Part shown: in pieces, positions 1-64,000 of the stretch
How positions within the stretch are numbered: the first letter of the stretch is position 1
Layout: each line of letters starts with the position of its first letter
NCBI RefSeq assembly: GCF_001650715.1
Contig: NZ_LWQT01000044.1
Coordinates: 248,001-312,000, forward strand
DNA: 64,000 nt
Reading direction: 5' to 3'
Source of the DNA: Paramagnetospirillum marisnigri
GTDB taxonomy: Bacteria; Pseudomonadota; Alphaproteobacteria; Rhodospirillales; Magnetospirillaceae
The notes under the pieces: generated by a model
Told to the model about the DNA's origin: nothing
Seen by the model: the letters and a program-made list of their open reading frames with translations, nothing else
The model's database searches: none
Translations under genes and position numbers: made by a program

Positions 1-791
1 CCTTCACCGGCGCGGTGGCCCGGCGCATCGGCAAGTTCGAGGAAGCCAATGGCGGCACGCTTCTTCTGGACGAAATCTCGGAAATGGATGTGCGGCTGCA
101 GTCCAAGCTGCTGCGCGTGCTCCAGGAAAAGGAAATCGACCGGGTCGGCGGCAACCAGCCGGTCAAGGTCGATGTGCGCATTCTCGCCACCTCCAACCGC
201 ACCATGGAGGACGAGGTCAGGAAGGGCACCTTCCGCGAGGATCTCTATTATCGCCTCAACGTGGTGACCCTGGCGCTGCCCGCGCTCCGCGAGCGGCCGC
301 TGGACATCGCGGTGCTGGCCGATCATTTCGTCAAGCGCTACACCGAGGCCAACGCCCTGCCCAACCGCTCGCTGTCGGCCGAGGTCAAGCAGATGCTGAC
401 GCGGCATGTCTGGCGCGGCAATGTGCGCGAGCTGGAAAACTGCATGCACCGCGCCGTGCTGCTGGCCACCGGGGCCGAGATCGGACCCGACGCCATCATC
501 CTGTCGGGCGGTTCGGTCGGCACCAATCCCGATCCGGTGGTGGCCCAGGCCGCCAATGCCGCTGCCGCCGTCATGGGCGGCGCCAAGGTCAATCTGGTGG
601 GCAAGACCGTGGCCGAGGTGGAACGCGACCTGATCATCGACACGCTTTCGCACTGCCTGGGCAATCGCACCCATGCCGCCAATATCTTGGGGATTTCCAT
701 CCGCACGCTGAGGAACAAGCTGAAGCAGTATGTGGACGAGGGTATCGACGTGCCGCCGGCCGGCGGCGAGCCCGAACGGGCCGGTCTGTAG
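1..791 (+). CDS. flbD: Sigma-54-dependent flagellar regulator (FlbD/FleQ-like), 5' end missing
   Basis: C-terminal ~263 residues of an NtrC-family activator; the reading frame is open from base 3 and the start lies before the window. It begins inside the GAFTGA loop that contacts sigma-54 (FTGA is visible), followed by the AAA+ Walker B (GGTLLLDEIS), sensor and arginine-finger regions (FREDLYYRLNVV, WRGNVRELENC). A Fis-type helix-turn-helix near the end (THAANILGISIRTLRNKL) would bind DNA. flhA follows 29 bp later, so it probably belongs to the flagellar gene set, as FlbD does in Caulobacter. Family assignment is firm. The exact name is inferred from the neighbours, because the N-terminal receiver region cannot be seen. 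Confidence 0.88.
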   Translation, partial: FTGAVARRIGKFEEANGGTLLLDEISEMDVRLQSKLLRVLQEKEIDRVGGNQPVKVDVRILATSNRTMEDEVRKGTFREDLYYRLNVVTLALPALRERPLDIAVLADHFVKRYTEANALPNRSLSAEVKQMLTRHVWRGNVRELENCMHRAVLLATGAEIGPDAIILSGGSVGTNPDPVVAQAANAAAAVMGGAKVNLVGKTVAEVERDLIIDTLSHCLGNRTHAANILGISIRTLRNKLKQYVDEGIDVPPAGGEPERAGL

Positions 792-820
792 ACGCATGAT
801 CAGGCAGCAAGGCGGATATC

Positions 821-2935
821 ATGGCTGAGGGCGGCGCTTCGGACGGGCAGGTAGCGGCAAGGCAGTTCTTCGACCGCATGGGGGCCGCCGCGCGCCGGGG
901 CGATGTCGGCTTCGCCGTCGGCATCATCATGATCCTGATGGTGCTGATCCTGCCGCTGCCCGCCTGGGCGCTGGACGTGGGCCTGGCCCTGTCGCTGACC
1001 ATGTCGGTGCTGATCCTGATGGTCTCGATCTTCATCGAGAAGCCGCTTCAGTTCAGCTCCTATCCCACCGTGCTGCTGATCACCACCCTGATCCGCCTGT
1101 CGCTCAACCTGGCCTCGACCCGCCTGATCCTGTCGCACGGGCATGAAGGCGTCGACGGCGCGGGCAAGGTCATCGCCGCCTTCGCCAGCTTCATCATGAG
1201 CGGCAATTTCGTCATCGGCATCATCGTCTTCGCCATCCTGGTGATCGTCAATTTCGTGGTCATCACCAAGGGTTCGGGGCGTATCGCCGAAGTGGCGGCC
1301 CGCTTCAACCTGGACGCCATGCCGGGCAAGCAGATGGCCATCGACGCCGATCTGTCGGCCGGTCTGATCGACGAACCCACCGCCCGGAAGCGCCGCTCCG
1401 AGCTGGAACAGGAATCGGCCTTCTTCGGTTCCATGGACGGTGCCTCGAAATTCGTGCGTGGCGATGCCGTTGCCGGTCTGCTGATCACGTCGATCAACAT
1501 CATCGGCGGCATGATCATCGGCATGGCCCAGAACGGCCTGACCTTCAGCCAGGCCGCCGACATCTATACCAAGCTGACCGTCGGTGAAGGCCTGGTCACC
1601 CAGGTTCCCGCCCTGATCGTCTCGGTCTCGGCCGGTATGCTGGTGACCAAGGCGGGCGTGCCCGATTCCATGGACAAGGCCCTGTTCAACCAGTTGGCGG
1701 GCTATCCCCGCGCGGTGGGCATGGCGGGCGCCCTGATGGGCATGATGGCGCTGGTGCCTTCCATGCCGTTCGTGCCCTTCGCCCTGCTGGGCTGCGGCAT
1801 GGGCGCGGCGGCCTATTTCCTGGACAAGCACCAGCGCACCAAGGCCGAGGAAGAGGCCCACAAGGAATCCGCCCAGGCCATGCAACAGGCCCCGGTGGCG
1901 GAAGAGCCCATCTCGACGGCATTGCGTATCGACCATGTCCGCCTGGAACTGGGCTATGGCCTGCTGCAGCTGATCAACAACCCCAAGGGCCAGCGCCTGA
2001 CCGACCAGATCAAGAGCCTGCGCCGCGCCGTGGCGGGAGAGATGGGCTTCGTCATGCCCTCGGTGCGCATCCAGGACAACATGCAGCTGCCCGCCAACAC
2101 CTATGTGGTCTTCATCAAGGACGTGGAGGCCGGGCGGGGCGATCTGCGCCCCAACATGCTGCTGATCATGGACCCCCGGGGCGAGGAGATCACCCTGCCG
2201 GGCGAGAAGACCCGCGAGCCGACCTTCGGCCTGCCCGCCATGTGGATTGATTCGGGGGTGCGGGAAGAGGCTCTGTTCCGGGGCTATACCGTGGTGGATC
2301 CGCCCACGGTGATCACCACCCATCTGACCGAGGTGATCAAGGACAACATGTCCGAGCTGCTGAGTCACGCCGAGACCCAGAAGCTGCTGGACGAGCTGGA
2401 CAAGGAACACCAGAAGCTGGTCACCGAGCTGATTCCCAGCCAGATGACCGTGGGCGGCCTGCAGCGGGTGCTGCAGAACCTGCTGGGCGAGCGCGTCTCC
2501 ATCCGCGATCTGCCCACCATTCTGGAAGGCATCGCCGAGGCCTGCGGCCATACCCGCAACGTCACAATGATCACCGAGCATGTCCGCGCCCGGCTGGCGC
2601 GGCAGATTTCGGACGGCAATACCGGACACCAGGGCTTCATTCCGCTGGTCACCCTGAGCCCGGAATGGGAGCAGGCCTTCGCCGAAAGCCTGGTGGGCAG
2701 CGGCGAGGAAAAGCAGATTTCCATGGCGCCCAGCCAGTTGCAGGACTTCATCAACCGGGTGCGCCAGACCTTCGAGCGCTTCGCCATGCAAGGCGAGACG
2801 CCGATCCTGCTGACCAGCCCGGTGGTGCGGCCCTATGTGCGCTCCATCATCGAGCGCTTCCGCCCCATGACGGTGGTCATGAGCCAGTCGGAAATCCACC
2901 CCAAGGCCCGCATCAAGACGCTGGGACAGATATGA
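821..2935 (+). CDS. flhA: Flagellar export apparatus protein FlhA
   Basis: 704 aa, the usual length for FlhA, the export-gate protein of the flagellar type III secretion system in the inner membrane. The first ~330 residues hold the transmembrane helices and the conserved cytoplasmic loop (stretches such as SYPTVLLITTLIRLSLN and SRGSGRIAEVAARF-like sequence). The remainder is the cytoplasmic ring domain that docks chaperone-substrate complexes (RDLPTILEGIAEA near residue 565). The ATG at 821 gives the expected N-terminus. It sits between the sigma-54 activator and flhF, a common alphaproteobacterial arrangement, and is probably cotranscribed with the flagellar genes upstream. No irregularity seen. 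Confidence 0.97.
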   Translation: MAEGGASDGQVAARQFFDRMGAAARRGDVGFAVGIIMILMVLILPLPAWALDVGLALSLTMSVLILMVSIFIEKPLQFSSYPTVLLITTLIRLSLNLASTRLILSHGHEGVDGAGKVIAAFASFIMSGNFVIGIIVFAILVIVNFVVITKGSGRIAEVAARFNLDAMPGKQMAIDADLSAGLIDEPTARKRRSELEQESAFFGSMDGASKFVRGDAVAGLLITSINIIGGMIIGMAQNGLTFSQAADIYTKLTVGEGLVTQVPALIVSVSAGMLVTKAGVPDSMDKALFNQLAGYPRAVGMAGALMGMMALVPSMPFVPFALLGCGMGAAAYFLDKHQRTKAEEEAHKESAQAMQQAPVAEEPISTALRIDHVRLELGYGLLQLINNPKGQRLTDQIKSLRRAVAGEMGFVMPSVRIQDNMQLPANTYVVFIKDVEAGRGDLRPNMLLIMDPRGEEITLPGEKTREPTFGLPAMWIDSGVREEALFRGYTVVDPPTVITTHLTEVIKDNMSELLSHAETQKLLDELDKEHQKLVTELIPSQMTVGGLQRVLQNLLGERVSIRDLPTILEGIAEACGHTRNVTMITEHVRARLARQISDGNTGHQGFIPLVTLSPEWEQAFAESLVGSGEEKQISMAPSQLQDFINRVRQTFERFAMQGETPILLTSPVVRPYVRSIIERFRPMTVVMSQSEIHPKARIKTLGQI

Positions 2936-2948
2936 GAGCCGTGCAGAT

Positions 2949-3051
2949 GTCATCCCGACGACCACCGGGAGGAGGGATCTCATCCTGCTCCAATTCGTCC
3001 ATTTTGCCGCCATCGCTCCAGGCGGAGATCCCTCGCAGCGCTCGGGATGAC
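2949..3051. repeat. ~103-bp palindromic intergenic element with 10-bp terminal inverted repeats
   Basis: The flhA-flhF gap holds a sequence bounded by perfect 10-bp inverted repeats: GTCATCCCGA at 2949-2958 and TCGGGATGAC at 3042-3051. A second inner pair is GAGGGATCTC (2972-2981) and GAGATCCCTC (3025-3034). The transcript could fold into one long hairpin. A similar element with related ends lies at 33688-33792. This looks like a MITE or REP-type dispersed repeat. It adds distance, and possibly an mRNA-processing structure, inside a flagellar operon. Confidence 0.75.
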
Positions 3052-3065
3052 GGGGAGAGCGGCCC

Positions 3066-4064
3066 ATGCGCCTGAAATCCTTCACCGCGCCCACCATGGC
3101 CGAGGCCATGGAACTGGTTCGCCAGGAACTGGGCGACGACGCCATCATCGTCTCGACCCAGCGGGCCGCCGGAAGCAAGGGCGTGCGCATCACCGCCGCC
3201 CTGGAACCGGCCGACGCCGACATGGCCATCGCCGAAATGCTGGAAGAGGTCACGGGCTCGTCCGCCGCCGACGAGGTGCGCAAGGCCCTGTCCGACCATG
3301 GCGTTCCCCAGCGATTGGCCGACCGGCTGGTCAACGCCGCCCGGACCTCGGAACTCTCCGACCCGGCGCTGGCCTGCGCCGCCGCCCTGGAAGCGGGTTT
3401 CAGCTTTGCCCATCTGCCGGAACACGGCGCGCCGCGCGCCTTCATGCTGGTGGGACCCAACGGTTCGGGCAAGTCCATCGCCGTGGCCAAGCTGGCGGCG
3501 CGCAGCGTGCTGAAGCAGCGTCAGGTGGGGGTCATCACCTGCGACAACATCCGCGCGGGCGCGGTTGAACAACTGGCCGCCTTTACCAATATCCTGGAGT
3601 TGGACCTGGTGCGTGCCCGAGGCCCCGAGGCCCTGGCCCGGGTGGTGGACAGCAGCCAGGGCCTGTTCGATCTGGTGCTGGTGGATTCCCCCGGCCTCAA
3701 TCCGTTCAAGCAAAGTGACATGGACTATCTCCAGGCGCTGATCGAGGCCGCCAATGTGGAGCCGGTGCTGGTACTGGCCGCCGGTGGCGATGCGGTGGAA
3801 GCCGCCGAGATCGGCGAGGCCTTCGCCGAGGTGGGCACCACCCGGCTGTTCGCCTCCCGGCTCGACACGACGCGGCGCCTGGGCGGCATCCTGTCCTGCG
3901 CCGAGGCGGGCCAGATGGCCTTCTGCGACGTTTCGGCCAGCCCGCATGTGGCATCGGGCATCGCGCCGATCTCTGCCATTTCCCTGGCCCGGCTGATCAT
4001 GCCGCAAGCCCCCGAACCCGCACCCCACGATGAAACTTTCTGGACCGAGGCACCCGCATCATGA
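3066..4064 (+). CDS. flhF: SRP-type GTPase FlhF (flagellar placement)
   Basis: 332 aa. FlhF is a GTPase of the signal-recognition-particle family that sets the position and number of polar flagella. The N-terminus (MRLKSFTAPTMAEAMELVRQ) is typical of FlhF. The P-loop GPNGSGKS lies at about residues 130-137, followed by the G-domain motifs ITCDNIRAGAVEQL and LVLVDSPGLN, the latter carrying the DxPG-type element. The linker is short compared with gammaproteobacterial FlhF. The stop overlaps the flhG start by 4 bp (ATGA), which suggests translational coupling with the ATPase that antagonises it. Confidence 0.93.
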   Translation: MRLKSFTAPTMAEAMELVRQELGDDAIIVSTQRAAGSKGVRITAALEPADADMAIAEMLEEVTGSSAADEVRKALSDHGVPQRLADRLVNAARTSELSDPALACAAALEAGFSFAHLPEHGAPRAFMLVGPNGSGKSIAVAKLAARSVLKQRQVGVITCDNIRAGAVEQLAAFTNILELDLVRARGPEALARVVDSSQGLFDLVLVDSPGLNPFKQSDMDYLQALIEAANVEPVLVLAAGGDAVEAAEIGEAFAEVGTTRLFASRLDTTRRLGGILSCAEAGQMAFCDVSASPHVASGIAPISAISLARLIMPQAPEPAPHDETFWTEAPAS

Positions 4065-4858
4065 CCACGACCGAAGCTCCCATGCTCGCGCCGCGCCCCC
4101 CCATCCGGGCCAAGGGCCGCAATGTCGTCGCGGTTGCCTCCGGCAAGGGCGGCGTGGGCAAGACCTGGTTTTCCATCACCCTGTCCCATGCCCTGGCCCG
4201 GGCGGGCCAGCGGGTGCTGCTGTTCGATGGCGATCTTGGCCTGGCCAATGTGGACATCCAGTTGGGGTTGATGCCCAAGACCGACCTGGGCAGCGTGGTG
4301 GCCGGGCGCCAAACCCTGAATCAGGCGCTGACGCCCTATCCCGATGGTGGCTTCGACATCATCGCCGGGCGCTCGGGATCGGGCACCCTGGCCAATATTC
4401 CGCTGTCGCGGCTGCAGATGCTGGGCGAGGACCTGGTGCTGCTGGCGGGCAATTACGACCGGGTGGTGGTGGATCTCGGCGCCGGCGTCGAGAAGACCAC
4501 GCGCAATTTCTCGCAGCAGGCGGGCACCATCATGGTGGTGACCACCGATGAGCCGACCTCGCTGACCGACGCCTATGCCTTCATCAAGGTCACCCATATG
4601 GAACGGCCGGGCACCGATATGCGTATCGTGGTCAACATGGCCAATTCCACCCGCGAGGGCGAGCGCATCTACAATACCCTGCTGAAGGCCTGCGAGGGTT
4701 TCCTGAAGATTTCGCCGCCGCTGGCGGGCGTCATCCGCCGCGATCTCAAGGTGCGGGAAGCCATCCGCAACCAGACCCCCATCATGACCCGCTCGCCCAA
4801 CGCCGAGGCCGCCGCCGACGTGGAAGCCATCGTCGAACGGCTGATCCGGCCGAGGTGA
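4061..4858 (+). CDS. flhG: MinD-like ATPase FlhG/FleN (flagellar number control)
   Basis: 265 aa, ParA/MinD superfamily. The deviant Walker A motif SGKGGVGKTW is at about residues 27-36, followed by LLFDGDLGLANVDIQLGL, the switch region conserved in FlhG. FlhG limits flagellar number, typically by stimulating FlhF GTPase activity or restraining the master regulator. The gene is coupled to flhF through an ATGA overlap. The last residues (EAIVERLIRPR) form a short C-terminal tail. MinD itself is unlikely, because there is no minC or minE nearby and the flhF partner is adjacent. Confidence 0.92.
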   Translation: MTTTEAPMLAPRPPIRAKGRNVVAVASGKGGVGKTWFSITLSHALARAGQRVLLFDGDLGLANVDIQLGLMPKTDLGSVVAGRQTLNQALTPYPDGGFDIIAGRSGSGTLANIPLSRLQMLGEDLVLLAGNYDRVVVDLGAGVEKTTRNFSQQAGTIMVVTTDEPTSLTDAYAFIKVTHMERPGTDMRIVVNMANSTREGERIYNTLLKACEGFLKISPPLAGVIRRDLKVREAIRNQTPIMTRSPNAEAAADVEAIVERLIRPR

Positions 4859-4889
4859 TGATGGCCCCCCGGACGCCGGGCGCCGGTCC

Positions 4890-4910
4890 GGAGCGCGGGC
4901 GTCTCGCCCG
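4890..4910. repeat. Dispersed GC-rich repeat (GGAGCGCGGGCG family), copy A
   Basis: The 74-bp gap between flhG and the FliK-like gene contains GGAGCGCGGGCG followed by TCTCGCCCG. The same 12-mer recurs on the opposite strand at 8340-8360 and at 46677-46692. It is partly self-complementary. No other signal is visible in this gap, and the ribosome-binding site of the next gene is weak. Confidence 0.5.
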
Positions 4911-4932
4911 CCCGAGCGGATTGGACTAGCCC

Positions 4933-6717
4933 ATGACCTCCTCGGCCATCCCGCCCGCCCCGCCACCCACTCCCGTCCCCGCGACGGTATCCAGCCCGCC
5001 GGTGCTGACGGTGGTGGTGGGATCGGGGGCCGAGGCCCTGGCCAAGCTGCCCGCCGGGGCGCTGGTCACCGCCGCCCTGGACGCGGTCGCGGCCAGGGGG
5101 CTGGTGCAGGTGACCACCGCCGACGGCACCACCTTGTCGCTGCGTCTGCCGCCCAGCCTGACCCTGCCGCCCCAGGCCGATCTGGGCCTGCAACTGACCC
5201 AGGCGGCGGGCGGCGGCTTCGCCTTCAAGCTGCTCTCGGTCAACGGCCGCCCCTTCGGCACGCCGCCGCTTGCCGCTGGGCTGCCCGGCTTGCCGCAACT
5301 GCCCGGCCTCGCCGACCTGCTCAATCCCGGCGCCGCCAAGGCGGGCGGCATGCCCCAGCCCATGGGGCGCGGCGATTCCGTCGCCCTGGGACAGCCCCAG
5401 CCCTCCCTGGGGCCGGGCGGCGCATCCGCCGCTCCCCTGGGATTGACCGCCACCGTGCTGCGGCCCGCCCCCGCCGGGGCGACCCTGCTGGCGCCGGGGC
5501 AGACGCCGGGCGGCCAGGCCGCCGCGCCGCCGCCGGGTCTGGCCGATCTGGTGCCGGGAACTCAGTTGACCGTGCGCATCGCCGGGGTGGTGCCGCCGGG
5601 CGGCGGCGCCCCGCTACCGCTCCTGACCGATCCCGGGGCCAAGGCCGGGATGCCACAGCCCTCCCCCCCGAATCCGGCAATGCCGGAGACTCCGGCCGAG
5701 GCGGCCAAGCCCTTCGCCCCACCGCCCAGCCATGGCGAGCCCACGGGCTTGCGTCCACCACCGACCCAGACTCCGGGGCAGACGCCCCAGGCGCCGGGCG
5801 GCGCGATGCCGCCGCCGATACCACAATCTTCGTCTCAGGCACCGACGCCGTCCCAACCCACCACGCCGATCCCCCTGCCCGGCACGGTCGTGTCCCATTC
5901 GCCGGGCGGCACCGCCCTGGTGCAGACCCCCGCCGGGCTGTTGTCGCTGCCGGGTGGTCCCAGTCTGGCGGTGGGCTCCGGCCTGCGCCTGGAAGTGATG
6001 GGAGCACCCGCGCCGCCGCCCGCGCCGTTGTCGGCCTCGGACAGCCAGGGACTGACCCAAGGCGGTTGGCCCGCCCTGGATTCGGCGGTGGATACGTTGA
6101 TGCAGATGGACCGGGCGGTGGCGGATCAGTTGGTCCGCATGATTCCCCAGGCCAATCCCCGGCTGGCGGCGGCGCTGTCGGTCTTCGCGGGGGCGGTGCG
6201 CTCGGGCGATGTGCGCGCCGTGATGGGCGAGGGCGTCACCCGTGGCCTGGACCGGGCCGGGCGGCGTGATCTGGCGGAGCGGCTGAAGAAGGACATGCTG
6301 GAGCTTTCGGACCAGGCCCAGCGGCCGCGCGGCGACGGCGACTGGCAGGTTCTGACCATGCCCTTCGCCTATGGCGCCCAGGTGGACCCCATCCATCTCT
6401 ATGTCCAGCGGGTATCGGGTGACGAGGCGGGCCAGGGCGGCAAGAAGGGCGACGAGCAACGCTTCATCCTGGATGTGAGCATGAGCCGCCTGGGCCGCAT
6501 CCAGTTCGAGGGTCTGGTGCAAAAGGATGCCAAGCGCTTCGATTTGATCATCCGCAGCGACCAGCCGCTGGAGTCCGATATCCGCCGCGACATATCCGGC
6601 ATCTTCGCCGAATGCGCCCAACTGACCGGGGTCAAGGGCATGGTGGGGTTCCAGTCGGGTCGCGGCTTCGTCGAATTGCCGCCCGCCGACTCGCCGGGCA
6701 CCCGCATCGTGGTATGA
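4933..6717 (+). CDS. Flagellar hook-length control (FliK)-like protein
   Basis: 594 aa with an unusual composition. Residues ~130-330 are a low-complexity proline/alanine/glycine-rich stretch, expected to be extended and disordered. The C-terminal ~130 residues form a compact domain (MSRLGRIQFEGLVQKDAKRF, RRDISGIFAECAQLTGVKG) resembling the C-terminal domain of FliK-type hook-length proteins. FliK acts as a molecular ruler and switches export specificity at FlhB. A position directly behind flhA-flhF-flhG fits that role. Evidence is fold-like pattern plus context only; another flagellar-associated Pro-rich protein is possible. Confidence 0.6.
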   Translation: MTSSAIPPAPPPTPVPATVSSPPVLTVVVGSGAEALAKLPAGALVTAALDAVAARGLVQVTTADGTTLSLRLPPSLTLPPQADLGLQLTQAAGGGFAFKLLSVNGRPFGTPPLAAGLPGLPQLPGLADLLNPGAAKAGGMPQPMGRGDSVALGQPQPSLGPGGASAAPLGLTATVLRPAPAGATLLAPGQTPGGQAAAPPPGLADLVPGTQLTVRIAGVVPPGGGAPLPLLTDPGAKAGMPQPSPPNPAMPETPAEAAKPFAPPPSHGEPTGLRPPPTQTPGQTPQAPGGAMPPPIPQSSSQAPTPSQPTTPIPLPGTVVSHSPGGTALVQTPAGLLSLPGGPSLAVGSGLRLEVMGAPAPPPAPLSASDSQGLTQGGWPALDSAVDTLMQMDRAVADQLVRMIPQANPRLAAALSVFAGAVRSGDVRAVMGEGVTRGLDRAGRRDLAERLKKDMLELSDQAQRPRGDGDWQVLTMPFAYGAQVDPIHLYVQRVSGDEAGQGGKKGDEQRFILDVSMSRLGRIQFEGLVQKDAKRFDLIIRSDQPLESDIRRDISGIFAECAQLTGVKGMVGFQSGRGFVELPPADSPGTRIVV

Positions 6718-6812
6718 TCCGCGGGTGAATTGCTTCGTCGGCGGAACAGGCGGCATGGGCCTTGCAAAGCAACCTGCAGAATGACTCACCGGATCCGGCT
6801 GCGAAATCCGCC

Positions 6813-8318
6813 ATGAACACCCTGGCACGCGACCCAAAGGGCTATTACGCCGTCCTCGGACTGTCTCCGGGGGCGGACGCGACCGCCATCAAGTCGGCCT
6901 ATCGCAACCGGGTGAAGTCGGTCCATCCCGACCGCAATGCCTCGTCGCGCGCGCGTGAGGAATTTCAAAGGCTTATGGAAGCCTATGCCGTCCTGCGCGA
7001 TGTGGTGCGCCGGGCCGAATACGATACTACCGGCCAGGAATGCCTGGACGATGACGACGATGTTTCGGTTCCGGCCGGGGCGATTCCCATCGCCTGTTCC
7101 TGCTGTGGCAGCCTGACCGCCCAGCCCCGCTACGTGGTCTATCGCACTGTCCGCTCGTATCTGGTGTGGGCAAAAACGGGCCGGTTGGAGGGAATTTTTT
7201 GCCGGGCATGCGCCGACCGCACGGCGGTGAAGGCCTCCATCATCACCTGGCTGTGGGGATGGTGGTCACTGCCCGGCCTGCTTCTCGCGCCCTTCGCCCT
7301 GTTGGGCAATCTGTTCGGCGGCTCCAAGCCCAGGCGCGAGAATGCCCGCATCCTGATTCGCCAGGGCCGCGCCTTCCTCGCCCGGGGCGAGTTGGAACTG
7401 GCCCGGTCGCTGGGGTTGCAGGCCGCCCGCTTCGCCAAGCTGCCCGATGACCGCGCCCGGGTCGAGGACCTGCTGCACGCCACCCGCGACGCCGGGGACA
7501 CGCGTCGACTGAAAAGCCGGTGGAGTCTGGGCGGCGGAGTGTTCCTGGCCCAGGCCCTGCCGCTGGCGGCGCTGCCGCTGACGGCCGCCGTCTTCGCCCT
7601 GATCGCCACCAAGCCCTGGGACGTTCCGGTGTCGACTTCGGGGACCATCGCCATGCGGCCGGTGGGGATCGGCGAAATCCGCCATGTGGCGGTGGAGGGG
7701 TTGAAGGTGCGCATGGCCCCCATCTTTGGTGCGCCGGTCTTGACCCTGCTGGACCGTTTCACCACGGTGGAGGTCACCGGCGACACCGATACGCCGGAAT
7801 GGGTCCATATCCGGACACCCGCCGGGGTGGACGGCTATGTGGAGACCCGTTCGCTCTATGCCGGGTCGGGCACCCGCTTCAAGAGCCAGTGGTGCGCCGA
7901 GAACCGGGGCGGCCAGCCCGGCGCGGGCGAGGTGCTGAGCCGACGCGTCTCGGGCGACCATCGCATGCTGATCCATAACGAGGGACGCCGCGACGGCGTG
8001 GTCAAGCTGAAGACCCTGGCGGGGCACACGGTGGCGTCGTTCTATATCCCCGCCACCTACCATATCGGCGTCGGCGGCATTCCCGACGGCACCTATCGCA
8101 TCGAATTCGCCACCGGTTCCAAGTATTCGCGCGGCTGCGGCGTCTTCCTCGACGAAATGCAGGCAGGCGTGCTGCCGGTGACCCTGACCTTCAAATACCT
8201 GACCACGGGCACCATCCGCTCCCTGACCAATATCGCGGAAATATCGCTGTCGCCCGCGCCTGGCGATCCGGTCCAGCCGCTGTCGCTGTCGGTGGAGAAA
8301 TTCGCGGCGGATGATTGA
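6813..8318 (+). CDS. J-domain protein with cysteine motif, membrane segment and SH3-like domain
   Basis: 501 aa from the ATG at 6813; a TTG at 6762 would add 17 residues with no homology to the J-domain. Residues ~8-72 form a J-domain with the HPD tripeptide (KSVHPDRN) that stimulates Hsp70 ATPase. Next come two CxxC pairs (CSCCG and CRAC), which may bind zinc, and a hydrophobic tryptophan-rich stretch (WLWGWWSLPGLLLAPFALL) that looks membrane-associated. A second hydrophobic segment at ~245-270 precedes a bacterial SH3-like region (KVRMAPIFGAPVLTLLDRF ... GYVETRSLYAG). The C-terminal ~130 residues are unassigned. It could be a membrane-tethered co-chaperone. It converges on the regulator at 8365-9336. 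Confidence 0.72.
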   Translation: MNTLARDPKGYYAVLGLSPGADATAIKSAYRNRVKSVHPDRNASSRAREEFQRLMEAYAVLRDVVRRAEYDTTGQECLDDDDDVSVPAGAIPIACSCCGSLTAQPRYVVYRTVRSYLVWAKTGRLEGIFCRACADRTAVKASIITWLWGWWSLPGLLLAPFALLGNLFGGSKPRRENARILIRQGRAFLARGELELARSLGLQAARFAKLPDDRARVEDLLHATRDAGDTRRLKSRWSLGGGVFLAQALPLAALPLTAAVFALIATKPWDVPVSTSGTIAMRPVGIGEIRHVAVEGLKVRMAPIFGAPVLTLLDRFTTVEVTGDTDTPEWVHIRTPAGVDGYVETRSLYAGSGTRFKSQWCAENRGGQPGAGEVLSRRVSGDHRMLIHNEGRRDGVVKLKTLAGHTVASFYIPATYHIGVGGIPDGTYRIEFATGSKYSRGCGVFLDEMQAGVLPVTLTFKYLTTGTIRSLTNIAEISLSPAPGDPVQPLSLSVEKFAADD

Positions 8319-8339
8319 GGCCGCGACGGCCATGGTAGT

Positions 8340-8360
8340 GGGCGAGGGCGCCCGCGCTCC
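8340..8360. repeat. Dispersed GC-rich repeat, copy B, between convergent genes
   Basis: On the minus strand this reads GGAGCGCGGGCGCCCT followed by CGCCC. It shares 16 bp with the copy at 46677-46692 and 12 bp with 4890-4910. It lies in the 46-bp gap between the convergent genes ending at 8318 and 8365 and contains the palindrome GGGCGCCC. It may serve as a bidirectional transcription barrier, but there is no T-run. Confidence 0.45.
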
Positions 8361-8364
8361 CGAT

Positions 8365-9336
8365 CTACGCCCGCCGCTTCTCCAGGGCGGCGCGGACCTG
8401 GCCCAGTTCGCGGCCCATCTTGCGGATATCGTGCAGCAGGGTTTCCAGCACCAGGATCACCAGATCGGGGGTCTTGCCGATCTGCGCCTTCAGCGCCGCC
8501 ATGGGGATCACCAGGCAGGTGGTGTCCTCCACCGCCTCGGCCGAGGCCATGCGCGGTTCGTTGTCGATCAGGGCCATCTCGCCGAACACGCCGTTGGTCT
8601 TGATCTGGCCCAGCACCACCTTGGCGCCGTCCACGGTCTTGAAAATGGCGACCCGGCCGCTTTCCACTACATAGGCCACGTCGCCGCGCTCGCCTTCCTG
8701 GAAAATGACCTGACCGGCGGCGAATTTGCGATGGCTGGTGCGCTCGGCCGTTGGCGGCTTGACCGGTTGGGGCGGCGGGGCGGCGGCGGACGAGGATGGC
8801 GCGCTTCCCGGCGGCGCCACCAGCGGCGGCGGCTTGGGCAGCGGCGGCCGGGTGCGGCGCTCGGCAATGCCTGCGGGCGGTCGGGCCAGGCTGCGCCGGT
8901 CGGGGCCGGTGAAGCCGGGTGTCTGGACGAACGCCTTGGGATTGATCATGGCGTTGCGGATGCGACGGTAGAGGGATTCCGCCGAAATCGGCTTGACCAG
9001 GAATTCGTTGACCCCGGCGTTACGAGCCATGAACACCGTTTCCTTGGCGGCGTCGCCCGACACCATCAAGATGGTGACGTCGATGCAGGGCACCAGATCG
9101 CCGCTGCGGACATAGCGGGTGAAGTCGATGCCGTTCATGGGCGACATGTCGTGGTCGACGATCACCAGTTGGACCGGGGTGGTCCGCATGGTTTCCAGTC
9201 CGGTGGGGCCATCGCCGGCTTCCAGGATGGTGCGGAAACCGAAGCTCTGCAGCGCCGTCTTGATGAACGAGCGGGCATAGCGCGAGTCGTCGATGATGAG
9301 CGCGGTCAGCGAGCCCAGGTCGACGTCGATCTGCAT
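8365..9336 (-). CDS. Response regulator receiver fused to a cyclic-nucleotide-binding domain
   Basis: 323 aa. Start chosen at the ATG 9334-9336, which has a strong upstream GAGGGGGG; longer frames extend into non-coding sequence. Residues 1-125 are a CheY-like receiver (LIIDDSRYARSFI, phospho-acceptor Asp61 in VIVDHDMSPMNG, Lys in EFLVKP). Residues ~125-195 are a Pro-rich linker. Residues ~195-320 are a CRP-type cNMP-binding beta-roll (GQVIFQEGERGDVAYVV, GVFGEMALIDNEPRMA). There is no DNA-binding helix-turn-helix, so output is probably through protein contacts or localisation. It is divergent from ubiTUV, with the FNR-like box in the shared upstream region. The cognate kinase is unknown. Confidence 0.85.
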   Translation of the reverse strand: MQIDVDLGSLTALIIDDSRYARSFIKTALQSFGFRTILEAGDGPTGLETMRTTPVQLVIVDHDMSPMNGIDFTRYVRSGDLVPCIDVTILMVSGDAAKETVFMARNAGVNEFLVKPISAESLYRRIRNAMINPKAFVQTPGFTGPDRRSLARPPAGIAERRTRPPLPKPPPLVAPPGSAPSSSAAAPPPQPVKPPTAERTSHRKFAAGQVIFQEGERGDVAYVVESGRVAIFKTVDGAKVVLGQIKTNGVFGEMALIDNEPRMASAEAVEDTTCLVIPMAALKAQIGKTPDLVILVLETLLHDIRKMGRELGQVRAALEKRRA

Positions 9337-9451
9337 GGTCCCCCCTCGGTAGGATTGATTCCTTGAAAGTAGCCATCCCGCCCGCCGCTGCCAAGGGGAG
9401 AAGACCCGGCCTATCCGAATGCCTCTCCGCGAGCCGGGCCTTTCCCCCTGC

Positions 9452-9465
9452 TTGACGGCGGTCAA
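9452..9465 (+). promoter_or_regulatory. FNR/CRP-family palindrome TTGACGGCGGTCAA upstream of ubiT
   Basis: A perfect inverted repeat TTGAC-N4-GTCAA, one step per arm from the FNR consensus TTGAT-N4-ATCAA. Its centre is at 9458.5. If it acts from -41.5, transcription would begin near 9500, just before the ATG at 9523. This agrees with an oxygen-controlled ubiTUV operon and favours 9523 over 9484 as the ubiT start. Confidence 0.65.
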
Positions 9466-9522
9466 TGAGGGGGGCTATGACCCATGGACAGTATGCGCTG
9501 TCAGCTCCGAAAGGCCGCATCC

Positions 9523-10203
9523 ATGATACCAGGGCATGTCCAAAGCTCCGTCCGGCCGGCGCCGCCGCCGTTCTCGCCGGTGCTGCTGCTGGGATTGGCG
9601 TTGCAGCCGCTGCGGCCCCAGATGCTGCAGCCGCTGTTCGACGCCATGCTGCGCATGATCCGCGCGCGACATCCCGATATCCTGGAGCGCATGGCCGACT
9701 ACGCCGACAAGCCGGTCTGCATCGACCCCACCGACCTGCCCTTCGTCATCCTGCTGGACCCCCATCCCGAGCATCCCGCCCTGCTGGTGCGCCGCCAGAT
9801 CGAGAACGGCGAGGCGGCGGCCGTGATCCACGGCTCGCTGGAGACCCTGGTGGCCCTGGCCGAGGGCAAGGTGGATGGCGACGCCCTGTTCTTCTCGCGC
9901 CGACTGGTGATCGAGGGCGACACCGAGGTGGTGGTGGCGCTCCGCAATGCCGTCGACGGCGCCGGGATCGACCTGATCGACGACATTTCCGCCCAGTTGG
10001 GGCCGCTGGGCACCGCCTTTCGCCGTCTGGCGGGCACCGCCGCCGGGCTGGCCGGGCGCCTGCGCGATGATTTCGAGACCCTGCGGGCCTCCCTGATCGC
10101 CCCCGCCGTCAAGGACGTGGATGCCCAAGGGGCGCGCATCAACGCCCTGGAGGCGGAAATCCGCCAGTTGCGCAAGGCGCAACGGCGCGGAGGCGCGGCG
10201 TGA
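9523..10203 (+). CDS. ubiT: O2-independent ubiquinone synthesis accessory factor UbiT (SCP2 lipid carrier)
   Basis: 226 aa from the ATG at 9523, preceded by AAAGG; an in-frame ATG at 9484 would add 13 residues. An SCP2/sterol-carrier domain spans roughly residues 30-140 (ADKPVCIDPTDLPFVILLD, AAAVIHGSLETLVALAEGK, DALFFSRRLVIEGDTE). In E. coli, UbiT binds isoprenoid quinone precursors and works with UbiU and UbiV in anaerobic ubiquinone synthesis. A C-terminal helical tail (INALEAEIRQLRKAQRR) looks like a short coiled coil. The stop overlaps ubiU by one base (TGATG). The FNR-like box upstream supports induction at low oxygen. Confidence 0.88.
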   Translation: MIPGHVQSSVRPAPPPFSPVLLLGLALQPLRPQMLQPLFDAMLRMIRARHPDILERMADYADKPVCIDPTDLPFVILLDPHPEHPALLVRRQIENGEAAAVIHGSLETLVALAEGKVDGDALFFSRRLVIEGDTEVVVALRNAVDGAGIDLIDDISAQLGPLGTAFRRLAGTAAGLAGRLRDDFETLRASLIAPAVKDVDAQGARINALEAEIRQLRKAQRRGGAA

Positions 10204-11210
10204 TGGCGAGCACGCTTCCCCCGTCGCGGCCCGAACTGGTCTGCCCGGCCGGGACTCCGGCGGCGCTGAAAAGCGCGGTGGATGCCGGTGCCGACTGTGT
10301 CTATGTGGGCTTTCGCGACGAGACCAATGCCCGGAACTTCCCCGGCCTCAACTTCAATCGCAAGGAACTGGCCGAGGGCATCGCCTATGCCCATGACAAG
10401 GGTGCCAAGGTGCTGGTGGCCATCAATACCTTCCCCCGCGCGGGCCAGCCGGAGCTGTGGCATCAGGCGGTGGCCGACGCCGCCCGCCTGAAGGCCGATG
10501 CCGCCATCCTGGCCGATATCGGCCTGATCGACCACGCCGCCCGCCATCATCCCGAGCTTCGGCTGCATCTGTCGGTGCAGGCCGCCGCCTCCAACCCCGA
10601 GGCCATCGCCTTCTACGCCGAGCGCTTCGGGGTCAAGCGGGTGGTGCTGCCCCGGGTGCTGACGGTGCAGGAGATTTCCGCCATCAATGCCCGCATCGCT
10701 CCGGTGGAGACCGAGGTCTTCGTGTTCGGCGGGCTGTGCGTCATGGCCGAGGGGCGTTGCGCCCTGTCCTCCTATGTCACCGGCCAGTCGCCCAACATGA
10801 ACGGCGTCTGTTCCCCGGCGGGCGAGGTCCGCTATACCGAGACCGCGCAGGGCGTCACCTCGGAACTGTCGGGCTTCACCATCAACAAATTCGCCGCCAA
10901 CGAACCGGCGGGCTATCCCACCTTGTGCAAGGGCCGCTTCATCGCCCGCGACAAGGCCAGCTATCTGTTCGAGGAGCCCACCTCGCTCAACACCCTGGCC
11001 ATCCTGCCCGACCTGATCAAGGCCGGGGTGACCGCTTTCAAGATCGAGGGCCGCCAGCGTGGCCGCGCCTATGTGGCCGCCGTGGTCCAGGCCTTCCGCG
11101 CCGGGGTGGACGCGGTGATGGCGGGGCGTCCGCTGCCCGAGATCGACCTGGACCGCATCACCGAGGGTGGCAAGCAGACCACCGGCGCCTACGAGAAGGC
11201 TTGGCGATGA
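10203..11210 (+). CDS. ubiU: O2-independent ubiquinone hydroxylase subunit UbiU (U32 family)
   Basis: 335 aa from the ATG at 10203; a GTG directly before it adds one residue. UbiU is a peptidase-U32-like protein that forms a heterodimer with UbiV and carries a [4Fe-4S] cluster. The four expected cysteines are present: Cys179 and Cys186 (GGLCVMAEGRC), Cys203 (NGVCSPAGEV) and Cys242 (YPTLCKGRF). The N-terminus ELVCPAGTPAALKSAVDAGA is characteristic. Together with UbiV it hydroxylates the ubiquinone ring using prephenate rather than O2 (established in E. coli). A ~100-bp gap separates it from ubiV. Confidence 0.93.
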   Translation: MASTLPPSRPELVCPAGTPAALKSAVDAGADCVYVGFRDETNARNFPGLNFNRKELAEGIAYAHDKGAKVLVAINTFPRAGQPELWHQAVADAARLKADAAILADIGLIDHAARHHPELRLHLSVQAAASNPEAIAFYAERFGVKRVVLPRVLTVQEISAINARIAPVETEVFVFGGLCVMAEGRCALSSYVTGQSPNMNGVCSPAGEVRYTETAQGVTSELSGFTINKFAANEPAGYPTLCKGRFIARDKASYLFEEPTSLNTLAILPDLIKAGVTAFKIEGRQRGRAYVAAVVQAFRAGVDAVMAGRPLPEIDLDRITEGGKQTTGAYEKAWR

Positions 11211-11310
11211 ACCGGAGCGAAGCGACTGGCGCATTGAGCGCCCGCGCGCTCGTGCGCGCGAAAGCCAAGGGTTTCTTCGATCCCCGCCCGGCGAGTGAGG
11301 GGCATTTGAA

Positions 11311-12204
11311 ATGACTTCCATAACCCTCGGCCCCCTCCTGTTCAACTGGAAGCCGGACGCCTTTCGCGACTTCTATTTCCGCATGGCCGACGCCGAGGCC
11401 ATCGACATCGTCCATGTGGGCGAGGTGGTGTGTTCCAAGCGCACCCCCTTCCTCGACCCCGTCATTCCCGAGGTCATCGAGCGGCTGCAGGCCTCGGGCA
11501 AGCAGGTGGTGGCGTCGTCGCTGGCCCTGATCATGAACGACCGCGAAGCCGCCCAGGCCCGCGATCTGGCCGAGTCCGGCCTGCTGGTGGAAGCCAACGA
11601 TATCTCGGTGGCGGCCATGATGGCCGGGCGGAGCTTCGTCGCCGGGCCGCTGCTCAACATCTACAATGAAGGAACCCTGGCCACGCTGGAGGCCATGGGC
11701 GCGGTGCGGGTCTGCCTGCCCGCCGAACTGGCGGCGGACGCCATCGGCCAGTTGGCGGCCAAGGCCAAGATGGGGATCGAGGTCCAGGCCTTCGGCCGCC
11801 TGCCCCTGGCCATTTCGGCGCGGTGCTACGCGGCGCGGGCGCGCGGCCTGTCCAAGGATGGCTGCCAGTATGTCTGCGCCGACGATCCCGACGGCATGGC
11901 GGTGGAAACCCTGGACGAGGTTCCCTTCCTGGCGGTCAACGGCACCCAGACCATGTCCTACCATCATATGAGCCTGCTGGGCGAGGTGGGGGATCTGGTC
12001 CGGCGGGGCGTGTCCAGCATTCGGTTGTGGCCGCATGTGACGGACATGGCCCAGGTTGCGGGGCTGTTCCGCGCCGTGCTGGACGGCCGCCTGGCTCCGG
12101 CCGAGGCCGAGGATCGGCTGGCGGCCCTGGTGCCGGGGGCCGAATTCGCCAATGGCTACATCCATGGCCGTCCCGGCCATCAATATGTCGAAATGGAACT
12201 TTAA
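11311..12204 (+). CDS. ubiV: O2-independent ubiquinone hydroxylase subunit UbiV (U32 family)
   Basis: 297 aa, U32 fold, partner of UbiU. The four cluster cysteines are visible: Cys41 (EVVCSKR), then Cys172, Cys185 and Cys189 in SARCYAARARGLSKDGCQYVC; the 12-x-3 spacing matches the family. The sequence GPLLFNWKPDAFRDFYF opens the protein as in UbiV homologues. With UbiT and UbiU it forms a complete anaerobic set for ring hydroxylation, so the organism should make ubiquinone without oxygen, for example while denitrifying. Confidence 0.93.
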   Translation: MTSITLGPLLFNWKPDAFRDFYFRMADAEAIDIVHVGEVVCSKRTPFLDPVIPEVIERLQASGKQVVASSLALIMNDREAAQARDLAESGLLVEANDISVAAMMAGRSFVAGPLLNIYNEGTLATLEAMGAVRVCLPAELAADAIGQLAAKAKMGIEVQAFGRLPLAISARCYAARARGLSKDGCQYVCADDPDGMAVETLDEVPFLAVNGTQTMSYHHMSLLGEVGDLVRRGVSSIRLWPHVTDMAQVAGLFRAVLDGRLAPAEAEDRLAALVPGAEFANGYIHGRPGHQYVEMEL

Positions 12205-12300
12205 TTTGCACGGCTTGCCCCCCGTCGCGGGGCTCGGCATACTCAGGTAGGGATACGGTGGGTTTGGGGCCCGCCGCAAGGGGTATGCTGGACGGAAACC

Positions 12301-13332
12301 ATGGCTGCGGATGCGAGTGGAAAAGACAAGGAAAAGGATAAGGCGGAGCTTCCTGACCTCGGCAACGAGATCAACTTCGAGCACAAGTTCTTCACATCGT
12401 TCGAGGATCTCTATTTCCGTCTGACCGATTCCGGCGAGCCGGTGGCCGTGCTGAAGCTGGCCACCAACGAGGCGGTGCTTTCCATGGAAGGCATCAAGCG
12501 CGAATTCAATCTGAAGCCCGACAGCAATGATTTCCGCATGCTTGATAAGGTGTCGGAAGGGCTGCAATTCGTGCGCGGCCTGCGCCCCGGCGATCCCCTG
12601 CCCAAGGAGGTCACCACCCGCGAGGCCTCGTGGGAGCCGCAGGATCGCCATCGCCGAATTGCCTATCAGCGCCTGACCATGCAGCTGGTGACTTGGTTGA
12701 CCGGCAACGAGCACGTCATCAGCAGCGTGACCGAACTGGCCCAGGTGGCCGACGACCCCCAGGTCAAGAAGAACGTGCAACTGGCCTTCACCGAGGCCGC
12801 CGAGGAATTGGGCCTGGGCCGCGACAACCGCGACGAGGTGGTGCGCTATATCGAGACCCTGGCCAAGGAACTGGCCTATATCGAGGCGCTGCGCGATACC
12901 TTTGGCGAGGTCCAGAAGATCGACGAGAAGCTGCAGGGCCTGCGCCGCATCTATGGCGCCGACCGTTCCATGATCGAGACCGCCGACCAGGTGGCGCGCC
13001 TATCGCAGCGGGCCTTGAAGGTTCTGCAGGACTATTTCGACCAGGTGGATGCCCAGACCGGCGAAATCCTGGCGATGTTGAAGAATATCGAGAACCAGAT
13101 CGGCTATATCCGCGAGGTCCGCGACGCCCTGCATGCCCGCCTGCTGCCGTGGGAAGACTTCATCCAGGTCTGGAAGTCCATCTTCGTGGTGCGTTCGGAC
13201 GAGAACACCAACCGCATCCGCGACATATACCAGTTCCTGGCCCCTCGCTACATGCAGGTCAACGACTGGGTGCTGATGACCCGGCGCGGTGCCCAGAAGG
13301 CGAAACCGCTGGGCGGACAAATGCGCTGGTAG
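12301..13332 (+). CDS. Conserved hypothetical protein with long helical/coiled-coil C-terminal half
   Basis: 343 aa, not recognised. The first ~20 residues are a charged Lys/Asp-rich tail. Residues ~20-110 form a mixed segment (NEINFEHKFFTSFEDLYFRL, EAVLSMEGIKREFNLKPDSN). From ~130 onward the sequence is helical and heptad-like (EVVRYIETLAKELAYIEALR, VQKIDEKLQGLRRIYGA, TGEILAMLKNIENQIGYIRE), suggesting coiled-coil assembly. No signal peptide or membrane span. It lies alone between ubiV and tRNA-Ala, with only a GC-rich hairpin (GCCCC ... GGGGC near 12219-12235) in the preceding gap. Codon use is like the core genome. Confidence 0.7.
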   Translation: MAADASGKDKEKDKAELPDLGNEINFEHKFFTSFEDLYFRLTDSGEPVAVLKLATNEAVLSMEGIKREFNLKPDSNDFRMLDKVSEGLQFVRGLRPGDPLPKEVTTREASWEPQDRHRRIAYQRLTMQLVTWLTGNEHVISSVTELAQVADDPQVKKNVQLAFTEAAEELGLGRDNRDEVVRYIETLAKELAYIEALRDTFGEVQKIDEKLQGLRRIYGADRSMIETADQVARLSQRALKVLQDYFDQVDAQTGEILAMLKNIENQIGYIREVRDALHARLLPWEDFIQVWKSIFVVRSDENTNRIRDIYQFLAPRYMQVNDWVLMTRRGAQKAKPLGGQMRW

Positions 13333-13337
13333 GGCGC

Positions 13338-13366
13338 TTGACAGAGGGAAGGGATTTGAACATTAT
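13338..13366 (+). promoter_or_regulatory. Sigma-70 promoter of tRNA-Ala
   Basis: TTGACA at 13338-13343, a 17-bp spacer, then CATTAT at 13361-13366. This near-consensus promoter would start RNA near 13373, about 9 bases before the mature tRNA 5' end. It is the best canonical promoter in the window. Confidence 0.85.
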
Positions 13367-13381
13367 CCCGCTTCCCTTTTC

Positions 13382-13457
13382 GGGGCCGTAGCTCAGTTGG
13401 GAGAGCGCCTCGTTCGCAATGAGGAGGTCAGCGGTTCGATCCCGCTCGGCTCCACCA
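13382..13457 (+). tRNA. tRNA-Ala (anticodon CGC)
   Basis: A 76-nt cloverleaf. The acceptor stem GGGGCCG pairs with CGGCTCC and contains the G3-U70 wobble that identifies alanine tRNAs; the CCA end is encoded. The D-arm is GCTCAGTTGGGAGAGC, and the T-arm contains GGTTCGATCCC. The anticodon stem CCTCG/TGAGG encloses loop TTCGCAA, giving anticodon CGC, which reads GCG. Its 3' end is partly repeated downstream (13625-13636), and an integrase remnant follows, so it looks like an integration target. Confidence 0.97.
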
Positions 13458-13636
13458 AAAAGCACCAACATGTTGATTCGGTTGGTCTTTTCGATCAGGC
13501 CGGTGAGAAATCACCGGCCTGTTACGATTCCACGTTACGAAATGATGCGTCAGTATCGCCCGGAAAGCCGCAGAAATCCTCGGTTTTTCGAGGAAATGAC
13601 TGTCACATAACGGCGTCACATAATGGCTCCACCAAA
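13448..13636 (+). other. Possible attachment-site region: 12-bp repeat of the tRNA-Ala 3' end
   Basis: GGCTCCACCAAA occurs at 13448-13459 (tRNA 3' end) and again exactly at 13625-13636, 177 bp later. Between them lie a perfect 11-bp stem with a GAAA loop (13496-13521) and two pairs of direct repeats, each with a 13-bp period: GTTACGA at 13521 and 13534, and GTCACATAA at 13602 and 13615. A shorter match, CTCCACCAA, lies at 15161-15169 near the far edge of the low-GC segment. This pattern resembles an att site with accessory protein-binding repeats. No function is proven. Confidence 0.45.
13496..13521. repeat. Perfect 11-bp hairpin with GAAA tetraloop
   Basis: CAGGCCGGTGA and TCACCGGCCTG flank the loop GAAA, 39 bp after the tRNA. 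No T-run follows on either strand, so it is not a classical intrinsic terminator, although it could still stabilise or end the tRNA precursor. It is also compatible with a recombination-region structure. Confidence 0.55.
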
Positions 13637-13933
13637 CCACGTCGTCGCCGTCTGACCGGTCTATGGCTTCGGGGATCGGTATGGCAATACAGGGTAGCCG
13701 TTCCGACCGATCTGAGGTCCAAGCTGGCCCGTTTAGACCTGAATAGGTCATTGGGCACATCGAACTACTATGATGCCGTCAGGGCGGCTCGGAAGGTGGC
13801 CTACGAGGTCGAATGTCTGTTCGATCAGGTCCGATCCGGTGATCAGGTCCGGGTCGATTTTGGTGATCATGCCGAACCAGAACCGGCATCGACCATCACC
13901 ATGGATGTCGGGGAGGTTGCGGAACACGGGTGA
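13622..13933 (+). pseudogene. Integrase N-terminal fragment (DUF6538-like arm domain), truncated
   Basis: About 100 codons translating to LTGLWLRGSVWQYRVAVPTD ... LNRSLGTSNYYDAVRAARKV. This matches the general pattern of the N-terminal arm-binding domain of tyrosine recombinases ('R-G-x-W-x-Y-R-x-x-VP-x-D-L ... SLGT-x-x-x-x-A-x-x-x-A'). The frame ends at 13933 without any catalytic domain (no R...HxxR...Y). No ATG, GTG or TTG lies in frame after the tRNA; the frame simply runs open through the tRNA gene. I read it as the remains of the integrase of an element inserted at tRNA-Ala. GC content is lower than in the flanks. Confidence 0.6.
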
Positions 13934-14011
13934 GTTTGCCCACCGCCTTTGCTGTATTGCAAAACGCACTACACCGGCTCATATTGATGATCGGTCCACA
14001 GGAGCCAGATC

Positions 14012-14308
14012 ATGACCGCCACCACCCATCGCAAAGATCATCCGCTGTCCATGCGGCTGCCCGACACCGACATCGCCCTGATTGATCGGGCGGCAGGTCT
14101 ACGCGGTCGATCGAGGACGGATTTTGTCCGTGATGCAGCGGTTCGTGCGGCGGAAGAAGTCCTGATGGAATCAGGGCTGGTGCGAATGTCCGAGGAAGGG
14201 TTCGCCGCGTTCATGGCTGTGTTATCCGCACCGGCCACCCCCGTGGCCCCCATGGTCGATATTTTGCGGCGTCCAGCACCATGGGAGCAGGGTAACGGGC
14301 AGGGTTGA
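14012..14308 (+). CDS. tacA: TacA-like antitoxin (DUF1778, ribbon-helix-helix)
   Basis: 98 aa, with GGAGCC upstream of the ATG. The N-terminus SMRLPDTDIALIDRAAGLRG is a ribbon-helix-helix DNA-binding segment of the DUF1778 family. Residues ~40-70 (VRDAAVRAAEEVLMESGLV) continue the dimer. The C-terminal tail (PMVDILRRPAPWEQG) would wrap the toxin. It is paired, 7 bp apart, with a GNAT acetyltransferase toxin, the TacAT arrangement in which toxin blocks translation by acetylating aminoacyl-tRNA and the antitoxin-toxin complex autorepresses. A short inverted repeat TTTGC-N6-GCAAA (13948-13963) upstream may be part of the operator. Confidence 0.85.
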   Translation: MTATTHRKDHPLSMRLPDTDIALIDRAAGLRGRSRTDFVRDAAVRAAEEVLMESGLVRMSEEGFAAFMAVLSAPATPVAPMVDILRRPAPWEQGNGQG

Positions 14309-14315
14309 TGCCGCC

Positions 14316-14834
14316 ATGGCGTTGTCCGCCCCAGAGCCTCTAAACGCAGGCCACGACCTATCGCAATTTTCCTGTGGCAAACCCGCCTTGGATCACTGGC
14401 TCAAAACTCGGGCCTTGTCCAACCAGGAAAAGGGATTCACCGTCGTTATGGTCGTCCATGATGCGGGCCGGGTGATTGGCTATTATGGGTTGGCCCCAAC
14501 GGCGGTGGTGCCGTCCGTCATGCCCAGATCGATCAAGACCGGGCAGCCGCCAAACCCAGTCCCTTGCCTGTTGCTGGGCCAACTGGCGACCGACCTGGAA
14601 TGGGCCGGTCAGGGCATCGGCACCGGGCTTCTGGCCCACGCCCTAACCCGCTGTGTTCAGGGTGCGAGGCTGATCGGCGGTCGTGCCTTGATCGTGAATG
14701 CGATTGATTCCGAAGCCGCATCATTCTGGCAGCGACGTGGGTTCTTGCCATCCAAGGATGATCAGTTGGTGCTATTCCGATCCATCGCTGATATTGCCGC
14801 TTCGGTCATGGCTGCCGGGGAGGTTCGGAAATAG
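14316..14834 (+). CDS. tacT: TacT-like GNAT acetyltransferase toxin
   Basis: 172 aa. A GNAT fold with the opening typical of TacT toxins (FSCGKPALDHWLKTRA) and the acetyl-CoA-binding region LLGQLATDLEWAGQGIGTGL, then RALIVNAIDSEAASFWQRRG and a conserved C-terminal block (LFRSIADIAA). TacT-type toxins acetylate the amino group of charged tRNA; the sequence family is clear but the target tRNA cannot be told. The gene is coupled to the DUF1778 antitoxin and lies in the lower-GC segment after tRNA-Ala, as expected for a mobile stability module. Confidence 0.87.
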   Translation: MALSAPEPLNAGHDLSQFSCGKPALDHWLKTRALSNQEKGFTVVMVVHDAGRVIGYYGLAPTAVVPSVMPRSIKTGQPPNPVPCLLLGQLATDLEWAGQGIGTGLLAHALTRCVQGARLIGGRALIVNAIDSEAASFWQRRGFLPSKDDQLVLFRSIADIAASVMAAGEVRK

Positions 14835-15302
14835 CGATGCTCTACCCAATCAGGGTGGCCTTCAGATTTTTGAAGTGGTAGCGATTGATGCGAGTTGTGT
14901 CCAGACCCGCAGCCGCAGGCAAGGTGTCTGGCAAACGAGCGTCCGTGTGGTGCCGAGCGTAGCGAAGGCACCCACGTCCATGCACTTCCAGTTACCCCTG
15001 CCATCGCAGCACCGTGAATTGCAGCGTCGATGATCGTCGCCCGAATGCAGCAACTTTTTTTGACGCTAATATTCACCCTTCAGCGGAAGCTTAAGGTGCT
15101 GAAGGTCCAGGTCGTATCTGACTTGGGATATGGCATTGAACAGGGTGGAAGCTTTATATCCTCCACCAAGTTTACCAAGGCCCTAGCCGCTCACCCGGCT
15201 AGGGCCTTTTCCTTTGTCGTCCGCCCTCTTCCGGCCGGACACCGAAGGGTGTAGGTTGGGCGGCCCGGATCGACGGGATTTCATGCTGGACGAGCTTTTC
15301 TC
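14835..15302. other. 468-bp gap between tacT and argH: gene remnant, hairpins and a terminator
   Basis: No convincing intact gene. On the minus strand, 14851-14997 keeps an open, protein-like frame ending ...TTRINRYHFKNLKATLIG-stop with no start codon, which may be the tail of a decayed gene. From about 15060 to 15210 on the plus strand there are three stem-loops: CCTTCAGC/GCTGAAGG (15077-15105), GGTGGA/TCCACC (15145-15168) and the terminator at 15179-15210. They could form a small structured RNA. The last ~90 bp before argH show no clear promoter. Confidence 0.4.
15179..15210 (+). terminator. Rho-independent terminator
   Basis: A perfect 10-bp stem GGCCCTAGCC / GGCTAGGGCC with an 8-nt loop, followed directly by TTTTCCTTT. 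It is the only textbook intrinsic terminator found in the window. It points to a plus-strand transcript ending here: tacAT read-through, an sRNA, or originally the tRNA-Ala transcript before the accessory segment was inserted. Confidence 0.88.
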
Positions 15303-16718
15303 ATGACCGACACCAAGACCCAGGCCGCCGCCTCCGCCATGTGGGGGGGCCGCTTCGCCGGTGGACCCGCCGCCATCATGCAGCGGATCAACGCCTCCAT
15401 CGATTTCGACAAGCGTCTCTATGCCCAGGATATCCGGGGGTCCAAGGCCCATTGCCGCATGCTGGTGCGCGCCGGCATCCTGACCGCCGAGGATGGCGAG
15501 GCCATTCTGGGCGGGCTGGACAAGGTCCTGGCCGAGATCGAGGCGGGCGATTTCCCCTTCTCCGCCGAGCTGGAAGACATCCACATGAACGTGGAATCCC
15601 GTCTTGCCGCCCTGATCGGCGAGGCGGCGGGACGGCTGCACACCGCGCGCTCGCGCAATGATCAGGTGGCCACCGATTTCCGCCTGTGGGTCAGGGACGC
15701 CATGGACGGCATGGACGCCGCGCTGAAGGGCCTGCTGGACGCGCTGCTGTCGCGCGCCGAACAGCACGCCGATACCGTCATGCCCGGCTTCACCCATCTC
15801 CAGGCGGCGCAGCCGGTGACCTTCGGCCACCACCTGATGGCCTATGTGGAGATGATCTCGCGCGATCGCGGCCGTCTGACCGATGCGCGCCGTCGCTTGA
15901 ACGAATCGCCGCTGGGCTCGGCGGCGCTGGCCGGGACCTCGTTCCCCATCGACCGCCACTTCACGGCGGCCGAGTTGGGCTTCGCCGGCCCCATGCGCAA
16001 TTCCCTCGACGGCGTTTCCGACCGCGATTTCGCCCTGGAATTCATGGCGGCCTGTTCCATCTGCGCCGTGCATCTGTCGCGCCTGGCCGAGGAACTGGTG
16101 ATCTGGACCAGCGCCCAGTTCCGCTTCGTCAAGCTGTCGGACGCCTTCACCACCGGCTCGTCCATCATGCCGCAGAAGCGCAACCCTGACGCCGCCGAGC
16201 TGATCCGCGCCAAGACCGGCCGGGTGATTGGCGATCTCAACGCCCTGCTGATCGTCATGAAGGGGCTGCCGCTGGCCTATTCCAAGGACATGCAGGACGA
16301 CAAGGAACCGGTGTTCGAGGCCGCCGACACCATGGAACTGGCCATCGCCGCCATGACCGGCATGGTCTGGGACCTGGAGGTCAATGTGGCGGTGATGCGG
16401 GGTGCCGCCGGGGCGGGCTTCACCACCGCCACCGACATCGCCGACTGGTGCGTGCGCGCCTTGAAGATGCCGTTCCGCCGCGCCCATCACGTGGCGGGGT
16501 CGCTGGTCAAGCTGGCCGAGGACAAGGGCGTCGGGCTGGAAGACCTGTCGCTGGACGAGATGCGGGCCATCGAGCCCGGCATCACCGACGAGGCCCAGCG
16601 GGTGCTGTCGGTGGAGTTCTCGGTGGCCAGCCGCACCAGCTTCGGCGGCACCGCGCCGCAACGGGTGAGGGAGGCGGTGGCCGCCGCCCGCGCCGCCCTG
16701 GACGCGGAGGCGTCATGA
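15303..16718 (+). CDS. argH: Argininosuccinate lyase
   Basis: 471 aa, full length. It splits argininosuccinate to arginine and fumarate, the last step of arginine synthesis, in the cytoplasm. The fumarase-superfamily signature [12 protein letters not shown] is at about residue 288, and other family blocks are present ([36 protein letters not shown]). The stop overlaps the lptM start by 4 bp (ATGA). It heads the compact block argH-lptM-lysA-DUF4175. Confidence 0.97.
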
Positions 16719-16915
16719 GCCGCCGCCTGATCCTGGCCGCCCTTGCCCTGCTGCTGGCGCTGCCGCTGGCGGCTTGCGGCCGCAAGGGCTCGCCCGAGGT
16801 TCCCGAGAACGCGGTCTATCCCCGGGTTTATCCCAACATTCCCTTCCCGCCGCCGGGCGCCCGCAAGGCCCCCGACTCCCAAGCCCCCTCCGCCGAACCG
16901 GGTCCGGTGCAATGA
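16715..16915 (+). CDS. lptM: Small LptM-like lipoprotein
   Basis: 66 aa. A lipoprotein signal peptide ([20 protein letters not shown]) has the lipobox LAAC with the lipidated Cys at residue 21, followed by [10 protein letters not shown] and a proline-rich tail. LptM (YifL) proteins start in this way and assist LptD maturation in the outer membrane. Many proteobacteria carry this small lipoprotein beside argH/lysA or lysA/dapF. It is coupled to both neighbours by ATGA overlaps. Confidence 0.85.
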
Positions 16916-18177
16916 ATCATTTCGACTATCACGACGGCGAGCTTTACGCCGAGCAGGTCGCCATCTCGCGCATCGCCCGCGAAGTGGGAACGCCGTTCTA
17001 CTGCTATTCCACCGCCACCCTGGTGCGGCATTACACCGTATTCGCCGACGCCTTGAAGGCGGCGGGGCTGGACGCCACCGTCTGCTTCGCCTGCAAGGCC
17101 AATCCCAATCTGGCGGTGATCCGCACCTTCGCCGAGCTGGGGGCGGGCGCCGACGTGGTCAGCGAGGGCGAGTTGCGCCAGGCCCTGGCCGCCGGGGTGC
17201 CGCCGGGGCGCATCGTGTTTTCCGGCGTGGGCAAGACCCTGCACGAGCTGGAATTCGCTGTCGCCAAGGGCATCCTTCAGATCAATGTGGAATCCGAGCC
17301 CGAGCTGCTGCTGCTGTCCCAGGTGGCGGCGGCGCGCGGCGTGCGCATGCCCATCGCGCTCAGGGTCAATCCCGACGTGGACGCGGGCACCCACGCCAAG
17401 ATCACCACCGGCAAGAAGGAAAACAAGTTCGGCATCGAATGGACCCGGGCGCGCGAGGTCTATGCCCTGGCCCAGTCGCTGCCCGGCGTCGAGGTGGTGG
17501 GGGTGGCCTGCCATATCGGCTCGCAATTGACCGAGCTGGAGCCGTTCCGCGAGGCCTTCCTGCGGGTGCGCGATCTGGTGGCGCTGCTGCGGGCCGATGG
17601 CATCGACATCCGCCGCCTGGACCTGGGCGGCGGGCTGGGGGTGCCCTATGACGGCGAGACCCCGCCCAGTCCGGCCGCCTATGCCAAGGTGATGGCCGAG
17701 ACCCTGGGCGATCTGGGCTGCCGCATCGTGGTCGAGCCCGGCCGTCTGCTGGTGGGCAATGCCGGCATCCTGGTGTCCCGCGTGGTCTATGTGAAGGAAG
17801 GCGCCACCCGCACCTTCCTGATCGTCGACGCCGCCATGAACGACCTGATGCGCCCGGCGCTCTACGACGCCCATCACGCCATCTTCCCGGTGCACCAGGC
17901 CCGCCCCGGCGAGGAGCCGGTGGAAGTGGACGTGGTCGGCCCGGTCTGCGAAAGCGGCGACACCTTCGCCAAGCAGCGTCGCCTGCCGCCCATGCGATCC
18001 GGCGATCTGCTGGCCTTCGGCACCGCCGGAGCCTATGGCGCCGCCATGTCGTCCACCTACAATACAAGGCCGCTGGTGCCCGAGGTGCTGGTCAAGGACG
18101 AGGCCTATGCCGTGGTGCGCGCCCGGCCCAGCTATGACGAGATGCGGGCGCTGGAAAGCCTGCCCGACTGGTTCTAG
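16912..18177 (+). CDS. lysA: Diaminopimelate decarboxylase
   Basis: 421 aa. A PLP enzyme of the alanine-racemase-fold family that turns meso-diaminopimelate into lysine. The PLP lysine is in CFACKANPNLAVI (about residue 60). HIGSQLTELEPFREAF and the phosphate-binding DLGGGLGVPY follow, then the specificity motif GPVCESGDTFA with the catalytic Cys. The start at 16912 overlaps the lptM stop. The last gene step of lysine synthesis is here, with no other dap genes nearby. Confidence 0.97.
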   Translation: MNHFDYHDGELYAEQVAISRIAREVGTPFYCYSTATLVRHYTVFADALKAAGLDATVCFACKANPNLAVIRTFAELGAGADVVSEGELRQALAAGVPPGRIVFSGVGKTLHELEFAVAKGILQINVESEPELLLLSQVAAARGVRMPIALRVNPDVDAGTHAKITTGKKENKFGIEWTRAREVYALAQSLPGVEVVGVACHIGSQLTELEPFREAFLRVRDLVALLRADGIDIRRLDLGGGLGVPYDGETPPSPAAYAKVMAETLGDLGCRIVVEPGRLLVGNAGILVSRVVYVKEGATRTFLIVDAAMNDLMRPALYDAHHAIFPVHQARPGEEPVEVDVVGPVCESGDTFAKQRRLPPMRSGDLLAFGTAGAYGAAMSSTYNTRPLVPEVLVKDEAYAVVRARPSYDEMRALESLPDWF

Positions 18178-18183
18178 TACTTC

Positions 18184-20517
18184 ATGACCGCTCTCTCCCT
18201 CGCCGACCGGCTGCACCTCGCCCGGCTGGCGCTGTGGTGGGAGCGATTGGTTCCGGCCGTGACCGCAGGGGCGTCGCTGCTGGCCCTGGCCACCGCCCTG
18301 GCGCTGTTCGACGCGGCGTCCTGGCTGCCGGGCTGGCTCCATGCCCTGGTGCTGCTCGCCCTTCTCGCCGCCCTGGTCTGGCTGGTCTGGTGGGCAAGGC
18401 GGCAAGTCCCTCCCACCGAGGCTGAGGCTCAGCGGCGGCTGGAAGCCGAGTCCGGCGTGTCCCATCGTCCCCTGGCGGTGCTGGAAGACCGGCTGGCCAG
18501 TGGCGATGCTCCGTTGTGGCGGCTGCACCTTCAGCGGATGGAAGCCGAGGCCGAGACCTTGCGGCCGGGCTGGCCCCGGCCGGTGCTGGCGGCCCGTGAT
18601 CCCTTCGCCTTGCGCTTTGCCGCCCTGCTGCTGCTGGTGATCGCGCTGGCCGGAACGGGGGCGGACTGGCCACAACGATTGGGGCGATTCCTGATTCCCG
18701 CCATGGCGCTTCCCGGCCTGGGGCCGGTGGCGGTGGAGGCCTGGGTCCAGCCGCCGCCCGAGACCGGGCTGGGGCCCATGGCCCTGCCCCCCGACGGGCG
18801 GGCGGTGTCCATTCCCCGGGGCAGCACCGTGACGGCGGTTCTGAGGGGAGGGCTGGGGCGTGGCAGCCTGCGGGCGGGCGATGCCGAGGTTGCGTTCGGC
18901 GCCGATGACGGCGGCGGCCGCCGGGCGGAGGCGGTGGTCGAGTCGGGCGAGCGGCTGGTGGTCGAGCAGGGCTGGCGTACCGTCGCCGCCTGGCCGCTTG
19001 CGGTGGTGGCGGACGCGCCGCCGGTGGTGTCCCTGTCCAACAAGACCGAGTCCGACGAGCGTGGGCGCCTCAATCTGCGCCTGGACGCCTCGGACGATTA
19101 CGGCCTCGCCCGGCTGTGGCTGGCGATCCGACCCGTGGAGCCGCCGCCGGGAACCGAGACCCTGACCCTGCCGCTGGTTTTGCCCGGCGACCGCCCGCGA
19201 CAGGCCGCTCTGGCGCCGCGCCTCGATCTGGCCGCCCATGACTGGGCCGGGCTGCCTGTGCTGGTGGCTCCCCATGCCGAGGATGGCGCCGGACAGATCG
19301 GCCTGGGCCTGCCGTTGCGGCTGACCTTGCCCGAACGGCTGTTCCGCAATCCCGTCGCCCGTGCCCTGATCGAATGGCGCCGCCAGGTGAGCCAGTCGCC
19401 CCAGGCGGCGCCGGAGGTGGTACTGCGGCTGCGATTGCTGCTGGCCGATCCCGATGCGGTGAATGGCGACGGTCGGGTCTATCTGGCCTTGTCGCTGGTG
19501 CGGCGTCTGCTGGCCTCGCCCGGCTTCGACCGCCACGAGGTGCGCGACCTGCTGTGGAATGCCGCCACCCGACTGGACGAGGGCGGCCTGCCCGCTGCCG
19601 AGCAGGAACTGGAGCAGGCCCGGCGCGACCTGGAACAGGCCCTGGCCGAAGGGGCGCCTCCGGCAAAGCTGGCCGAATTGCTGGAGCGGTTCGAGGCGGC
19701 GCTGGAACGCTGGATGGCGGCCATGGCGGAAGGTCCCGCCGGGCCATCCGCTCCTGGCGACGCCCAGGTGGTGGATGAGGCCGATCTGATGGAGGCCATG
19801 GAGGCGCTGCGCCAACTGGCCGAGACCGGCGACCGCGAGGGCTTGCGTCGCCGCCTCGCCGAACTGGGCGAGACCCTGTCCCAACTCGGCCGCGCCCGCC
19901 CGCCCGGCCCCGAGGATCAGGCCGCCGCCAAGGCGCTGTCGCGGCTGCGGGACCTGGCGCGACAGCAGCAGGACCTGCTCGACCACAGTTTCCAGCGCGC
20001 CCCCCGGCCGCAGGAGGATTTCGACGAGGAATCCGACCCGCTGCCCTCGGCCAAGCCTAGTGCCGCCCAGCGCGCCGAGGCCCGCAAGGCGGCGGAGGCG
20101 CAAAAGCGATTGGCCGAGGCGCTGGCCCAGTTGGGCCGTGACCTGGGGCAGCCGCCGCCCGCCCTCGGCGATGCCGGGCGCGCCATGTCCGAGGCGGCGG
20201 AGTCATTGGGACGGGCCGACTGGGCCGGCGCCGCCGAAAAGCAGGGCGAGGCGCTGCGTCTGCTGCAGGATGGCGGCCGGGATCTGGCCGAAGCCATGGC
20301 GGCCGCCCGGTCCAGCCGGGGCGGCGCGGCGATGGATCCCCTGGGCCGGGGCGGCCCTGGCAAAAGGCTGGGCGACGACGGCGGCACCAGGGTCCAGGGC
20401 GGTTCGGATGGCAGGCGGGCGCGGGAAATCCTGGAGGAACTGCGCCGCCGCGCCTCCGACCCCCGCCGTCCCGAGGTCGAACTGGACTATCTGCGCCGCC
20501 TGCTGCGGCAGTTCTAA
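18184..20517 (+). CDS. DUF4175 / TIGR02302-type membrane protein
   Basis: 777 aa. Two hydrophobic segments occur near residues 18-62 and another near 145-165 (FALRFAALLLLVIALAGTG), followed by a large hydrophilic region. The second half is rich in Ala, Arg, Glu and Gln (ARRDLEQALAEGAPPAKLAE, RLAEALAQLGRDLGQPPP) and should be long helices. This is the pattern of the alphaproteobacterial DUF4175 family that commonly follows lysA. Function is not known; an envelope role is likely. Its stop shares the tetranucleotide CTAA with the stop of the convergent iorB gene. Confidence 0.82.
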   Translation: MTALSLADRLHLARLALWWERLVPAVTAGASLLALATALALFDAASWLPGWLHALVLLALLAALVWLVWWARRQVPPTEAEAQRRLEAESGVSHRPLAVLEDRLASGDAPLWRLHLQRMEAEAETLRPGWPRPVLAARDPFALRFAALLLLVIALAGTGADWPQRLGRFLIPAMALPGLGPVAVEAWVQPPPETGLGPMALPPDGRAVSIPRGSTVTAVLRGGLGRGSLRAGDAEVAFGADDGGGRRAEAVVESGERLVVEQGWRTVAAWPLAVVADAPPVVSLSNKTESDERGRLNLRLDASDDYGLARLWLAIRPVEPPPGTETLTLPLVLPGDRPRQAALAPRLDLAAHDWAGLPVLVAPHAEDGAGQIGLGLPLRLTLPERLFRNPVARALIEWRRQVSQSPQAAPEVVLRLRLLLADPDAVNGDGRVYLALSLVRRLLASPGFDRHEVRDLLWNAATRLDEGGLPAAEQELEQARRDLEQALAEGAPPAKLAELLERFEAALERWMAAMAEGPAGPSAPGDAQVVDEADLMEAMEALRQLAETGDREGLRRRLAELGETLSQLGRARPPGPEDQAAAKALSRLRDLARQQQDLLDHSFQRAPRPQEDFDEESDPLPSAKPSAAQRAEARKAAEAQKRLAEALAQLGRDLGQPPPALGDAGRAMSEAAESLGRADWAGAAEKQGEALRLLQDGGRDLAEAMAAARSSRGGAAMDPLGRGGPGKRLGDDGGTRVQGGSDGRRAREILEELRRRASDPRRPEVELDYLRRLLRQF

Positions 20518-22052
20518 CCGCCTCGCCGCTTCGTCTCGATGGCGTCCAGGGCGGCGGCGAGGGTCTCGCCCTCGGGATCGGCCAGGGCGGCGGCCCGTGC
20601 GCTGGCCACGGCATCCAGGGCAAAGGCGGTGGGCCAGTCCTGGTCGAGGGCGGGGCGGATCACCCGGTCCCGGATGGCGGCGAAATTGGCCTCGCCCCGC
20701 CGCCAGGTCTCGCCATAGCCCTTGACCAGCCGGGCGCAGTCCGCCACCTCCAACCCCAGCAAGGGCGAGCGTTCGGTGGCGCGACTCACCAATCCCAGCC
20801 AGGCTTCCAGGGCTGACTGTTCCTCGGCGAAGCGATGGCTGAAGCGGCGCCAGCCCTTCAGGCGGGCCAGCAGCCACAATCCGGTGAAGCCGAGGATGCC
20901 GCTGCTGGCGACTTCGCTACCCACATAAGCCGTCTCGACCCAGCCGTTCGCCCGGGCCACGGCCAGGACGGGACGGGCGAGGAAGCCGGGCAGCAATCCG
21001 CAGATTTCCTCGAGGCCGGGTTTCAGGAAGTCGGTGATCACCACCGGCTGGCCGGGCTGGGCGCCGATCTCGGCGCGGATGCGCTCGAAGCGGGCGGGAT
21101 CGGTCTTGGCCTGGGCCACCCGGATCACGTCCTCGAAGCTCATGCGCACCGCCAGATGCCGGGCGACGGCGCGGGTCAGGGAGCCATCGCCGCCCGCCAG
21201 CCGTTCAGCGCCCCAGATGGGGCCAAGGCGGTCCAGGTAAAGTCGGGCATAGGCGGTATCCTGGTAATGGGCCAGGCGCCGGACTCCTTCCTCGGCCACG
21301 GCCTGGGCGGGCTCGGGCAGTTCGGAATGGGCGCGGGCCACCAGGGCCAGGGCGGCGGCGGATTCGGGTTGGGGCCGCTTGTGTCCCTGGGGCACCTGCT
21401 CCGACACCTCGCCCCTGGCGGCGGCCAGTCCGGCCTGGAAGCCGCGTAGATTGGCCTCCACCGCCTTGCCCGCCGAGCGGATACCGGCCTCGAAGGTCTC
21501 GGGGGCGATGGGCAGCACGCCGCTACCCGCCACCGCCCCCAGCAACACCGAATTGATGACGCAGCCCGCCTCCCTGGCGGTGCGCTCCATGTCGAACAGC
21601 AAGGCCTTGGCGCAACCGGCGGTGATCACCCGGCGCAAGCCCTCGGGATCGACCCGGCCGTCGCCCATGGCCGCCTTCTCCGCCACGGCGAAGACCCGGT
21701 GGGTGGAGGCGATCAGATGGGTGCGATCCTTGGCGGAAAAGCCCCGCGCCACCGTGCGGGCCGCTTCCATCAGTTCAGTGGCCACCACCAGATCCACCTC
21801 GCCCGCCGAGGGGGCCAGGGCCAGGATGGGCCGCTGGCCGCCCAGTTGCGCCAGGGGCACCGGGAAGATTTCCACGTAATAGGTGGTGGCGCCGGTACGC
21901 TGGGCGACGCCGGGGATGGAGGTGCTTTGCACCGCGAAGCCCTCGGCGGTGGCGGCTTCCACCAGCCAGTCGGTGAGAACGCCGCCGCCTTCGCCGCCCA
22001 TGGCGGCGATGACGATGGCAATGGGTCGCAAGGGCTTGCCCTGATGGCTCAT
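20514..22052 (-). CDS. iorB: Indolepyruvate ferredoxin oxidoreductase, beta subunit (IorB-like)
   Basis: 512 aa, start at 22050-22052 overlapping the iorA stop (ATGA). The N-terminal ~190 residues are the gamma-type pyruvate-ferredoxin oxidoreductase domain (AAMGGEGGGVLTDWLVEAA, QRTGATTYYVEI). The remaining ~300 residues are a DUF6537-like extension, as in fused alphaproteobacterial IorB. With IorA it oxidatively decarboxylates aryl-pyruvates to aryl-acetyl-CoA, reducing ferredoxin. Position at the end of the box operon suggests it feeds phenylalanine-derived phenylacetyl-CoA into aromatic degradation. Last gene of the operon; it converges on DUF4175. Confidence 0.88.
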   Translation of the reverse strand: MSHQGKPLRPIAIVIAAMGGEGGGVLTDWLVEAATAEGFAVQSTSIPGVAQRTGATTYYVEIFPVPLAQLGGQRPILALAPSAGEVDLVVATELMEAARTVARGFSAKDRTHLIASTHRVFAVAEKAAMGDGRVDPEGLRRVITAGCAKALLFDMERTAREAGCVINSVLLGAVAGSGVLPIAPETFEAGIRSAGKAVEANLRGFQAGLAAARGEVSEQVPQGHKRPQPESAAALALVARAHSELPEPAQAVAEEGVRRLAHYQDTAYARLYLDRLGPIWGAERLAGGDGSLTRAVARHLAVRMSFEDVIRVAQAKTDPARFERIRAEIGAQPGQPVVITDFLKPGLEEICGLLPGFLARPVLAVARANGWVETAYVGSEVASSGILGFTGLWLLARLKGWRRFSHRFAEEQSALEAWLGLVSRATERSPLLGLEVADCARLVKGYGETWRRGEANFAAIRDRVIRPALDQDWPTAFALDAVASARAAALADPEGETLAAALDAIETKRRGG

Positions 22053-24232
22053 GATGCGTTCCCCCCTCCCGACCTCCCCCCGGCCAAGCCGGGGGGAGAA
22101 GCCGAGAATGCCATCAACCAGGACCGTATCCGCCCGCGCCAGCCGTCCAGCCACAGGTCGAAGCGGTCGGGATTCTGCACCACCTCGGCCCGCCAGAAGG
22201 ACGGGCACAGCACGGCGGCATGGGCGACCTCGCCGCACAAGCCGCAGCCGACGCAGGAATTGATCACGGCCGCCACCGGGTCGTCGCGCAGCGGGTCGGG
22301 GTTGGGCTTGATGGTCAGCGACGGGCAGCCCGACAGCCGGATGCAGGAATGGTCGCCGGAACAGACCTCATCATCGACGCCGAAGCGCACCCGGATCACC
22401 CGCTCGCCCGCCTTCAGTCTGGCGGCGTCCTCGGCTTTGACCCGGCGCTGGCGGGCCAACTGGCACTCGCCATCGGCGATGATCACCTTCAGGCCCTTTT
22501 CCGCCGAGGTCATGGCCTCCTTCAGCGTGGATTTCATGGTGGACACCGAATAGGACCGCACGGTGCGCAGCCATTTCACGCCCATCACCTTCAAGGTGGC
22601 CTCGATATTCATGGGGGTCTCGGCGCGGCGGCCGGGCGCGATGGTGGACGGCATGAACTGCTGGCCGGTGGCCGAGGTATAGCCGTTCTGGAGGATCACC
22701 AGTACGCCGTCGCCCCGGTTGAACAGGCTGCCCGCCACGCCGGTGATGGCGCCGTTGTGCCAGAAGCCGCCATCGCCCATTACCGCGACGGGGCGCCGCC
22801 CCAGATTGGGGCCGACGGCGGCGGCGGAGGCCAGGCTCATGCCGAACCCCAGGATGGAATTGCCCATGGAAAACGGCGGCAATGTGCCGAAGGAATGACA
22901 GCCGATATCGGCGGAAACATGGGTCGGCCCCACATCCTTCTGGGCCAATTTGAGGGCGGCGAAGACCGGCCGTTCCGGGCAGCCGGTGCAAAAGCCCGGC
23001 TGGCGGCCGGGCAGTTCGGCCTCCAGCAGCGCCGCCGCCGTCTGGCGATGGGCGCGGATGGTCTCGGCCACGGCACGGACGGGGGCGGGATCGAAGCCGT
23101 CTGGCGCCGCCTGCTCCAGGAAGGCGGCGATGCCTTCGGCCAGCACGTCCGAGGTATATTCCCCGGCCATGGGCAGGCAGCCCTTGCCCATCAATCGGGT
23201 CGGCAGCCCGGCCTTGCGCAGGATCTGGCCCAGGGCCTGCTCGATATAGTCGGGGTTGCCCTCTTCCACCATCAGCACGGCGCTCTTGCTGGCGCAGAAA
23301 CCGGCGGCCTCGTCGGGCACCAGCGGATAGGCGACATTGAGGCAATAGATGGGAATGCGGGAGGTGCCCAGGGCATCGGCAAGGCCGAGCCGCATCAGGG
23401 CACGCATCAGGCTGTTATAGAGTCCGCCCTGGACCACGATGCCGATCCCGGCCAGATCGCCGTCGAACATCTCGTTCAGCTTGTGCTCGCGGATGAAGGC
23501 CTGGGCGGCGGGCAGGCGCTTCTCCACCTTGGCGATTTCGTGGGCGAAAGTGCTGGGCGGATGCGACAGGCGGCCATAGTCGAAGCGGGCGGGCTTGCCC
23601 ATGGGGGCATTGCGCGAGATGGCGGCGGCGCGGTTGTCCTTGGTTTCGAACTCGCCGGTGACGTGGCAGGCCTTGATGCGCAGTTCCAGCATCACCGGTG
23701 TGTTGCTGGCCTCCGACAGTTCGAAGCCTTTTTCCACCATGCGTACGATGGAGGGGAGGTTGGGGCGCGGGTCCAGCAGCCACAGCGACGACTTCATGGC
23801 GAAGGCGTGGCTGCGTTCCTGAATGACACTCGCGCCGTCGCCGTAATCCTCGCCGATGATGATCATGGCGCCGCCGATGACGCCGGGCGAGGCCAGGTTG
23901 GACAGGGCGTCGGACGCGACATTGGTGCCCACCACCGATTTCCAGGTCACGGCGCCGCGGATGGGATAGGCGATGGAGGCGCCCAGCATGGCCGCCGCCC
24001 CGGCTTCGTTGGTGCAGGCCTCGATATGGATGCCCAACTCCGACAGCAGGTCCTCGGCATCGACCAGCACATCCATCAGATGGGAGACCGGCGCGCCCTG
24101 ATAGCCGCCCACATAGGAGACGCCCGATTGCAGCAGCGCCTTGGTGACGGCCAGGATGCCCTCGCCCCGGAAGGTCTGGCCGTCGCCCAGGCGCAGCGAC
24201 TGGATTTCATGGTGGAAAGACCGCTCGGCCAT
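22049..24232 (-). CDS. iorA: Indolepyruvate ferredoxin oxidoreductase, alpha subunit (IorA)
   Basis: 727 aa. The pyrimidine-binding domain lies at ~20-200 (GVSYVGGYQGAPVSHLMDVL), with the TPP-binding domain around 460-560 (GDGGFWHNGAITGVAGSLF, the GDG...N motif). A C-terminal ferredoxin region has cysteine clusters CSGDHSCIRLSGC and CVGCGLCGEVAHAAVLC. The enzyme uses TPP, CoA and ferredoxin to convert indolepyruvate or phenylpyruvate to the aryl-acetyl-CoA. The final ~15 residues (SASPPGLAGGRSGGGNAS) are encoded by a palindromic repeat (22061-22098) and are probably an added tail. Coupled to iorB. Confidence 0.93.
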   Translation of the reverse strand: MAERSFHHEIQSLRLGDGQTFRGEGILAVTKALLQSGVSYVGGYQGAPVSHLMDVLVDAEDLLSELGIHIEACTNEAGAAAMLGASIAYPIRGAVTWKSVVGTNVASDALSNLASPGVIGGAMIIIGEDYGDGASVIQERSHAFAMKSSLWLLDPRPNLPSIVRMVEKGFELSEASNTPVMLELRIKACHVTGEFETKDNRAAAISRNAPMGKPARFDYGRLSHPPSTFAHEIAKVEKRLPAAQAFIREHKLNEMFDGDLAGIGIVVQGGLYNSLMRALMRLGLADALGTSRIPIYCLNVAYPLVPDEAAGFCASKSAVLMVEEGNPDYIEQALGQILRKAGLPTRLMGKGCLPMAGEYTSDVLAEGIAAFLEQAAPDGFDPAPVRAVAETIRAHRQTAAALLEAELPGRQPGFCTGCPERPVFAALKLAQKDVGPTHVSADIGCHSFGTLPPFSMGNSILGFGMSLASAAAVGPNLGRRPVAVMGDGGFWHNGAITGVAGSLFNRGDGVLVILQNGYTSATGQQFMPSTIAPGRRAETPMNIEATLKVMGVKWLRTVRSYSVSTMKSTLKEAMTSAEKGLKVIIADGECQLARQRRVKAEDAARLKAGERVIRVRFGVDDEVCSGDHSCIRLSGCPSLTIKPNPDPLRDDPVAAVINSCVGCGLCGEVAHAAVLCPSFWRAEVVQNPDRFDLWLDGWRGRIRSWLMAFSASPPGLAGGRSGGGNAS
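22061..22098. repeat. CTCCCCCCGGC palindromic repeat, copy 1, inside the iorA 3' end
   Basis: CTCCCCCCGGC (22074-22084) and GCCGGGGGGAG (22088-22098) form an 11-bp stem around CAA, preceded by CCCCTCCCGACCT. A copy with the same arms and nearly the same left flank lies at 26755-26784 between boxB and boxA. Here the repeat is translated as the last residues of IorA, so it seems to have entered the coding sequence. Confidence 0.75.
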
Positions 24233-24272
24233 GCCGCACTCCTCGTGGGTGTGTCTTCCAGATGGGGATCGC

Positions 24273-25061
24273 TCAGCGGCCCTGAAAGCGGGGCGGGCGC
24301 TTTTCCATGAAGGCGGCGACGCCTTCGCGGTAATCCTCGGAGCGCCCCGCTATCGCCTGAAGGTCGCGTTCCAGGTCAAGCTGATCATCCAGGCTGTTGC
24401 TGGCGGAGGCCGCCAGGGCCTTCCTGGTCAAAGCCAGACCCAGTGTCGGCTGCGCCGCCAGATGGCGGGCCATGCCCAGCGCAGTGGGCATCAGGGCCTC
24501 GTCGTCGACGCATCTCCAGATCATGCCCCAGGCCTCGGCCTGCTCGGCGGAAACCTTGTCGCCCAGCATCATCAGGGCGGTGGCCCGCGCCGTCCCCACC
24601 AGCCGGGGCAGCACCCAGGTGCCCCCCGAATCGGGGATCAGGCCCACCTTGCAGAAACTCTGGATGAATCCGGCCGAGCGGGCGGCGATGACGATGTCGC
24701 AGGCCAGAGCCAGATTGGCCCCGGCCCCGGCGGCGATACCGTTGACGGCGGCCAGCACCGGCATATCCAGATCCTTCAGCAGACGGATCAGGCGGTTGTA
24801 ATTGGCCTCCAGCGAGGCGCCGAGATCGGGGGCGGGCTCGCCCTCCTTGCGGACGCGGTCGGCGAGGTCCTGGCCGGTGCAAAAGGCGCGGCCCGCCCCG
24901 GTCAGCACGCAGCAGCGGGCGCCGCTGGTCTTCACCTCGGTCAGGGCGTCGCGCATCTCGGCGTGCATGGCGGCGTTGAAGGCGTTCATCCTGTCGGGGC
25001 GATTCAGGGTAAGGGTGGCGACGCCATCCGAGATATCGACCAGGACCGTGGCTTGGCTCAT
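24273..25061 (-). CDS. paaG: Enoyl-CoA hydratase/isomerase, PaaG-like
   Basis: 262 aa, crotonase fold. The start at 25059-25061 overlaps the thioesterase stop (ATGA). The oxyanion-hole segments are GRAFCTGQDLADR and NGIAAGAGANLALACDIV, and the catalytic region FCKVGLIPDSGGTWVLPRL resembles PaaG, which isomerises ring-epoxidised phenylacetyl-CoA to the oxepin. No paaABCDE epoxidase genes are in the window, so the substrate here may instead be a box-pathway intermediate. A general beta-oxidation role cannot be excluded. Confidence 0.8.
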   Translation of the reverse strand: MSQATVLVDISDGVATLTLNRPDRMNAFNAAMHAEMRDALTEVKTSGARCCVLTGAGRAFCTGQDLADRVRKEGEPAPDLGASLEANYNRLIRLLKDLDMPVLAAVNGIAAGAGANLALACDIVIAARSAGFIQSFCKVGLIPDSGGTWVLPRLVGTARATALMMLGDKVSAEQAEAWGMIWRCVDDEALMPTALGMARHLAAQPTLGLALTRKALAASASNSLDDQLDLERDLQAIAGRSEDYREGVAAFMEKRPPRFQGR

Positions 25062-25522
25062 GACGCGTATTCCAGGCAAAGGCTGCGATAGGCGTCCAGG
25101 CGGGCGCGCATGGGGGCGGGAATGGGGATGGACTTGCCCGCGTCCTGATCGGCCACCACGCAGACGAAGCGGGTGGAAAAGCACAATTCGCCGTCATGGC
25201 GCAGGCCCCGCGTGCTGAAATGCAACGACGAATTCCCGACCTTGTCGACGAACACATGCACGCAGACGCGGTCGCCGGGGCGCAACGGCGCCAGCATCTC
25301 CATCTCCACCTTGACGAAGGGAGTGCCGAAGCCGTGGGCCACGTTCATGTGATACCAGTCGAAGCCGATGATGTCGGCCATGAAGATTTCCAGCGCCTCC
25401 ATGGCGTATTCCAGGAAGCGCGGTGTGTAGACGATGCGGGCCGCGTCGGAATCGCCGAAATGGACCCGGTGTTCGTGGGAGAACAGCCGGGTCGGCAATC
25501 CCAGGTCAGTAGGTTTCGACAT
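25058..25522 (-). CDS. Acyl-CoA thioesterase, 4-hydroxybenzoyl-CoA thioesterase family
   Basis: 154 aa hot-dog fold protein. The motif [19 protein letters not shown] holds the active-site Asp and the following Tyr/Phe pattern of the 4HBT family. It probably hydrolyses stalled aromatic or ring-cleaved CoA esters and recycles CoA, as thioesterases in other box gene clusters are proposed to do. Its start lies 17 bp inside the end of boxA, so the two are translationally coupled. Exact substrate unknown. Confidence 0.85.
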
Positions 25523-26687
25523 GGTAGCGCCCTTCCTGGCGCAGGGTGGCCCGCAGGCTGGCCCAGTCCATGCCGTTCAGGCGGCAGATATCGGCGAAGG
25601 CCTCGTCGCAGCCATGCTCCATGCCCTTCAAGCCGCAGATATAGATATGGGTCTTGGCCTGGGGCAACAGCACCGCCAGATCGGCCGAGCGTTCCCGAAT
25701 CTTGTCCTGGACATAGCATTTGGGCTGACCGGGCAGGCGGGAAAAGGCCAGATTCACGTCGATCAGGCTTTTGGGCAGCTTCATCAGCGGCCCGAAATAG
25801 GGCAGTTCCTCGGGCGAGCGGGCGCCGAAGAACAGCATCAGCTTGCCGGGCGCGTCGGCGGCGTTGCGGCGGCGGCGCTCGGTGAAGCCCCGGAACGGAG
25901 CCGCTCCGGTGCCGGTGCAGATCATGATGATATGGGCCTCGGGGTCGTCGGGCATCAGGAAGCTCTGGCCGAAGGGACCGGCCACCTTGACCTCGTCACC
26001 CTTCTTCAGGTCGCAGACATAATTGGAACCGACGCCGCCGGGCACCCGTTTCACCGTCAGCGCCAGATTGTTGAAGCCGGTGCGCTCGCCCTCGCGCGGG
26101 GAGGCGATGGAATAGAGCCGGATATTGTGGGCGCGGCCCTTGTCGTCGACGCCGGGCGGCACGATGCCGATGCTCTGGCCTTCCAGGAAGGGAAAGGCGT
26201 TGTGCTGGAAGTCCAGCACCACATGGTGGATGTCGGAGCCGGCGCCATCGGCGGTCAGGCGCATATTGCCCGCCACCCGGGCGATGACCGGTTTCTCGCG
26301 GGAATACAGCGCCACATAGGGACTGGTGGCCGAGGCGGGGGCGGGCACCCGGGGGCCGGTGGTGGCGGTGGCCGCCGCCAGCAGGTCGCTCACCTCCTCG
26401 GGCGGCAGCGGCGCCGGCTCCGATTCGGTGGGGCCGGTCTCGCCCAGCGGCAGTTCCTCCCAGCCGAACTGGTCCTCGATGCTCCACGGATTGTCCACCA
26501 GCAGCCAGTTGTCGATGGCGCCGGTGGGGCAAGGCGAGACGCAGGCGCGGCAGAAATTGCATTTCTCCGCCATCACCACATAGTTGTTGCCGTCATGGGT
26601 GATGGCGTCGACCGGGCAGGTTTCCTCGCAGGTATTGCAGCGGATGCAGACCACCGGGTCGATCAGGTGCTGGCGCTTGAGTTCCAT
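25506..26687 (-). CDS. boxA: Benzoyl-CoA 2,3-epoxidase reductase subunit BoxA
   Basis: 393 aa. The N-terminus carries two [4Fe-4S] ferredoxin motifs ([12 protein letters not shown] and [12 protein letters not shown]). Residues ~130-393 form a FAD/NADPH ferredoxin-reductase-like module ([12 protein letters not shown] for flavin, [13 protein letters not shown] for NADP). BoxA passes electrons from NADPH to BoxB in aerobic benzoate breakdown through CoA esters. It follows boxB after a 108-bp gap containing a strong palindrome, which could alter relative expression of A and B. Confidence 0.95.
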
Positions 26688-26754
26688 GACGGCGGTTCCG
26701 TGGCTTCTCCCTCCCCCGGCGTGCTGGTGGAGGGGTGGGGTGGGGGCCCCCCTC

Positions 26755-26784
26755 CCGGCCTCCCCCCGGCCATGCCGGGGGGAG
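26755..26784. repeat. CTCCCCCCGGC palindromic repeat, copy 2, between boxB and boxA
   Basis: CTCCCCCCGGC (26760-26770) and GCCGGGGGGAG (26774-26784) form a perfect 11-bp stem with loop CAT. The left flank CCTCCCGGCC matches copy 1 except for one base. The gap 26688-26795 has no gene, and the rest of it is a G/C-homopolymer-rich stretch. In the operon mRNA this is a strong stem-loop just downstream of boxB. Confidence 0.75.
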
Positions 26785-26795
26785 GGGAGTTCAAG

Positions 26796-28217
26796 TTACG
26801 CGAACCTCACATACTCGAAGTCCACCGACTGGTTATTGATGCCGCGCGCGGGCGGGGCGATCCAGTTGGCGAACTGGCCGGGCTTGTGGACGGCGCCGGT
26901 CATCAAGGATTGAACATAGGCCAGATCGGCGGCCGAGGGCAGCCACTCGTCGCGGCGACGGGCGAACTCTTCCTTGGTGATGACCTTGCCGGTGGGGTCG
27001 ACCGCGATATCGGAGAAATGGCCGATGGCGCGGTTGAAGGCCAGATGCGGCAGGGTCAGCTTGAAGTCGATGCCGTGCTTGGCGATGATCTTGTTCCAGC
27101 GCTCGACGCCCTTGGCCACGTCCTCGGCCCAGTCCAGGCGCAAGCGCTCGTTGAGCGCGTTCAGCGCCGGGACCTCGATGGGCTGGAAGCCGCCGCTGAC
27201 CGGGTGCAGCACCGCATAGGTGGTGTGTTCCAACTGGTGGTCGTCGCCGATCTTGGTCTCCTCGAAGCGGCCCTTGAGCCCCATATTGTAGGAGGTGGCG
27301 GCATTGGTGGAGACCTCGGCGCCGTAGAGGTCCGACGTCACCGAGTAGTGGAAGTTGAGATAGCGCTGGATGGTGGGCAGGTCGATGACGCCGAACTTCC
27401 GGACATCCTCGGTGCGGTTCTCCTTCATGACCTGGCAGGCGCGTTCGATGATGCGGCCGACGCCGGATTCACCCACGAACATGTGATGGGCTTCCTCGGT
27501 CAGCATGAAGCGGCACGAGCGCGACAGCGGATCGAAGCCGGATTCGGCCAGGGCGCACAGCTGGTATTTGCCGTCGCGGTCGGTGATGAAGGTGAACATG
27601 AAGAAGGCCAGCCAGTCGGCGGTCTTCTCGTTGAAGGCGCCCAGGATGCGGGGCTTGTCGGGATCGCCCGAGCGGCGCTCCAGCATCTCCTCGGCTTCCT
27701 CGCGGCCGTCCTTGCCGAAATAGGCGTGCAGCAGATAGACCATGGCCCACAGGTGGCGGCCTTCCTCCACATTGACCTGGAACAGGTTGCGCAGGTCGTA
27801 GAGCGAGGGGCAGCACAGACCCAGCAGGCGTTGCTGCTCCACCGAGGCCGGTTCGGTATCGCCCTGGACGGTGATCAGGCGGCGCAGCATGGCGCGGTAT
27901 TCGCCGGGGACCTCCTGCCAGGCGTCGATGCCCTTATGGGCGCCGAAATTGACCTTGCGGTCCTTTTCCGGCGGCGCCAGGAAGATGCCCCAGCGGTAAT
28001 CCTCCATCTTGACATGGCCGAACTGGGCCCAGCCGTCGGGCTCGGCCGAGATGGCGGTGCGCAGATAGATTTCCGAGGTGGCGGTGCCTTCCGGCCCCAT
28101 CTCCTTCCACCAGTCGATATAGGCGGGCTGCCAGGATTCCAGGGCGCGCTGCAGCTTGCGGTCTTCCGACAGGTTGACGTTGTTGGGGATCTTGTCGGCG
28201 TAATTGATGGAAGACAT
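26796..28217 (-). CDS. boxB: Benzoyl-CoA 2,3-epoxidase oxygenase subunit BoxB
   Basis: 473 aa, the usual BoxB length. A class I di-iron oxygenase that epoxidises benzoyl-CoA at carbons 2 and 3 with O2. Carboxylate/histidine helices are visible: VEEGRHLWAMVYLL and TEEAHHMFVGESG, the paired ExxH motifs that hold the iron centre. Cytoplasmic; no signal peptide. It begins 5 bp after boxC ends. Together with BoxA and BoxC it makes a complete upper aerobic benzoyl-CoA pathway; the ligase and the lower-pathway boxD are not in this window. Confidence 0.96.
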   Translation of the reverse strand: MSSINYADKIPNNVNLSEDRKLQRALESWQPAYIDWWKEMGPEGTATSEIYLRTAISAEPDGWAQFGHVKMEDYRWGIFLAPPEKDRKVNFGAHKGIDAWQEVPGEYRAMLRRLITVQGDTEPASVEQQRLLGLCCPSLYDLRNLFQVNVEEGRHLWAMVYLLHAYFGKDGREEAEEMLERRSGDPDKPRILGAFNEKTADWLAFFMFTFITDRDGKYQLCALAESGFDPLSRSCRFMLTEEAHHMFVGESGVGRIIERACQVMKENRTEDVRKFGVIDLPTIQRYLNFHYSVTSDLYGAEVSTNAATSYNMGLKGRFEETKIGDDHQLEHTTYAVLHPVSGGFQPIEVPALNALNERLRLDWAEDVAKGVERWNKIIAKHGIDFKLTLPHLAFNRAIGHFSDIAVDPTGKVITKEEFARRRDEWLPSAADLAYVQSLMTGAVHKPGQFANWIAPPARGINNQSVDFEYVRFA

Positions 28218-28222
28218 GACGG

Positions 28223-29872
28223 TTACACCCTTTCCTGATTGTAGGCGGCGCGCTTGCCGGTTCCGTACAGCTTCAAGGCGCCCTGCTCGCCCACCGCGTT
28301 GGGGCGCTGGAAGATCCAGTTCTGCCAGGCGGTCAGGCGGCCGAAGATCTTGGTTTCCATGGTCTCGGGACCGGCGAAGCGCAGATTGGCCTCCATGCCG
28401 GTCAGCGAGTCGGGGGAGAAGGCGGCCCGCTCCTCGATCACCAGGCGGATTTCATCCTCCCAGTCGATGTCGTCGGGGGTGGCGGTGACCAGACCCAGAG
28501 CGGCGACGGCCGCCGCGTCCAGGTCCTGGCCGATAGTGTCCTTGGCCTTGCCCACGGTGTCGGGCTCGCCCAGGAAGCGGGTTGCGAGCCGGGAAATGCC
28601 GTTGCCCATGGGCAGGCCGTCGAAATTCAGCGCGGAGAGGCGGATTTTCGCGTCCGGCAGGTCGCTATCCTCGAAACTGCCGTCCAGCATGTAGGAGCGG
28701 TCCACCGCGAACAGGATTTCCGCCAGGAAGCCGGCGAAGCACGAGCCCGGCTCCACCAGGGCGAACAGGGTCCGCGAGGTGACGTCGAGTCGTTTCATGG
28801 TGCGCTTCCAGTACAGCAGCACTTCGCGGACCAGCCAGTCGCCCGCATGCTTCTGCAAGGCGGCGTCGTAGCCGCTGACCAGATCCAGGTCGCCCTCGGT
28901 CTTGAACACCCAGGAGGCGATGGTGGTCTCGTTGGCCCGCAGATGCAGGATGGCGTCATCCAATTCGCGCGCCAGGGCCAGCGGATAGAACTCCACCCCC
29001 TGGGCATGAATGGCGGCCAGATCGGCGGGCGCCGCCGCGCTCGGCCCCTTGAGGATCAGGGTGGCGGTGCGGGTGGTGCGGTCGAAGGTGATGGCGATAT
29101 GGGGATAGGTCACGGACTCGGCGGTGATGGTCCGGGCCGGATGGGTCAGCACCACCCCCTTGGCATTGGCGGGACGGTCCGAGGTGGCGGCCATGGCGGC
29201 GGCCCGCTTGGCGACGGCGTCCTTGAAGCCGGAGGAGGGAACCACCTCGTCCACCAGCCGCCATTCCACGGCGCGCTTGCCCTTCACCCCTTCCTCGATG
29301 GAGCAGAAGATGTCGGCCAGATCACGGCGCACCTTGCGCTTGTCCACCACCCGGGTCAGGCCGCCGGTACCGGGCAGCACCGCCAGCAGGGGAACCTCGG
29401 GCAGCGACACGGCGGTATTGCCGTCATCGATCATCATGATGTAGTCGGTGGCCAGGGCCAGCTCGTAGCCGCCACCCGCCGCGGTGCCGCTGACCGCGCA
29501 CAGATAGCTCTGTCGCGAGTTCTCGGTGGCGTCCTCGATGGAGTTGCGGGTCTCGTTGGTGAACTTGCAGAAGTTGACCTTGTGGCCGTGGCTGGAGACG
29601 CCCAGCATCTTGATATTGGCCCCGGCGCAGAAAATCTTCGGGTTAGCCGAGGCCATGACCACGGCGCGGACCTCGGGATGCTCGAAGCGCAGGCGCTGCA
29701 CCGCGTCATAGAGCTCGATATCCACCCCCAGGTCGTAGGAGTTCATCTTCAGTTCATAGCCGGGGGCCAGGGTGGAGGCGGGGTCCACATCCATGGTGAG
29801 CGTCGCGACGGCGCCGTCGAAGGCAAGCTTCCAGTGACGGTAGCGGTCGGGAGAGGTCTGGAAATCGATCAT
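28223..29872 (-). CDS. boxC: 2,3-epoxybenzoyl-CoA dihydrolase BoxC
   Basis: 549 aa, with crotonase-type sequence in the N-terminal half (NPKIFCAGANIKMLG, SGTAAGGGYELALATDYIMM, LLAVLPGTGGLTRV) and a second, more divergent domain, as in BoxC. The enzyme opens the epoxidised ring of benzoyl-CoA hydrolytically, releasing formate. It is the first gene of the seven-gene minus-strand operon that ends with iorB. The promoter region upstream contains TGCA-N6-TGCA palindromes, of which one overlaps a TATAGT -10 hexamer. Confidence 0.96.
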   Translation of the reverse strand: MIDFQTSPDRYRHWKLAFDGAVATLTMDVDPASTLAPGYELKMNSYDLGVDIELYDAVQRLRFEHPEVRAVVMASANPKIFCAGANIKMLGVSSHGHKVNFCKFTNETRNSIEDATENSRQSYLCAVSGTAAGGGYELALATDYIMMIDDGNTAVSLPEVPLLAVLPGTGGLTRVVDKRKVRRDLADIFCSIEEGVKGKRAVEWRLVDEVVPSSGFKDAVAKRAAAMAATSDRPANAKGVVLTHPARTITAESVTYPHIAITFDRTTRTATLILKGPSAAAPADLAAIHAQGVEFYPLALARELDDAILHLRANETTIASWVFKTEGDLDLVSGYDAALQKHAGDWLVREVLLYWKRTMKRLDVTSRTLFALVEPGSCFAGFLAEILFAVDRSYMLDGSFEDSDLPDAKIRLSALNFDGLPMGNGISRLATRFLGEPDTVGKAKDTIGQDLDAAAVAALGLVTATPDDIDWEDEIRLVIEERAAFSPDSLTGMEANLRFAGPETMETKIFGRLTAWQNWIFQRPNAVGEQGALKLYGTGKRAAYNQERV

Positions 29873-29900
29873 GGGCGGGGCGCCTTGCTGGAGGAATTGT

Positions 29901-29916
29901 CTGCACTATAGTGCAG
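29901..29916. promoter_or_regulatory. BoxR/BzdR-like operator CTGCACTATAGTGCAG over the boxC promoter
   Basis: A perfect 16-bp palindrome, 29-44 bp before boxC. It fits TGCA-N6-TGCA, the form I recall for operators of BoxR/BzdR repressors of benzoate genes. On the minus strand it contains TATAGT, with TTTTCA 17 bp upstream as a weak -35, so a bound repressor would block the promoter. The boxR gene itself is not in the window. Confidence 0.65.
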
Positions 29917-29944
29917 CAAGTCGAATTTGAAAAGCTCTAAATAC

Positions 29945-29986
29945 GCATTGTAGTGCCGGAATGCGCATTTTGTGCACTTTGGTGCA
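29945..29986. promoter_or_regulatory. Upstream BoxR-like boxes
   Basis: A second TGCA-N6-TGCA palindrome (TGCACTTTGGTGCA) lies at 29973-29986, and a weaker half-matching GCA-N6-TGC at 29945-29956. Centre spacings to the promoter box are about 71 and 42 bp, compatible with cooperative binding along one DNA region. AATGCGCATT at 29960-29969 is a further short palindrome. Confidence 0.5.
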
Positions 29987-30058
29987 TATGGGGAGGCAAG
30001 GGGAAGCGCCAACCTGTCCTCCCGACATTTATCGGGCGGAGGGATGTCTATCTGGGAC

Positions 30059-30092
30059 GTGCCCATTTGTGGGATGTGCCCATTCGTGGGCT
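30059..30092. repeat. 17-bp tandem repeat, two copies
   Basis: GTGCCCATTTGTGGGAT (30059-30075) is followed at once by GTGCCCATTCGTGGGCT (30076-30092), 15 of 17 identical. It lies between the box promoter and the fitB stop, next to a small hairpin CCCGA/TCGGG (30021-30036). It could be a regulator site or a slippage product. Confidence 0.6.
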
Positions 30093-30103
30093 GGGCGGAT
30101 TGG

Positions 30104-30529
30104 TCAGGAAACCGCGCCCCACGGATTCACCACCTCAATCCCGCATCCTTCGAAATCAGCCACATTGCGTGTTGCCAGTGCCGCGCCGCGTGACCGGGCA
30201 ATGGCCGCGATCTGGGCGTCGGCCTGGGAGATGGGCCGCCCGGACTGTCGGTGGCTGGCAGCAATGTCCGCGTAGGCTTCGGCGGCACTGGAGTCGAACG
30301 GCAAGATGCGGCCCATGAAAATCTCTTCGAAAGCAGTACGGCAGGCATTTGCCAGCGCGTCACGGCGCTTGCCGATGGGCAGAATGCTGACGCCATAGAG
30401 AATTTCGGCCTGCGTTATCGCTGGAATGAACAGGGTCGGTGCGGAAATGCCGTCGATCCAAGACAAAACCCGCGGCGCAGGTTCCGCCTTCATCAATTCC
30501 GACAGCACATTGGTGTCGAGCAGGATCAT
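30104..30529 (-). CDS. fitB: PIN-domain toxin, FitB/VapC type
   Basis: 141 aa. The PIN-domain start MILLDTNVLSELMK has the first catalytic Asp. SQADAQIAAIARSRGAALAT and NVADFEGCGIEVVNPW complete the acidic active site, and ITQAEILYGV is typical of the FitB/VapC branch. Such toxins are Mg-dependent RNases held inactive by the partner antitoxin. Its start overlaps the antitoxin stop by 4 bp. It lies between polA and the box operon. Confidence 0.9.
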   Translation of the reverse strand: MILLDTNVLSELMKAEPAPRVLSWIDGISAPTLFIPAITQAEILYGVSILPIGKRRDALANACRTAFEEIFMGRILPFDSSAAEAYADIAASHRQSGRPISQADAQIAAIARSRGAALATRNVADFEGCGIEVVNPWGAVS

Positions 30530-30777
30530 CCGTCGAAGCTCGGCGGCTCGCGCATGGGCTGGCGCGGCACCTCTGGCAGGTCGTCCACCCCACCCAGGGG
30601 CTTGAACAGCTTGTGGATCGCGCTGCCAAGCCGCACGGGTTCCTGCGGCTCCTGGCTCAGATGCGAGCGAAGGATCGTCCGCGCCTCGTCCTCCATCGAC
30701 CGGCCATGCATGGCCGCCTGTACCCGCAGGCGCGACTTCAGGGATTCATCCAGGTTGCGAATAGTGATGCTGGCCAC
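30526..30777 (-). CDS. fitA: FitA-like antitoxin (ribbon-helix-helix)
   Basis: 83 aa. The opening MASITIRNLDESLKSRLRVQ is a ribbon-helix-helix DNA-binding domain of the FitA/Arc type, followed by HGRSMEDEARTILRSHL. The C-terminus (residues ~45-83) should bind the FitB active site. FitA normally represses its own operon together with FitB. An inverted repeat 15 bp upstream of the start (30792-30818) is a good operator candidate. Confidence 0.9.
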   Translation of the reverse strand: MASITIRNLDESLKSRLRVQAAMHGRSMEDEARTILRSHLSQEPQEPVRLGSAIHKLFKPLGGVDDLPEVPRQPMREPPSFDG

Positions 30778-30791
30778 GGCGCACCTCGTTC

Positions 30792-30818
30792 ATCAATGAT
30801 TTCAATATATGCATTGAT
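30792..30818. promoter_or_regulatory. Putative FitAB operator (ATCAATG-N13-CATTGAT)
   Basis: Perfect 7-bp inverted repeat arms, ATCAATG at 30792-30798 and CATTGAT at 30812-30818, in an AT-rich island just upstream of fitA. Ribbon-helix-helix antitoxins commonly bind two such half-sites. The AT-rich centre would also suit a promoter. Confidence 0.55.
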
Positions 30819-30885
30819 TGCAAAATTGCCAGCCAGGACCAGCCCCCCACCGCAATCCGCCCGTGACGAAAGAAGGGGGATTGGA

Positions 30886-33666
30886 TCAGTGCGCCTCGTC
30901 CCAGGACAGGGCGGCCCGCGCATCCACCACCAGCGGCACCGACAGGCTGGCGGCGCCTTCCATGACCCGCCTGACCACGGCGATGGTGGCGTCGGTTTCG
31001 GTCTCGGGGGCTTCCAGGACCAGTTCATCATGGACCTGGAGCAGCATCCGGGCCGCCAGCCCCGCCTGGGACAGGGCATCGGGCAGGCGGATCATGGCGC
31101 GCTTGATGATGTCGGCGGCGCCGCCCTGGATGGGGCCGTTGATGGCGGCGCGCTCGGCGAAGGCGCGCATGGCGCCGTTCTTGTCCTTGATGCCCGGCGT
31201 GAAGACCTTGCGGCCGAACAAGGTGGTGACGAAGCCGTTGGTTCGAGCTTCCTCCTTGGTCCGTTCCATATAGGCGCGGATTTCGGGATAGCGGGCGAAA
31301 TAGGCGTCGATATAGGTCTTGGCCTCGCCGTTGGAAATGCCCAGCTGGGCGGCCAGACCGAAGGCCGAGATACCGTAGATGATGCCGAAATTGATGGCCT
31401 TGGCCCGGCGGCGCAGGGCGGGGTCGATGCCTTCCACCGGCACGCCGAACACCTGGGAGGCGGTGATGGCGTGGATGTCGGCACCACTGGCGAAGGCGGT
31501 GCGCAGCCCCTCGATTTCCGCCACATGGGCGACCAGGCGCAGCTCGATCTGGGAATAATCGGCGGAAATCAGCCGATGTCCCGGCTCGGCCACGAAGGCG
31601 TGCCGGATCTTGCGCCCTTCCTCGGTGCGGATGGGGATGTTCTGGAGATTGGGGTCCGAGGAGGACAGCCGCCCGGTGGTGGTGGCGGCAAGGGCATAGC
31701 TGGTATGGACCCGGCCGGTGGCGGGGTTGATCTCGGCCACCAGGGCGTCGGTATAGGTGCTTTTCAGCTTGGCCAACTGGCGCCAGTCCAGCAGGCGGGC
31801 GGGCAGAGGGTGCAGATGGGCCAGTTCCTCCAGCACATCGGCGCCGGTGGCCCATTGGCCGGTCTTGGTCTTCTTGCCGCCGGGCAGGTTCAGGGTCTCG
31901 AACAGCACCTTGCCCAATTGCTGGGGCGAGCCCAGGTTGAAGGCCTCGCCATTGTTCAGCGCGATGACCTCGGCCTCTAGCTCGACCAGGCGGCGGCCGA
32001 AATCCTCGGACAGCGCCATCAGGGCGGCGCGGTCGACCTTGATGCCGTGGCGCTCCATCTCGACGATCACCGGCACCAGCGGGCGTTCCAGGGTCTCGTA
32101 GACCGTGACCATGCGCTCATTCAGCAGGCGCGGCTTCAGCAGCCGGTGCAGCCTGAGCGTCATGTCCGCGTCCTCGGCGGCATAGGCGCAAGCCTTGTCC
32201 AGCGGCACCCGGTCGAAGGTCACCTGGGTCTTGCCGGTGCCGCAAACCTCGGAAAAGGCGATATTGGTGTGGTCCAGGTGCAGGCGGCAGAGCTCGTCCA
32301 GGCCGTGGCCGTGGCTTGCGCCGTCCAGCACATAGGACAGCAGCATGGTGTCGTCCAGGGCCTCGATCCGCAGACCCAGCCCGGCCAGCACCTGCATGTC
32401 GTATTTGAGGTTGTGGCCGACCTTGAGCACGGATGGATCGGCCAGCAGCGGCGTCAGCCGACCTAAGGTGACGGCGGCGGGCAGAATCTTCGGCGCGTCG
32501 GCCACCGGGCCGGAACCGCCCAGGTCGAGGCTGCCCTGGGCCTGGGGCGGATTGTGCGTTACCGGGATGTAGCAGGCGCGGCCGGGCGCCACTGCCAGTG
32601 ATACCCCCACCAGTTGGGCGCGCAGGGGATCGAGGCCGGTGGTCTCGGTATCGAAGCCCACCACGCCCGCCTTGGTGGCTTCGGCGATCCAGCGGTCCAG
32701 CGCCGCCTCGGTCAGCACCAGGTCGTAGTCGGTGGTGACGGGAGAGGCGGGGGCGGTGCTCGTCGGGGCGGCGGTGGCGGCGCGCACCGGTTCGGCGATC
32801 GGAGGGGCCTTGATCTTGAGCCGCGACAGCAGCGAGCGGAAGCCCTGGGCGGCGCAAAAGGCGCCCAGGGTCTCGGGATTGACCGGCTTGACCGCTAGGT
32901 CTTCCATGGGAACCGGCAGCGGCACATCGGCGCGCAGGCGCACCAGTTGGCGCGAGATGCGGGCGAGGTCAGCGTTCTCCAGCAGGGTCTCGCGCCGCTT
33001 GGGCTGCTTGATCTCTCCGGCGCGGGCCAGCAGGGTGTCAAGATCGCCGTAATCACTGATCAATTGGGCGGCGGTCTTGATGCCGATGCCGGGAACGCCG
33101 GGAACATTGTCCGAGGCGTCGCCGCACAGGGCCTGCACATCCACCACCTTGTCGGGGCCGACGCCGAATTTCTCGCGCACCTCGGCCTCGCCGATGCTGC
33201 GGTATTTCATGGGGTCGTACATCTCGACGCTGGCGCCCACCAGCTGCATCAGGTCCTTGTCGGACGAGACGATGGTGACGCGGGCGCCGCTTTCCACCGC
33301 CGCCCGGGCATAGGTGGCGATCAGGTCGTCGGCCTCAAAGCCTTCCATCTCGATGCAGCAGACGTCGAAGGCCCGGGTGGCGTCGCGCACCAGCGGGAAC
33401 TGCGGGATCAACTCCTCGGGCGGCGGCGGCCGGTGGGCCTTGTAGGCGGGATAGATGTCGGAGCGGAAGGTCTTGCGCGCGGTGTCGAACACCACCGCCA
33501 CATGGTCGGCATCGGTCTCGGACAACAGCTTCATCAGCATGGTGGTGAAGCCGTAGACGGCGTTGACGGGGGTGCCGTCCGGCCGCGTCATGGGCGGCAG
33601 GCCGTGGAAGGCCCGGAAGATGAAGCCGGAACCATCGACCAGGAAGACGTGGCGGGGAGGGGTCAA
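30886..33666 (-). CDS. polA: DNA polymerase I
   Basis: 926 aa from a TTG at 33664-33666 with AGGAAAGGG correctly spaced upstream. Upstream in-frame ATGs (33693, 33729) exist only because a dispersed repeat is read as codons (WIPAFAGMT), so I reject them. The N-terminal 5'-nuclease covers ~1-290 (RHVFLVDGSGFIFRAFHG, GDASDNVPGVPGIG). The 3'-5' exonuclease has VGFDTETTGLDP, so proofreading residues are kept. Polymerase motifs A (DYSQIELRLVAH), B (RRAKAINFGIIYGIS) and C (LQVHDELVLEAP) are intact. Roles: Okazaki-fragment maturation and repair. Confidence 0.96.
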   Translation of the reverse strand: MTPPRHVFLVDGSGFIFRAFHGLPPMTRPDGTPVNAVYGFTTMLMKLLSETDADHVAVVFDTARKTFRSDIYPAYKAHRPPPPEELIPQFPLVRDATRAFDVCCIEMEGFEADDLIATYARAAVESGARVTIVSSDKDLMQLVGASVEMYDPMKYRSIGEAEVREKFGVGPDKVVDVQALCGDASDNVPGVPGIGIKTAAQLISDYGDLDTLLARAGEIKQPKRRETLLENADLARISRQLVRLRADVPLPVPMEDLAVKPVNPETLGAFCAAQGFRSLLSRLKIKAPPIAEPVRAATAAPTSTAPASPVTTDYDLVLTEAALDRWIAEATKAGVVGFDTETTGLDPLRAQLVGVSLAVAPGRACYIPVTHNPPQAQGSLDLGGSGPVADAPKILPAAVTLGRLTPLLADPSVLKVGHNLKYDMQVLAGLGLRIEALDDTMLLSYVLDGASHGHGLDELCRLHLDHTNIAFSEVCGTGKTQVTFDRVPLDKACAYAAEDADMTLRLHRLLKPRLLNERMVTVYETLERPLVPVIVEMERHGIKVDRAALMALSEDFGRRLVELEAEVIALNNGEAFNLGSPQQLGKVLFETLNLPGGKKTKTGQWATGADVLEELAHLHPLPARLLDWRQLAKLKSTYTDALVAEINPATGRVHTSYALAATTTGRLSSSDPNLQNIPIRTEEGRKIRHAFVAEPGHRLISADYSQIELRLVAHVAEIEGLRTAFASGADIHAITASQVFGVPVEGIDPALRRRAKAINFGIIYGISAFGLAAQLGISNGEAKTYIDAYFARYPEIRAYMERTKEEARTNGFVTTLFGRKVFTPGIKDKNGAMRAFAERAAINGPIQGGAADIIKRAMIRLPDALSQAGLAARMLLQVHDELVLEAPETETDATIAVVRRVMEGAASLSVPLVVDARAALSWDEAH

Positions 33667-33687
33667 GGGAAAGCCCTTTCCTGAAAT

Positions 33688-33792
33688 CGTCATTCCCGCG
33701 AAAGCGGGAATCCATGTGTCAGCCGACATTGCCCAAATGGGTCCCTATCACGCCACGGGCCGACATGGTCCCCCGCTTGCGCGGGGGTGACG
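33688..33792. repeat. ~105-bp dispersed element with CGTCA/TGACG ends and two hairpins
   Basis: Begins CGTCATTCCCGC (33688) and ends GCGGGGGTGACG (33792). Inside are perfect hairpins ATTCCCGC-GAAA-GCGGGAAT (33692-33711) and CCCCCGC-TTGC-GCGGGGG (33770-33787). Size and end pattern match the flhA-flhF element at 2949-3051. It separates polA from the zinc-finger gene and supplies the false upstream start codons of polA. Confidence 0.75.
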
Positions 33793-33807
33793 AGAACCTG
33801 GGAAGGC

Positions 33808-34011
33808 TCAGTGATGCCCGATCTTGGCGCCCTCGGCCAGCTTGTAGGTGCGCGAGCAATAGGGGCAGACGATCTCGCCCGTGGCGGTAAGGTCGAGATA
33901 GACGCGGGGATGGCCCAGGCCCTCGGCGGCGTTGCCGTCACAGGCCACCTTGGCGGTGTCGACGGTGATGGTCTCGAAGGCGGGGGAGGAAACGGCGGCT
34001 TGCGCGGACAT
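33808..34011 (-). CDS. Small zinc-finger protein (NDUFS6/zf-CHCC type)
   Basis: 67 aa from the ATG at 34009-34011; an ATG at 34068 would add 19 residues but overlap the ABC gene start. The core is VACDGNAAEGLGHPRVYLDL followed by ETGEIVCPYCSRTYKL-like sequence, giving the Cys-His-Cys-Cys zinc site (C, H, CPYC). In mitochondria this domain is the NDUFS6 subunit of complex I. Alphaproteobacteria carry a short free-standing form whose role in respiration is inferred. No other nuo gene nearby. Confidence 0.85.
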   Translation of the reverse strand: MSAQAAVSSPAFETITVDTAKVACDGNAAEGLGHPRVYLDLTATGEIVCPYCSRTYKLAEGAKIGHH

Positions 34012-34066
34012 GTCGATGGGTGCTCCGTTGACCGGTGTATGGGCCGGATGATACCCATTGGCGGCC

Positions 34067-35038
34067 ATGGTTCAATCACTCTCTCGCCTCAGCCCCTCGC
34101 CGCTGCCCGATCTCGCCCTCCAGGTCGACGATCTGGTCAAGGTCTATTCGGGGCGCGGCGCGCCGAAACGGGCGCTGGACGGGGTGTCGCTCTCGGTGCC
34201 GCGCGGCTCGTTCTTCGGGTTGCTCGGACCCAATGGCGCGGGCAAGAGCACGCTGATCAACATCCTGGCCGGGCTGGTGGTCAAGACCTCGGGCCGCGCC
34301 GTGGTCTGGGACCGCGATATCGACCGGGACCCGCGCGGCGCCAAGGCCGCCATCGGGGTGGTGCCGCAGGAACTGAACCTGGACCCCTTCTTCACGCCGC
34401 GGGAACTGCTCGACGTCCAGTCCGGCATGTATGGCGTGCCCCGCTCCGAGCGCCGGGTCATGGAAATCCTTGAGGCGGTGGGGCTGGCCGACAAGGCCGA
34501 CGCCTATGCCCGCACCCTGTCGGGCGGCATGCGCCGCCGATTGCTGGTGGCCAAGGCCATGGTGCATTCGCCGCCCATCCTGGTGCTGGACGAGCCCACC
34601 GCCGGGGTGGATATCGAGCTGCGCCGCCAGTTGTGGGAAACCGTTCGCGAATTGAACGCCCGGGGCGTCACCATCTTGCTGACCACCCATTACCTGGAAG
34701 AGGCGGAACAGCTTTGCGACCGCATCGCCATCATCAATCACGGCAAACTGGTGGCCTGCGACAGCACTTCGAATCTGCTGAAGCGCATCGATGGCAAAGT
34801 GCTGACCGTGACGGTGGACCGCGACCTGACCGAGTGTCCGGCGGCGCTGGCGCCGTTCTCGCCGGAATTGCGCCCGGGCGGCCAGGTGGTGATCCGCTAC
34901 CGTCCCTCCGCCACGCCCATGGCGCGGATTCTGGCGGCGTTTTCCGAGGCCGGGCTGGTGATCGCCGACCTGTCCACCGAGGAAACCGACCTGGAGGACA
35001 TCTTCCTGCAACTGACCTCGTCGAGGATCGACTCCTGA
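34067..35038 (+). CDS. ABC-2 type transporter ATP-binding protein
   Basis: 323 aa from the ATG at 34067; a TTG three codons earlier is possible. A single nucleotide-binding domain has Walker A (GPNGAGKST), Q-loop, signature LSGGM and Walker B (ILVLDEPTAGVD), followed by THYLEEAEQLCDR and a C-terminal ~90-residue regulatory tail ending TEETDLEDIFLQLTSS. This layout matches exporters of the NodI/CcmA-like DrrA branch, which pair with an ABC-2 permease. No permease gene follows, so the partner is elsewhere. Substrate unknown. Confidence 0.9.
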   Translation: MVQSLSRLSPSPLPDLALQVDDLVKVYSGRGAPKRALDGVSLSVPRGSFFGLLGPNGAGKSTLINILAGLVVKTSGRAVVWDRDIDRDPRGAKAAIGVVPQELNLDPFFTPRELLDVQSGMYGVPRSERRVMEILEAVGLADKADAYARTLSGGMRRRLLVAKAMVHSPPILVLDEPTAGVDIELRRQLWETVRELNARGVTILLTTHYLEEAEQLCDRIAIINHGKLVACDSTSNLLKRIDGKVLTVTVDRDLTECPAALAPFSPELRPGGQVVIRYRPSATPMARILAAFSEAGLVIADLSTEETDLEDIFLQLTSSRIDS

Positions 35039-35106
35039 CGCATTGCATGCGTGAGACCTGGGCATTACTCTGTCTGCCGTAAGTCACAGCACGGTGGGCG
35101 GCAAAC

Positions 35107-35532
35107 ATGGGCAGCGTCTGGTACGGAGCCATGAAGATCGGCATCGACATCGTCGATGACGATCACAAACAGCTCTTTGCCCTGGTTCACGAATTCAACG
35201 CCGCCGCCGACGCCCAGGGCGGCGAGGTCAGCGGTGCCCAGATGGCCGAGATCCTGACCCGTCTGCAAAATTACGTGGCTGACCATTTCCAGCGCGAGGA
35301 GCAGATGCAGCTGGAAGCCAAGTATGACGGCTATGAGGAAAACAAGCGTCAGCACGAGGAGCTGACCCGCACCCTGTCGGCCTTCATCGCCAAGCACAAG
35401 GGCGGCGGCGCCGGGGCCGAGGCCAGGACCGCCACCCGCGAGATGCGGGAATTCCTGGGGGTTTGGCTGAGCCAGCACATTCTCAAGACCGACCTCAAGA
35501 TGCGCGGGCGCATCCTGCCGTGGGCGGGTTGA
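35107..35532 (+). CDS. Bacteriohemerythrin
   Basis: 141 aa, a single-domain hemerythrin. The di-iron ligands are visible in order: IVDDDHKQLFALVHEF (His, and the second-shell Asp), DHFQREEQM (His, Glu), KRQHEEL (His) and LSQHILKTD (His, Asp). Such proteins bind O2 reversibly and serve oxygen storage or delivery to oxidases, fitting a microaerophile. It is followed, with a 13-bp overlap, by the hydrolase gene. The preceding 68-bp gap shows no clear promoter. Confidence 0.93.
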   Translation: MGSVWYGAMKIGIDIVDDDHKQLFALVHEFNAAADAQGGEVSGAQMAEILTRLQNYVADHFQREEQMQLEAKYDGYEENKRQHEELTRTLSAFIAKHKGGGAGAEARTATREMREFLGVWLSQHILKTDLKMRGRILPWAG

Positions 35533-36509
35533 GGCTGGCGCTGCTTGCGGCCACCTTCGTCTTGTCGCTGTCCGGCTGCGTCGAGCGGCTGGCTCCCCGG
35601 GGGCCCGAGGTGACCGAACCCGTCCTGCTCGGCCAGGCCTGGCGGGCTGCCGATGGCGCCGAACTCCCCCTGCGTGCCTGGCTGCCGGATGCCGAGCCCC
35701 GTGCCGTGGTGCTGGCGCTGCACGGCATGAACGACTATTCCAATGCCTTCGAGGAACCCGGCAAGGCCCTGGCCGCCCGGGGGCTTGCCGTCTATGCCTA
35801 TGACCAGCGCGGCTTCGGCCGGGGGCCCCATCCCGGCCAGTGGTCGGGGGCCGAGACCATGGCCGCCGATCTCAACGCCTGCGCCGACCTGCTGGCCGCC
35901 CGCCATCCCGGCCGCAGGCTGTTCGTGCTGGGCGAAAGCATGGGCGGCGCCGTGGCGCTGGTGGCGGTGGCCAATCAGCCGTCGCCCGCCATCGCCGGAC
36001 TGATCCTGTCGGCGCCCGCCGTGTGGGGTCGCTCCACCATGGGGCCGCTGCAGCGGGGGCTGCTGTGGCTGGCCAATGCCGTGGTTCCCGGATTGACCCT
36101 GACCGGGCGCGGGCTGGGAATCCAGGCATCCGACAATATCGAGATGTTGCGCGCCCTGGGACGCGATCCGCTGGTGATCAAGGAAACCCGGGTCGATGCC
36201 ATTCACGGGCTGGTGGATCTGATGGATCAGGCCCAGCAGGCGGCGGAACGGGTGGGGTTGCCGCTGTTGGTGCTGTATGGCGACAAGGATCAGGTGATCC
36301 CACCCGCGCCCACCTGGGCGGCCATCCGCCGCCTGCCCGAGCTGGGGCGTTCGCAGCGGGTGGCGCTTTATGCCGATGGCTGGCACATGCTGCTGCGCGA
36401 CCTTCAGGCGGCGGTGGTCCTGGGCGATATCGCCGCCTGGGTCGATAATCCGGGACAGTCCTTGCCGTCCGGGGCGGATTCCCTGGCCCAGGGAAAGCTT
36501 GGCCAATGA
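35520..36509 (+). CDS. Lipoprotein alpha/beta hydrolase (monoacylglycerol lipase-like)
   Basis: 329 aa from a GTG at 35520, chosen because it opens directly into a lipoprotein signal (RLALLAATFVLSLSGC, lipobox LSGC). A serine alpha/beta hydrolase domain follows: oxyanion HG (LALHGMNDYSNAF), nucleophile GESMGG, Asp in YGDKDQVIPP and His in YADGWHMLLRDL. The family includes lysophospholipases and monoacylglycerol lipases; the real substrate is unknown. It should be anchored to a membrane. Overlap with the hemerythrin gene suggests cotranscription. Confidence 0.85.
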   Translation: MGGLRLALLAATFVLSLSGCVERLAPRGPEVTEPVLLGQAWRAADGAELPLRAWLPDAEPRAVVLALHGMNDYSNAFEEPGKALAARGLAVYAYDQRGFGRGPHPGQWSGAETMAADLNACADLLAARHPGRRLFVLGESMGGAVALVAVANQPSPAIAGLILSAPAVWGRSTMGPLQRGLLWLANAVVPGLTLTGRGLGIQASDNIEMLRALGRDPLVIKETRVDAIHGLVDLMDQAQQAAERVGLPLLVLYGDKDQVIPPAPTWAAIRRLPELGRSQRVALYADGWHMLLRDLQAAVVLGDIAAWVDNPGQSLPSGADSLAQGKLGQ

Positions 36510-36564
36510 CGCGGACCTCCGCCCGTGTCATACTCTTCGCAGGTGCAACCAAGGCGGTGGCCTC

Positions 36565-37179
36565 ATGCGGTTCCTGATTACGGCCCTGACATTGGCGGGT
36601 GCGGCCCTGGCCCTGGCGACGGAGGCCCGTGCCGACAGCCGAGCCGTGACCACGTTGGGGACCGGATTGCCGCAGCCGGGCGCTAGCTTCGAGGATGTGC
36701 GCGGGATGACGCTGGCCGATGGCCAGCGGCTGATCTGTGATTCCGATCCCGACAAGCCCCGGCTGGAGCAACCGAAATTCATGGACCCGCCCTCGGCGCG
36801 CGGTCCGGTCCGCATCCGGCGCTGCGCCGTGTTCGCTCCGGGCGAGGGCGAGCGCTGGCGGCTGGGTCACATCCCCAGTCTGGCGGGACCGTCCCGGCTA
36901 TGGCTGGTCTTCGTGGAACAGGGGATCGGCGGGCGCTTCCGCCTGGCCCAGCTCAGCCTGTGGGCCAAGCGCGAAAGCTGGGACAAGGTGGCCCGCAGCC
37001 TGGGTGACAGCCTGGGCGCGGGCATGGCGACCGACCGGTTGCTGAGCTGGCAGGACGACCAGTTCGAGACCACCATGTTCATGGACGAGAAATACCCCGA
37101 CGAATTCGCCGTCTCGGTGGGCGACATCCGGCTGCGCCGCCTGATGCGTTCTCCCGGCACCATCCAACGGACAGAGTAA
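36565..37179 (+). CDS. Exported hypothetical protein, first of a related pair
   Basis: 204 aa with a Sec signal peptide (MRFLITALTLAGAALALATE, cut after ARA). Not recognised. It shares a pattern with the next gene: GQRLICDSDPDKP here against NAKLICGKDQDKP there, then RRCAVFAPGEGERWRLGHI against DRCAIFLEEGKNKWVVRPV, and a WDKVARSLGDSLG/FDKTAAFLTERWG segment. The two conserved cysteines may form a disulfide in the periplasm. The gap to the next gene is 8 bp. Confidence 0.75.
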   Translation: MRFLITALTLAGAALALATEARADSRAVTTLGTGLPQPGASFEDVRGMTLADGQRLICDSDPDKPRLEQPKFMDPPSARGPVRIRRCAVFAPGEGERWRLGHIPSLAGPSRLWLVFVEQGIGGRFRLAQLSLWAKRESWDKVARSLGDSLGAGMATDRLLSWQDDQFETTMFMDEKYPDEFAVSVGDIRLRRLMRSPGTIQRTE

Positions 37180-37187
37180 GCCCACCC

Positions 37188-37784
37188 ATGCGTCTTCTCA
37201 TTGTGATGGCCGCCTTGCTGTTGCTGGCGGCGGCCGAACCGGCCCTGGCCCAATCCACCCGGCCGCTGGAAATCGCCCAGGCGCAGCTCGGCATGCGCCT
37301 CAACCAGTTGCGCTTCGCGTCGCTGCCCGCCAATGCCAAGCTGATCTGCGGCAAGGATCAGGACAAGCCGCCGGGCGCCGAGCACACCCATCTGATTCTT
37401 CCCGGCGCCATGCAGGCCGCCGGGGTCGATCGTTGCGCCATCTTCCTGGAAGAGGGCAAGAACAAATGGGTGGTGCGTCCGGTCAACCTGGCCGGAGTGC
37501 AGACCGAATTCTGGTTCATGACCATCGAGGACGAGGCCGGAATCCAGCGCATCTTCCAGATCGTCGCCCGTCAGCCCAAGGACAATTTCGACAAGACGGC
37601 GGCCTTCCTGACCGAGCGCTGGGGGGCGCCCGCGCAGAAGGTTTCCTATTTCATCCGCTGGCTCAACGGCACCAATGAGGGCCAGATGAAGGAAGACGAC
37701 GAGGGCGTCATGATCTTCCTGTTCGACACCAAGCTGTTCGCCCTGATGGAATCGCGCATGCCCAAGGGCAAGCCGAAGAAATAG
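37188..37784 (+). CDS. Exported hypothetical protein, second of a related pair
   Basis: 198 aa with a Sec signal (MRLLIVMAALLLLAAAEPAL, cut after ALA). It is related to the gene directly upstream across most of its length (LICGKDQDKPPG, RCAIFLEEGKNKWVVRP, FFMTIEDEAGI-like beta segment, AFLTERWGAP). The pair probably arose by tandem duplication and diverged strongly. Function unknown; periplasmic location inferred. Ends with a basic tail MPKGKPKK. Confidence 0.75.
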   Translation: MRLLIVMAALLLLAAAEPALAQSTRPLEIAQAQLGMRLNQLRFASLPANAKLICGKDQDKPPGAEHTHLILPGAMQAAGVDRCAIFLEEGKNKWVVRPVNLAGVQTEFWFMTIEDEAGIQRIFQIVARQPKDNFDKTAAFLTERWGAPAQKVSYFIRWLNGTNEGQMKEDDEGVMIFLFDTKLFALMESRMPKGKPKK

Positions 37785-37816
37785 GCCGAACCCCGCCTCT
37801 CTCCCAAGGATTTGCG

Positions 37817-38821
37817 ATGTATAGTGATGATGATCTCGATGCCGCGGTCAAGGCCGGGGTGATGCCCGCCGCCACCGCCACGGCCTTTCGCGATTTCATG
37901 TCCCAAAGGCATGTCCCGGCGACGGTGGACGAGGAAAATCTGCGCCTCATCACCAGCTTCAACGACCTGTTCGTGACCATCGCCGCCGTATTGCTGCTGG
38001 TCGCCCTGGGCTGGCTGCTGAACAAGTCCCATCCGGCCCTGGGGGGCGGCGCCGTTGCCGCGTTCAGTTGGGGCTTCGCCGAGTATTTCACCCGCAAGCG
38101 CCGCATGGCCCTGCCCAGCATCGCCCTGCTGCTGGCCTTTGTCCTGGGGGTGTTCGCCGCCGCCCTGTCGCTGGTGGGTCTCGACAGTTTCGAGAAGGGG
38201 GGCACGGCCGTGGCCGGATGCGCCGCCCTGTCCGCCCTGGCCGCCTGGGGGCATTGGCTCCGCTTCCGGGTTCCCATCACCGTTGCCGCCGGGGCTTGCG
38301 CCGCCGCCGGAGCGCTGTTGGCCCTGGGGGTGGGATTGGTTCCTGCCCTGAGCGACCATGTCCAGATTCTATTGTTCCTGGCGGGGCTGGGGTTGTTCTC
38401 GCTGGCCATGCACTGGGACATGCGCGACCGCGAGCGCCGCACCCGGCGTTCCGACGTGGCCTTCTGGCTGCATCTGGCGGCGGCGCCCATGATCGTGCAT
38501 CCCGCCTATTCCGCCCTGGGCGGCTCGGATACCGGCACGCGGGCGGCGCTGGCGGCGGTGGCCATCTATGTGGTCCTGGCGGCCGTCGCCCTGGTGGTGG
38601 ACCGCCGCGCCCTGCTGGTCTCGGCCCTGGCCTATGTGCTTTACGCCGCCGCCGAACTGTTCAAGGCCGCCGGTTCGGTGGAGTCCAGCCTGGCCTTGAC
38701 CGCCCTGGTGATCGGTTCCGCCCTGCTGATGCTGTCGGCTTTCTGGCATCATGCCCGCCGTCTGGCGCTGACGCCACTGCCCCAGGCCTGGAAGGACCGT
38801 CTGCCGCAAACCGTTCCGTGA
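37817..38821 (+). CDS. Polytopic membrane protein of unknown function
   Basis: 334 aa. After ~55 hydrophilic residues there are about eight to nine hydrophobic helices (for example LFVTIAAVLLLVALGWLL, ALPSIALLLAFVLGVFAAAL, ILLFLAGLGLFSLAMHW, LALTALVIGSALLMLSAFW). The layout resembles DUF2157-like membrane proteins but no diagnostic motif is seen. It lies between the exported pair and gpmI with ordinary spacing. No transport motif recognised. Confidence 0.72.
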   Translation: MYSDDDLDAAVKAGVMPAATATAFRDFMSQRHVPATVDEENLRLITSFNDLFVTIAAVLLLVALGWLLNKSHPALGGGAVAAFSWGFAEYFTRKRRMALPSIALLLAFVLGVFAAALSLVGLDSFEKGGTAVAGCAALSALAAWGHWLRFRVPITVAAGACAAAGALLALGVGLVPALSDHVQILLFLAGLGLFSLAMHWDMRDRERRTRRSDVAFWLHLAAAPMIVHPAYSALGGSDTGTRAALAAVAIYVVLAAVALVVDRRALLVSALAYVLYAAAELFKAAGSVESSLALTALVIGSALLMLSAFWHHARRLALTPLPQAWKDRLPQTVP

Positions 38822-38889
38822 CCTGAAACGCGGGTTCCGGTATAGTTTAGCCCCACCATTCTTCCGCTCCAGCCCTGGGTTGCGCCGCC

Positions 38890-40467
38890 ATGTCGTCCCC
38901 GTCCCATCCCAATTCCCGTCCCCGTCCCGTGGTCCTGTGCATCCTCGATGGCTGGGGCTGGCGGGAAGATACCACCGACAACGCCATCGCCCTGGCCGAC
39001 ACTCCCAACTGGGACCGCTTCCTGGCCGACTATCCCCATGCGCTGCTGGCCAGTTCCGGCCTTCAGGTCGGGCTGCCCGACGGCCAGATGGGCAATTCCG
39101 AGGTAGGGCACATGAATCTGGGGGCCGGCCGGGTGGTGATGCAGGACCTGCCCCGCATCGACACCGCCGTGGCCGATGGCTCGCTGGCGGCCAATCCGGG
39201 GCTGCTGGACCTGATTGCCAAGGTCAAGGCGCGGGGCGGCACCTGCCACCTGATGGGGCTGCTGAGCCCCGGCGGCGTCCATTCCCACCAGGATCATCTG
39301 GCGGCGCTGGCGCGCACCATCGCCGATGCGGGCGTGCGCGTCGCCGTGCATGCCTTCCTGGATGGCCGCGACGTGCCGCCCAGTTCGGCCAAGGAGTTCC
39401 TGGCCCGGTTCGAGGCCGATATCAAGGGCCATGACGCCTTCGTCGCCACGGTCTCGGGCCGCTATTACGCCATGGACCGCGACAAGCGCTGGGACCGGGT
39501 GGTGCTGGCCCATGACGCCCTGGTGGAAGCCAAGGGCGAGCGGGCGGCCTCCGCCCTGGCGGCGGTGGAGCAATCCTATGCGGCGGGCAAGACCGACGAA
39601 TTCGTGCTGCCCACCGTCATCGACGGCTATGGCGGCATGAAGGATGGCGACGGATTGTTGATGGGCAATTTCCGCGCCGACCGGGCGCGCGAGATCCTGG
39701 CCTGTCTGGTGGACCCCGGCTTCGACGGCTTCAAGCCCGCCCGCCGGGTGGATTTCGCCGTCCGCCTGGGCCTCACCGAGTATTCCAAGGACCTCAACGC
39801 CTTCCTCGGCGCCCTGTTCCCGGCGGAATCGCTGTCGAATATCCTGGGCGAGGTGCTGAGCCGCGCCGACCTCAAGCAGTTGCGCATCGCCGAGACCGAG
39901 AAATACGCCCATGTCACCTTCTTCTTCAACGGCGGCCGCGAGATGGTGTTTCCCGGCGAGGAACGCATCCTGGTGCCCAGCCCCAAGGTGGCGACCTACG
40001 ACCTCCAGCCCGAGATGAGCGCGGTGGAGGTCACCGACAAGCTGGTGGCGGCCATCGCTTCCGGCGCCTTCGACGTGGTGGTGGCCAATTACGCCAATGG
40101 CGACATGGTCGGCCATACCGGCTTCCTGAAGGCCGCCATCACCGCCGCCCAGACGGTGGATGCCTGCCTGGGGCGGCTGGAAGCCGCCGTCAAGGCGGCG
40201 GGCGGCGTCATGCTGGTCACCGCCGATCATGGCAATGCCGAGCAGATGACCGACCCCGAAACCGGCCAGCCCCATACCGCCCACACCACCGGACCGGTTC
40301 CGGCGGTGCTGGTCTGTCCGCCCGCCGGAGTGTCCGGCCTGGGCAATGGGCGGCTGGCCGATGTGGCGCCCACCCTGCTGGCGCTGTTGGGACTGGACCA
40401 GCCCGCCGAGATGAGCGGCCATTCGCTGCTGGTTCCCGATGCCCAAGGGGCGCGGGCGGCGGAATAG
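38890..40467 (+). CDS. gpmI: 2,3-bisphosphoglycerate-independent phosphoglycerate mutase
   Basis: 525 aa, alkaline-phosphatase superfamily. It interconverts 3- and 2-phosphoglycerate in glycolysis using Mn. Metal and phospho-serine motifs are intact: VVLCILDGWGWRED, GNSEVGHMNLGAGRV (the Ser intermediate), DGRDVPPSSAKEFL, NYANGDMVGHTG and TADHGNAEQM. It precedes the envC-ctpA-yibQ-rppH chain, as in many alphaproteobacteria. Two hydrophilic residues before the ATG at 38890 give no better start. Confidence 0.97.
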   Translation: MSSPSHPNSRPRPVVLCILDGWGWREDTTDNAIALADTPNWDRFLADYPHALLASSGLQVGLPDGQMGNSEVGHMNLGAGRVVMQDLPRIDTAVADGSLAANPGLLDLIAKVKARGGTCHLMGLLSPGGVHSHQDHLAALARTIADAGVRVAVHAFLDGRDVPPSSAKEFLARFEADIKGHDAFVATVSGRYYAMDRDKRWDRVVLAHDALVEAKGERAASALAAVEQSYAAGKTDEFVLPTVIDGYGGMKDGDGLLMGNFRADRAREILACLVDPGFDGFKPARRVDFAVRLGLTEYSKDLNAFLGALFPAESLSNILGEVLSRADLKQLRIAETEKYAHVTFFFNGGREMVFPGEERILVPSPKVATYDLQPEMSAVEVTDKLVAAIASGAFDVVVANYANGDMVGHTGFLKAAITAAQTVDACLGRLEAAVKAAGGVMLVTADHGNAEQMTDPETGQPHTAHTTGPVPAVLVCPPAGVSGLGNGRLADVAPTLLALLGLDQPAEMSGHSLLVPDAQGARAAE

Positions 40468-40528
40468 GGGATCCTTAACCCATCTGTGCTCTTATGTGGT
40501 TCCTTCCGGCTGATCCACTGCATTTCCC

Positions 40529-41998
40529 ATGGTCAGGGTCCTGTGTCGCCTCGCGTTTGCCACCATCCTGGTCCTGGCCGGGTGTGGGGAGGCGTCGGCC
40601 AACTGGGACCGGCCGGTGGATGCCGGCCAGCGCCTGCACGAGCTGGAACAGCAGTTGGAACGCTCGCGGGCCGAGCATGACGAGATCAAGACCAAGGCCG
40701 CCGCCCTGGCCGACGAAACCGCCCGGCTGCGCTCCGACATGGTCAAGGCCGCCCGCGCCGCCCAGGAGAACGAGGAACTGCTCTCCGAGATGGAACTCCA
40801 ACTGGAGGACCTGCGCGCCCGCGAACTCAGCCGCTCCCAGGCCCTGGGGCGCCGCTCGCAGCAGATGGTCGGCGTGCTGACCGCCCTGCAGCGGCTGGCC
40901 TGGCGCCCCACCGAGGCGCTGATCGCCCAGCCGCAAAGCCCCGCCGACACCGTGCGCTCGGCCATCCTGCTGCGGGCCGCCGTGCCCCAGATCGAGCAGT
41001 CGGCGCGCGATCTCAAGGTGGAGATCGATCAGGTGACGCGGCTGCGCTCGGATATCGGCGAACAGCGAAAGCGCATCGCCTCGGCCGCCGGACGGCTGGA
41101 AGACGACCATCTCCGCCTCAAGGACATGTTCGAGCGCAAAAGCTCGGTCCAGCGCGAGACCGAGCAGGAAAGCCGCGCCGCCGAACTGCGCCTGCGCGAA
41201 CTGGCGGGGCAGGCCGAGGATTTGCGCGACCTGCTGTCACGGCTGGAACAGGAGCGCGAGCGCCGTCTGGCCGAGGCCGCCGCCAAGGCCGCCGCCGAGC
41301 GGGCGGCGCGCGAGGCCGAGGCCCAGGCGCGGCGTATCGCCCGCGAGGCCGAACTGGCGGCGGAAAAAGCGGCGCGCGAGGCGGAACTGGCCCAGGCCAA
41401 GGCCCAGCAGCAGGCGGCGGCGGCGGCGCGCGAGCGCGAACTGGCCCAGGCCAGGGCGGCCCACGAGGCCGAACTGAAGGCCCAGGCCGAGGCCAAGGAA
41501 AAGCAGATCGCGGCGCAGCAGGCCACCCAGGATGCCGACAAGGCCTCGCGCGAGGCCGCCGCCTCCCGGCCGGTGCGGGGCGACAAACCCTTCAGCCAGG
41601 CCCATGGCAAGCTGCCCTATCCGGCGCGCGGCAAGCTGGTGGGCAGCTACGGCCAGACCAATGATGTGGGCCATGTCTCCAAGGGCATCACCATCCAGAC
41701 CCGCAAGGGTGCGCAGGTCATCGCGCCCTTCGACGGGCAGGTGGTGTTCGCCGGGCCGTTCCGGGGCTATGGCCTGCTCTTGATCATCGAACACAGCGAA
41801 GGCTATCATACGCTCCTCGCGGGGATGGCCCAGGTCGACTGCCCGGTCGGCCAGAGACTCGCCGCGGGAGAGCCCGTCGGCGTGATGGGGCAGGACGACG
41901 ACGCCAAGCCCACCCTTTATGTCGAGCTGCGCCACGCTGGCCAGCCGGTCAACCCGTTGCCTTGGCTCACGGCACAAAAAAGTAAGGCTAGTGGATGA
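40529..41998 (+). CDS. EnvC-like murein hydrolase activator (degenerate M23/LytM domain)
   Basis: 489 aa. An N-terminal export signal (VLCRLAFATILVLAGCGEAS) is followed by a very long coiled coil (residues ~30-345, Ala/Glu/Arg-rich repeats such as AAREAEAQARRIAREAELAAE-like, read in short blocks) and a C-terminal LytM domain. The domain lacks the M23 zinc ligands: the HxGxD site reads HVSKGIT, and the HxH site reads TLYVELR. Loss of catalysis is the rule in EnvC, which activates amidases for septum splitting. It overlaps ctpA by 4 bp. Confidence 0.88.
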   Translation: MVRVLCRLAFATILVLAGCGEASANWDRPVDAGQRLHELEQQLERSRAEHDEIKTKAAALADETARLRSDMVKAARAAQENEELLSEMELQLEDLRARELSRSQALGRRSQQMVGVLTALQRLAWRPTEALIAQPQSPADTVRSAILLRAAVPQIEQSARDLKVEIDQVTRLRSDIGEQRKRIASAAGRLEDDHLRLKDMFERKSSVQRETEQESRAAELRLRELAGQAEDLRDLLSRLEQERERRLAEAAAKAAAERAAREAEAQARRIAREAELAAEKAAREAELAQAKAQQQAAAAARERELAQARAAHEAELKAQAEAKEKQIAAQQATQDADKASREAAASRPVRGDKPFSQAHGKLPYPARGKLVGSYGQTNDVGHVSKGITIQTRKGAQVIAPFDGQVVFAGPFRGYGLLLIIEHSEGYHTLLAGMAQVDCPVGQRLAAGEPVGVMGQDDDAKPTLYVELRHAGQPVNPLPWLTAQKSKASG

Positions 41999-43383
41999 TT
42001 CGCAAGATTCTGATCGCGGCGGGAACCTTCACCCTGCTGTCGACGACGGCTCTGACCCCCGTTTCGGTGGCGGCTGCGGAACGCAAGGAAACCTATAAGC
42101 TTCTCGACCTGTTCGCCGAAGTCTTCGACAAGGTGCGATCGGAATATGTCGAGCCGGTCAATGACGAGGAATTGATCGAGGCGGCGCTCAACGGCATGCT
42201 GACCTCGCTCGACCCCCATTCGGCCTATCTCAATCCCAAGAACTCCAAGGACATGGAGATCCAGACCCGTGGCGAATTCGGCGGCCTGGGTATCGAGGTC
42301 ACCATGGAGAACGGCTGGGTCAAGGTGGTCTCGCCCATCGACGACACCCCCGCCTATCGCGCCGGGTTGCAGCCGGGCGACTTCATCACCCATCTGGACG
42401 GCGATCCGGTCCAGGGCCTGTCCCTGTCCGAGGCGGTGGACCGCATGCGCGGCATCGTCAACACCGACATCAAGCTGACGGTGCGCCGCCAGGGCGTCGA
42501 GAATCCGTTCGACGTCAAGCTGACCCGCGCCGTCATCAAGGTGCAGACCGTGAAGGGCAACGCCCAGGGCGACATCGCCTATATCCGCGTCTCCCAGTTC
42601 AGCGCCACCACCACCGACGACCTGAAGCGCATCTTCGCCAATGTGCGCAAGGATATCGGCAAGCCCGCCACCGGCGTGGTGCTCGACCTGCGCAACAATC
42701 CCGGCGGTCTGCTGGATCAGGCGGTGGCGGTCTCCGACGCCTTCCTGGAAAAGGGCGAGATCGTCTCGACCCGTTCGCGCCGTCCCGAGGACACCCAGCG
42801 CTACAACGCTCGCTCGGGCGATATCGCCGACAGCCTGCCCATGGTGGTGCTGGTCAACGACGGCTCCGCCTCGGCCTCGGAAATCGTGGCCGGTGCGTTG
42901 CAGGACCACAAGCGGGCGGTGATCATGGGGACCCGGTCCTTCGGCAAGGGCTCGGTCCAGACCCTGATTCCGCTGCCCGGCCACGGTTCCATGCGGCTGA
43001 CCACGGCGCGTTACTACACGCCGTCGGGCCGCTCCATCCAGGCGGTGGGTATCGAGCCCGACATCAAGGTGCAGCAGTCCAAGGTCGAGCCCATCGGTGG
43101 CCCCGAGCGCGAACGCCGCTCCGAGGCGTCGTTGCGCAAGGCCCTGCCCAATCCCAACGGCACCAAGGCGCCCGCCCCGGACAAGTCCCAGGACAACAAG
43201 CCCGCCGACAAGCCCGCCGAGCAGGCTCCGCCCGCCACCACCACCGCGCCGGCCGGCCCCGATGCCAAGCCGGACGCGCCCAAGCAGCCCATCAAGCTGG
43301 GGGATCCCGCCCAGGATTACCAACTGGCCCGGGCCCTGGACCTGTTGCGCGGCCTGTCGGTCTATCGCCCGGCCGCCAAGTAG
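41995..43383 (+). CDS. ctpA: C-terminal processing protease CtpA (S41)
   Basis: 462 aa, exported (signal RKILIAAGTFTLLSTTALTP). A PDZ domain at ~90-170 (GGLGIEVTMENGWVKVVSPI, AGLQPGDFITHLDG) precedes the S41 protease domain with the catalytic Ser in NDGSASASEIVAGAL and Lys in GTRSFGKGSVQTLI. A Pro/Ala/Lys-rich tail follows. CtpA-type proteases trim periplasmic cell-wall enzymes and lipoproteins. Coupling to envC suggests shared work on peptidoglycan remodelling. Confidence 0.95.
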   Translation: MIRKILIAAGTFTLLSTTALTPVSVAAAERKETYKLLDLFAEVFDKVRSEYVEPVNDEELIEAALNGMLTSLDPHSAYLNPKNSKDMEIQTRGEFGGLGIEVTMENGWVKVVSPIDDTPAYRAGLQPGDFITHLDGDPVQGLSLSEAVDRMRGIVNTDIKLTVRRQGVENPFDVKLTRAVIKVQTVKGNAQGDIAYIRVSQFSATTTDDLKRIFANVRKDIGKPATGVVLDLRNNPGGLLDQAVAVSDAFLEKGEIVSTRSRRPEDTQRYNARSGDIADSLPMVVLVNDGSASASEIVAGALQDHKRAVIMGTRSFGKGSVQTLIPLPGHGSMRLTTARYYTPSGRSIQAVGIEPDIKVQQSKVEPIGGPERERRSEASLRKALPNPNGTKAPAPDKSQDNKPADKPAEQAPPATTTAPAGPDAKPDAPKQPIKLGDPAQDYQLARALDLLRGLSVYRPAAK

Positions 43384-43395
43384 GGTCCGCCGGTC

Positions 43396-44859
43396 ATGGC
43401 ATCGGACCGTCACGACGATCTCGACGAACTGGACGAGGAGCCTTCGTTCGAGATCGTCGTCGACGAACCGGTGGAAAAGAAGCCGATCAATTTCAAGCCG
43501 TTCCTGATGGGGCTGCTGGTGCTGGTGCTGGGCGGCGGCCTGGGCGGCGCCGTCTATCTCGCCACCGCCTTCGAAGCCCGCGACCTGATCGGCCTGCTCG
43601 ATATCGGTGAATCGCCCCCCAAGCTAAGCATGGCCCTGCCCGGTTTCGGCGATGCCGCCAAGTCCGCCCCCGAGGCTGGGCGGGGCGGCGGCTTGCTGAC
43701 GCCCCCCGGCGCCGTGGGCGGGTCCGCGTCCTCGGGCGAGATGCTGAAGGCCATCCCCGACGACACCCCGCCCCCCGACCATCCCGACGCGGCGCCAAGC
43801 CCGCGCCCCGACACGGCGGCGCCGGTCAATCCGGATGCCCCGCCCGCCCAGGCGCCGACACCGGCTGCCGCGCCGCCGCCCGCGTCGGCCCCCGCCGCGC
43901 CGGTGGATGACGAACTGGCCCGGCTGGAGGCGGGATCGTCCAAGCCCCTGGCCACCGCCCCCAAGACGCCGGTTCTGGATGCGACCGGCATTCCGTCGCA
44001 GCCCTCGCCGCGTTCGGCGGAAAAGCAGCCGCCCAGCTTCGACACCCTGGCCACCCCCAAGGGCGAGATGAAGCCGTTGCTGCTGGCGCCGGTGAAGGAA
44101 CTGCTGCGCAAGACCCAGGTGGGCGACCTGCCCTATCCCAGTCCCGATGGCCGCCAGCCCTGGCAGGTCTATGCCCGGCCGTGGTCGGGTCCCGCCGACA
44201 AGGGCAAGGTGGCGGTGGTGGTGATGGATCTGGGATTGGACAAGACCGCCACCGAGGCCGCCATCGCCAAGCTGCCGCCCGAGGTGACCCTGGCCTTCAG
44301 CCCCTATGCTCCCAGCCTGGACAAGTGGATCAAGAAGGCCCGCGATTTCGGCCATGAAGTCTTGCTGATGCTGCCTGCCGAAGGTCCCGGCTATCCCAGC
44401 CGCGATCCCGGACCGCTGGGGCTGATCTCGGCCCTGTCGCCCGAGGTCAACCTGACCCGGCTGGAAAACGTGCTGTCCAAGGCCCAGGGCTATTCCGGCG
44501 TGATCTCGCTGGGCGGCGTCTATGGCGCCTCGCCGCTGATGGGCGGCACATTGGCGGCGCTCAAGGAACACGGCCTGCTCTATCTCGGCGACGGCACCGC
44601 CGCCGCCGACCGGGCGCCGCCGCTGGCCCGGGTGGTGGGCGTGGTGGATACGGATCCGTTCAAGGAAGCCATCGACATGCGTCTCAATCAGGTCAGCATC
44701 CAGGCCCGCACCAAGGGCCAGGCGGTAGCGGTGGTCAATGCCCGGCCGCTGTCCTTCCATCGCCTGATGGCCTGGATCAACGACCTGGACGGGCAGAATC
44801 TGGTGCTGGCCCCGGCCTCGACCGTGGTGCAACAGGCGGCAAGCGCGGGGAAGTCATGA
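43396..44859 (+). CDS. YibQ-like divergent polysaccharide deacetylase (DUF610)
   Basis: 487 aa. A short cytoplasmic start, one transmembrane helix at ~33-52 (FLMGLLVLVLGGGLGGAVYL), a long Pro/Ala-rich linker to ~220, then the divergent polysaccharide deacetylase domain (KVAVVVMDLGLDKTATEAAI, EVTLAFSPYAPSLDKWIKKA, EVLLMLPAEGPGYPS). The family usually sits beside envC and ctpA. Enzymatic activity is not established. It is coupled to rppH by an ATGA overlap. Confidence 0.9.
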   Translation: MASDRHDDLDELDEEPSFEIVVDEPVEKKPINFKPFLMGLLVLVLGGGLGGAVYLATAFEARDLIGLLDIGESPPKLSMALPGFGDAAKSAPEAGRGGGLLTPPGAVGGSASSGEMLKAIPDDTPPPDHPDAAPSPRPDTAAPVNPDAPPAQAPTPAAAPPPASAPAAPVDDELARLEAGSSKPLATAPKTPVLDATGIPSQPSPRSAEKQPPSFDTLATPKGEMKPLLLAPVKELLRKTQVGDLPYPSPDGRQPWQVYARPWSGPADKGKVAVVVMDLGLDKTATEAAIAKLPPEVTLAFSPYAPSLDKWIKKARDFGHEVLLMLPAEGPGYPSRDPGPLGLISALSPEVNLTRLENVLSKAQGYSGVISLGGVYGASPLMGGTLAALKEHGLLYLGDGTAAADRAPPLARVVGVVDTDPFKEAIDMRLNQVSIQARTKGQAVAVVNARPLSFHRLMAWINDLDGQNLVLAPASTVVQQAASAGKS

Positions 44860-45380
44860 GCAAGCACAAGGACAAGGCCAAGAAACCGTCGCTGCCCTAT
44901 GCCGAGCGGCCCTACCGCCCCGGCATCGGGTTGGTACTGGTCAATGCCCAGGGGCTGGTCTTCGTCGCCCAGCGGGTGGACACCCCCGGCGACGCCTGGC
45001 AGTTCCCCCAGGGCGGCATCGACGAGGGCGAGGACCCGCGCGCCACCGCGCTGCGCGAAATGAAGGAGGAGATCGGCACCGACAAGGCCGAGATCATGGC
45101 CGAATCCGCCGACTGGATCGGCTACGACCTGCCGCCCGATATCGCCGACAAGGTGTGGAAGGGCAAATATCGCGGCCAGAAGCAGAAGTGGTTCCTGGCC
45201 CGCTTCACCGGCACCGATTCCGATATCGACCTGGACACCGAGCATCCCGAATTCTGCCGTTGGCGCTGGATGGACCTGGCCGAGACGCCGGGACTGATCG
45301 TCGGCTTCAAGCGCCCGCTCTACGAGGCGGTGGTGGCCGAGTTCCTGCCGCTGGTGCGGGAAATGGCGAGGCGGAGCTAA
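44856..45380 (+). CDS. rppH: RNA pyrophosphohydrolase RppH (Nudix)
   Basis: 174 aa. The Nudix box is visible as GGIDEGEDPRATALREMKEE followed by IG, with PYRPGIGLVLVNAQGLVFVA upstream, the form found in RppH and its plant-symbiont relatives. RppH removes pyrophosphate from 5' ends of mRNA and so begins decay by RNase E. The stop codon shares CTAA with the stop of the convergent M16 gene, leaving no room for a terminator. Confidence 0.94.
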   Translation: MSKHKDKAKKPSLPYAERPYRPGIGLVLVNAQGLVFVAQRVDTPGDAWQFPQGGIDEGEDPRATALREMKEEIGTDKAEIMAESADWIGYDLPPDIADKVWKGKYRGQKQKWFLARFTGTDSDIDLDTEHPEFCRWRWMDLAETPGLIVGFKRPLYEAVVAEFLPLVREMARRS

Positions 45381-46705
45381 AATCCCGCCGGTTTGCCCAC
45401 CACCACGAAGGTCAGGGTTTCGGGGTCCAGCAGCCGGGCGGCGGCGCGCTTGACGTCGTCCATGCCCACCGCCTCGATCAGGGCGGCGCGGCGGTCGAGG
45501 AAATCGGGGGGCAACTGATCCATCTGCATCTGGACCAGCAGGCCCGCCACCGCCTCGGTGGAATCCAGTTGCAGCGGGAACGAGCCGTTGAGATAGGTCT
45601 TGGCATTGGCCAGTTCCGTCTCGGTGGGGCCGGTCTCGCGCATGCGGCGGAATTCCGCCTTGATCAGGTCCAGGGATTCCTTGAAGCGGCTGTTCTCGGT
45701 GGCGACGCCGCCCACTATCAATCCGGCATGGCGCAGCGGCGACAGATAGGAATAGACCGAATAGGCAAGGCCGCGCTTTTCGCGAACCTCCTCGGTCAGG
45801 CGCGAGGCGAAACCGCCGCCGCCCAGGATGTAGTTCATCACCGAGGCGGCATACCAGTCGGGATCGTCGCGCTTGATGCCCGGCGCGCCGAACACCGCCA
45901 CCGTCTGGGGATTGTCGCGGGGAATCACGCTCACGCCGCCGCCGCGGCTGGCGGAGGTCTCCGCCACCGGGGAGACGGTGCCGCTGGCGGGCAGGGCGCT
46001 GAAGCTGGCATCCAGCAAGCGCGCCAGCTCGGCCGGGGTGATGTCGCCCACCACGCCCACCACCAGCCGGTCACGGGTCAACTGTTCGCGGACCAGGGCC
46101 TTCATGTCGGGCTTCTGGATGGTCTTGATGGTCTCGATCTCGCCCCGGGCCGAGCGGCCATAGGGGTGACCGGGGAACATAGTCTTGAACCACTGCCGCG
46201 CCGCCACCGCATTGGGGCTTTGGCTTTCGCGCATCAGGCCGCCGATGATCTGGCCGCGAATGCGCTCCACCGGCTCCTTGTCGAAGCGCGGCTGGGTCAG
46301 GGCGAGGCGCAGCAGGTCGAAGGCGGTGTCGCGGTTGGTGGTCAGGGTCTTGACGTGACCGCGAAAGGAATCCAGCCCGGCATCGAAATGCAGGGTGATG
46401 ACCAGATCCTCCAGCTTCTGCTGAAAGGCCTGGGAATCCAGGGGGCCTGCCCCCTCGTCCAGCAGGGCGGCGGTCATGGAGGCCAGACCCGGCTTGGCGG
46501 CGGGGTCGAGGGCGGCGCCGCCCTTGAAGGCGAGCTCCATGGCGATGATGGGGTTGGAATGGTCCTGGACCAGCCAGGCCTCGATGCCGCCGGGGCTGGT
46601 GACCCGCTCCACCGTTACCGCCAGGGCGGGCAGGGGGAGCAGCAGGAGAGCGACCAACGCGGTGACGGTGCGGGCCAGGGCGCCCGCGCTCCGGGGGGAC
46701 CACAT
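45377..46705 (-). CDS. M16 peptidase-like protein, non-catalytic subunit
   Basis: 442 aa, start at 46703-46705. An export signal (TVTALVALLLLPLPALA) is followed by two M16 (insulinase) domains. The zinc motif HxxEH is missing: the matching region reads KPGLASMTAALLDEG. The partner gene one base upstream keeps HLLEH. This is the common bacterial arrangement of an active and an inactive M16 subunit forming a periplasmic dimer. The signal peptide is partly encoded by a dispersed GC-rich repeat (46677-46692). Confidence 0.9.
   Translation of the reverse strand: MWSPRSAGALARTVTALVALLLLPLPALAVTVERVTSPGGIEAWLVQDHSNPIIAMELAFKGGAALDPAAKPGLASMTAALLDEGAGPLDSQAFQQKLEDLVITLHFDAGLDSFRGHVKTLTTNRDTAFDLLRLALTQPRFDKEPVERIRGQIIGGLMRESQSPNAVAARQWFKTMFPGHPYGRSARGEIETIKTIQKPDMKALVREQLTRDRLVVGVVGDITPAELARLLDASFSALPASGTVSPVAETSASRGGGVSVIPRDNPQTVAVFGAPGIKRDDPDWYAASVMNYILGGGGFASRLTEEVREKRGLAYSVYSYLSPLRHAGLIVGGVATENSRFKESLDLIKAEFRRMRETGPTETELANAKTYLNGSFPLQLDSTEAVAGLLVQMQMDQLPPDFLDRRAALIEAVGMDDVKRAAARLLDPETLTFVVVGKPAGF
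46677..46692. repeat. Dispersed GC-rich repeat, copy C, inside the M16 signal-peptide codons
   Basis: The minus strand reads GGAGCGCGGGCGCCCT, identical over 16 bp to the copy at 8340-8360. Here it encodes RSAGAL at the very start of the M16 protein, so the N-terminus of that protein seems to have been shaped by the repeat. Confidence 0.5.
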
Positions 46706-46706
46706 C

Positions 46707-48098
46707 TCAGTGCACTCCCTTCTGGAAACCCGACAGGGGCGAGGCGGCGGGTTTGGCGCCGGGCGGCGCCTTGGGGTCGGGCAGCAGCAGGCCGGTGACC
46801 GAGCCGCGCGCATCCAGCACCAGGGCGGCGGCCCTGGCCACCTGTTCCGGGGTGATGGCGGCGACGCGTTCGGGCCAAGCCTCGACCTCCGCCACCGTCA
46901 TGCCCACGGTCAGGGCCTGGCCCAGGGTCTGGGCGCCGGTATGCAGCGAATCGCGGGAATAGGCGGCGGAAGCGATCAGGCGGGCCTTGGCGCGCTCCAC
47001 CTCGTCCGTGGTGATGGCGCCCTTGGTGATGGCGGCGATTTCCTGGTCGATCAGCGGTTCCAGCTTATCCAGCGGCACGCCCGGTTGCGGCGTCACCCCG
47101 ATGCGCAGCGAAGTCTGGCCGACGGCGGTTGAATCGTAGGAGACGCTGGCCGAGGCGGCCAGGCTGCGATCCACCACCAGCGAGCGGTAGAGACGCGAGG
47201 TGGAGCCGCCGCCCATGATCTCGGCCAGCACTTCCAGCGGCTCGGCCAGATCGGACTGTCCGGCGCGAATGCTGGGGGCAAGATAAAGCCGTATCCAGGC
47301 GGGCTGGGCGACGCGGGCATCGGTCAGGCTGATGCGGCGCGGCGCGCGGATGGGCGGCTCCTCGGGGCGGGCGCGCGGCGGCAGCACCGAGGTCTCGATG
47401 CCGCCGTAATATTTCTCGGCCAGCGGACGCACCGTGACGGCGTCCACATCGCCCGCCACGATCAGGGTGGCGTTGTTGGGAGCGTACCAGCGGCGATAGA
47501 AGGCCAGGGCATCGTCCAGGGTCAGGCCGGCGATTTCGGTCTCCCAGCCGATGATGGGGCGTTGATAGGGGCTGTTGAGATAAAGAACCGCCTCCATCTG
47601 CTCGGCCAGCAGGGCGGCGGGGTTGTTCTCGACCCGAGAGCGCCGCTCTTCCAGCACCACCGCCAATTCGGTGCGGAAGTTCTTTTCATCCAGCACCAGA
47701 TTGCGCATGCGGTCGGATTCCAGGCGCATCACCAGTTCCAGCTTGTCGGCGGCGACGTTCTGGTAATAGCCGGTGAAGTCCGACGAGGTGAAGGCGTTGT
47801 CGCGGCCGCCATTGCGGGCGACGATCTTGGAGAACTCACCGGGCGGCACTGTGGGCGTGCCCTTGAACATCAGGTGTTCCAGCAGATGGGCGAGGCCGCT
47901 TTTCCCGGCCACCTCGTCGGCGGCGCCCACCTTGTACCACACCATATGGCTCACAATGGGGGCGCGGCGGTTGGTGATCACCACCACCTGCATGCCGTTG
48001 GCCAAGATAAAGGTTTCGGGATCGAACAGGCGGGCCTGGGCGGAAGGCGCGGCCAGCAGCAGTCCGAGGAACAGGGCGCACAGACGGAACAGGGTCAT
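46707..48098 (-). CDS. M16 zinc metallopeptidase, catalytic subunit
   Basis: 463 aa, start at 48096-48098. Signal peptide (LFRLCALFLGLLLAAPSAQA). The inverted zinc motif HLLEH is in SGLAHLLEHLMFKGT, with the downstream Glu in the ELAVVLEERRSRVENN region. The second domain carries the substrate-binding R/Y pattern (STSRLYRSLVV). Pitrilysin/insulinase-type peptidase acting on peptides in the periplasm. It leads the inactive M16 gene by 1 bp. Natural substrate unknown. Confidence 0.93.
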   Translation of the reverse strand: MTLFRLCALFLGLLLAAPSAQARLFDPETFILANGMQVVVITNRRAPIVSHMVWYKVGAADEVAGKSGLAHLLEHLMFKGTPTVPPGEFSKIVARNGGRDNAFTSSDFTGYYQNVAADKLELVMRLESDRMRNLVLDEKNFRTELAVVLEERRSRVENNPAALLAEQMEAVLYLNSPYQRPIIGWETEIAGLTLDDALAFYRRWYAPNNATLIVAGDVDAVTVRPLAEKYYGGIETSVLPPRARPEEPPIRAPRRISLTDARVAQPAWIRLYLAPSIRAGQSDLAEPLEVLAEIMGGGSTSRLYRSLVVDRSLAASASVSYDSTAVGQTSLRIGVTPQPGVPLDKLEPLIDQEIAAITKGAITTDEVERAKARLIASAAYSRDSLHTGAQTLGQALTVGMTVAEVEAWPERVAAITPEQVARAAALVLDARGSVTGLLLPDPKAPPGAKPAASPLSGFQKGVH

Positions 48099-48163
48099 CG
48101 GCCCACCAACTGATTGAAGTATGGGATGGATATGGGGGCGATCGGGCCAGCCGCAAGCGCGGT

Positions 48164-48745
48164 CTAGTTGAAGACGCCTTCCAGCCAGGCCTTCCTGCGG
48201 CGCTGGATCTGCGGGGTGTCGCCCTCGGAGACCGAGCGGCCCAGGGCCTGATTCTCGCGAATCCGCTGGGTTTCCTTGGTGGGGTCCACCGCCACGCCGG
48301 GCGGATCGGCCTTGCGCCAGAACACGATGCGGTCGGAGAAGCTCTTTTCCGCCTCGGCCAGGGCCTGGGTTTCCTTGTTCACCAGCACTCGGATATCGGG
48401 CTGGATGGAATCGGCGCCGATGCGCTTGAGCAGCACCAGATCGCCCTGGGTCCGGTTCTCGGTGGAGATCGGAGTGGAGCCACGCTGGCCGGTGATGATC
48501 CTGCGGGCCTGCTCGCGGGTGGTTCCTTCCTGCGGGCGGGTGGCGCCGGGCGCGGGTGGACGCAAGCTGAAATCGGGCGGCATGGACAAGGGCGCCCGGG
48601 CCACCACCTGGAACTCGTCCGGCGGCGTCTTCTCGTAACCCAGGGCGCGCTTGGCTTCCGAGCACGCGGACAACACCACCGGCAGCGCCAGGGCGATGAC
48701 GGCGAGGCGCAGGAGTCTTCCGGTGGAGCGAAGTGTCTGTGTCAT
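48164..48745 (-). CDS. DUF3035 lipoprotein (BamF-like)
   Basis: 193 aa. The lipoprotein signal ends in VLSACSEAKRALGY (lipobox LSAC). The body matches the pattern of the alphaproteobacterial DUF3035 family (YEKTPPDEFQVVARAPLSMP, DFSLRPPAPG), members of which have been called BamF, a subunit of the outer-membrane beta-barrel assembly machine; I recall this name rather than prove it. The lspA gene just upstream would process its signal peptide. Confidence 0.82.
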   Translation of the reverse strand: MTQTLRSTGRLLRLAVIALALPVVLSACSEAKRALGYEKTPPDEFQVVARAPLSMPPDFSLRPPAPGATRPQEGTTREQARRIITGQRGSTPISTENRTQGDLVLLKRIGADSIQPDIRVLVNKETQALAEAEKSFSDRIVFWRKADPPGVAVDPTKETQRIRENQALGRSVSEGDTPQIQRRRKAWLEGVFN

Positions 48746-48749
48746 GGCC

Positions 48750-49250
48750 CTAATTCTTAGTCGAATCCCGTCCGGCAAACAAGGAGTCGAAGACGAGAAT
48801 CGCCGCTCCGACGCTGATAGCCGAATCGGCCAGGTTGAATGCGGGCCAATGCTGCCCCGCCAGATGGAAATCCAGGAAATCGGCCACCGCCCCGAACCGG
48901 ACTCGGTCGACCACATTGCCCAGCGCGCCACCGATGATGCCTCCCAGGGCGATCTGGAGCAAGAGGCCTTCCGCCTTGCGCAGCCAGAACAGCATGAAGA
49001 CGACGATGACCACGGCCAGGACCGACAGGATCAGGGCATTCCAAGGTCCATCGGTATTGCCGATGCCGAAGCTGACCCCTCGGTTCCAGGTCATCACCAG
49101 ATCGAAGAACGGGGTGATGGTGACCCGTTCGGGCGTGAAGAACGGCGTACCGGTCACGCCTTCGGGGCGCATGACCTTTTCCATGATCCACCACTTGCTG
49201 ATCTGGTCCAGGACGATGACCAGAAGGGCGGCGGCGAGTCCCCTACGCAT
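48750..49250 (-). CDS. lspA: Lipoprotein signal peptidase
   Basis: 166 aa, with the start at 49248-49250 (MRRGLAAALL) overlapping the ileS end by 8 bp; a start at 49262 is possible. Four membrane helices are expected. Conserved blocks are present: VLDQISKWW, TWNRGVSFG, the catalytic Asp in GGALGNVVDRVRFG and the second in PAFNLADSAISVG. It cleaves prolipoprotein signal peptides in the inner membrane. The ileS-lspA order is widespread in bacteria. Confidence 0.96.
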   Translation of the reverse strand: MRRGLAAALLVIVLDQISKWWIMEKVMRPEGVTGTPFFTPERVTITPFFDLVMTWNRGVSFGIGNTDGPWNALILSVLAVVIVVFMLFWLRKAEGLLLQIALGGIIGGALGNVVDRVRFGAVADFLDFHLAGQHWPAFNLADSAISVGAAILVFDSLFAGRDSTKN

Positions 49251-52098
49251 GCTGGTGAGCATCGACGGCATCCGAGCAGCGGTGGCAGGTTCCGGGATGG
49301 CTGGCGGTGCCGACCTCGTGCAGCACCTTCCAGCAGCGCTGGCATTTCTCTCCCTGGGCCGGGTGGGGGGCCACCGAGACGCCGGGAACATCGGCCAGCG
49401 AGAAGTCTTCGGGCTTGGGCATGCCGTCAATCACCACCATGCCCGAGGTGATGCAGATTTCCGACATGTCGAGGCCATCGAGCAGGCAATGGATATCGCT
49501 GGACACGATCAGCAGCGGCGCTGCCTGCAAGCTGGAACCGATGCGCTTGGCGACGCGCTCCACCTCAAGGGCGCCGGTGACCACCCGGCGAACCTCGCGG
49601 ATGCGGGCCCATTTGGCCGCCAGGGCATCATCGCGCCACGCGGCGGGAATCTCGGGGAACTGTTCCAGATGGACCGAGCCGGTCTCGGAGGGATGGCGGG
49701 CCAGCCAGGCTTCCTCGGCGGTGAAGCTGAGGAAGGGCGCCAGCCACTTGCACAGGGTGTCGAGCAGCAGATTGAACACGGTGCGGGCGGCGCGGCGCCG
49801 GATGGAATCCGCCTTGTCGCAATACAGCGCATCCTTGCGGATATCGAAATAGAAGGCCGACAGGTCGACGGCGCAGAAATTGTGCAACTCGGTGAACAGG
49901 CCATGGAAGGCGAAGCCGTCGCAGGCGGCGCGGACCTGTCCATCCAGCTCTTGGAGCCGGTGCAGAACCCAGCGTTCCAGCTCGGGCATCTGGTCCACCG
50001 GCAGCGCCTCGGCGTCGGAGAAACCCTCCAGGGCGCCCAGCAGATAGCGGAGCGTGTTGCGCAGGCGGCGGTAGATATCGACCTGGGTCTTGAGGATTTC
50101 CGGGCCGATACGCAGGTCGTCGGAATAGTCCGAGCCCACCACCCACAGCCGCAGGATGTCGGCCCCCTGTGCCCCCACCACTTCCTGGGGGCTGACCACG
50201 TTGCCCAGCGACTTGGACATCTTGCGGCCCTGCTCGTCCAGAACGAAGCCATGGGTCAGCACCGCGTCATAGGGCGCCCGGCCCCGGGTGCCGCAGCTTT
50301 CCAGCAGGGAAGAATGGAACCAGCCGCGATGCTGGTCCGAGCCCTCCAGATACAGCGAGGCGGGCCAGGACAGGCGCGGCCACTCCTCGCCTTCCAGCAC
50401 GAAGGCATGGGTGCAGCCCGAATCGAACCAGACATCCAGGATGTCGAATACCTGATCATAGTCCTCGGGTTTGCGGCCCTGCCCCAAGAAACGCTCGGGC
50501 TTCGACGTGAACCAGGCATCCGAGCCCTCGGCCTTGAAGGCCTCGACGATGCGGTCGACCACCGCCTGGTCGCGCAGGGGCTGGCCGCTGGCCTTTTCCA
50601 CGAAGACGGCGATGGGCACGCCCCAGGCGCGCTGGCGCGACACGCACCAGTCGGGGCGGTTCTCGATCATGGAGCCGATGCGGTTGCGACCCTGGTCGGG
50701 GACGAAGCGGGTGGCGGCGATGGCGTCCAGCGCCTTGGCGCGCAGGCCCGTGCTCTCCATGGAGATGAACCATTGCGGCGTGTTGCGGAAGATCAACGGT
50801 GCCTTGGACCGCCAGGAATGGGGATAGGAGTGCTCGACCTTGCCATGGGCCAGCAGATTGCCGCAGGCGGTCATGGCCTCGATCACCGGCTTGGCGACGG
50901 GGCTGTAATACTTGCCGTTCTTGCCCTGGTTCAACACCTCCATCCCGGCGAAGATGGCCACATGGGGGAAGTACTTGCCATCGGGCTGCACCGTGTCGGG
51001 AATGGCGATGTCATGTTCCTTGCCCAGATGCCAGTCGTCCTCGCCATGGCCGGGCGCGATATGGACGAAGCCGGTGCCGGTATCGGTGGTGACGAAGGAC
51101 CCGGCCAGCAGCGGCACGGCGAAGTCATAGCCGCCCTTGGCGTCGGGGTGGAATTTCAGGGGATGGTGCGCGATGGTTCCGGCCAGTTCGGCGCCCTTGA
51201 GGGTGGCCAGGGTGGTGAAGACGCATTTGGCGTCCTTGGCCACCTGTTCCGCCAGATCGGCGCAGACCACCAGCTTCTCGCCGACCACGGCCAGGGGGGA
51301 GTCCGAGCTTGCCACCTCGACCACCACATAGTCGAACTCGGCGCCATAGGCCACGGCGCGGTTGCCCGGCATGGTCCAGGGCGTGGTGGTCCAGATCACC
51401 ACCTTGGCGCCTTCGAGGGCGGGATGGCTGGCGGTGACCACCGGGAACTTGACCCAGATGGTGACGGAGGTGTGGTCGTGATATTCCACCTCGGCCTCGG
51501 CCAGGGCGGTCTTTTCCACCACCGACCACAGCACCGGCTTGGCGCCCTTGTAGAGCGATCCGTCCATCAGGAACTTGCCCAGCTCGGCCACGATCACCGA
51601 TTCGGCGTGGTTGGTCATGGTGGTATAGGGATGGTCCCAATCGCCGACGACGCCGAGCCGCTGGAACTCCTCCTTCTGGATGGCAATCCACTTGGCGGCG
51701 AACTGGCGGCATTCCTCGCGGAAGGTGACGATGTCGATCTCGTCCTTGTCCTTGCCCGCTTCCCGGTACTTTTCCTCGATCTTCCATTCGATGGGCAGGC
51801 CGTGGCAGTCCCAGCCCGGCACATAGTCGGCATCCTTGCCCAGCATCTGCTGCGACCGGGTGATGACATCCTTCAGGATCTTGTTGAGCGCGTGGCCGAT
51901 ATGCAGATTGCCGTTGGCATAGGGCGGGCCATCGTGAAGGATGAACTTTTCCCGGCCCTTGGACGTCTCGCGCAGGCGGTCGAACAGTCCGATCCTGGCC
52001 CAGCGCTCCAGCAACTTGGGCTCCAGATCGGGCAGGCCCGCCTTCATGGGGAAGTCGGTCTTGGGCAGGAAGACGGTGCTTTTCAGGTCGACGCTCAT
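49243..52098 (-). CDS. ileS: Isoleucyl-tRNA synthetase
   Basis: 951 aa, class I synthetase. The HIGH motif is in GNLHIGHALNKILKD (about residue 62) and KMSKS in EQGRKMSKSLGNVVSP. The CP1 editing domain lies between (TTTPWTMPGNRAVAYG). The C-terminal zinc finger is complete: GEKCQRCWKV and GTCHRCSDA. Both ends agree with bacterial IleRS, so it is full length. It lies 10 bp downstream of ribF. Confidence 0.97.
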   Translation of the reverse strand: MSVDLKSTVFLPKTDFPMKAGLPDLEPKLLERWARIGLFDRLRETSKGREKFILHDGPPYANGNLHIGHALNKILKDVITRSQQMLGKDADYVPGWDCHGLPIEWKIEEKYREAGKDKDEIDIVTFREECRQFAAKWIAIQKEEFQRLGVVGDWDHPYTTMTNHAESVIVAELGKFLMDGSLYKGAKPVLWSVVEKTALAEAEVEYHDHTSVTIWVKFPVVTASHPALEGAKVVIWTTTPWTMPGNRAVAYGAEFDYVVVEVASSDSPLAVVGEKLVVCADLAEQVAKDAKCVFTTLATLKGAELAGTIAHHPLKFHPDAKGGYDFAVPLLAGSFVTTDTGTGFVHIAPGHGEDDWHLGKEHDIAIPDTVQPDGKYFPHVAIFAGMEVLNQGKNGKYYSPVAKPVIEAMTACGNLLAHGKVEHSYPHSWRSKAPLIFRNTPQWFISMESTGLRAKALDAIAATRFVPDQGRNRIGSMIENRPDWCVSRQRAWGVPIAVFVEKASGQPLRDQAVVDRIVEAFKAEGSDAWFTSKPERFLGQGRKPEDYDQVFDILDVWFDSGCTHAFVLEGEEWPRLSWPASLYLEGSDQHRGWFHSSLLESCGTRGRAPYDAVLTHGFVLDEQGRKMSKSLGNVVSPQEVVGAQGADILRLWVVGSDYSDDLRIGPEILKTQVDIYRRLRNTLRYLLGALEGFSDAEALPVDQMPELERWVLHRLQELDGQVRAACDGFAFHGLFTELHNFCAVDLSAFYFDIRKDALYCDKADSIRRRAARTVFNLLLDTLCKWLAPFLSFTAEEAWLARHPSETGSVHLEQFPEIPAAWRDDALAAKWARIREVRRVVTGALEVERVAKRIGSSLQAAPLLIVSSDIHCLLDGLDMSEICITSGMVVIDGMPKPEDFSLADVPGVSVAPHPAQGEKCQRCWKVLHEVGTASHPGTCHRCSDAVDAHQHA

Positions 52099-52108
52099 GG
52101 GGGAAATC

Positions 52109-53098
52109 TCAGGTGTTGGGCGATACCGGCACCATGGGGCCGGATTTCGCGGTGAACTTGCGGCCCGCCAGCAGGGCGCGGCCGGTCTCGATATCCTGGG
52201 CGATCTGAGCCCGCAACTGATCGATGCCGTCGAATTTGCGTTCGGGTCGGATGTAGTCGGTCAGCGCCACCCGCAGATGGCGGCCGTACAGATTCTCATC
52301 GACGCCGAGCAGGTGGACTTCCAGCAGTTCGTCGGTCTTGTCGAAGGTGGGGCGGCGGCCGAAATTGGCGACGCCGTCATGCCAGACGGTATCGCCGCCC
52401 TTGTCGATGCCCGCGCGGACCGCATAGACCCCGGCGGCGGGGCGCTGGTATTCGTCCAGGCGCAGATTGGCGGTGGGAAAGCCCAATTTGCCGCCACGGG
52501 CATCGCCATGCTCGACCCGGCCTTCCACTTCCCAGTAATGGCCCAGCAGTTTGGCGGCGTCGGCGGGGCGGCCACCCACCAGATACTCGCGCACCTGGGT
52601 CGAGGAATAGACCTCGCCCGATGGCGCGATGGCGGGCGGGATGACGGTAACGCCGAAGCCCTTTTCGCCGCCCACCTTCTGCAGGAAGGCGCCGGTGCCC
52701 TGGCGGCCCTTGCCGAACACGTAGTCGTAGCCCACCACCACATGGCTGGCGCCCAGGCACTGGACCAGTTGCTCGTCGATGAACTGTTGGGCGGTGATAC
52801 CGGCGAAACCGGCGTCGAAATGCTGCTGGAACAGCAAATCCACCCCCAGCGCCTCGATCAGGCGGGACTTGACCCGGAAGGGAGTCAGCCGGAAGGGCGG
52901 CTGGTCGGGATGGAAGACGGTGCGGGGATGGGGCTCGAAGGTCATGACGCCGTGGGCGACGCCCGCCTTTTCGGCGATGGCGCGGGCGGTCAGGATCACC
53001 GCCTGATGGCCGAGATGGACGCCGTCGAAATTGCCCAGCGCCACCACGCAGCCGCGGTGTTCAAGCTTGAACTCGCCACAATGCCGGACAAGGCGCAT
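52109..53098 (-). CDS. ribF: Bifunctional riboflavin kinase/FAD synthetase
   Basis: 329 aa from the ATG at 53096-53098; a TTG nine codons upstream is less likely. The N-terminal FAD synthetase domain has GNFDGVHLGHQAVI and SSTQVREYLVGG. The C-terminal riboflavin kinase domain has GKLGFPTANLRLDE and GVANFGRRPTFD. It makes FMN and FAD from riboflavin and ATP. The ribF-ileS-lspA order is conserved in many bacteria. Confidence 0.96.
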   Translation of the reverse strand: MRLVRHCGEFKLEHRGCVVALGNFDGVHLGHQAVILTARAIAEKAGVAHGVMTFEPHPRTVFHPDQPPFRLTPFRVKSRLIEALGVDLLFQQHFDAGFAGITAQQFIDEQLVQCLGASHVVVGYDYVFGKGRQGTGAFLQKVGGEKGFGVTVIPPAIAPSGEVYSSTQVREYLVGGRPADAAKLLGHYWEVEGRVEHGDARGGKLGFPTANLRLDEYQRPAAGVYAVRAGIDKGGDTVWHDGVANFGRRPTFDKTDELLEVHLLGVDENLYGRHLRVALTDYIRPERKFDGIDQLRAQIAQDIETGRALLAGRKFTAKSGPMVPVSPNT

Positions 53099-53173
53099 CG
53101 ACAACCGAACCCCATGAAAAGCCAAGGCCCAAGGGGTATTCCATTACCGGCCGAAGCGCAAGGCCGCGTGAAT

Positions 53174-53199
53174 GTTCCCGGCCCCGAGGGGCCGGGAAC
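53174..53199. terminator. Perfect 12-bp hairpin, probable terminator between maoC and ribF
   Basis: GTTCCCGGCCCC and GGGGCCGGGAAC are separated by two bases, 9 bp after the maoC stop on the minus strand. There is no T-run, so it may act with Rho or as an mRNA 3'-end stabiliser. No other element is seen in the gap 53099-53207. Confidence 0.55.
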
Positions 53200-53207
53200 G
53201 CTCGGGA

Positions 53208-53642
53208 TCAGCCCTTGGAGGGGACCATCAGGGTGGCTTCGCCGTCCATGACGATCTTGCCCGCCACCGAACAGGTGGTCTTGAAGGTGGCGAACTTCTT
53301 TTCCGGCACCAGGGCGGTGACCTCGACCCGGGCGGTGACGGTGTCGCCGATGCGCACCGGCGCCTTGAACTTCAGCAGCTGCGAGACATAGATGCAGCCC
53401 GGGCCAGGCAGCTTGGTGCCGAACACGGTGGAGACGAAGGCCGCCGACAGCATGCCATGGGCGATGCGGCCCTTGAACATGGTCTGGCTGGCGAATTCCT
53501 CGTTGATATGGACCGGGTTGAAATCGCCCGACACGCCGGCGAAGGCGACGATGTCGGCCTCGGTCACGGTCTTGGCGAAAATGGCCGACTGGCCGACCGA
53601 CAGTTCCTCGAAATACATTCCGTTCAGCGACTCGCCGCTCAT
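53208..53642 (-). CDS. MaoC-like (R)-specific enoyl-CoA hydratase
   Basis: 144 aa hot-dog fold. The hydratase-2 motif is visible as FAGVSGDFNPVHINEEFA (catalytic Asp and His), followed by GRIAHGMLSAAFVSTVFG. Such small MaoC/PhaJ proteins hydrate trans-2-enoyl-CoA to (R)-3-hydroxyacyl-CoA, feeding polyhydroxyalkanoate synthesis or fatty-acid metabolism. A role in PHA is inferred only from family. It is divergent from the small lipoprotein gene at 53785. Confidence 0.88.
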   Translation of the reverse strand: MSGESLNGMYFEELSVGQSAIFAKTVTEADIVAFAGVSGDFNPVHINEEFASQTMFKGRIAHGMLSAAFVSTVFGTKLPGPGCIYVSQLLKFKAPVRIGDTVTARVEVTALVPEKKFATFKTTCSVAGKIVMDGEATLMVPSKG

Positions 53643-53784
53643 TACCGGTCTCCATGGTTCTGGTTGGTGCTGCGTCGCAGCACGAAAGCGGGCGGAGTAT
53701 AGACTCGTGCGCGAAAGGGTAAAACGGAATTGTTCCAAGGCCGACCGTCTTGCCATCGGGCCGTCATTATGGCGGTATGGGGCC

Positions 53785-54066
53785 ATGAAACGACTCCTTG
53801 CCCCGCTCGTGGCGTTGACGCTGGCCGCCTGCGCCGCCTCGGTTCCCTGGACCAGCACCACCGTGCCCAAGGACCAGTGGAAAAGCGACTATTCCGCCTG
53901 TCGCCGATACGCCGACCGCGATGTGGGCTGGCGCGAGGACGACCGCGACAGTGGCAGCCCCTTTCGCGATTACGATCGCCACCAGGCCAAGAAGCGCTTC
54001 GACGCCTCGCTGGCGTCTTGCATGATCGATCGCGGCTATGTTCCCGCCTCCCGCCACAAGGAATGA
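53785..54066 (+). CDS. Small lipoprotein, unknown function
   Basis: 93 aa. The signal peptide MKRLLAPLVALTLAACAASV has the lipobox LAAC with lipidated Cys16. The mature part is short, charged and rich in Arg/Asp, with two cysteines (SACRRYADRDVGWREDD, LASCMIDRGYVP). Not recognised beyond this. It is coupled by ATGA to the next exported protein, so the two may act together in the envelope. Confidence 0.75.
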   Translation: MKRLLAPLVALTLAACAASVPWTSTTVPKDQWKSDYSACRRYADRDVGWREDDRDSGSPFRDYDRHQAKKRFDASLASCMIDRGYVPASRHKE

Positions 54067-54524
54067 CGCCCTTGCGCACACTGCTTTCCCTGGCCTGCCT
54101 GCTGGCGGCCCTGGCCTCGCCCTCCCTCGCCCAGGACCTGCCCAAGGGGCCGAAGGCGCCACCGCCCGAACCCAATCCCGAGCCCATCTGCGACACCGCC
54201 GCGCCGAGTTCGGGTGATTGGCTGATGGGCCGCTGGGTGGCGCCCCATTCCCGCTGGGAGTTCACCCGGGCCGCTGATGGCAAGGCCGCTTTCGGGCTGG
54301 AGCAGAAAAGCGACATCAACAAGGCCCTGGGCTGGAAGCCCGGCACCCGCATCGACGGCAAGGTGACCCGCCTGACCGGCTGCACCGTGCGCCTGGAAGC
54401 GGGAGACGAAGCCGTCCCCGCTTTCGTGTTCGAAGGGGTGCTGACCGCCGATGGCAAGGTCTATGGCTTCGCCGTCAATCCGGCGGGCGACAGCGCCCGC
54501 TGGATTTTGCGCCGCGAGCGTTGA
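54063..54524 (+). CDS. Exported hypothetical protein
   Basis: 153 aa. Signal peptide (RTLLSLACLLAALASPSLAQ, cut after LAQ) followed by a Pro-rich stretch and a beta-rich domain (SSGDWLMGRWVAPHSRWEFT, IDGKVTRLTGCTVRLEAGD). Two mature cysteines might pair. The pattern is like small periplasmic lipocalin-type or DUF proteins, but I cannot name it. Between its stop and bfr1 are 118 bp containing an imperfect palindrome around AAGCTT (54612-54628) and no other gene. Confidence 0.7.
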   Translation: MTPLRTLLSLACLLAALASPSLAQDLPKGPKAPPPEPNPEPICDTAAPSSGDWLMGRWVAPHSRWEFTRAADGKAAFGLEQKSDINKALGWKPGTRIDGKVTRLTGCTVRLEAGDEAVPAFVFEGVLTADGKVYGFAVNPAGDSARWILRRER

Positions 54525-54642
54525 TGCCCTATCCGAACGGTGTAGTATCTGGGGTCCTAAGGTTACGGCGGGACTAGGGCGCTTGTCTTCCCCCGGGGGA
54601 GTGATAGCCTCTTTGAAAAGCTTCCAAACTGGAGTTCCCGCC

Positions 54643-55134
54643 ATGAAGGGCAAGAAAAGCGTCATATCCCGCCTGAACGATCTTCTGGTGGGCGAACTGG
54701 TCGCGGCCGATCAATATTTCGTGCATGCCCGCATGTACAAGGAATGGGGCTTCCATCGGCTATATGAGCGCATTGATCACGAGCGCCAGGATGAGATCGG
54801 CCATGCCGATCTTCTGATCCGCCGTATCTTGTTCCTGGAAGGCACGCCCGACCTGTCCAAGCGCCCGGCGCCGACCATCGGCAAGGATGTTCCATCCATG
54901 CTGCGGGCCGATCTGGACCTGGAACTGGCGGTGATCAAGGAGCTGAAAGAGGCCATCGCCCATTGCGAGGAAAATCGCGACTATGATACGCGGCGCATCC
55001 TGGCTGAAATCCTCGAGGATACCGAGCAGGACCACACTTTGTGGCTTGAGCAGCAGCTGGGCCTGATCGAGCGCATGGGCCTGCAGAATTACCTGCAATC
55101 GGCGGCGGGCAATATCGCGGGAGGCGCGTCATGA
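54643..55134 (+). CDS. bfr1: Bacterioferritin, ferroxidase-type subunit lacking the heme ligand
   Basis: 163 aa. The ferroxidase ligands are all kept by alignment with E. coli Bfr: Glu18 ([11 protein letters not shown]), Glu51 and His54 (DEIGHAD), a Glu at the position of Glu94 ([10 protein letters not shown]), and the Glu/His pair in [13 protein letters not shown]. The heme ligand Met52 is replaced by Ile. The next gene shows the opposite pattern, so the two probably co-assemble into a mixed 24-mer storing iron, as described for Magnetospirillum. The stop overlaps bfr2 by 4 bp. Confidence 0.95.
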
Positions 55135-55613
55135 AGGGCGACAAGGACATCATCACCCACCTCAACGCCATCCTCAAGGTGCAGCTGGCCGCCATCAACC
55201 AGTACTTCCTGCACGCCCGCATGCTGAAGAACTGGGGCTTCAAGGATCTGGGCAAGGCCATCTACAAGGCGTCCATCGACGAGATGAAGGAGGCCGACGA
55301 GGTCATCGAGCGCATCTTGTTCCTGGAAGGTCTTCCGAACCTGCAGGATCTGGGCAAGCTGATGATCGGCGAGACGGTGCCGGAAATCCTCGAAAGCGAT
55401 CTCAAGATGGCCCAGGCCGGACACAAGGCCCTGGTGGCCGCCATCGCCACCTGCGAGACCAAGCAGGACTTCGTCACCCGCGACGAACTGGGCGAAATCC
55501 TGGAAGAACAGGAAGACCATATCGACTGGTTGGAAACCCAGCTTGACCTGGTGGGGGCCATGGGCCTGCCCAACTACCTCCAGTCGGCCATGGGAGAAAT
55601 CGAGGGGGGTTGA
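55131..55613 (+). CDS. bfr2: Bacterioferritin, heme-binding subunit lacking ferroxidase ligands
   Basis: 160 aa. Met52, the heme ligand, is present ([10 protein letters not shown]), but ferroxidase positions are changed: Glu18 to Gln ([12 protein letters not shown]), His54 to Glu, the Glu94 position to Ala ([10 protein letters not shown]) and the Glu127 position to Gln ([11 protein letters not shown]). Alone it should not oxidise iron well. Combined with Bfr1 it would supply heme for electron transfer and iron release. Perfectly coupled to bfr1 (ATGA). It runs into the histidine-kinase gene downstream. Confidence 0.95.
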
Positions 55614-55614
55614 T

Positions 55615-58062
55615 CTGACCAGCCGGGCACGCACCAGCCATCCATTGATTCTGTCGCTGCTGGTGGTGATATCCATCTGGGTGGCGGTGGGGCTGCTCGT
55701 CTGGCGGGAACGGGCGGAATCCCTCAGAACCAGTGCCCTGCTGACCGCCTCCCTGACCCGAGTGGTCGCCGAGCGCATGGATCGGACCCTGTTCGGCATC
55801 GACCGTCTGTTGAAGGATAGCATTACGCTCCTGCAGGCGAGGGAGGATGTCCACAGGGACATCCTGATCAATCAGATGCGGGTGCGTTCGGCCGACTTCA
55901 CCGAGTTGCGCAATATGTTCATGCTGGACGCCGGGGGGGTGGTCCGCATTTCCACCATCGCCAGCCTCGAAGGTGCCGATCTCAGCCACCGCTCCTATTT
56001 CCAGGACCTGAGGACCGGGGGTGGGCAGGACCGCCTGATCATTACCAGTCCGCTGCTCAGCACCGCCACCGGGCGGGTCGGCATCCTGGCGTTGCGTCCG
56101 CTGTTTGATCGCTCGGGCGCGTTCGATGGCGCGGTGGCCGCCGTCCTCAATCCGGAATTCTTCACGGATATGCTGGGCGGGGTCATGTCGACGGAGGTGG
56201 ATCGCTCGGTCATCGCCAATCTGAATGGCGACGTATTGGCTCGCCTTCCGGGCCAGTCCAGCGATGCCGTGGCATCCATCCGGACCGGCCCGCTGTTTTC
56301 GGAACAGTTGCCGCGCTCACGCTCGGGAACCTTCATCGCCGAGAGCGCGTTCGACGGCAAGAAGCGCATGGCCTCGTATATCGCCTTGGAACGCTATCCC
56401 GTGGTGGTTTCGGTGGGGGTCACCGTGGAAGCGGCGCTGCGGCGCTGGACCTTCAACGCCCTGGTCATCGCCGTGGCCGGGGCGGCCTTCACATTGCTGG
56501 TGGCGATGATCGCCACCCTGCTGGACCGTCGTGATCGCGCCCAGTCGCGGGCGGCAGCGGCCCTGATCGCCAGCGAGGAGCGCTATCGGACGCTGGTGGA
56601 AGGCCAGAAGGACCTGATCCACCGTTACCTGCCCGATACCACCCTGGTGGCATTCAATCAGGCCTATGCCGATTTCCACGGGCAGCCCCGGGCTGTCCTG
56701 ATGGGCAAGAAATGGCTCGATGTGGTGCCCGAACCCATGCGGGCCGATATCCTGGCGGCATTGGCCGAGATGACCCCGTCATCGCCGACCCACGAGGATC
56801 TGCGCAAGGTTCCGCGCCCCGGCGATGGGGTCGAACGCTGGATCGAGTGGCGGACCACCGCCGAGTTCGACGAGATCGGCATGCTGCTGGGCTTTCAGAC
56901 CATCGGCCGCGATGTGACCGATGCCCATGCCGCCGAGCAGGCCAATGCCGAGCGCGAGGAGATCTATCGCCAGATATTTCATCACAATCCGGCGGTCAAG
57001 CTGCTGGTGGACCCCGCCACCGGCATGATCGTCGATGCCAACGAATCCGCCGCCCTGTTCTACGGCTATCCCGTCGAGATGCTGAAAAGCCTGCGCATCA
57101 CCGACATCAATATCCTGCCACCGCAGCAAGTGCGGGAGGAGATGGCGGCGGTGGAGCGGGAGGAACGGATGTTCCTGCGCTTCAAGCACCGGCTGGCCTC
57201 GGGCGAGATTCGGGACGTGGAGGTCTATTCCTCGCCCTTCCATGCGGGGGGGCGGCCCTATCTCAGCTCCATCGTGGTCGATGTCACCGAGCGTAATCGC
57301 TTCGAGGCGGAACTGGCCGCCCGCTCGGCGGAATTGGCGCGCTCCAACGCCGAGCTGGAACAGTTCGCCTATGTGGCCTCCCACGATCTGCGCCAGCCGC
57401 TGCGCATGGTCAGCAGCTATGTCACCTTGCTGGGCCGCAGTCTGGCCGACCGCCTCAATCCCGACGAATCCGAGTTCATCGGATTTGCGGTGGCTGGGGT
57501 CAAACGCATGGATGCCCTGATTCTCGCCCTGCTGGAATATTCCCGGGTCGGACGGGCCAATGAGGACCGCGGGATCGTTGACCTGGGCGAGGCGATGGTC
57601 GAGGCCGCCGCCAATCTGGGCCTGGGGAGCCAGGATGTCGAAGCCCGGCTGGAGGTCGAGGGAACATTGCCAATGGTCATGGGCGTCCGTGGTGAACTGG
57701 TCCGCCTGTTCCAGAATCTGCTGGGCAATGCCATCAAATATCGTCACCCCGACCGAGCCCCGCTGATCCGGGTCGGTTGTCGCCAGGATGGCGGCGAGTG
57801 GGTGGTGTGGGTCGAGGATAACGGCATCGGCATCGATTCCAAATATTTCGACCGCATCTTCATGATGTTCCAGCGGCTGCATGCCGAGACGGAATACGAG
57901 GGAACCGGCATCGGCCTGTCCATCTGCCAGAAGATCGTCCGCACCCATGGCGGGAGGATCTGGGTGGAATCCGAGCCTGTGCAGGGAAGTCGGTTCATGG
58001 TTGCGTTTCCGGCGGTTGACCGGACGGCCGGATTGAGCAAGCCTGTCCCTGCTTCCGTTTAG
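55615..58062 (+). CDS. Membrane sensor histidine kinase with periplasmic and two PAS domains
   Basis: 815 aa if started at a CTG at 55615 just behind GAGGGGGG; alternatives are an ATG at 55543 inside bfr2 or a TTG at 55645. Order: TM helix (ILSLLVVISIWVAVGLLVW), Cache-like periplasmic domain (~50-275), TM helix (LVIAVAGAAFTLLVAMIATL), PAS1 (YRTLVEGQKDLIHRYLPDTT), PAS2 (IYRQIFHHNPAVKLLVDP), HisKA with phospho-His in VASHDLRQPLRMVSSY, and HATPase (NAIKYRH, VEDNGIGID, GTGIGLSICQKIV). No response regulator is adjacent. Location right behind bfr1-bfr2 may be coincidental. Confidence 0.87.
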   Translation: MTSRARTSHPLILSLLVVISIWVAVGLLVWRERAESLRTSALLTASLTRVVAERMDRTLFGIDRLLKDSITLLQAREDVHRDILINQMRVRSADFTELRNMFMLDAGGVVRISTIASLEGADLSHRSYFQDLRTGGGQDRLIITSPLLSTATGRVGILALRPLFDRSGAFDGAVAAVLNPEFFTDMLGGVMSTEVDRSVIANLNGDVLARLPGQSSDAVASIRTGPLFSEQLPRSRSGTFIAESAFDGKKRMASYIALERYPVVVSVGVTVEAALRRWTFNALVIAVAGAAFTLLVAMIATLLDRRDRAQSRAAAALIASEERYRTLVEGQKDLIHRYLPDTTLVAFNQAYADFHGQPRAVLMGKKWLDVVPEPMRADILAALAEMTPSSPTHEDLRKVPRPGDGVERWIEWRTTAEFDEIGMLLGFQTIGRDVTDAHAAEQANAEREEIYRQIFHHNPAVKLLVDPATGMIVDANESAALFYGYPVEMLKSLRITDINILPPQQVREEMAAVEREERMFLRFKHRLASGEIRDVEVYSSPFHAGGRPYLSSIVVDVTERNRFEAELAARSAELARSNAELEQFAYVASHDLRQPLRMVSSYVTLLGRSLADRLNPDESEFIGFAVAGVKRMDALILALLEYSRVGRANEDRGIVDLGEAMVEAAANLGLGSQDVEARLEVEGTLPMVMGVRGELVRLFQNLLGNAIKYRHPDRAPLIRVGCRQDGGEWVVWVEDNGIGIDSKYFDRIFMMFQRLHAETEYEGTGIGLSICQKIVRTHGGRIWVESEPVQGSRFMVAFPAVDRTAGLSKPVPASV

Positions 58063-58074
58063 GAGTTGGGGACC

Positions 58075-58281
58075 ATGAAGGTCGCGGCCATTTCGTTCAA
58101 CGACAACCATTCCATCAGCATGGACGTGGAAGGGGTGACCTATATCGGCACCGCCCAGCCGCTGCAGCTTGATGACGGGACCTGGTTCCTGGAACTGCTG
58201 ATCCGCACCAAGACCGGCACGGTGGCATTGCAACTGGTGGCCGACACCCCGGAAGAGCTTGCCGTTCGCGGCTACGACTGA
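58075..58281 (+). CDS. Small 68-aa protein of unknown function
   Basis: 68 aa, with AGGAG nine bases before the ATG. The sequence VAAISFNDNHSISMDVEGVT ... WFLELLIRTKTGTVALQLVA looks like a small all-beta protein, with no signal peptide. It follows the histidine kinase by 12 bp, so it may be in the same transcript, possibly an accessory of the signalling pathway. Its 3' end overlaps the convergent oxyR gene by 10 bp. Confidence 0.65.
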   Translation: MKVAAISFNDNHSISMDVEGVTYIGTAQPLQLDDGTWFLELLIRTKTGTVALQLVADTPEELAVRGYD

Positions 58282-59177
58282 TCCAGACCCTCGAACAGGG
58301 CTCGCCCCAGCAAGCCGAATTCCTTGGCCCGGGGGCTGGACTTGCGCCAGACCAATCCCAGGAAGCGCGCCCCATCCCCCGCCAGGGGCCGGGTCACTAG
58401 ATCGGTGCCCCGCAGGATGCCCGCCGTCACCGCCAGGCGCGGCAGCAAGGTGACGCCAAGACCCGACGCGACCATTTGCACCAGGGTCCCCAGGCTGGTG
58501 CCCATCACATCCTCGCCCCGGTTGGTGGAGGCCAGGGAGCAGGCGGCCAGGGCGTGCTCCCGCAGGCAATGCCCCTCTTCCAGCAACAGCAGATGAGAGG
58601 CGGCGAGATCGCCCCCGGAGATATCGGCCCGTGCCGCCAACGGGTCGTCGGGGCGGCAGGCCAGCACGAAGGGGTCGCGGGCCAGGGTCAGCATCTCCAT
58701 GTCCGGGGCGTCATAAGGCAGGGCCAGCAAGGCGGTATCCAACTCGCCCCGGGCGAGCCGTTCCAGCAGGCGGGCGGTCAAATCCTCGCGCAGCACCAGC
58801 TTCAGGTCGGGAAAGGTCCGGCGCAGGGCGGGCAGGGCGGAGGGCAGCAGGAAGGGCGCAATGGTGGGTATGACCCCCAGGCGCAGCGGCCCGGCCAGCG
58901 GTCGTCCGGCCGCCCGGACCATGTCGGTGATATCCTCGGCCCCGCGCAGAACTTCGCGGGCGCGGGCCACCACCGCCTCGCCCAGCGGCGTCACCAGGAC
59001 CCGCCGCTTGGTCCGCTCCACCAAGGTGGTGCCCAGCAGGGTTTCCAGCTCCTGCAACCCTGCCGACAGGGTGCTCTGGGTGGCGGAACAGGCCTCGGCG
59101 GCGCGGCCGAAATGGCGGTGCTCGGCCAGGGCCACCAGGTAACGCAACTGTCGCAGGGTGGGAAGATGGGTCTGCAT
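58272..59177 (-). CDS. oxyR: OxyR-type LysR regulator (peroxide sensor)
   Basis: 301 aa. The N-terminal LysR helix-turn-helix (HFGRAAEACSATQSTLSAGL) precedes the ligand-like domain. The redox cysteines are Cys204 and Cys213 in EEGHCLREHALAAC, the same nine-residue spacing as E. coli Cys199/Cys208. Oxidation by H2O2 would form the disulfide and activate antioxidant genes. No katG or ahpC gene is beside it; the bacterioferritin genes are 2.7 kb away. Confidence 0.93.
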   Translation of the reverse strand: MQTHLPTLRQLRYLVALAEHRHFGRAAEACSATQSTLSAGLQELETLLGTTLVERTKRRVLVTPLGEAVVARAREVLRGAEDITDMVRAAGRPLAGPLRLGVIPTIAPFLLPSALPALRRTFPDLKLVLREDLTARLLERLARGELDTALLALPYDAPDMEMLTLARDPFVLACRPDDPLAARADISGGDLAASHLLLLEEGHCLREHALAACSLASTNRGEDVMGTSLGTLVQMVASGLGVTLLPRLAVTAGILRGTDLVTRPLAGDGARFLGLVWRKSSPRAKEFGLLGRALFEGLDQS

Positions 59178-59257
59178 GGCACCAGTCTAGCTCGCTCGCC
59201 ATGCCCGGCCAAAACCAGATTCACATTTGCGCCACCGGAGCGACGCCTCTTTGCTCT

Positions 59258-59605
59258 TCAGGGCGGCGGCGCCCGCCAACGCTCTTTGTCCTCTGTGTCG
59301 GAGAAAGCAAGGATGGTCTTCAGCAATCCGGGAAACCGTGCCTCGACATCGTCAAGACGGACGATGTTGCGATGCTCGACTCCCCTTTTTTCCGTATGGA
59401 TCAGGCCGGCTTCACGCAGGACCCGGAAATGATTCGATAGAGTCGACTTGGCCATATTGGGACAGGGGGCTGCCTCGGTGCAGGACATGCAGCCTTGCTG
59501 GTTGACCATGCTCCTGATGATGCGCAGGCGCATGGGATCGGAAAGAGCCATGAGCACTCCTTCCAACGTGATGTCGTCACGCGACGGATGAACGAACCGA
59601 ACCAT
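59258..59605 (-). CDS. ArsR-family transcriptional regulator
   Basis: 115 aa from the ATG at 59603-59605. A start at 59671 would place the operator palindrome (59638-59666) inside the gene, so I prefer the shorter form. Winged helix: LMALSDPMRLRIIRSM, MAKSTLSNHFRVLREAGLIH, VEHRNIVRLDD. Three cysteines in QGCMSCTEAAPC could sense a metal or thiol-reactive compound. It is divergent from the SDR gene at 59713 and probably represses it and itself. Inducer unknown. Confidence 0.85.
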   Translation of the reverse strand: MVRFVHPSRDDITLEGVLMALSDPMRLRIIRSMVNQQGCMSCTEAAPCPNMAKSTLSNHFRVLREAGLIHTEKRGVEHRNIVRLDDVEARFPGLLKTILAFSDTEDKERWRAPPP

Positions 59606-59637
59606 GACGAGATGTCTATCAGGGCGCTTGACAGATT

Positions 59638-59666
59638 TCAATAGTTCCATAATATCGAACAATTGA
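59638..59666. promoter_or_regulatory. ArsR-type operator, 29-bp imperfect palindrome
   Basis: TCAATAGTTCCATAATAT continuing to ATTGA reads almost the same on both strands (24 of 28 non-central positions symmetrical). It lies between the divergent regulator and SDR genes, 47 bp upstream of the SDR ATG. Size and AT-richness are typical of ArsR/SmtB operators. Confidence 0.7.
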
Positions 59667-59712
59667 AGCATCCCGCTCCCGGGGTGGATCGCAGCCGCGA
59701 AAGAGAGACATC

Positions 59713-60465
59713 ATGAGCAACAACCTGCTGGGCAAGGTCGCCCTGGTTACCGGGGCATCGAAGGGCATCGGCGCGGCCATTGCCGTCCGTCTCGCCGCCG
59801 AAGGCGCCGCCGTCGCGGTAAATTACAGTACCGGCAAGGACGGAGCGGATCGCATTGTCGGCGAAATCACCTCCCAAGGCGGCCGAGCCGTCGCCATTCG
59901 CGGCAACCTGACCGATGCCGGTCAGGTGGAAATTCTGGTTGCCGACACGGTCAAGGCCCTGGGCCCTATCGATATCCTGGTCAACAACGCCGGGGTTTAT
60001 GAGTTTTCACCGCTGGACGGCATCACGGCGGCGCATTTCCACAGGCAGTTCGACCTCAATGTTCTCGGACTGCTTCTGGTTTCGCAGCACTCCGTCCGGA
60101 ACTTCGCCGTCGGCGGCGGGGCCATCGTCAATATCAGCTCCGGTGTTTCGACCATCGCCCCGGCCAACACCGCCGTTTATACCGCCACCAAAGCCTCGGT
60201 TGACGCGATCACCTCGGTCCTGTCAAAGGAACTGGCGCCGCGCAAGATTCGGGTCAATTCGGTCAACCCCGGAATGATCGTCACCGAAGGCGTGGTGGCG
60301 GCAGGCCTGCACGAGGGCGACATGCGGCAATGGGTCGAGAGCGTCACGCCGCTGGCGCGCGTCGGCAAGGCCGAGGAAATCGCCTCGGTCGTCGCGTTCC
60401 TGGCCTCCGACGATGCGTCCTACATCACGGGCGAAACCTTGCACGTCACGGGTGGGCTTCGCTAG
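59713..60465 (+). CDS. Short-chain dehydrogenase/reductase
   Basis: 250 aa, classical SDR. NAD(P) motif TGASKGIGAAIA at ~12-23, NNAG at ~88, catalytic Ser in IVNISSG and YxxxK in YTATKASVDA, with a typical C-terminal TGETLHVTGGLR. The closest general pattern is the FabG-like/3-oxoacyl or xenobiotic-reducing SDRs often controlled by ArsR/TetR-type repressors. It is divergent from the ArsR gene with the palindrome between, so it is likely induced by a reactive compound. Substrate unknown. Confidence 0.9.
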   Translation: MSNNLLGKVALVTGASKGIGAAIAVRLAAEGAAVAVNYSTGKDGADRIVGEITSQGGRAVAIRGNLTDAGQVEILVADTVKALGPIDILVNNAGVYEFSPLDGITAAHFHRQFDLNVLGLLLVSQHSVRNFAVGGGAIVNISSGVSTIAPANTAVYTATKASVDAITSVLSKELAPRKIRVNSVNPGMIVTEGVVAAGLHEGDMRQWVESVTPLARVGKAEEIASVVAFLASDDASYITGETLHVTGGLR

Positions 60466-60549
60466 GCAATATCCGGGTATCGAGGCCGCTCGCGACGAAT
60501 CGGGCGCGCCTCGCTTCCGTTCCAGGGAAACGACTGATCAAGGTGCTCC

Positions 60550-60744
60550 ATGTTCCACCACTGTCAAAGCAATGTTCTCCTCGACCCGGCGTCCGGCCTT
60601 TCGGCCCAGGCCTGGGCGGCCGAGCCATCCCTGGTCGAACTGTTCGGCGATCCCATGTTCCGGCAACTCCTGGCCAGTGATCGGGTGACGATGGAAAGCT
60701 TCACCGATCTGGTCTTGGCTGTCCGGAAAAGATTGGCGAGATGA
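60550..60744 (+). CDS. Small ORF, 64 aa, possible protein
   Basis: Starts ATG with AAGG upstream. The stretch EPSLVELFGDPMFRQLLASD ... TMESFTDLVLAVRKRLAR looks protein-like and helical, with no homology I recognise. It lies between the SDR and the RpoE-type promoter. It could be a real small protein or chance. The gap 60745-60863 behind it shows no further gene. Confidence 0.4.
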   Translation: MFHHCQSNVLLDPASGLSAQAWAAEPSLVELFGDPMFRQLLASDRVTMESFTDLVLAVRKRLAR

Positions 60745-60863
60745 TCGCCCATCGGCCGACGACGGGCGGGTCTCTCCGTCAAGCCGGAGGAGGCTTCCCA
60801 AGGCAGGTCAGCCAGGATGTTCTTCTCTGTACACCGGCTGATAGCTTGTTTCCGGGCATGGTG

Positions 60864-60892
60864 TGATCCACCGCGGGAAATCCTTCGTAAGA
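60864..60892 (+). promoter_or_regulatory. RpoE (ECF11)-type promoter TGATCC-N18-TAAGA
   Basis: TGATCC at 60864-60869, exactly 18 bp, then TAAGA at 60888-60892. This agrees with the TGATC-N18-TA promoter known for the RpoE-ChrR system of Rhodobacter. A start near 60900 leaves room for the Shine-Dalgarno AAGGAGA (60910-60916) and ATG at 60920. It would make rpoE-chrR autoregulated. Confidence 0.82.
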
Positions 60893-60919
60893 CAGTCGTG
60901 TTCAATACGAAGGAGACCC

Positions 60920-61084
60920 ATGATGCCCGCTCCAGCCACCAACCAGGCGCAACTGTTGGAACTGTGCTCGATGCTGCGCGCCATCGCCGTTTCCCGCAAA
61001 CAGTCCAGCGCGCTGTTGCGCCAGATGGCCGAGACCTACGAAATCAGGGCGGTTGTGGACCACATGCCGCGATATGGCGCCTGA
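60920..61084 (+). CDS. 54-aa small protein in the rpoE leader
   Basis: 54 aa with an excellent ribosome-binding site (AAGGAGA, three bases before the ATG). The sequence AQLLELCSMLRAIAVSRKQS ... LLRQMAETYEIRAVVDHMPR is Leu/Arg/Met-rich and helical, with no signal peptide. It is the first ORF behind the RpoE-type promoter and ends 94 bp before the chosen rpoE start, so it should be the first cistron of the autoregulated transcript. Role unknown. Confidence 0.6.
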   Translation: MMPAPATNQAQLLELCSMLRAIAVSRKQSSALLRQMAETYEIRAVVDHMPRYGA

Positions 61085-61178
61085 TATGGGTTCGGCGCTG
61101 GCTTTTTCCTTCGGCTCTATCGATGATGTTCATGTGATCGACATGATGCGTCGTCGCGTGGAGGAAAAAGGGGGCGCC

Positions 61179-61763
61179 GTGCCCGATCAGATCCGGAGCG
61201 TCGAACCCGAGACCGGGGCGACGCCAATGAGCGAGTTATTGGTGGCGGTGGCGCAGTCCGGCGACCGTCAGGCCTTTGCCTTGTTGTTCCAGTACTACGC
61301 ACCGCGTCTGAAGACCTATATGCGCAAGCTTGGGACTGAGGATGCGGTGGCCGAGGAACTGGCGCAGGAAGCCATGCTGGCGGTCTGGCGCAAGGCGGCA
61401 TCCTTCGATCCCGGTCGGGCCAATGCCGGCACCTGGATTTTCGCCGTCGCCCGTAACCTGCGCATCGACATGTTGCGCAAGGAAAAACGCCCCGAGATCG
61501 ATTTGGATGATCCGGAACTGGTGCCTGACCCGGCCCCGCGCGCCGACGAAGTCATGGCAACACAACAAAGCGAAAGCCGCGTCCGGGCCGCCATGTGTGG
61601 ATTGTCGGCGGAGCAGACCGAAGTGGTGACCTTGTCCTTTTACGAAGACACGCCCCATGCCGAGATCGCGGCTCGGCTGAAAATTCCCTTGGGCACGGTG
61701 AAGTCCCGGCTGCGGCTCGCCATGAAACGCATCCGGTCGGAACTGGGAGACGACCAGCCATGA
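61179..61763 (+). CDS. rpoE: ECF sigma factor RpoE (ECF11, singlet-oxygen response)
   Basis: 194 aa from a GTG at 61179 behind AGGGGG; in-frame ATGs at 61086, 61143 and 61228 are alternatives. Sigma2 contains FALLFQYYAPRLKTYMRKLG and ANAGTWIFAVARNLRIDMLR (-10 recognition). Sigma4 contains LSFYEDTPHAEIAARLKIPL followed by GTVKSRLRLAM (-35 recognition). Partner ChrR follows with an ATGA overlap. In Rhodobacter this pair answers singlet oxygen; the same type of promoter upstream supports it here. Confidence 0.93.
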   Translation: MPDQIRSVEPETGATPMSELLVAVAQSGDRQAFALLFQYYAPRLKTYMRKLGTEDAVAEELAQEAMLAVWRKAASFDPGRANAGTWIFAVARNLRIDMLRKEKRPEIDLDDPELVPDPAPRADEVMATQQSESRVRAAMCGLSAEQTEVVTLSFYEDTPHAEIAARLKIPLGTVKSRLRLAMKRIRSELGDDQP

Positions 61764-62407
61764 GCGCCACCTTTCATCCCACGGACGAGTTGCTGGTGGC
61801 CTATGGCGCCGGATCCCTGGATGAGGCGTCGGCGCTGCTGGTCGCGACCCATCTGGCACTCTGCCCGCGTTGCCGGGCCGAGGTCGCGCGGATCGAGACC
61901 CTGGGCGGCGCCATGATCGAGGACCTGCCCCCCGCCGATCTGGGCGCCGATGCGTTGGCCTCGGTCCTGGCCCGGCTGGACCTGCCGCCGTCACCCCCCA
62001 AGCCGCGGCGCCCGGCCGTGGGATCGCCCGGCCTGCCCGCTCCCTTGCGCGACTATCTGCCCGCCGAGATGGAGGCCTTGCCTTGGAAGCGTCTGGCGGC
62101 GGGCATCGAACAGGTCGTTCTGCTGCAGGCGCGCGGCATCCGCGCTCGATTGCTGCGAATCGGGGCGGGGATCGCCGTTCCCGAGCACGGTCATGGCGGC
62201 ATGGAATTGACCATGGTGCTGCAAGGTGGCTTCGCGGATCAGGGCCAGGGCTATGCCCGTGGCGACGTGGCCATGGCGGACCGGCAGTTGGTGCACAGCC
62301 CGGTGGCCGACAGGAGCGAAACCTGCCTGTGCCTGGCGGTGACCGATGCGCCGCTGAAGCTGACCGGGCTGGTGGGACTGCTGGTCAATCCCTTTCTCGA
62401 CCTGTGA
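61760..62407 (+). CDS. chrR: ChrR-type zinc anti-sigma factor with cupin domain
   Basis: 215 aa. The anti-sigma domain has the zinc ligands at exactly the Rhodobacter ChrR positions: His6, His31, Cys35, Cys38 (THLALCPRC). The C-terminal cupin keeps the second metal site shifted by two residues: His143, His145, Glu149 (PEHGHGGMELTM), His179 (QLVHSP), and Cys189/Cys191 (ETCLCLAV). Singlet oxygen or related stress would disrupt it and free RpoE. Coupled to rpoE. Confidence 0.95.
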   Translation: MSATFHPTDELLVAYGAGSLDEASALLVATHLALCPRCRAEVARIETLGGAMIEDLPPADLGADALASVLARLDLPPSPPKPRRPAVGSPGLPAPLRDYLPAEMEALPWKRLAAGIEQVVLLQARGIRARLLRIGAGIAVPEHGHGGMELTMVLQGGFADQGQGYARGDVAMADRQLVHSPVADRSETCLCLAVTDAPLKLTGLVGLLVNPFLDL

Positions 62408-62409
62408 TG

Positions 62410-62438
62410 TGATCCAAGGCGGCCCGGGCGGCGTATGA
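62410..62438 (+). promoter_or_regulatory. Second RpoE-type promoter TGATCC-N18-TATGA
   Basis: TGATCC at 62410-62415 begins 2 bp after the chrR stop, with an exact 18-bp spacer and TATGA at 62434-62438. A start near 62446 is 23 bp ahead of the ATG at 62469. It shares spacing and hexamer with the promoter at 60864 and would put the following operon under RpoE. Confidence 0.78.
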
Positions 62439-62468
62439 CAAAGGACGCCTTCTGGAGGAACGCCGCCC

Positions 62469-63077
62469 ATGCGCCTGCTCGCCGCCATCCTGGTCATCAC
62501 TGCCTTGCTCGGAGCCGCCCCGGTGGCGGCTGGGCAAAGCGCCGAATTCGTCGTTCTGCGCGGCGGCACTCCCATTGGCACGCACCGGGCCGAGGTGGAG
62601 ATTGTCGGCGACGAAACCAGGGTGCATGTGAGCATCGCGCTGGATGTCGCCTTCGGCCCCATACCCCTCTATCGTTATCGACACGACAGCCGGGAAGTCT
62701 GGCGCGACGGTCGTCTGGTCCGTCTTGAGTCGCGGACCGACGATGACGGCGATGCCATGACGCTATCGGTGCGAAGCACGCCTGAAGGCCTGCGGGTCGA
62801 GGGCTCCACGGGAGTCTTCATCGCCCCCGCCGACACCGTTCCCACCAGCTATTGGACCCCGGCCCTGGCCACCAATCGGCCCTTGCTGGATTCTCAGATC
62901 GGCCGCCTGCTCGAGGTGGTGCGGGTTCCCCTTGGCCCCGGTCGCTGGCGGCTGGAGGGCGAGTTGAACCTGGACATCGCCTATTCGCCGCAAGGCCGCT
63001 GGACGGGCCTGAGCTTCCGCCACAAGGGGTCGGACTTCGTCTATGTTCCCCGCGCCCTGGCGGATAGCCGGCCATGA
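62469..63077 (+). CDS. DUF6134-like exported protein
   Basis: 202 aa with a signal peptide (MRLLAAILVITALLGAAPVA) and GGAGGAACG upstream. The body is a beta-rich domain (GTPIGTHRAEVEIVGDETRV, PLYRYRHDSREVWRDGRLVR, TSYWTPALATNRPLLDSQIG) of the DUF6134 pattern, possibly lipid-binding in the periplasm. First gene behind the second RpoE-type promoter and coupled by ATGA to the SDR. Function not established. Confidence 0.8.
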   Translation: MRLLAAILVITALLGAAPVAAGQSAEFVVLRGGTPIGTHRAEVEIVGDETRVHVSIALDVAFGPIPLYRYRHDSREVWRDGRLVRLESRTDDDGDAMTLSVRSTPEGLRVEGSTGVFIAPADTVPTSYWTPALATNRPLLDSQIGRLLEVVRVPLGPGRWRLEGELNLDIAYSPQGRWTGLSFRHKGSDFVYVPRALADSRP

Positions 63078-63805
63078 TGACCAGGACATGGATCACCGGA
63101 GCGGGATCGGGCATCGGCGAGGCCCTGGCCTTGCGCCTCGCCGCCGAAGGCCATTCCGTCATCGCCAGCGGTCGACGGCTTGAGCCCCTGACGGAGTTGG
63201 CCGGTCGGGGACCGGGCATCACGCCCCTGGCGGTGGACGTCACCGACCGCGCCGCCGTGCAGGCGGCGGTGAGCGCAATGGGGACAATCGACACCGCTAT
63301 TCTCTGCGCCGGCATCCATACGCCAACCCCGGCGCGAAGCTTTGACGCGGACACGGTGCGCCGACTGATGGAGACCAACCTCATGGGGGCGGTTCATTGT
63401 ATCGAAGCGCTGCTTCCCGCCATGATCGCGCGCGGCAGCGGCCATCTGGTGCTGGTGGCCTCGGTGGCGGGCTATCGCGGCCTGCCCACCGCCGGGGGCT
63501 ATTCGGCCAGCAAGGCGGGGCTGATCGCCCTGGCGGAATCCCTGAAGCTGGACCTGGACGGCAGCGGCGTGCGGGTCAGTCTCATCAATCCCGGCTTCGT
63601 GGATACGCCCCTGACGCGCCAGAACCCTTTTCCCATGCCCGACCTTGTCACCGCCGGGCAGGCGGCGGAGGCTATTTTGTGCGGGTTGAAGGCTGGGCGG
63701 TTCGAAACCGCCTTTCCCTTCCGCTTCGCCCTTGCCATGAAAGTGCTGCGCCTGTTGCCCGACCGTCTGTATTTTGCCCTCATGCACAAGGTGACCGGAC
63801 TGTGA
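63074..63805 (+). CDS. Short-chain dehydrogenase in the RpoE-linked operon
   Basis: 243 aa SDR. NAD(P) motif TGAGSGIGEALA, catalytic Ser (LVASVAGYRG), YSASK motif (GGYSASKAGLIALAES), NPGFVDTPLT, and a C-terminal hydrophobic segment (RFALAMKVLRLLPDRLYFAL) that may attach to membranes. In Rhodobacter relatives, RpoE-controlled operons contain lipid-modifying enzymes and oxidoreductases, so this SDR may act on fatty-acid products. Coupled to both neighbours by 4-bp overlaps. Confidence 0.88.
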   Translation: MMTRTWITGAGSGIGEALALRLAAEGHSVIASGRRLEPLTELAGRGPGITPLAVDVTDRAAVQAAVSAMGTIDTAILCAGIHTPTPARSFDADTVRRLMETNLMGAVHCIEALLPAMIARGSGHLVLVASVAGYRGLPTAGGYSASKAGLIALAESLKLDLDGSGVRVSLINPGFVDTPLTRQNPFPMPDLVTAGQAAEAILCGLKAGRFETAFPFRFALAMKVLRLLPDRLYFALMHKVTGL

Positions 63806-64000
63806 CCCCCCTGGCGAGCTGGGCCGAGTTCTGGGAAGGGTTGTCTCCCGATAACTTGGCGGGATTGCGGGAACTCTGCGCTCCCGACATCCGCTTCGTC
63901 GATCCCTTCAACGATCTGACCGGGGTCACGCGGCTGGAGACGCTGCTGGTACATATGTTCCAGACTCTGGGCCAGCCGCGCTTCGTGGTGGACGACATGG
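63802..64000 (+). CDS. NTF2/SnoaL-like protein, 3' end outside the window
   Basis: 66 residues visible from a GTG at 63802 that overlaps the SDR stop. The sequence LRELCAPDIRFVDPFNDLTG followed by HMFQTLGQPRFVVDDM matches the first half of NTF2-like alpha+beta barrel proteins of the SnoaL type. Such a protein accompanies the SDR in RpoE-linked lipid operons of alphaproteobacteria, where an amine-oxidase-like flavoprotein and a cyclopropane-type fatty-acid synthase often follow. Those are expected but not visible here. Confidence 0.72.
   Translation, partial: MTPLASWAEFWEGLSPDNLAGLRELCAPDIRFVDPFNDLTGVTRLETLLVHMFQTLGQPRFVVDDM

Follow-up and report, generated by a model that had tools for sequence, protein, structure and literature searches.

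A 2-oxoacid oxidoreductase gene pair at the end of a box operon

Why does an operon for the oxygen-dependent breakdown of benzoyl-CoA end in two genes for an indolepyruvate oxidoreductase-like enzyme? The question arises from a 64,000-nt stretch of Paramagnetospirillum marisnigri DNA (assembly GCF_001650715.1, contig NZ_LWQT01000044.1, positions 248,001-312,000, forward strand; hereafter the window), in which boxC, boxB, boxA, a 4HBT thioesterase gene, paaG, iorA and iorB form one seven-gene unit on the minus strand (29872-20514; Table 1). All seven genes lie where an earlier note on this DNA had placed them, in the same order and on the same strand. The note also described mostly overlapping genes (4-17 bp). 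This holds for three junctions, boxA/thioesterase (17 bp), thioesterase/paaG (4 bp) and iorA/iorB (4 bp); boxC-boxB, boxB-boxA and paaG-iorA instead have gaps of 5, 108 and 40 bp, respectively. BoxA, BoxB and BoxC all score above their equivalog cut-offs and thus belong to the Box pathway. The iorA product carries a C-terminal tail derived from a repeat.

A promoter or terminator between boxA and iorA, named in the earlier note as evidence against a joint operon, was not found by a simple scan of the minus strand from 20400 to 30200. The scan detected no terminator-like site, the paaG-iorA junction included, and its two promoter-like sites, not in excess of chance (1.1 expected), both lie upstream of boxC.

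Table 1. Genes and predicted operators of the box-ior unit, in window coordinates
Feature	Position	Strand	Evidence and remarks
Distal BoxR-type operator, TGCA-N6-TGCA	29973..29986	.	114 bp upstream of boxC; two mismatches from TGCACTATAGTGCA; predicted
Proximal BoxR-type operator	29902..29915	.	Perfect palindrome TGCACTATAGTGCA; 43 bp upstream of boxC; predicted
boxC	28223..29872	-	TIGR03222, 991 bits (equivalog cut-off 712); PDB 2w3p, E 1e-207
boxB, benzoyl-CoA epoxidase oxygenase subunit	26796..28217	-	TIGR03225, 911 bits (cut-off 499); PDB 3per, E 4e-226
boxA, reductase, 4Fe-4S ferredoxin and FNR-like domains	25506..26687	-	TIGR03224, 579 bits (cut-off 459); Pfam Fer4, NAD_binding_1
4HBT-type hotdog thioesterase (aroyl-CoA or other acyl-CoA)	25058..25522	-	PF13279; PDB 2oaf, E 2e-22
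paaG-like isomerase	24273..25061	-	TIGR02280, 395 bits (equivalog cut-off 345; scored on longer ORF from 25184); crotonase family
iorA-like TPP and Fe-S subunit, 2-oxoacid oxidoreductase	22049..24232	-	PF02775; TIGR03336, 250 bits (cut-off 651)
iorB-like subunit, POR and DUF6537	20514..22052	-	NF006179, 611 bits (subfamily cut-off 348; longer ORF from 22238); PF01558, PF20169

The operon belongs to a predicted BoxR regulon

BoxR-like boxes had been noted ahead of the first gene, and two TGCA-N6-TGCA sites are indeed present upstream of boxC; with up to two mismatches allowed, these are the two occurrences of the operator motif in the window, against 0.03 expected from shuffles. The proximal site includes a -10-like hexamer, assigned by match to consensus only. 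It recurs at -43 to -52 in all 14 box-positive genomes of the genus, and 6 of the 14 have another one between -114 and -116, P. marisnigri counting in both. Scanning the whole 4.6-Mb genome with one mismatch allowed returned three sites, all adjoining box-regulon genes, and none with a reversed-pattern control. Two of the three fall in a cluster with boxR, formate dehydrogenase, pnbB, hydrolase and boxD genes on the same contig as the operon. The boxR product combines HTH and shikimate-kinase domains, and BoxD (C44:151493-153019) scores 760 bits against an NF008868 cut-off of 444. A benzoate-CoA ligase (TIGR02262, 797 bits) is encoded on contig C62 of the same genome. Since the sites are confined to the operon and the boxR/boxD cluster and the near one is invariably kept, a single BoxR regulon is well supported as a prediction, and we regard the operon and its membership in such a regulon as highly probable. 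The proposal of one regulator over the unit thus gains support, at the level of prediction, from the operators and from boxR on the same contig.

Betaproteobacterial BoxR-regulated clusters, as described in an excerpt of PMC6449761, likewise contain boxCBA, TGCA-N6-TGCA operators and BoxR, with an enoyl-CoA hydratase/isomerase and formate dehydrogenase as optional regulon members. An indolepyruvate oxidoreductase, in contrast, is not named in that excerpt, and in P. marisnigri boxCBA and boxD are separated by about 120 kb of one contig. Among the open-licence papers listed in literature searches, we found no title or abstract opening that reports a link between box and Ior.

PaaG fits the lower Box pathway

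The earlier note had counted PaaG as part of a third pathway. The best PDB match of the operon PaaG is indeed E. coli PaaG of the phenylacetate pathway (4fzw_C, E 2e-96), with the LIPD segment retained. According to an excerpt of PMC4498308, however, PaaG acts on 3,4-dehydroadipyl-CoA, which BoxD produces, and catalyses its Delta3-Delta2 isomerisation. The same chemistry also suits the Box lower pathway, which needs this step after BoxD. PaaA was found in none of the 17 genomes of the genus, P. marisnigri included, and in none of the 44 genomes of the order that carry both boxB and this type of IorB. An epoxide-isomerase role like that of the E. coli enzyme is therefore not expected in the genus, and we rejected PaaG as a component of a Paa pathway. 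With good probability, PaaG serves the Box route by isomerising 3,4- to 2,3-dehydroadipyl-CoA.

IorAB is a split 2-oxoacid oxidoreductase

IorAB is a split 2-oxoacid oxidoreductase with POR and DUF6537 domains; DUF6537 is common to fused-type Ior as well. IorA retains the GDG...N motif for TPP and the Cys clusters of Fe-S ligand motifs, which together with the POR domain point to a 2-oxoacid:ferredoxin oxidoreductase. One ferredoxin Cys is replaced by Asp, as in the fused Ior encoded by the same genome. P. marisnigri also has a canonical IorAB on an exactly repeated stretch, whose IorA (637 bits) lies just below the TIGR03336 cut-off; the operon IorA is 30% identical to this copy and 27% to the fused one. 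TPP and POR domains are shared with both canonical and fused enzymes (NF009588/NF009589), whereas the operon subunits score below the equivalog cut-offs for indolepyruvate:ferredoxin oxidoreductase, IorA as listed in Table 1 and IorB with 43 of the 206 bits of TIGR03334. Because IorA falls so far short of TIGR03336, "indolepyruvate" is a family label and not a demonstrated substrate. PDB searches gave no match for IorA alone or for an IorB profile and one weak match for an IorA profile.

IorAB as a possible feeder of the Box pathway

Gene content and order, operator conservation, the second operator-marked cluster (boxR, formate dehydrogenase, boxD) and the co-distribution of boxB and IorB are direct observations from sequence. 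The explanation we build on them, a BoxR-controlled aerobic or microoxic Box operon that has acquired a feeder enzyme, is offered as a whole only tentatively. BoxA/BoxB would convert benzoyl-CoA to its epoxide, which BoxC and the distant BoxD would open to 3,4-dehydroadipyl-CoA and formate, and PaaG would shift the double bond to yield 2,3-dehydroadipyl-CoA. Formate dehydrogenase would oxidise the formate, and the thioesterase may release CoA from stalled thioesters. IorAB would oxidatively decarboxylate an aromatic 2-oxo acid, with ferredoxin as acceptor, to a CoA ester usable by its own operon. As the fitting product would be benzoyl-CoA, the candidate substrate is phenylglyoxylate (benzoylformate) or a similar compound. 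Because all 44 genomes with boxB and IorB lack PaaA, we detected no aerobic outlet for phenylacetyl-CoA in them, whereas one exists for an aroyl-CoA product. We put this assignment forward as plausible but short of likely. If true, it would widen the range of compounds that enter the Box pathway, and it would tie an uncharacterised, widespread oxidoreductase family (at least 576 relatives) to a well-understood pathway with a short list of candidate substrates.

Conversion of phenylglyoxylate and CoA to benzoyl-CoA is the reaction of the phenylglyoxylate dehydrogenase PadEFGHI. The reaction proposed for IorAB is the same; the subunit composition differs. PadGHI is present, above cut-off, elsewhere in the P. 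marisnigri genome, so that a second phenylglyoxylate enzyme would have a use of its own only in the presence of oxygen. It could be supposed, more speculatively, that split DUF6537-type IorAB is an oxygen-tolerant enzyme forming benzoyl-CoA from phenylglyoxylate and was joined to box at least twice; we consider this doubtful. Were it true, an oxygenase pathway would be served by a ferredoxin enzyme of a kind regarded as anaerobic.

The main rival, in line with the earlier note, holds that IorAB turns phenylpyruvate or indolepyruvate into arylacetyl-CoA, with phenylacetyl-CoA then passing to benzoyl-CoA by the Pad route and Box finishing with oxygen. It agrees with the family names of both subunits and with PadGHI, which is accompanied by molybdenum-enzyme-like and Fe-S genes at the place expected for PadBCD (a candidate Pad route). 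It also agrees with Aromatoleum IorAB, which is described as forming phenylacetyl-CoA from phenylpyruvate anaerobically (excerpt of PMC9765128). However, the P. marisnigri genome already encodes canonical IorAB and fused Ior, and PaaA is missing throughout the 44 genomes, the Pad route having been looked for in P. marisnigri only. An arylpyruvate as the substrate appears rather unlikely. The earlier suggestion that phenylalanine-derived phenylacetyl-CoA and benzoyl-CoA catabolism are joined is questionable for the same lack of PaaA, despite the anaerobic Pad genes of P. marisnigri.

IorAB tracks box genes in the genus and the order

The synteny check proposed earlier showed that the pairing of box and ior recurs. 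Among 17 genomes of the genus (14 box-positive, 3 box-negative), paaG adjoins iorA in 12 of the 14 box-positive ones, and IorB is present in 13 of these and in no box-negative genome. Because gene order is retained across the genus, a chance arrangement was dismissed. There are exceptions: G118 has box genes without this IorB type, and in G190 iorAB lies away from box in an ior-HlyD-ABC module of its own; both genomes lack BoxD above cut-off. Two opposite-strand ORFs separate iorA and iorB in three congeners. A HlyD/ABC exporter follows iorB in six congeners, in L045 (a cut-off case) and in the unlinked G190, and was not found there in the window, L044, L046, L047 or L050; with its presence varying among loci, it was rejected as a fixed component.

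The anaerobic benzoyl-CoA reductase gene bcrB occurs in 14 of the 17 genomes, so that a probably ferredoxin-linked 2-oxoacid enzyme is retained beside an oxygenase in bacteria that mostly also have the anaerobic reductase. IorB follows boxB and not bcrB: G185 has bcrB without boxB or IorB, while G275 (79% complete) has boxB and IorB, with bcrB not found. IorAB as a partner of the anaerobic reductase is thus not favoured.

A survey of 297 genomes of the order found both boxB and this type of IorB in 44, boxB alone in 21, IorB alone in 10 and neither in 222 (odds ratio 46). The corresponding counts are 31/20/10/219 outside the genus (odds ratio 34) and 19/10/6/76 with genera as units (odds ratio 24); all these tests ignore phylogeny, and family f20 has heavy weight in them. 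IorB is therefore missing from 21 of 65 box-positive genomes and present without boxB in 10 of 54. A control with fused Ior, counted as present at E up to 1e-60 (173 genomes, 166 of them above the cut-off), gave an odds ratio of 4.1 (p 1e-5), or 3.0 outside the genus. That any Ior would track box was rejected on the comparison of 4.1 with 46, though 4.1 is still above 1. A second box-linked IorA clade, branching separately, is found in family f20 and adjoins pnbB and a thioesterase gene in two of three loci.

Of the at least 576 relatives, 80 loci were examined, some with short flanks; box genes were near in one of them, that of a congener, and we therefore rejected the idea that this Ior family is generally linked to box. 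Outside the genus, the relatives nearest to IorA (Pseudolabrys and others) have no box genes alongside at these loci. This counts against the feeder reading, as do the exceptions G118 and G190 and the genomes of the order with boxB or IorB alone. Non-box relatives often adjoin TRAP and TctC-type transporter genes (neighbour clusters named from one example each). Such neighbourhoods, the lone module of G190 and the ORFs interrupting iorAB would all suit a chance neighbour with its own promoter or function that settled behind paaG, with the exporter next in about half of congeners. Against this stand the recurrent paaG-iorA adjacency, the restriction of IorB to box-positive genomes of the genus, the order-wide co-occurrence with its second clade and the terminator-free paaG-iorA junction in the simple scan, and we judge it improbable.

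Least probable of all is that IorAB mainly supplies electrons, with ferredoxin reduced at the expense of a 2-oxo acid in turn reducing the BoxA ferredoxin domain or some other acceptor: the Fe-S ligand motifs of IorA and the 4Fe-4S ferredoxin domains of BoxA would permit it, but BoxA has an FNR-like domain of its own and is NADPH-specific according to the PMC4498308 excerpt.

A conserved, BoxR-marked operon

The window belongs to contig C44 of an assembly that totals 4.6 Mb over 131 contigs. NCBIfam and Pfam searches assigned the seven genes in order to boxC, boxB, boxA, a 4HBT-type thioesterase, a paaG-like gene, iorA and iorB. BoxC, BoxB, BoxA and PaaG passed NCBIfam equivalog cut-offs and IorB exceeded the NF006179 cut-off (POR plus DUF6537); IorA scored well under the NCBIfam equivalog level of the indolepyruvate oxidoreductase alpha subunit. 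BoxB aligns with solved BoxB (3per) across almost its full length and contains the EEGRHLW and EEAHH segments, 2w3p is the PDB match of BoxC, and the closest chain to PaaG is E. coli PaaG (4fzw_C), whose LIPD segment is retained. The nearest named record to IorA among the matches listed is the P. kuznetsovii LBB-42 copy (88% identical). From boxC to iorB the junctions measure 5, 108, -17, -4, 40 and -4 bp (overlaps negative); the earlier note's "mostly" overlapping genes thus holds for three junctions and fails for the three with gaps. A minus-strand terminator scan found no site across the operon, including between boxA and iorA, but a G+C-rich palindrome lies in the boxB-boxA gap.

Coordinates of the features discussed (C, contig; L, extracted locus)
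Feature	Location	Strand	Remark
boxC to iorB	window 29872 to 20514	minus	seven genes
CCCCCCGGCNTGGCCGGGGGGAGG, first copy	window 22073-22099		within iorA 3' end, encoding C-terminal tail
CCCCCCGGCNTGGCCGGGGGGAGG, second copy	window 26759-26785		boxB-boxA gap
Small overlapping gene pair	window 30104-30777	minus	between boxC and polA
DUF4175 gene	window 18184-20517		convergent with iorB
iorB/DUF4175 end overlap	window 20514-20517		4 bp
Predicted operator TGCACTATAGTGCA	43 bp upstream of boxC
Second TGCA-N6-TGCA	114 bp upstream of boxC
boxR cluster	C44:154-159 kb		boxR, operator, two formate-dehydrogenase-like genes, operator, PnbB-family gene, alpha/beta hydrolase, boxD
Two small ORFs in each of three congeners	L041:12105-12992; L045:2815-3693; L186:2959-3843	opposite	between iorA and iorB

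Among 17 Paramagnetospirillum genomes, boxB occurs in 14 and NF006179-type IorB over the cut-off in 13; the four lacking this IorB are box-positive G118 and the three box-negative genomes G176, G185 and G209. The order boxC-boxB-boxA-(thioesterase)-paaG-iorA-iorB lies on a single contig in ten genomes (the window, L038-L041, L044-L047 and L050). In G110 and G216, paaG, iorA and iorB stand at a contig edge (L186, L187) and another contig ends just behind boxB; with these two added, paaG and iorA adjoin in 12 of the 14 box-positive genomes. G190 carries iorAB on a separate contig from box (L185), followed by an exporter set of HlyD, ABC-ATPase and ABC-permease. iorB is followed by the same set in L038-L041 and, truncated where the contig or locus stops, in L186 and L187; in L045 only HlyD is present before the contig ends. 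The window, L044, L046, L047 and L050 showed no such set. Twelve genomes can be read from boxA to paaG: eight show the thioesterase, and in L046-L049 it was not seen.

Upstream, pnbB, a hydrolase and boxD are continuous with the operon in L038, L041 and others. boxD directly precedes boxC in 10/14 genomes (L038-L043, L045 in part, L046, L047, L050) and does not in the window, L044, L048 and L049; this genome and G126 have it at another position of that contig, and no BoxD exceeded the cut-off in G190 or G118. The loci of the latter two (L048, L049) retain pnbB, the hydrolase, boxCBA and paaG, without box-linked ior.

BoxR and BzdR are reported to bind TGCA repeats spaced 1, 6 or 15 nt, mainly 6, in PMC6449761, which also places formate dehydrogenase and enoyl-CoA hydratase/isomerase genes in BoxR regulons. 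All 14 box-positive genomes of the genus have the proximal site, at -43 to -52, and six have the distal one (-114 to -116). The exact 14-mer TGCACTATAGTGCA occurs in 12 of 17 genomes; the other five are the three without boxB and box-positive G255 and G275, which carry TGCATTATAGTGCA instead. Scanning the whole genome for TGCAYTATARTGCA with at most one mismatch returned three sites (none for the reversed-pattern control), one before boxC and two in the cluster of boxR (HTH_3 plus SKI) and boxD (NF008868). The operon and this cluster are predicted to form one BoxR regulon. Contig C62, which encodes benzoate-CoA ligase and an ABC transporter, had no hit in the motif scan. The operon is real, conserved and BoxR-marked.

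PaaG as a probable Box enzyme

The earlier note had placed PaaG in a third pathway, a view that the genus data do not support: PaaA was found in 0/17 genomes. PaaG of the Paa pathway also converts 3,4-dehydroadipyl-CoA, the BoxD product, to 2,3-dehydroadipyl-CoA (PMC4498308). From this isomerisation and the PaaA result we infer that PaaG here is a Box lower-pathway enzyme; the bulk of the operon, PaaG included, is ordinary Box biology.

Recurrence of the box-ior linkage

The joining of a split Ior-like oxidoreductase to a Box operon is unusual and recurring; the titles and abstract openings listed in searches of the open-licence literature yielded no description of it. Of 297 genomes drawn from the order, many incomplete, 65 have boxB and 54 have IorB above the cut-off. 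With phylogeny ignored throughout, 44 genomes have both, 21 box only, 10 ior only and 222 neither (Fisher odds ratio 46, p 7e-27); the counts are 31/20/10/219 outside the genus (odds ratio 34) and 19/10/6/76 with genera as units (odds ratio 24, p 1.6e-9), and fused Ior, for comparison, gives 4.1 against boxB, and 3.0 outside the genus. boxB and IorB lie on one contig in 15 genomes, and in 13 of these the two are within 13 kb: ten of the genus plus G162, G144 and G069 of family f20. Two f20 loci (L072, L075) carry boxC, boxB and a ligase, which in L075 belongs to the benzoate-CoA ligase family. The opposite strand then carries a transporter-like cluster, so named solely from ABC-ATPase matches and gene lengths, followed by a PnbB relative with 59-60% identity to L038 PnbB, a thioesterase with 28-32% identity to that of the window, and iorA. 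The third, L074, has boxC, boxB and iorA, with no PnbB or thioesterase match. In a quick 97-row tree, genus IorA forms one 14-row clade (support 100) adjoining Pseudolabrys-type sequences that have no box genes; a supported 66-row clade contains the genus IorA and leaves out the three f20 sequences. The linkage likely arose twice, although the f20 branch is long and the tree search was short.

Candidate product of IorAB

The TPP motif GDG...N and the cysteines of the Fe-S motifs are invariant across 25 aligned IorA. The first ferredoxin motif has Asp where the same genome's canonical IorA has Cys, as does its fused Ior. PDB sequence searches with IorA, an IorA profile and an IorB profile found no close relative. 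PaaA occurs in 10/297 genomes (E up to 1e-60), three with IorB without boxB and one with boxB without IorB; it was found in 0/44 genomes with both, so phenylacetyl-CoA would lack the known aerobic Paa outlet there. Benzoyl-CoA has an aerobic outlet within the same operon as IorAB. This pathway logic favours an aroyl-CoA product, that is, an arylglyoxylate substrate, against which stands PadGHI, already covering phenylglyoxylate in this genome. Neighbours of IorA relatives outside the box context (80 loci among at least 576 matches) include a DctM cluster (25), TctC (21) and a 4HBT thioesterase (15), each named from one example; the transporters would fit organic-acid uptake, pointing to no one acid.

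Box-linked IorAB is an additional enzyme, since the genome also encodes canonical IorAB (C98, within an exactly repeated stretch), fused Ior (C10) and PadGHI (C109); benzoyl-CoA reductase is on C56. On C98, canonical iorAB and neighbouring genes occur twice, 28,729 bases apart (L182, L183), and two 3,540-base loci (L001, L002) are identical; either the stretch duplicated in tandem recently or the assembly introduced the second copy.

Minor features

polA and two small genes lie upstream of boxC in the window, the pair resembling, by eye, a VapBC toxin-antitoxin with a PIN-like sequence. A Pfam search of the L041 ORFs between iorA and iorB gave no match. IorA has 727 aa in the window versus 699-716 aa in called congener genes. 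The near-identical G+C-rich palindrome CCCCCCGGCNTGGCCGGGGGGAGG has four matches over both strands, against 0.01 expected.
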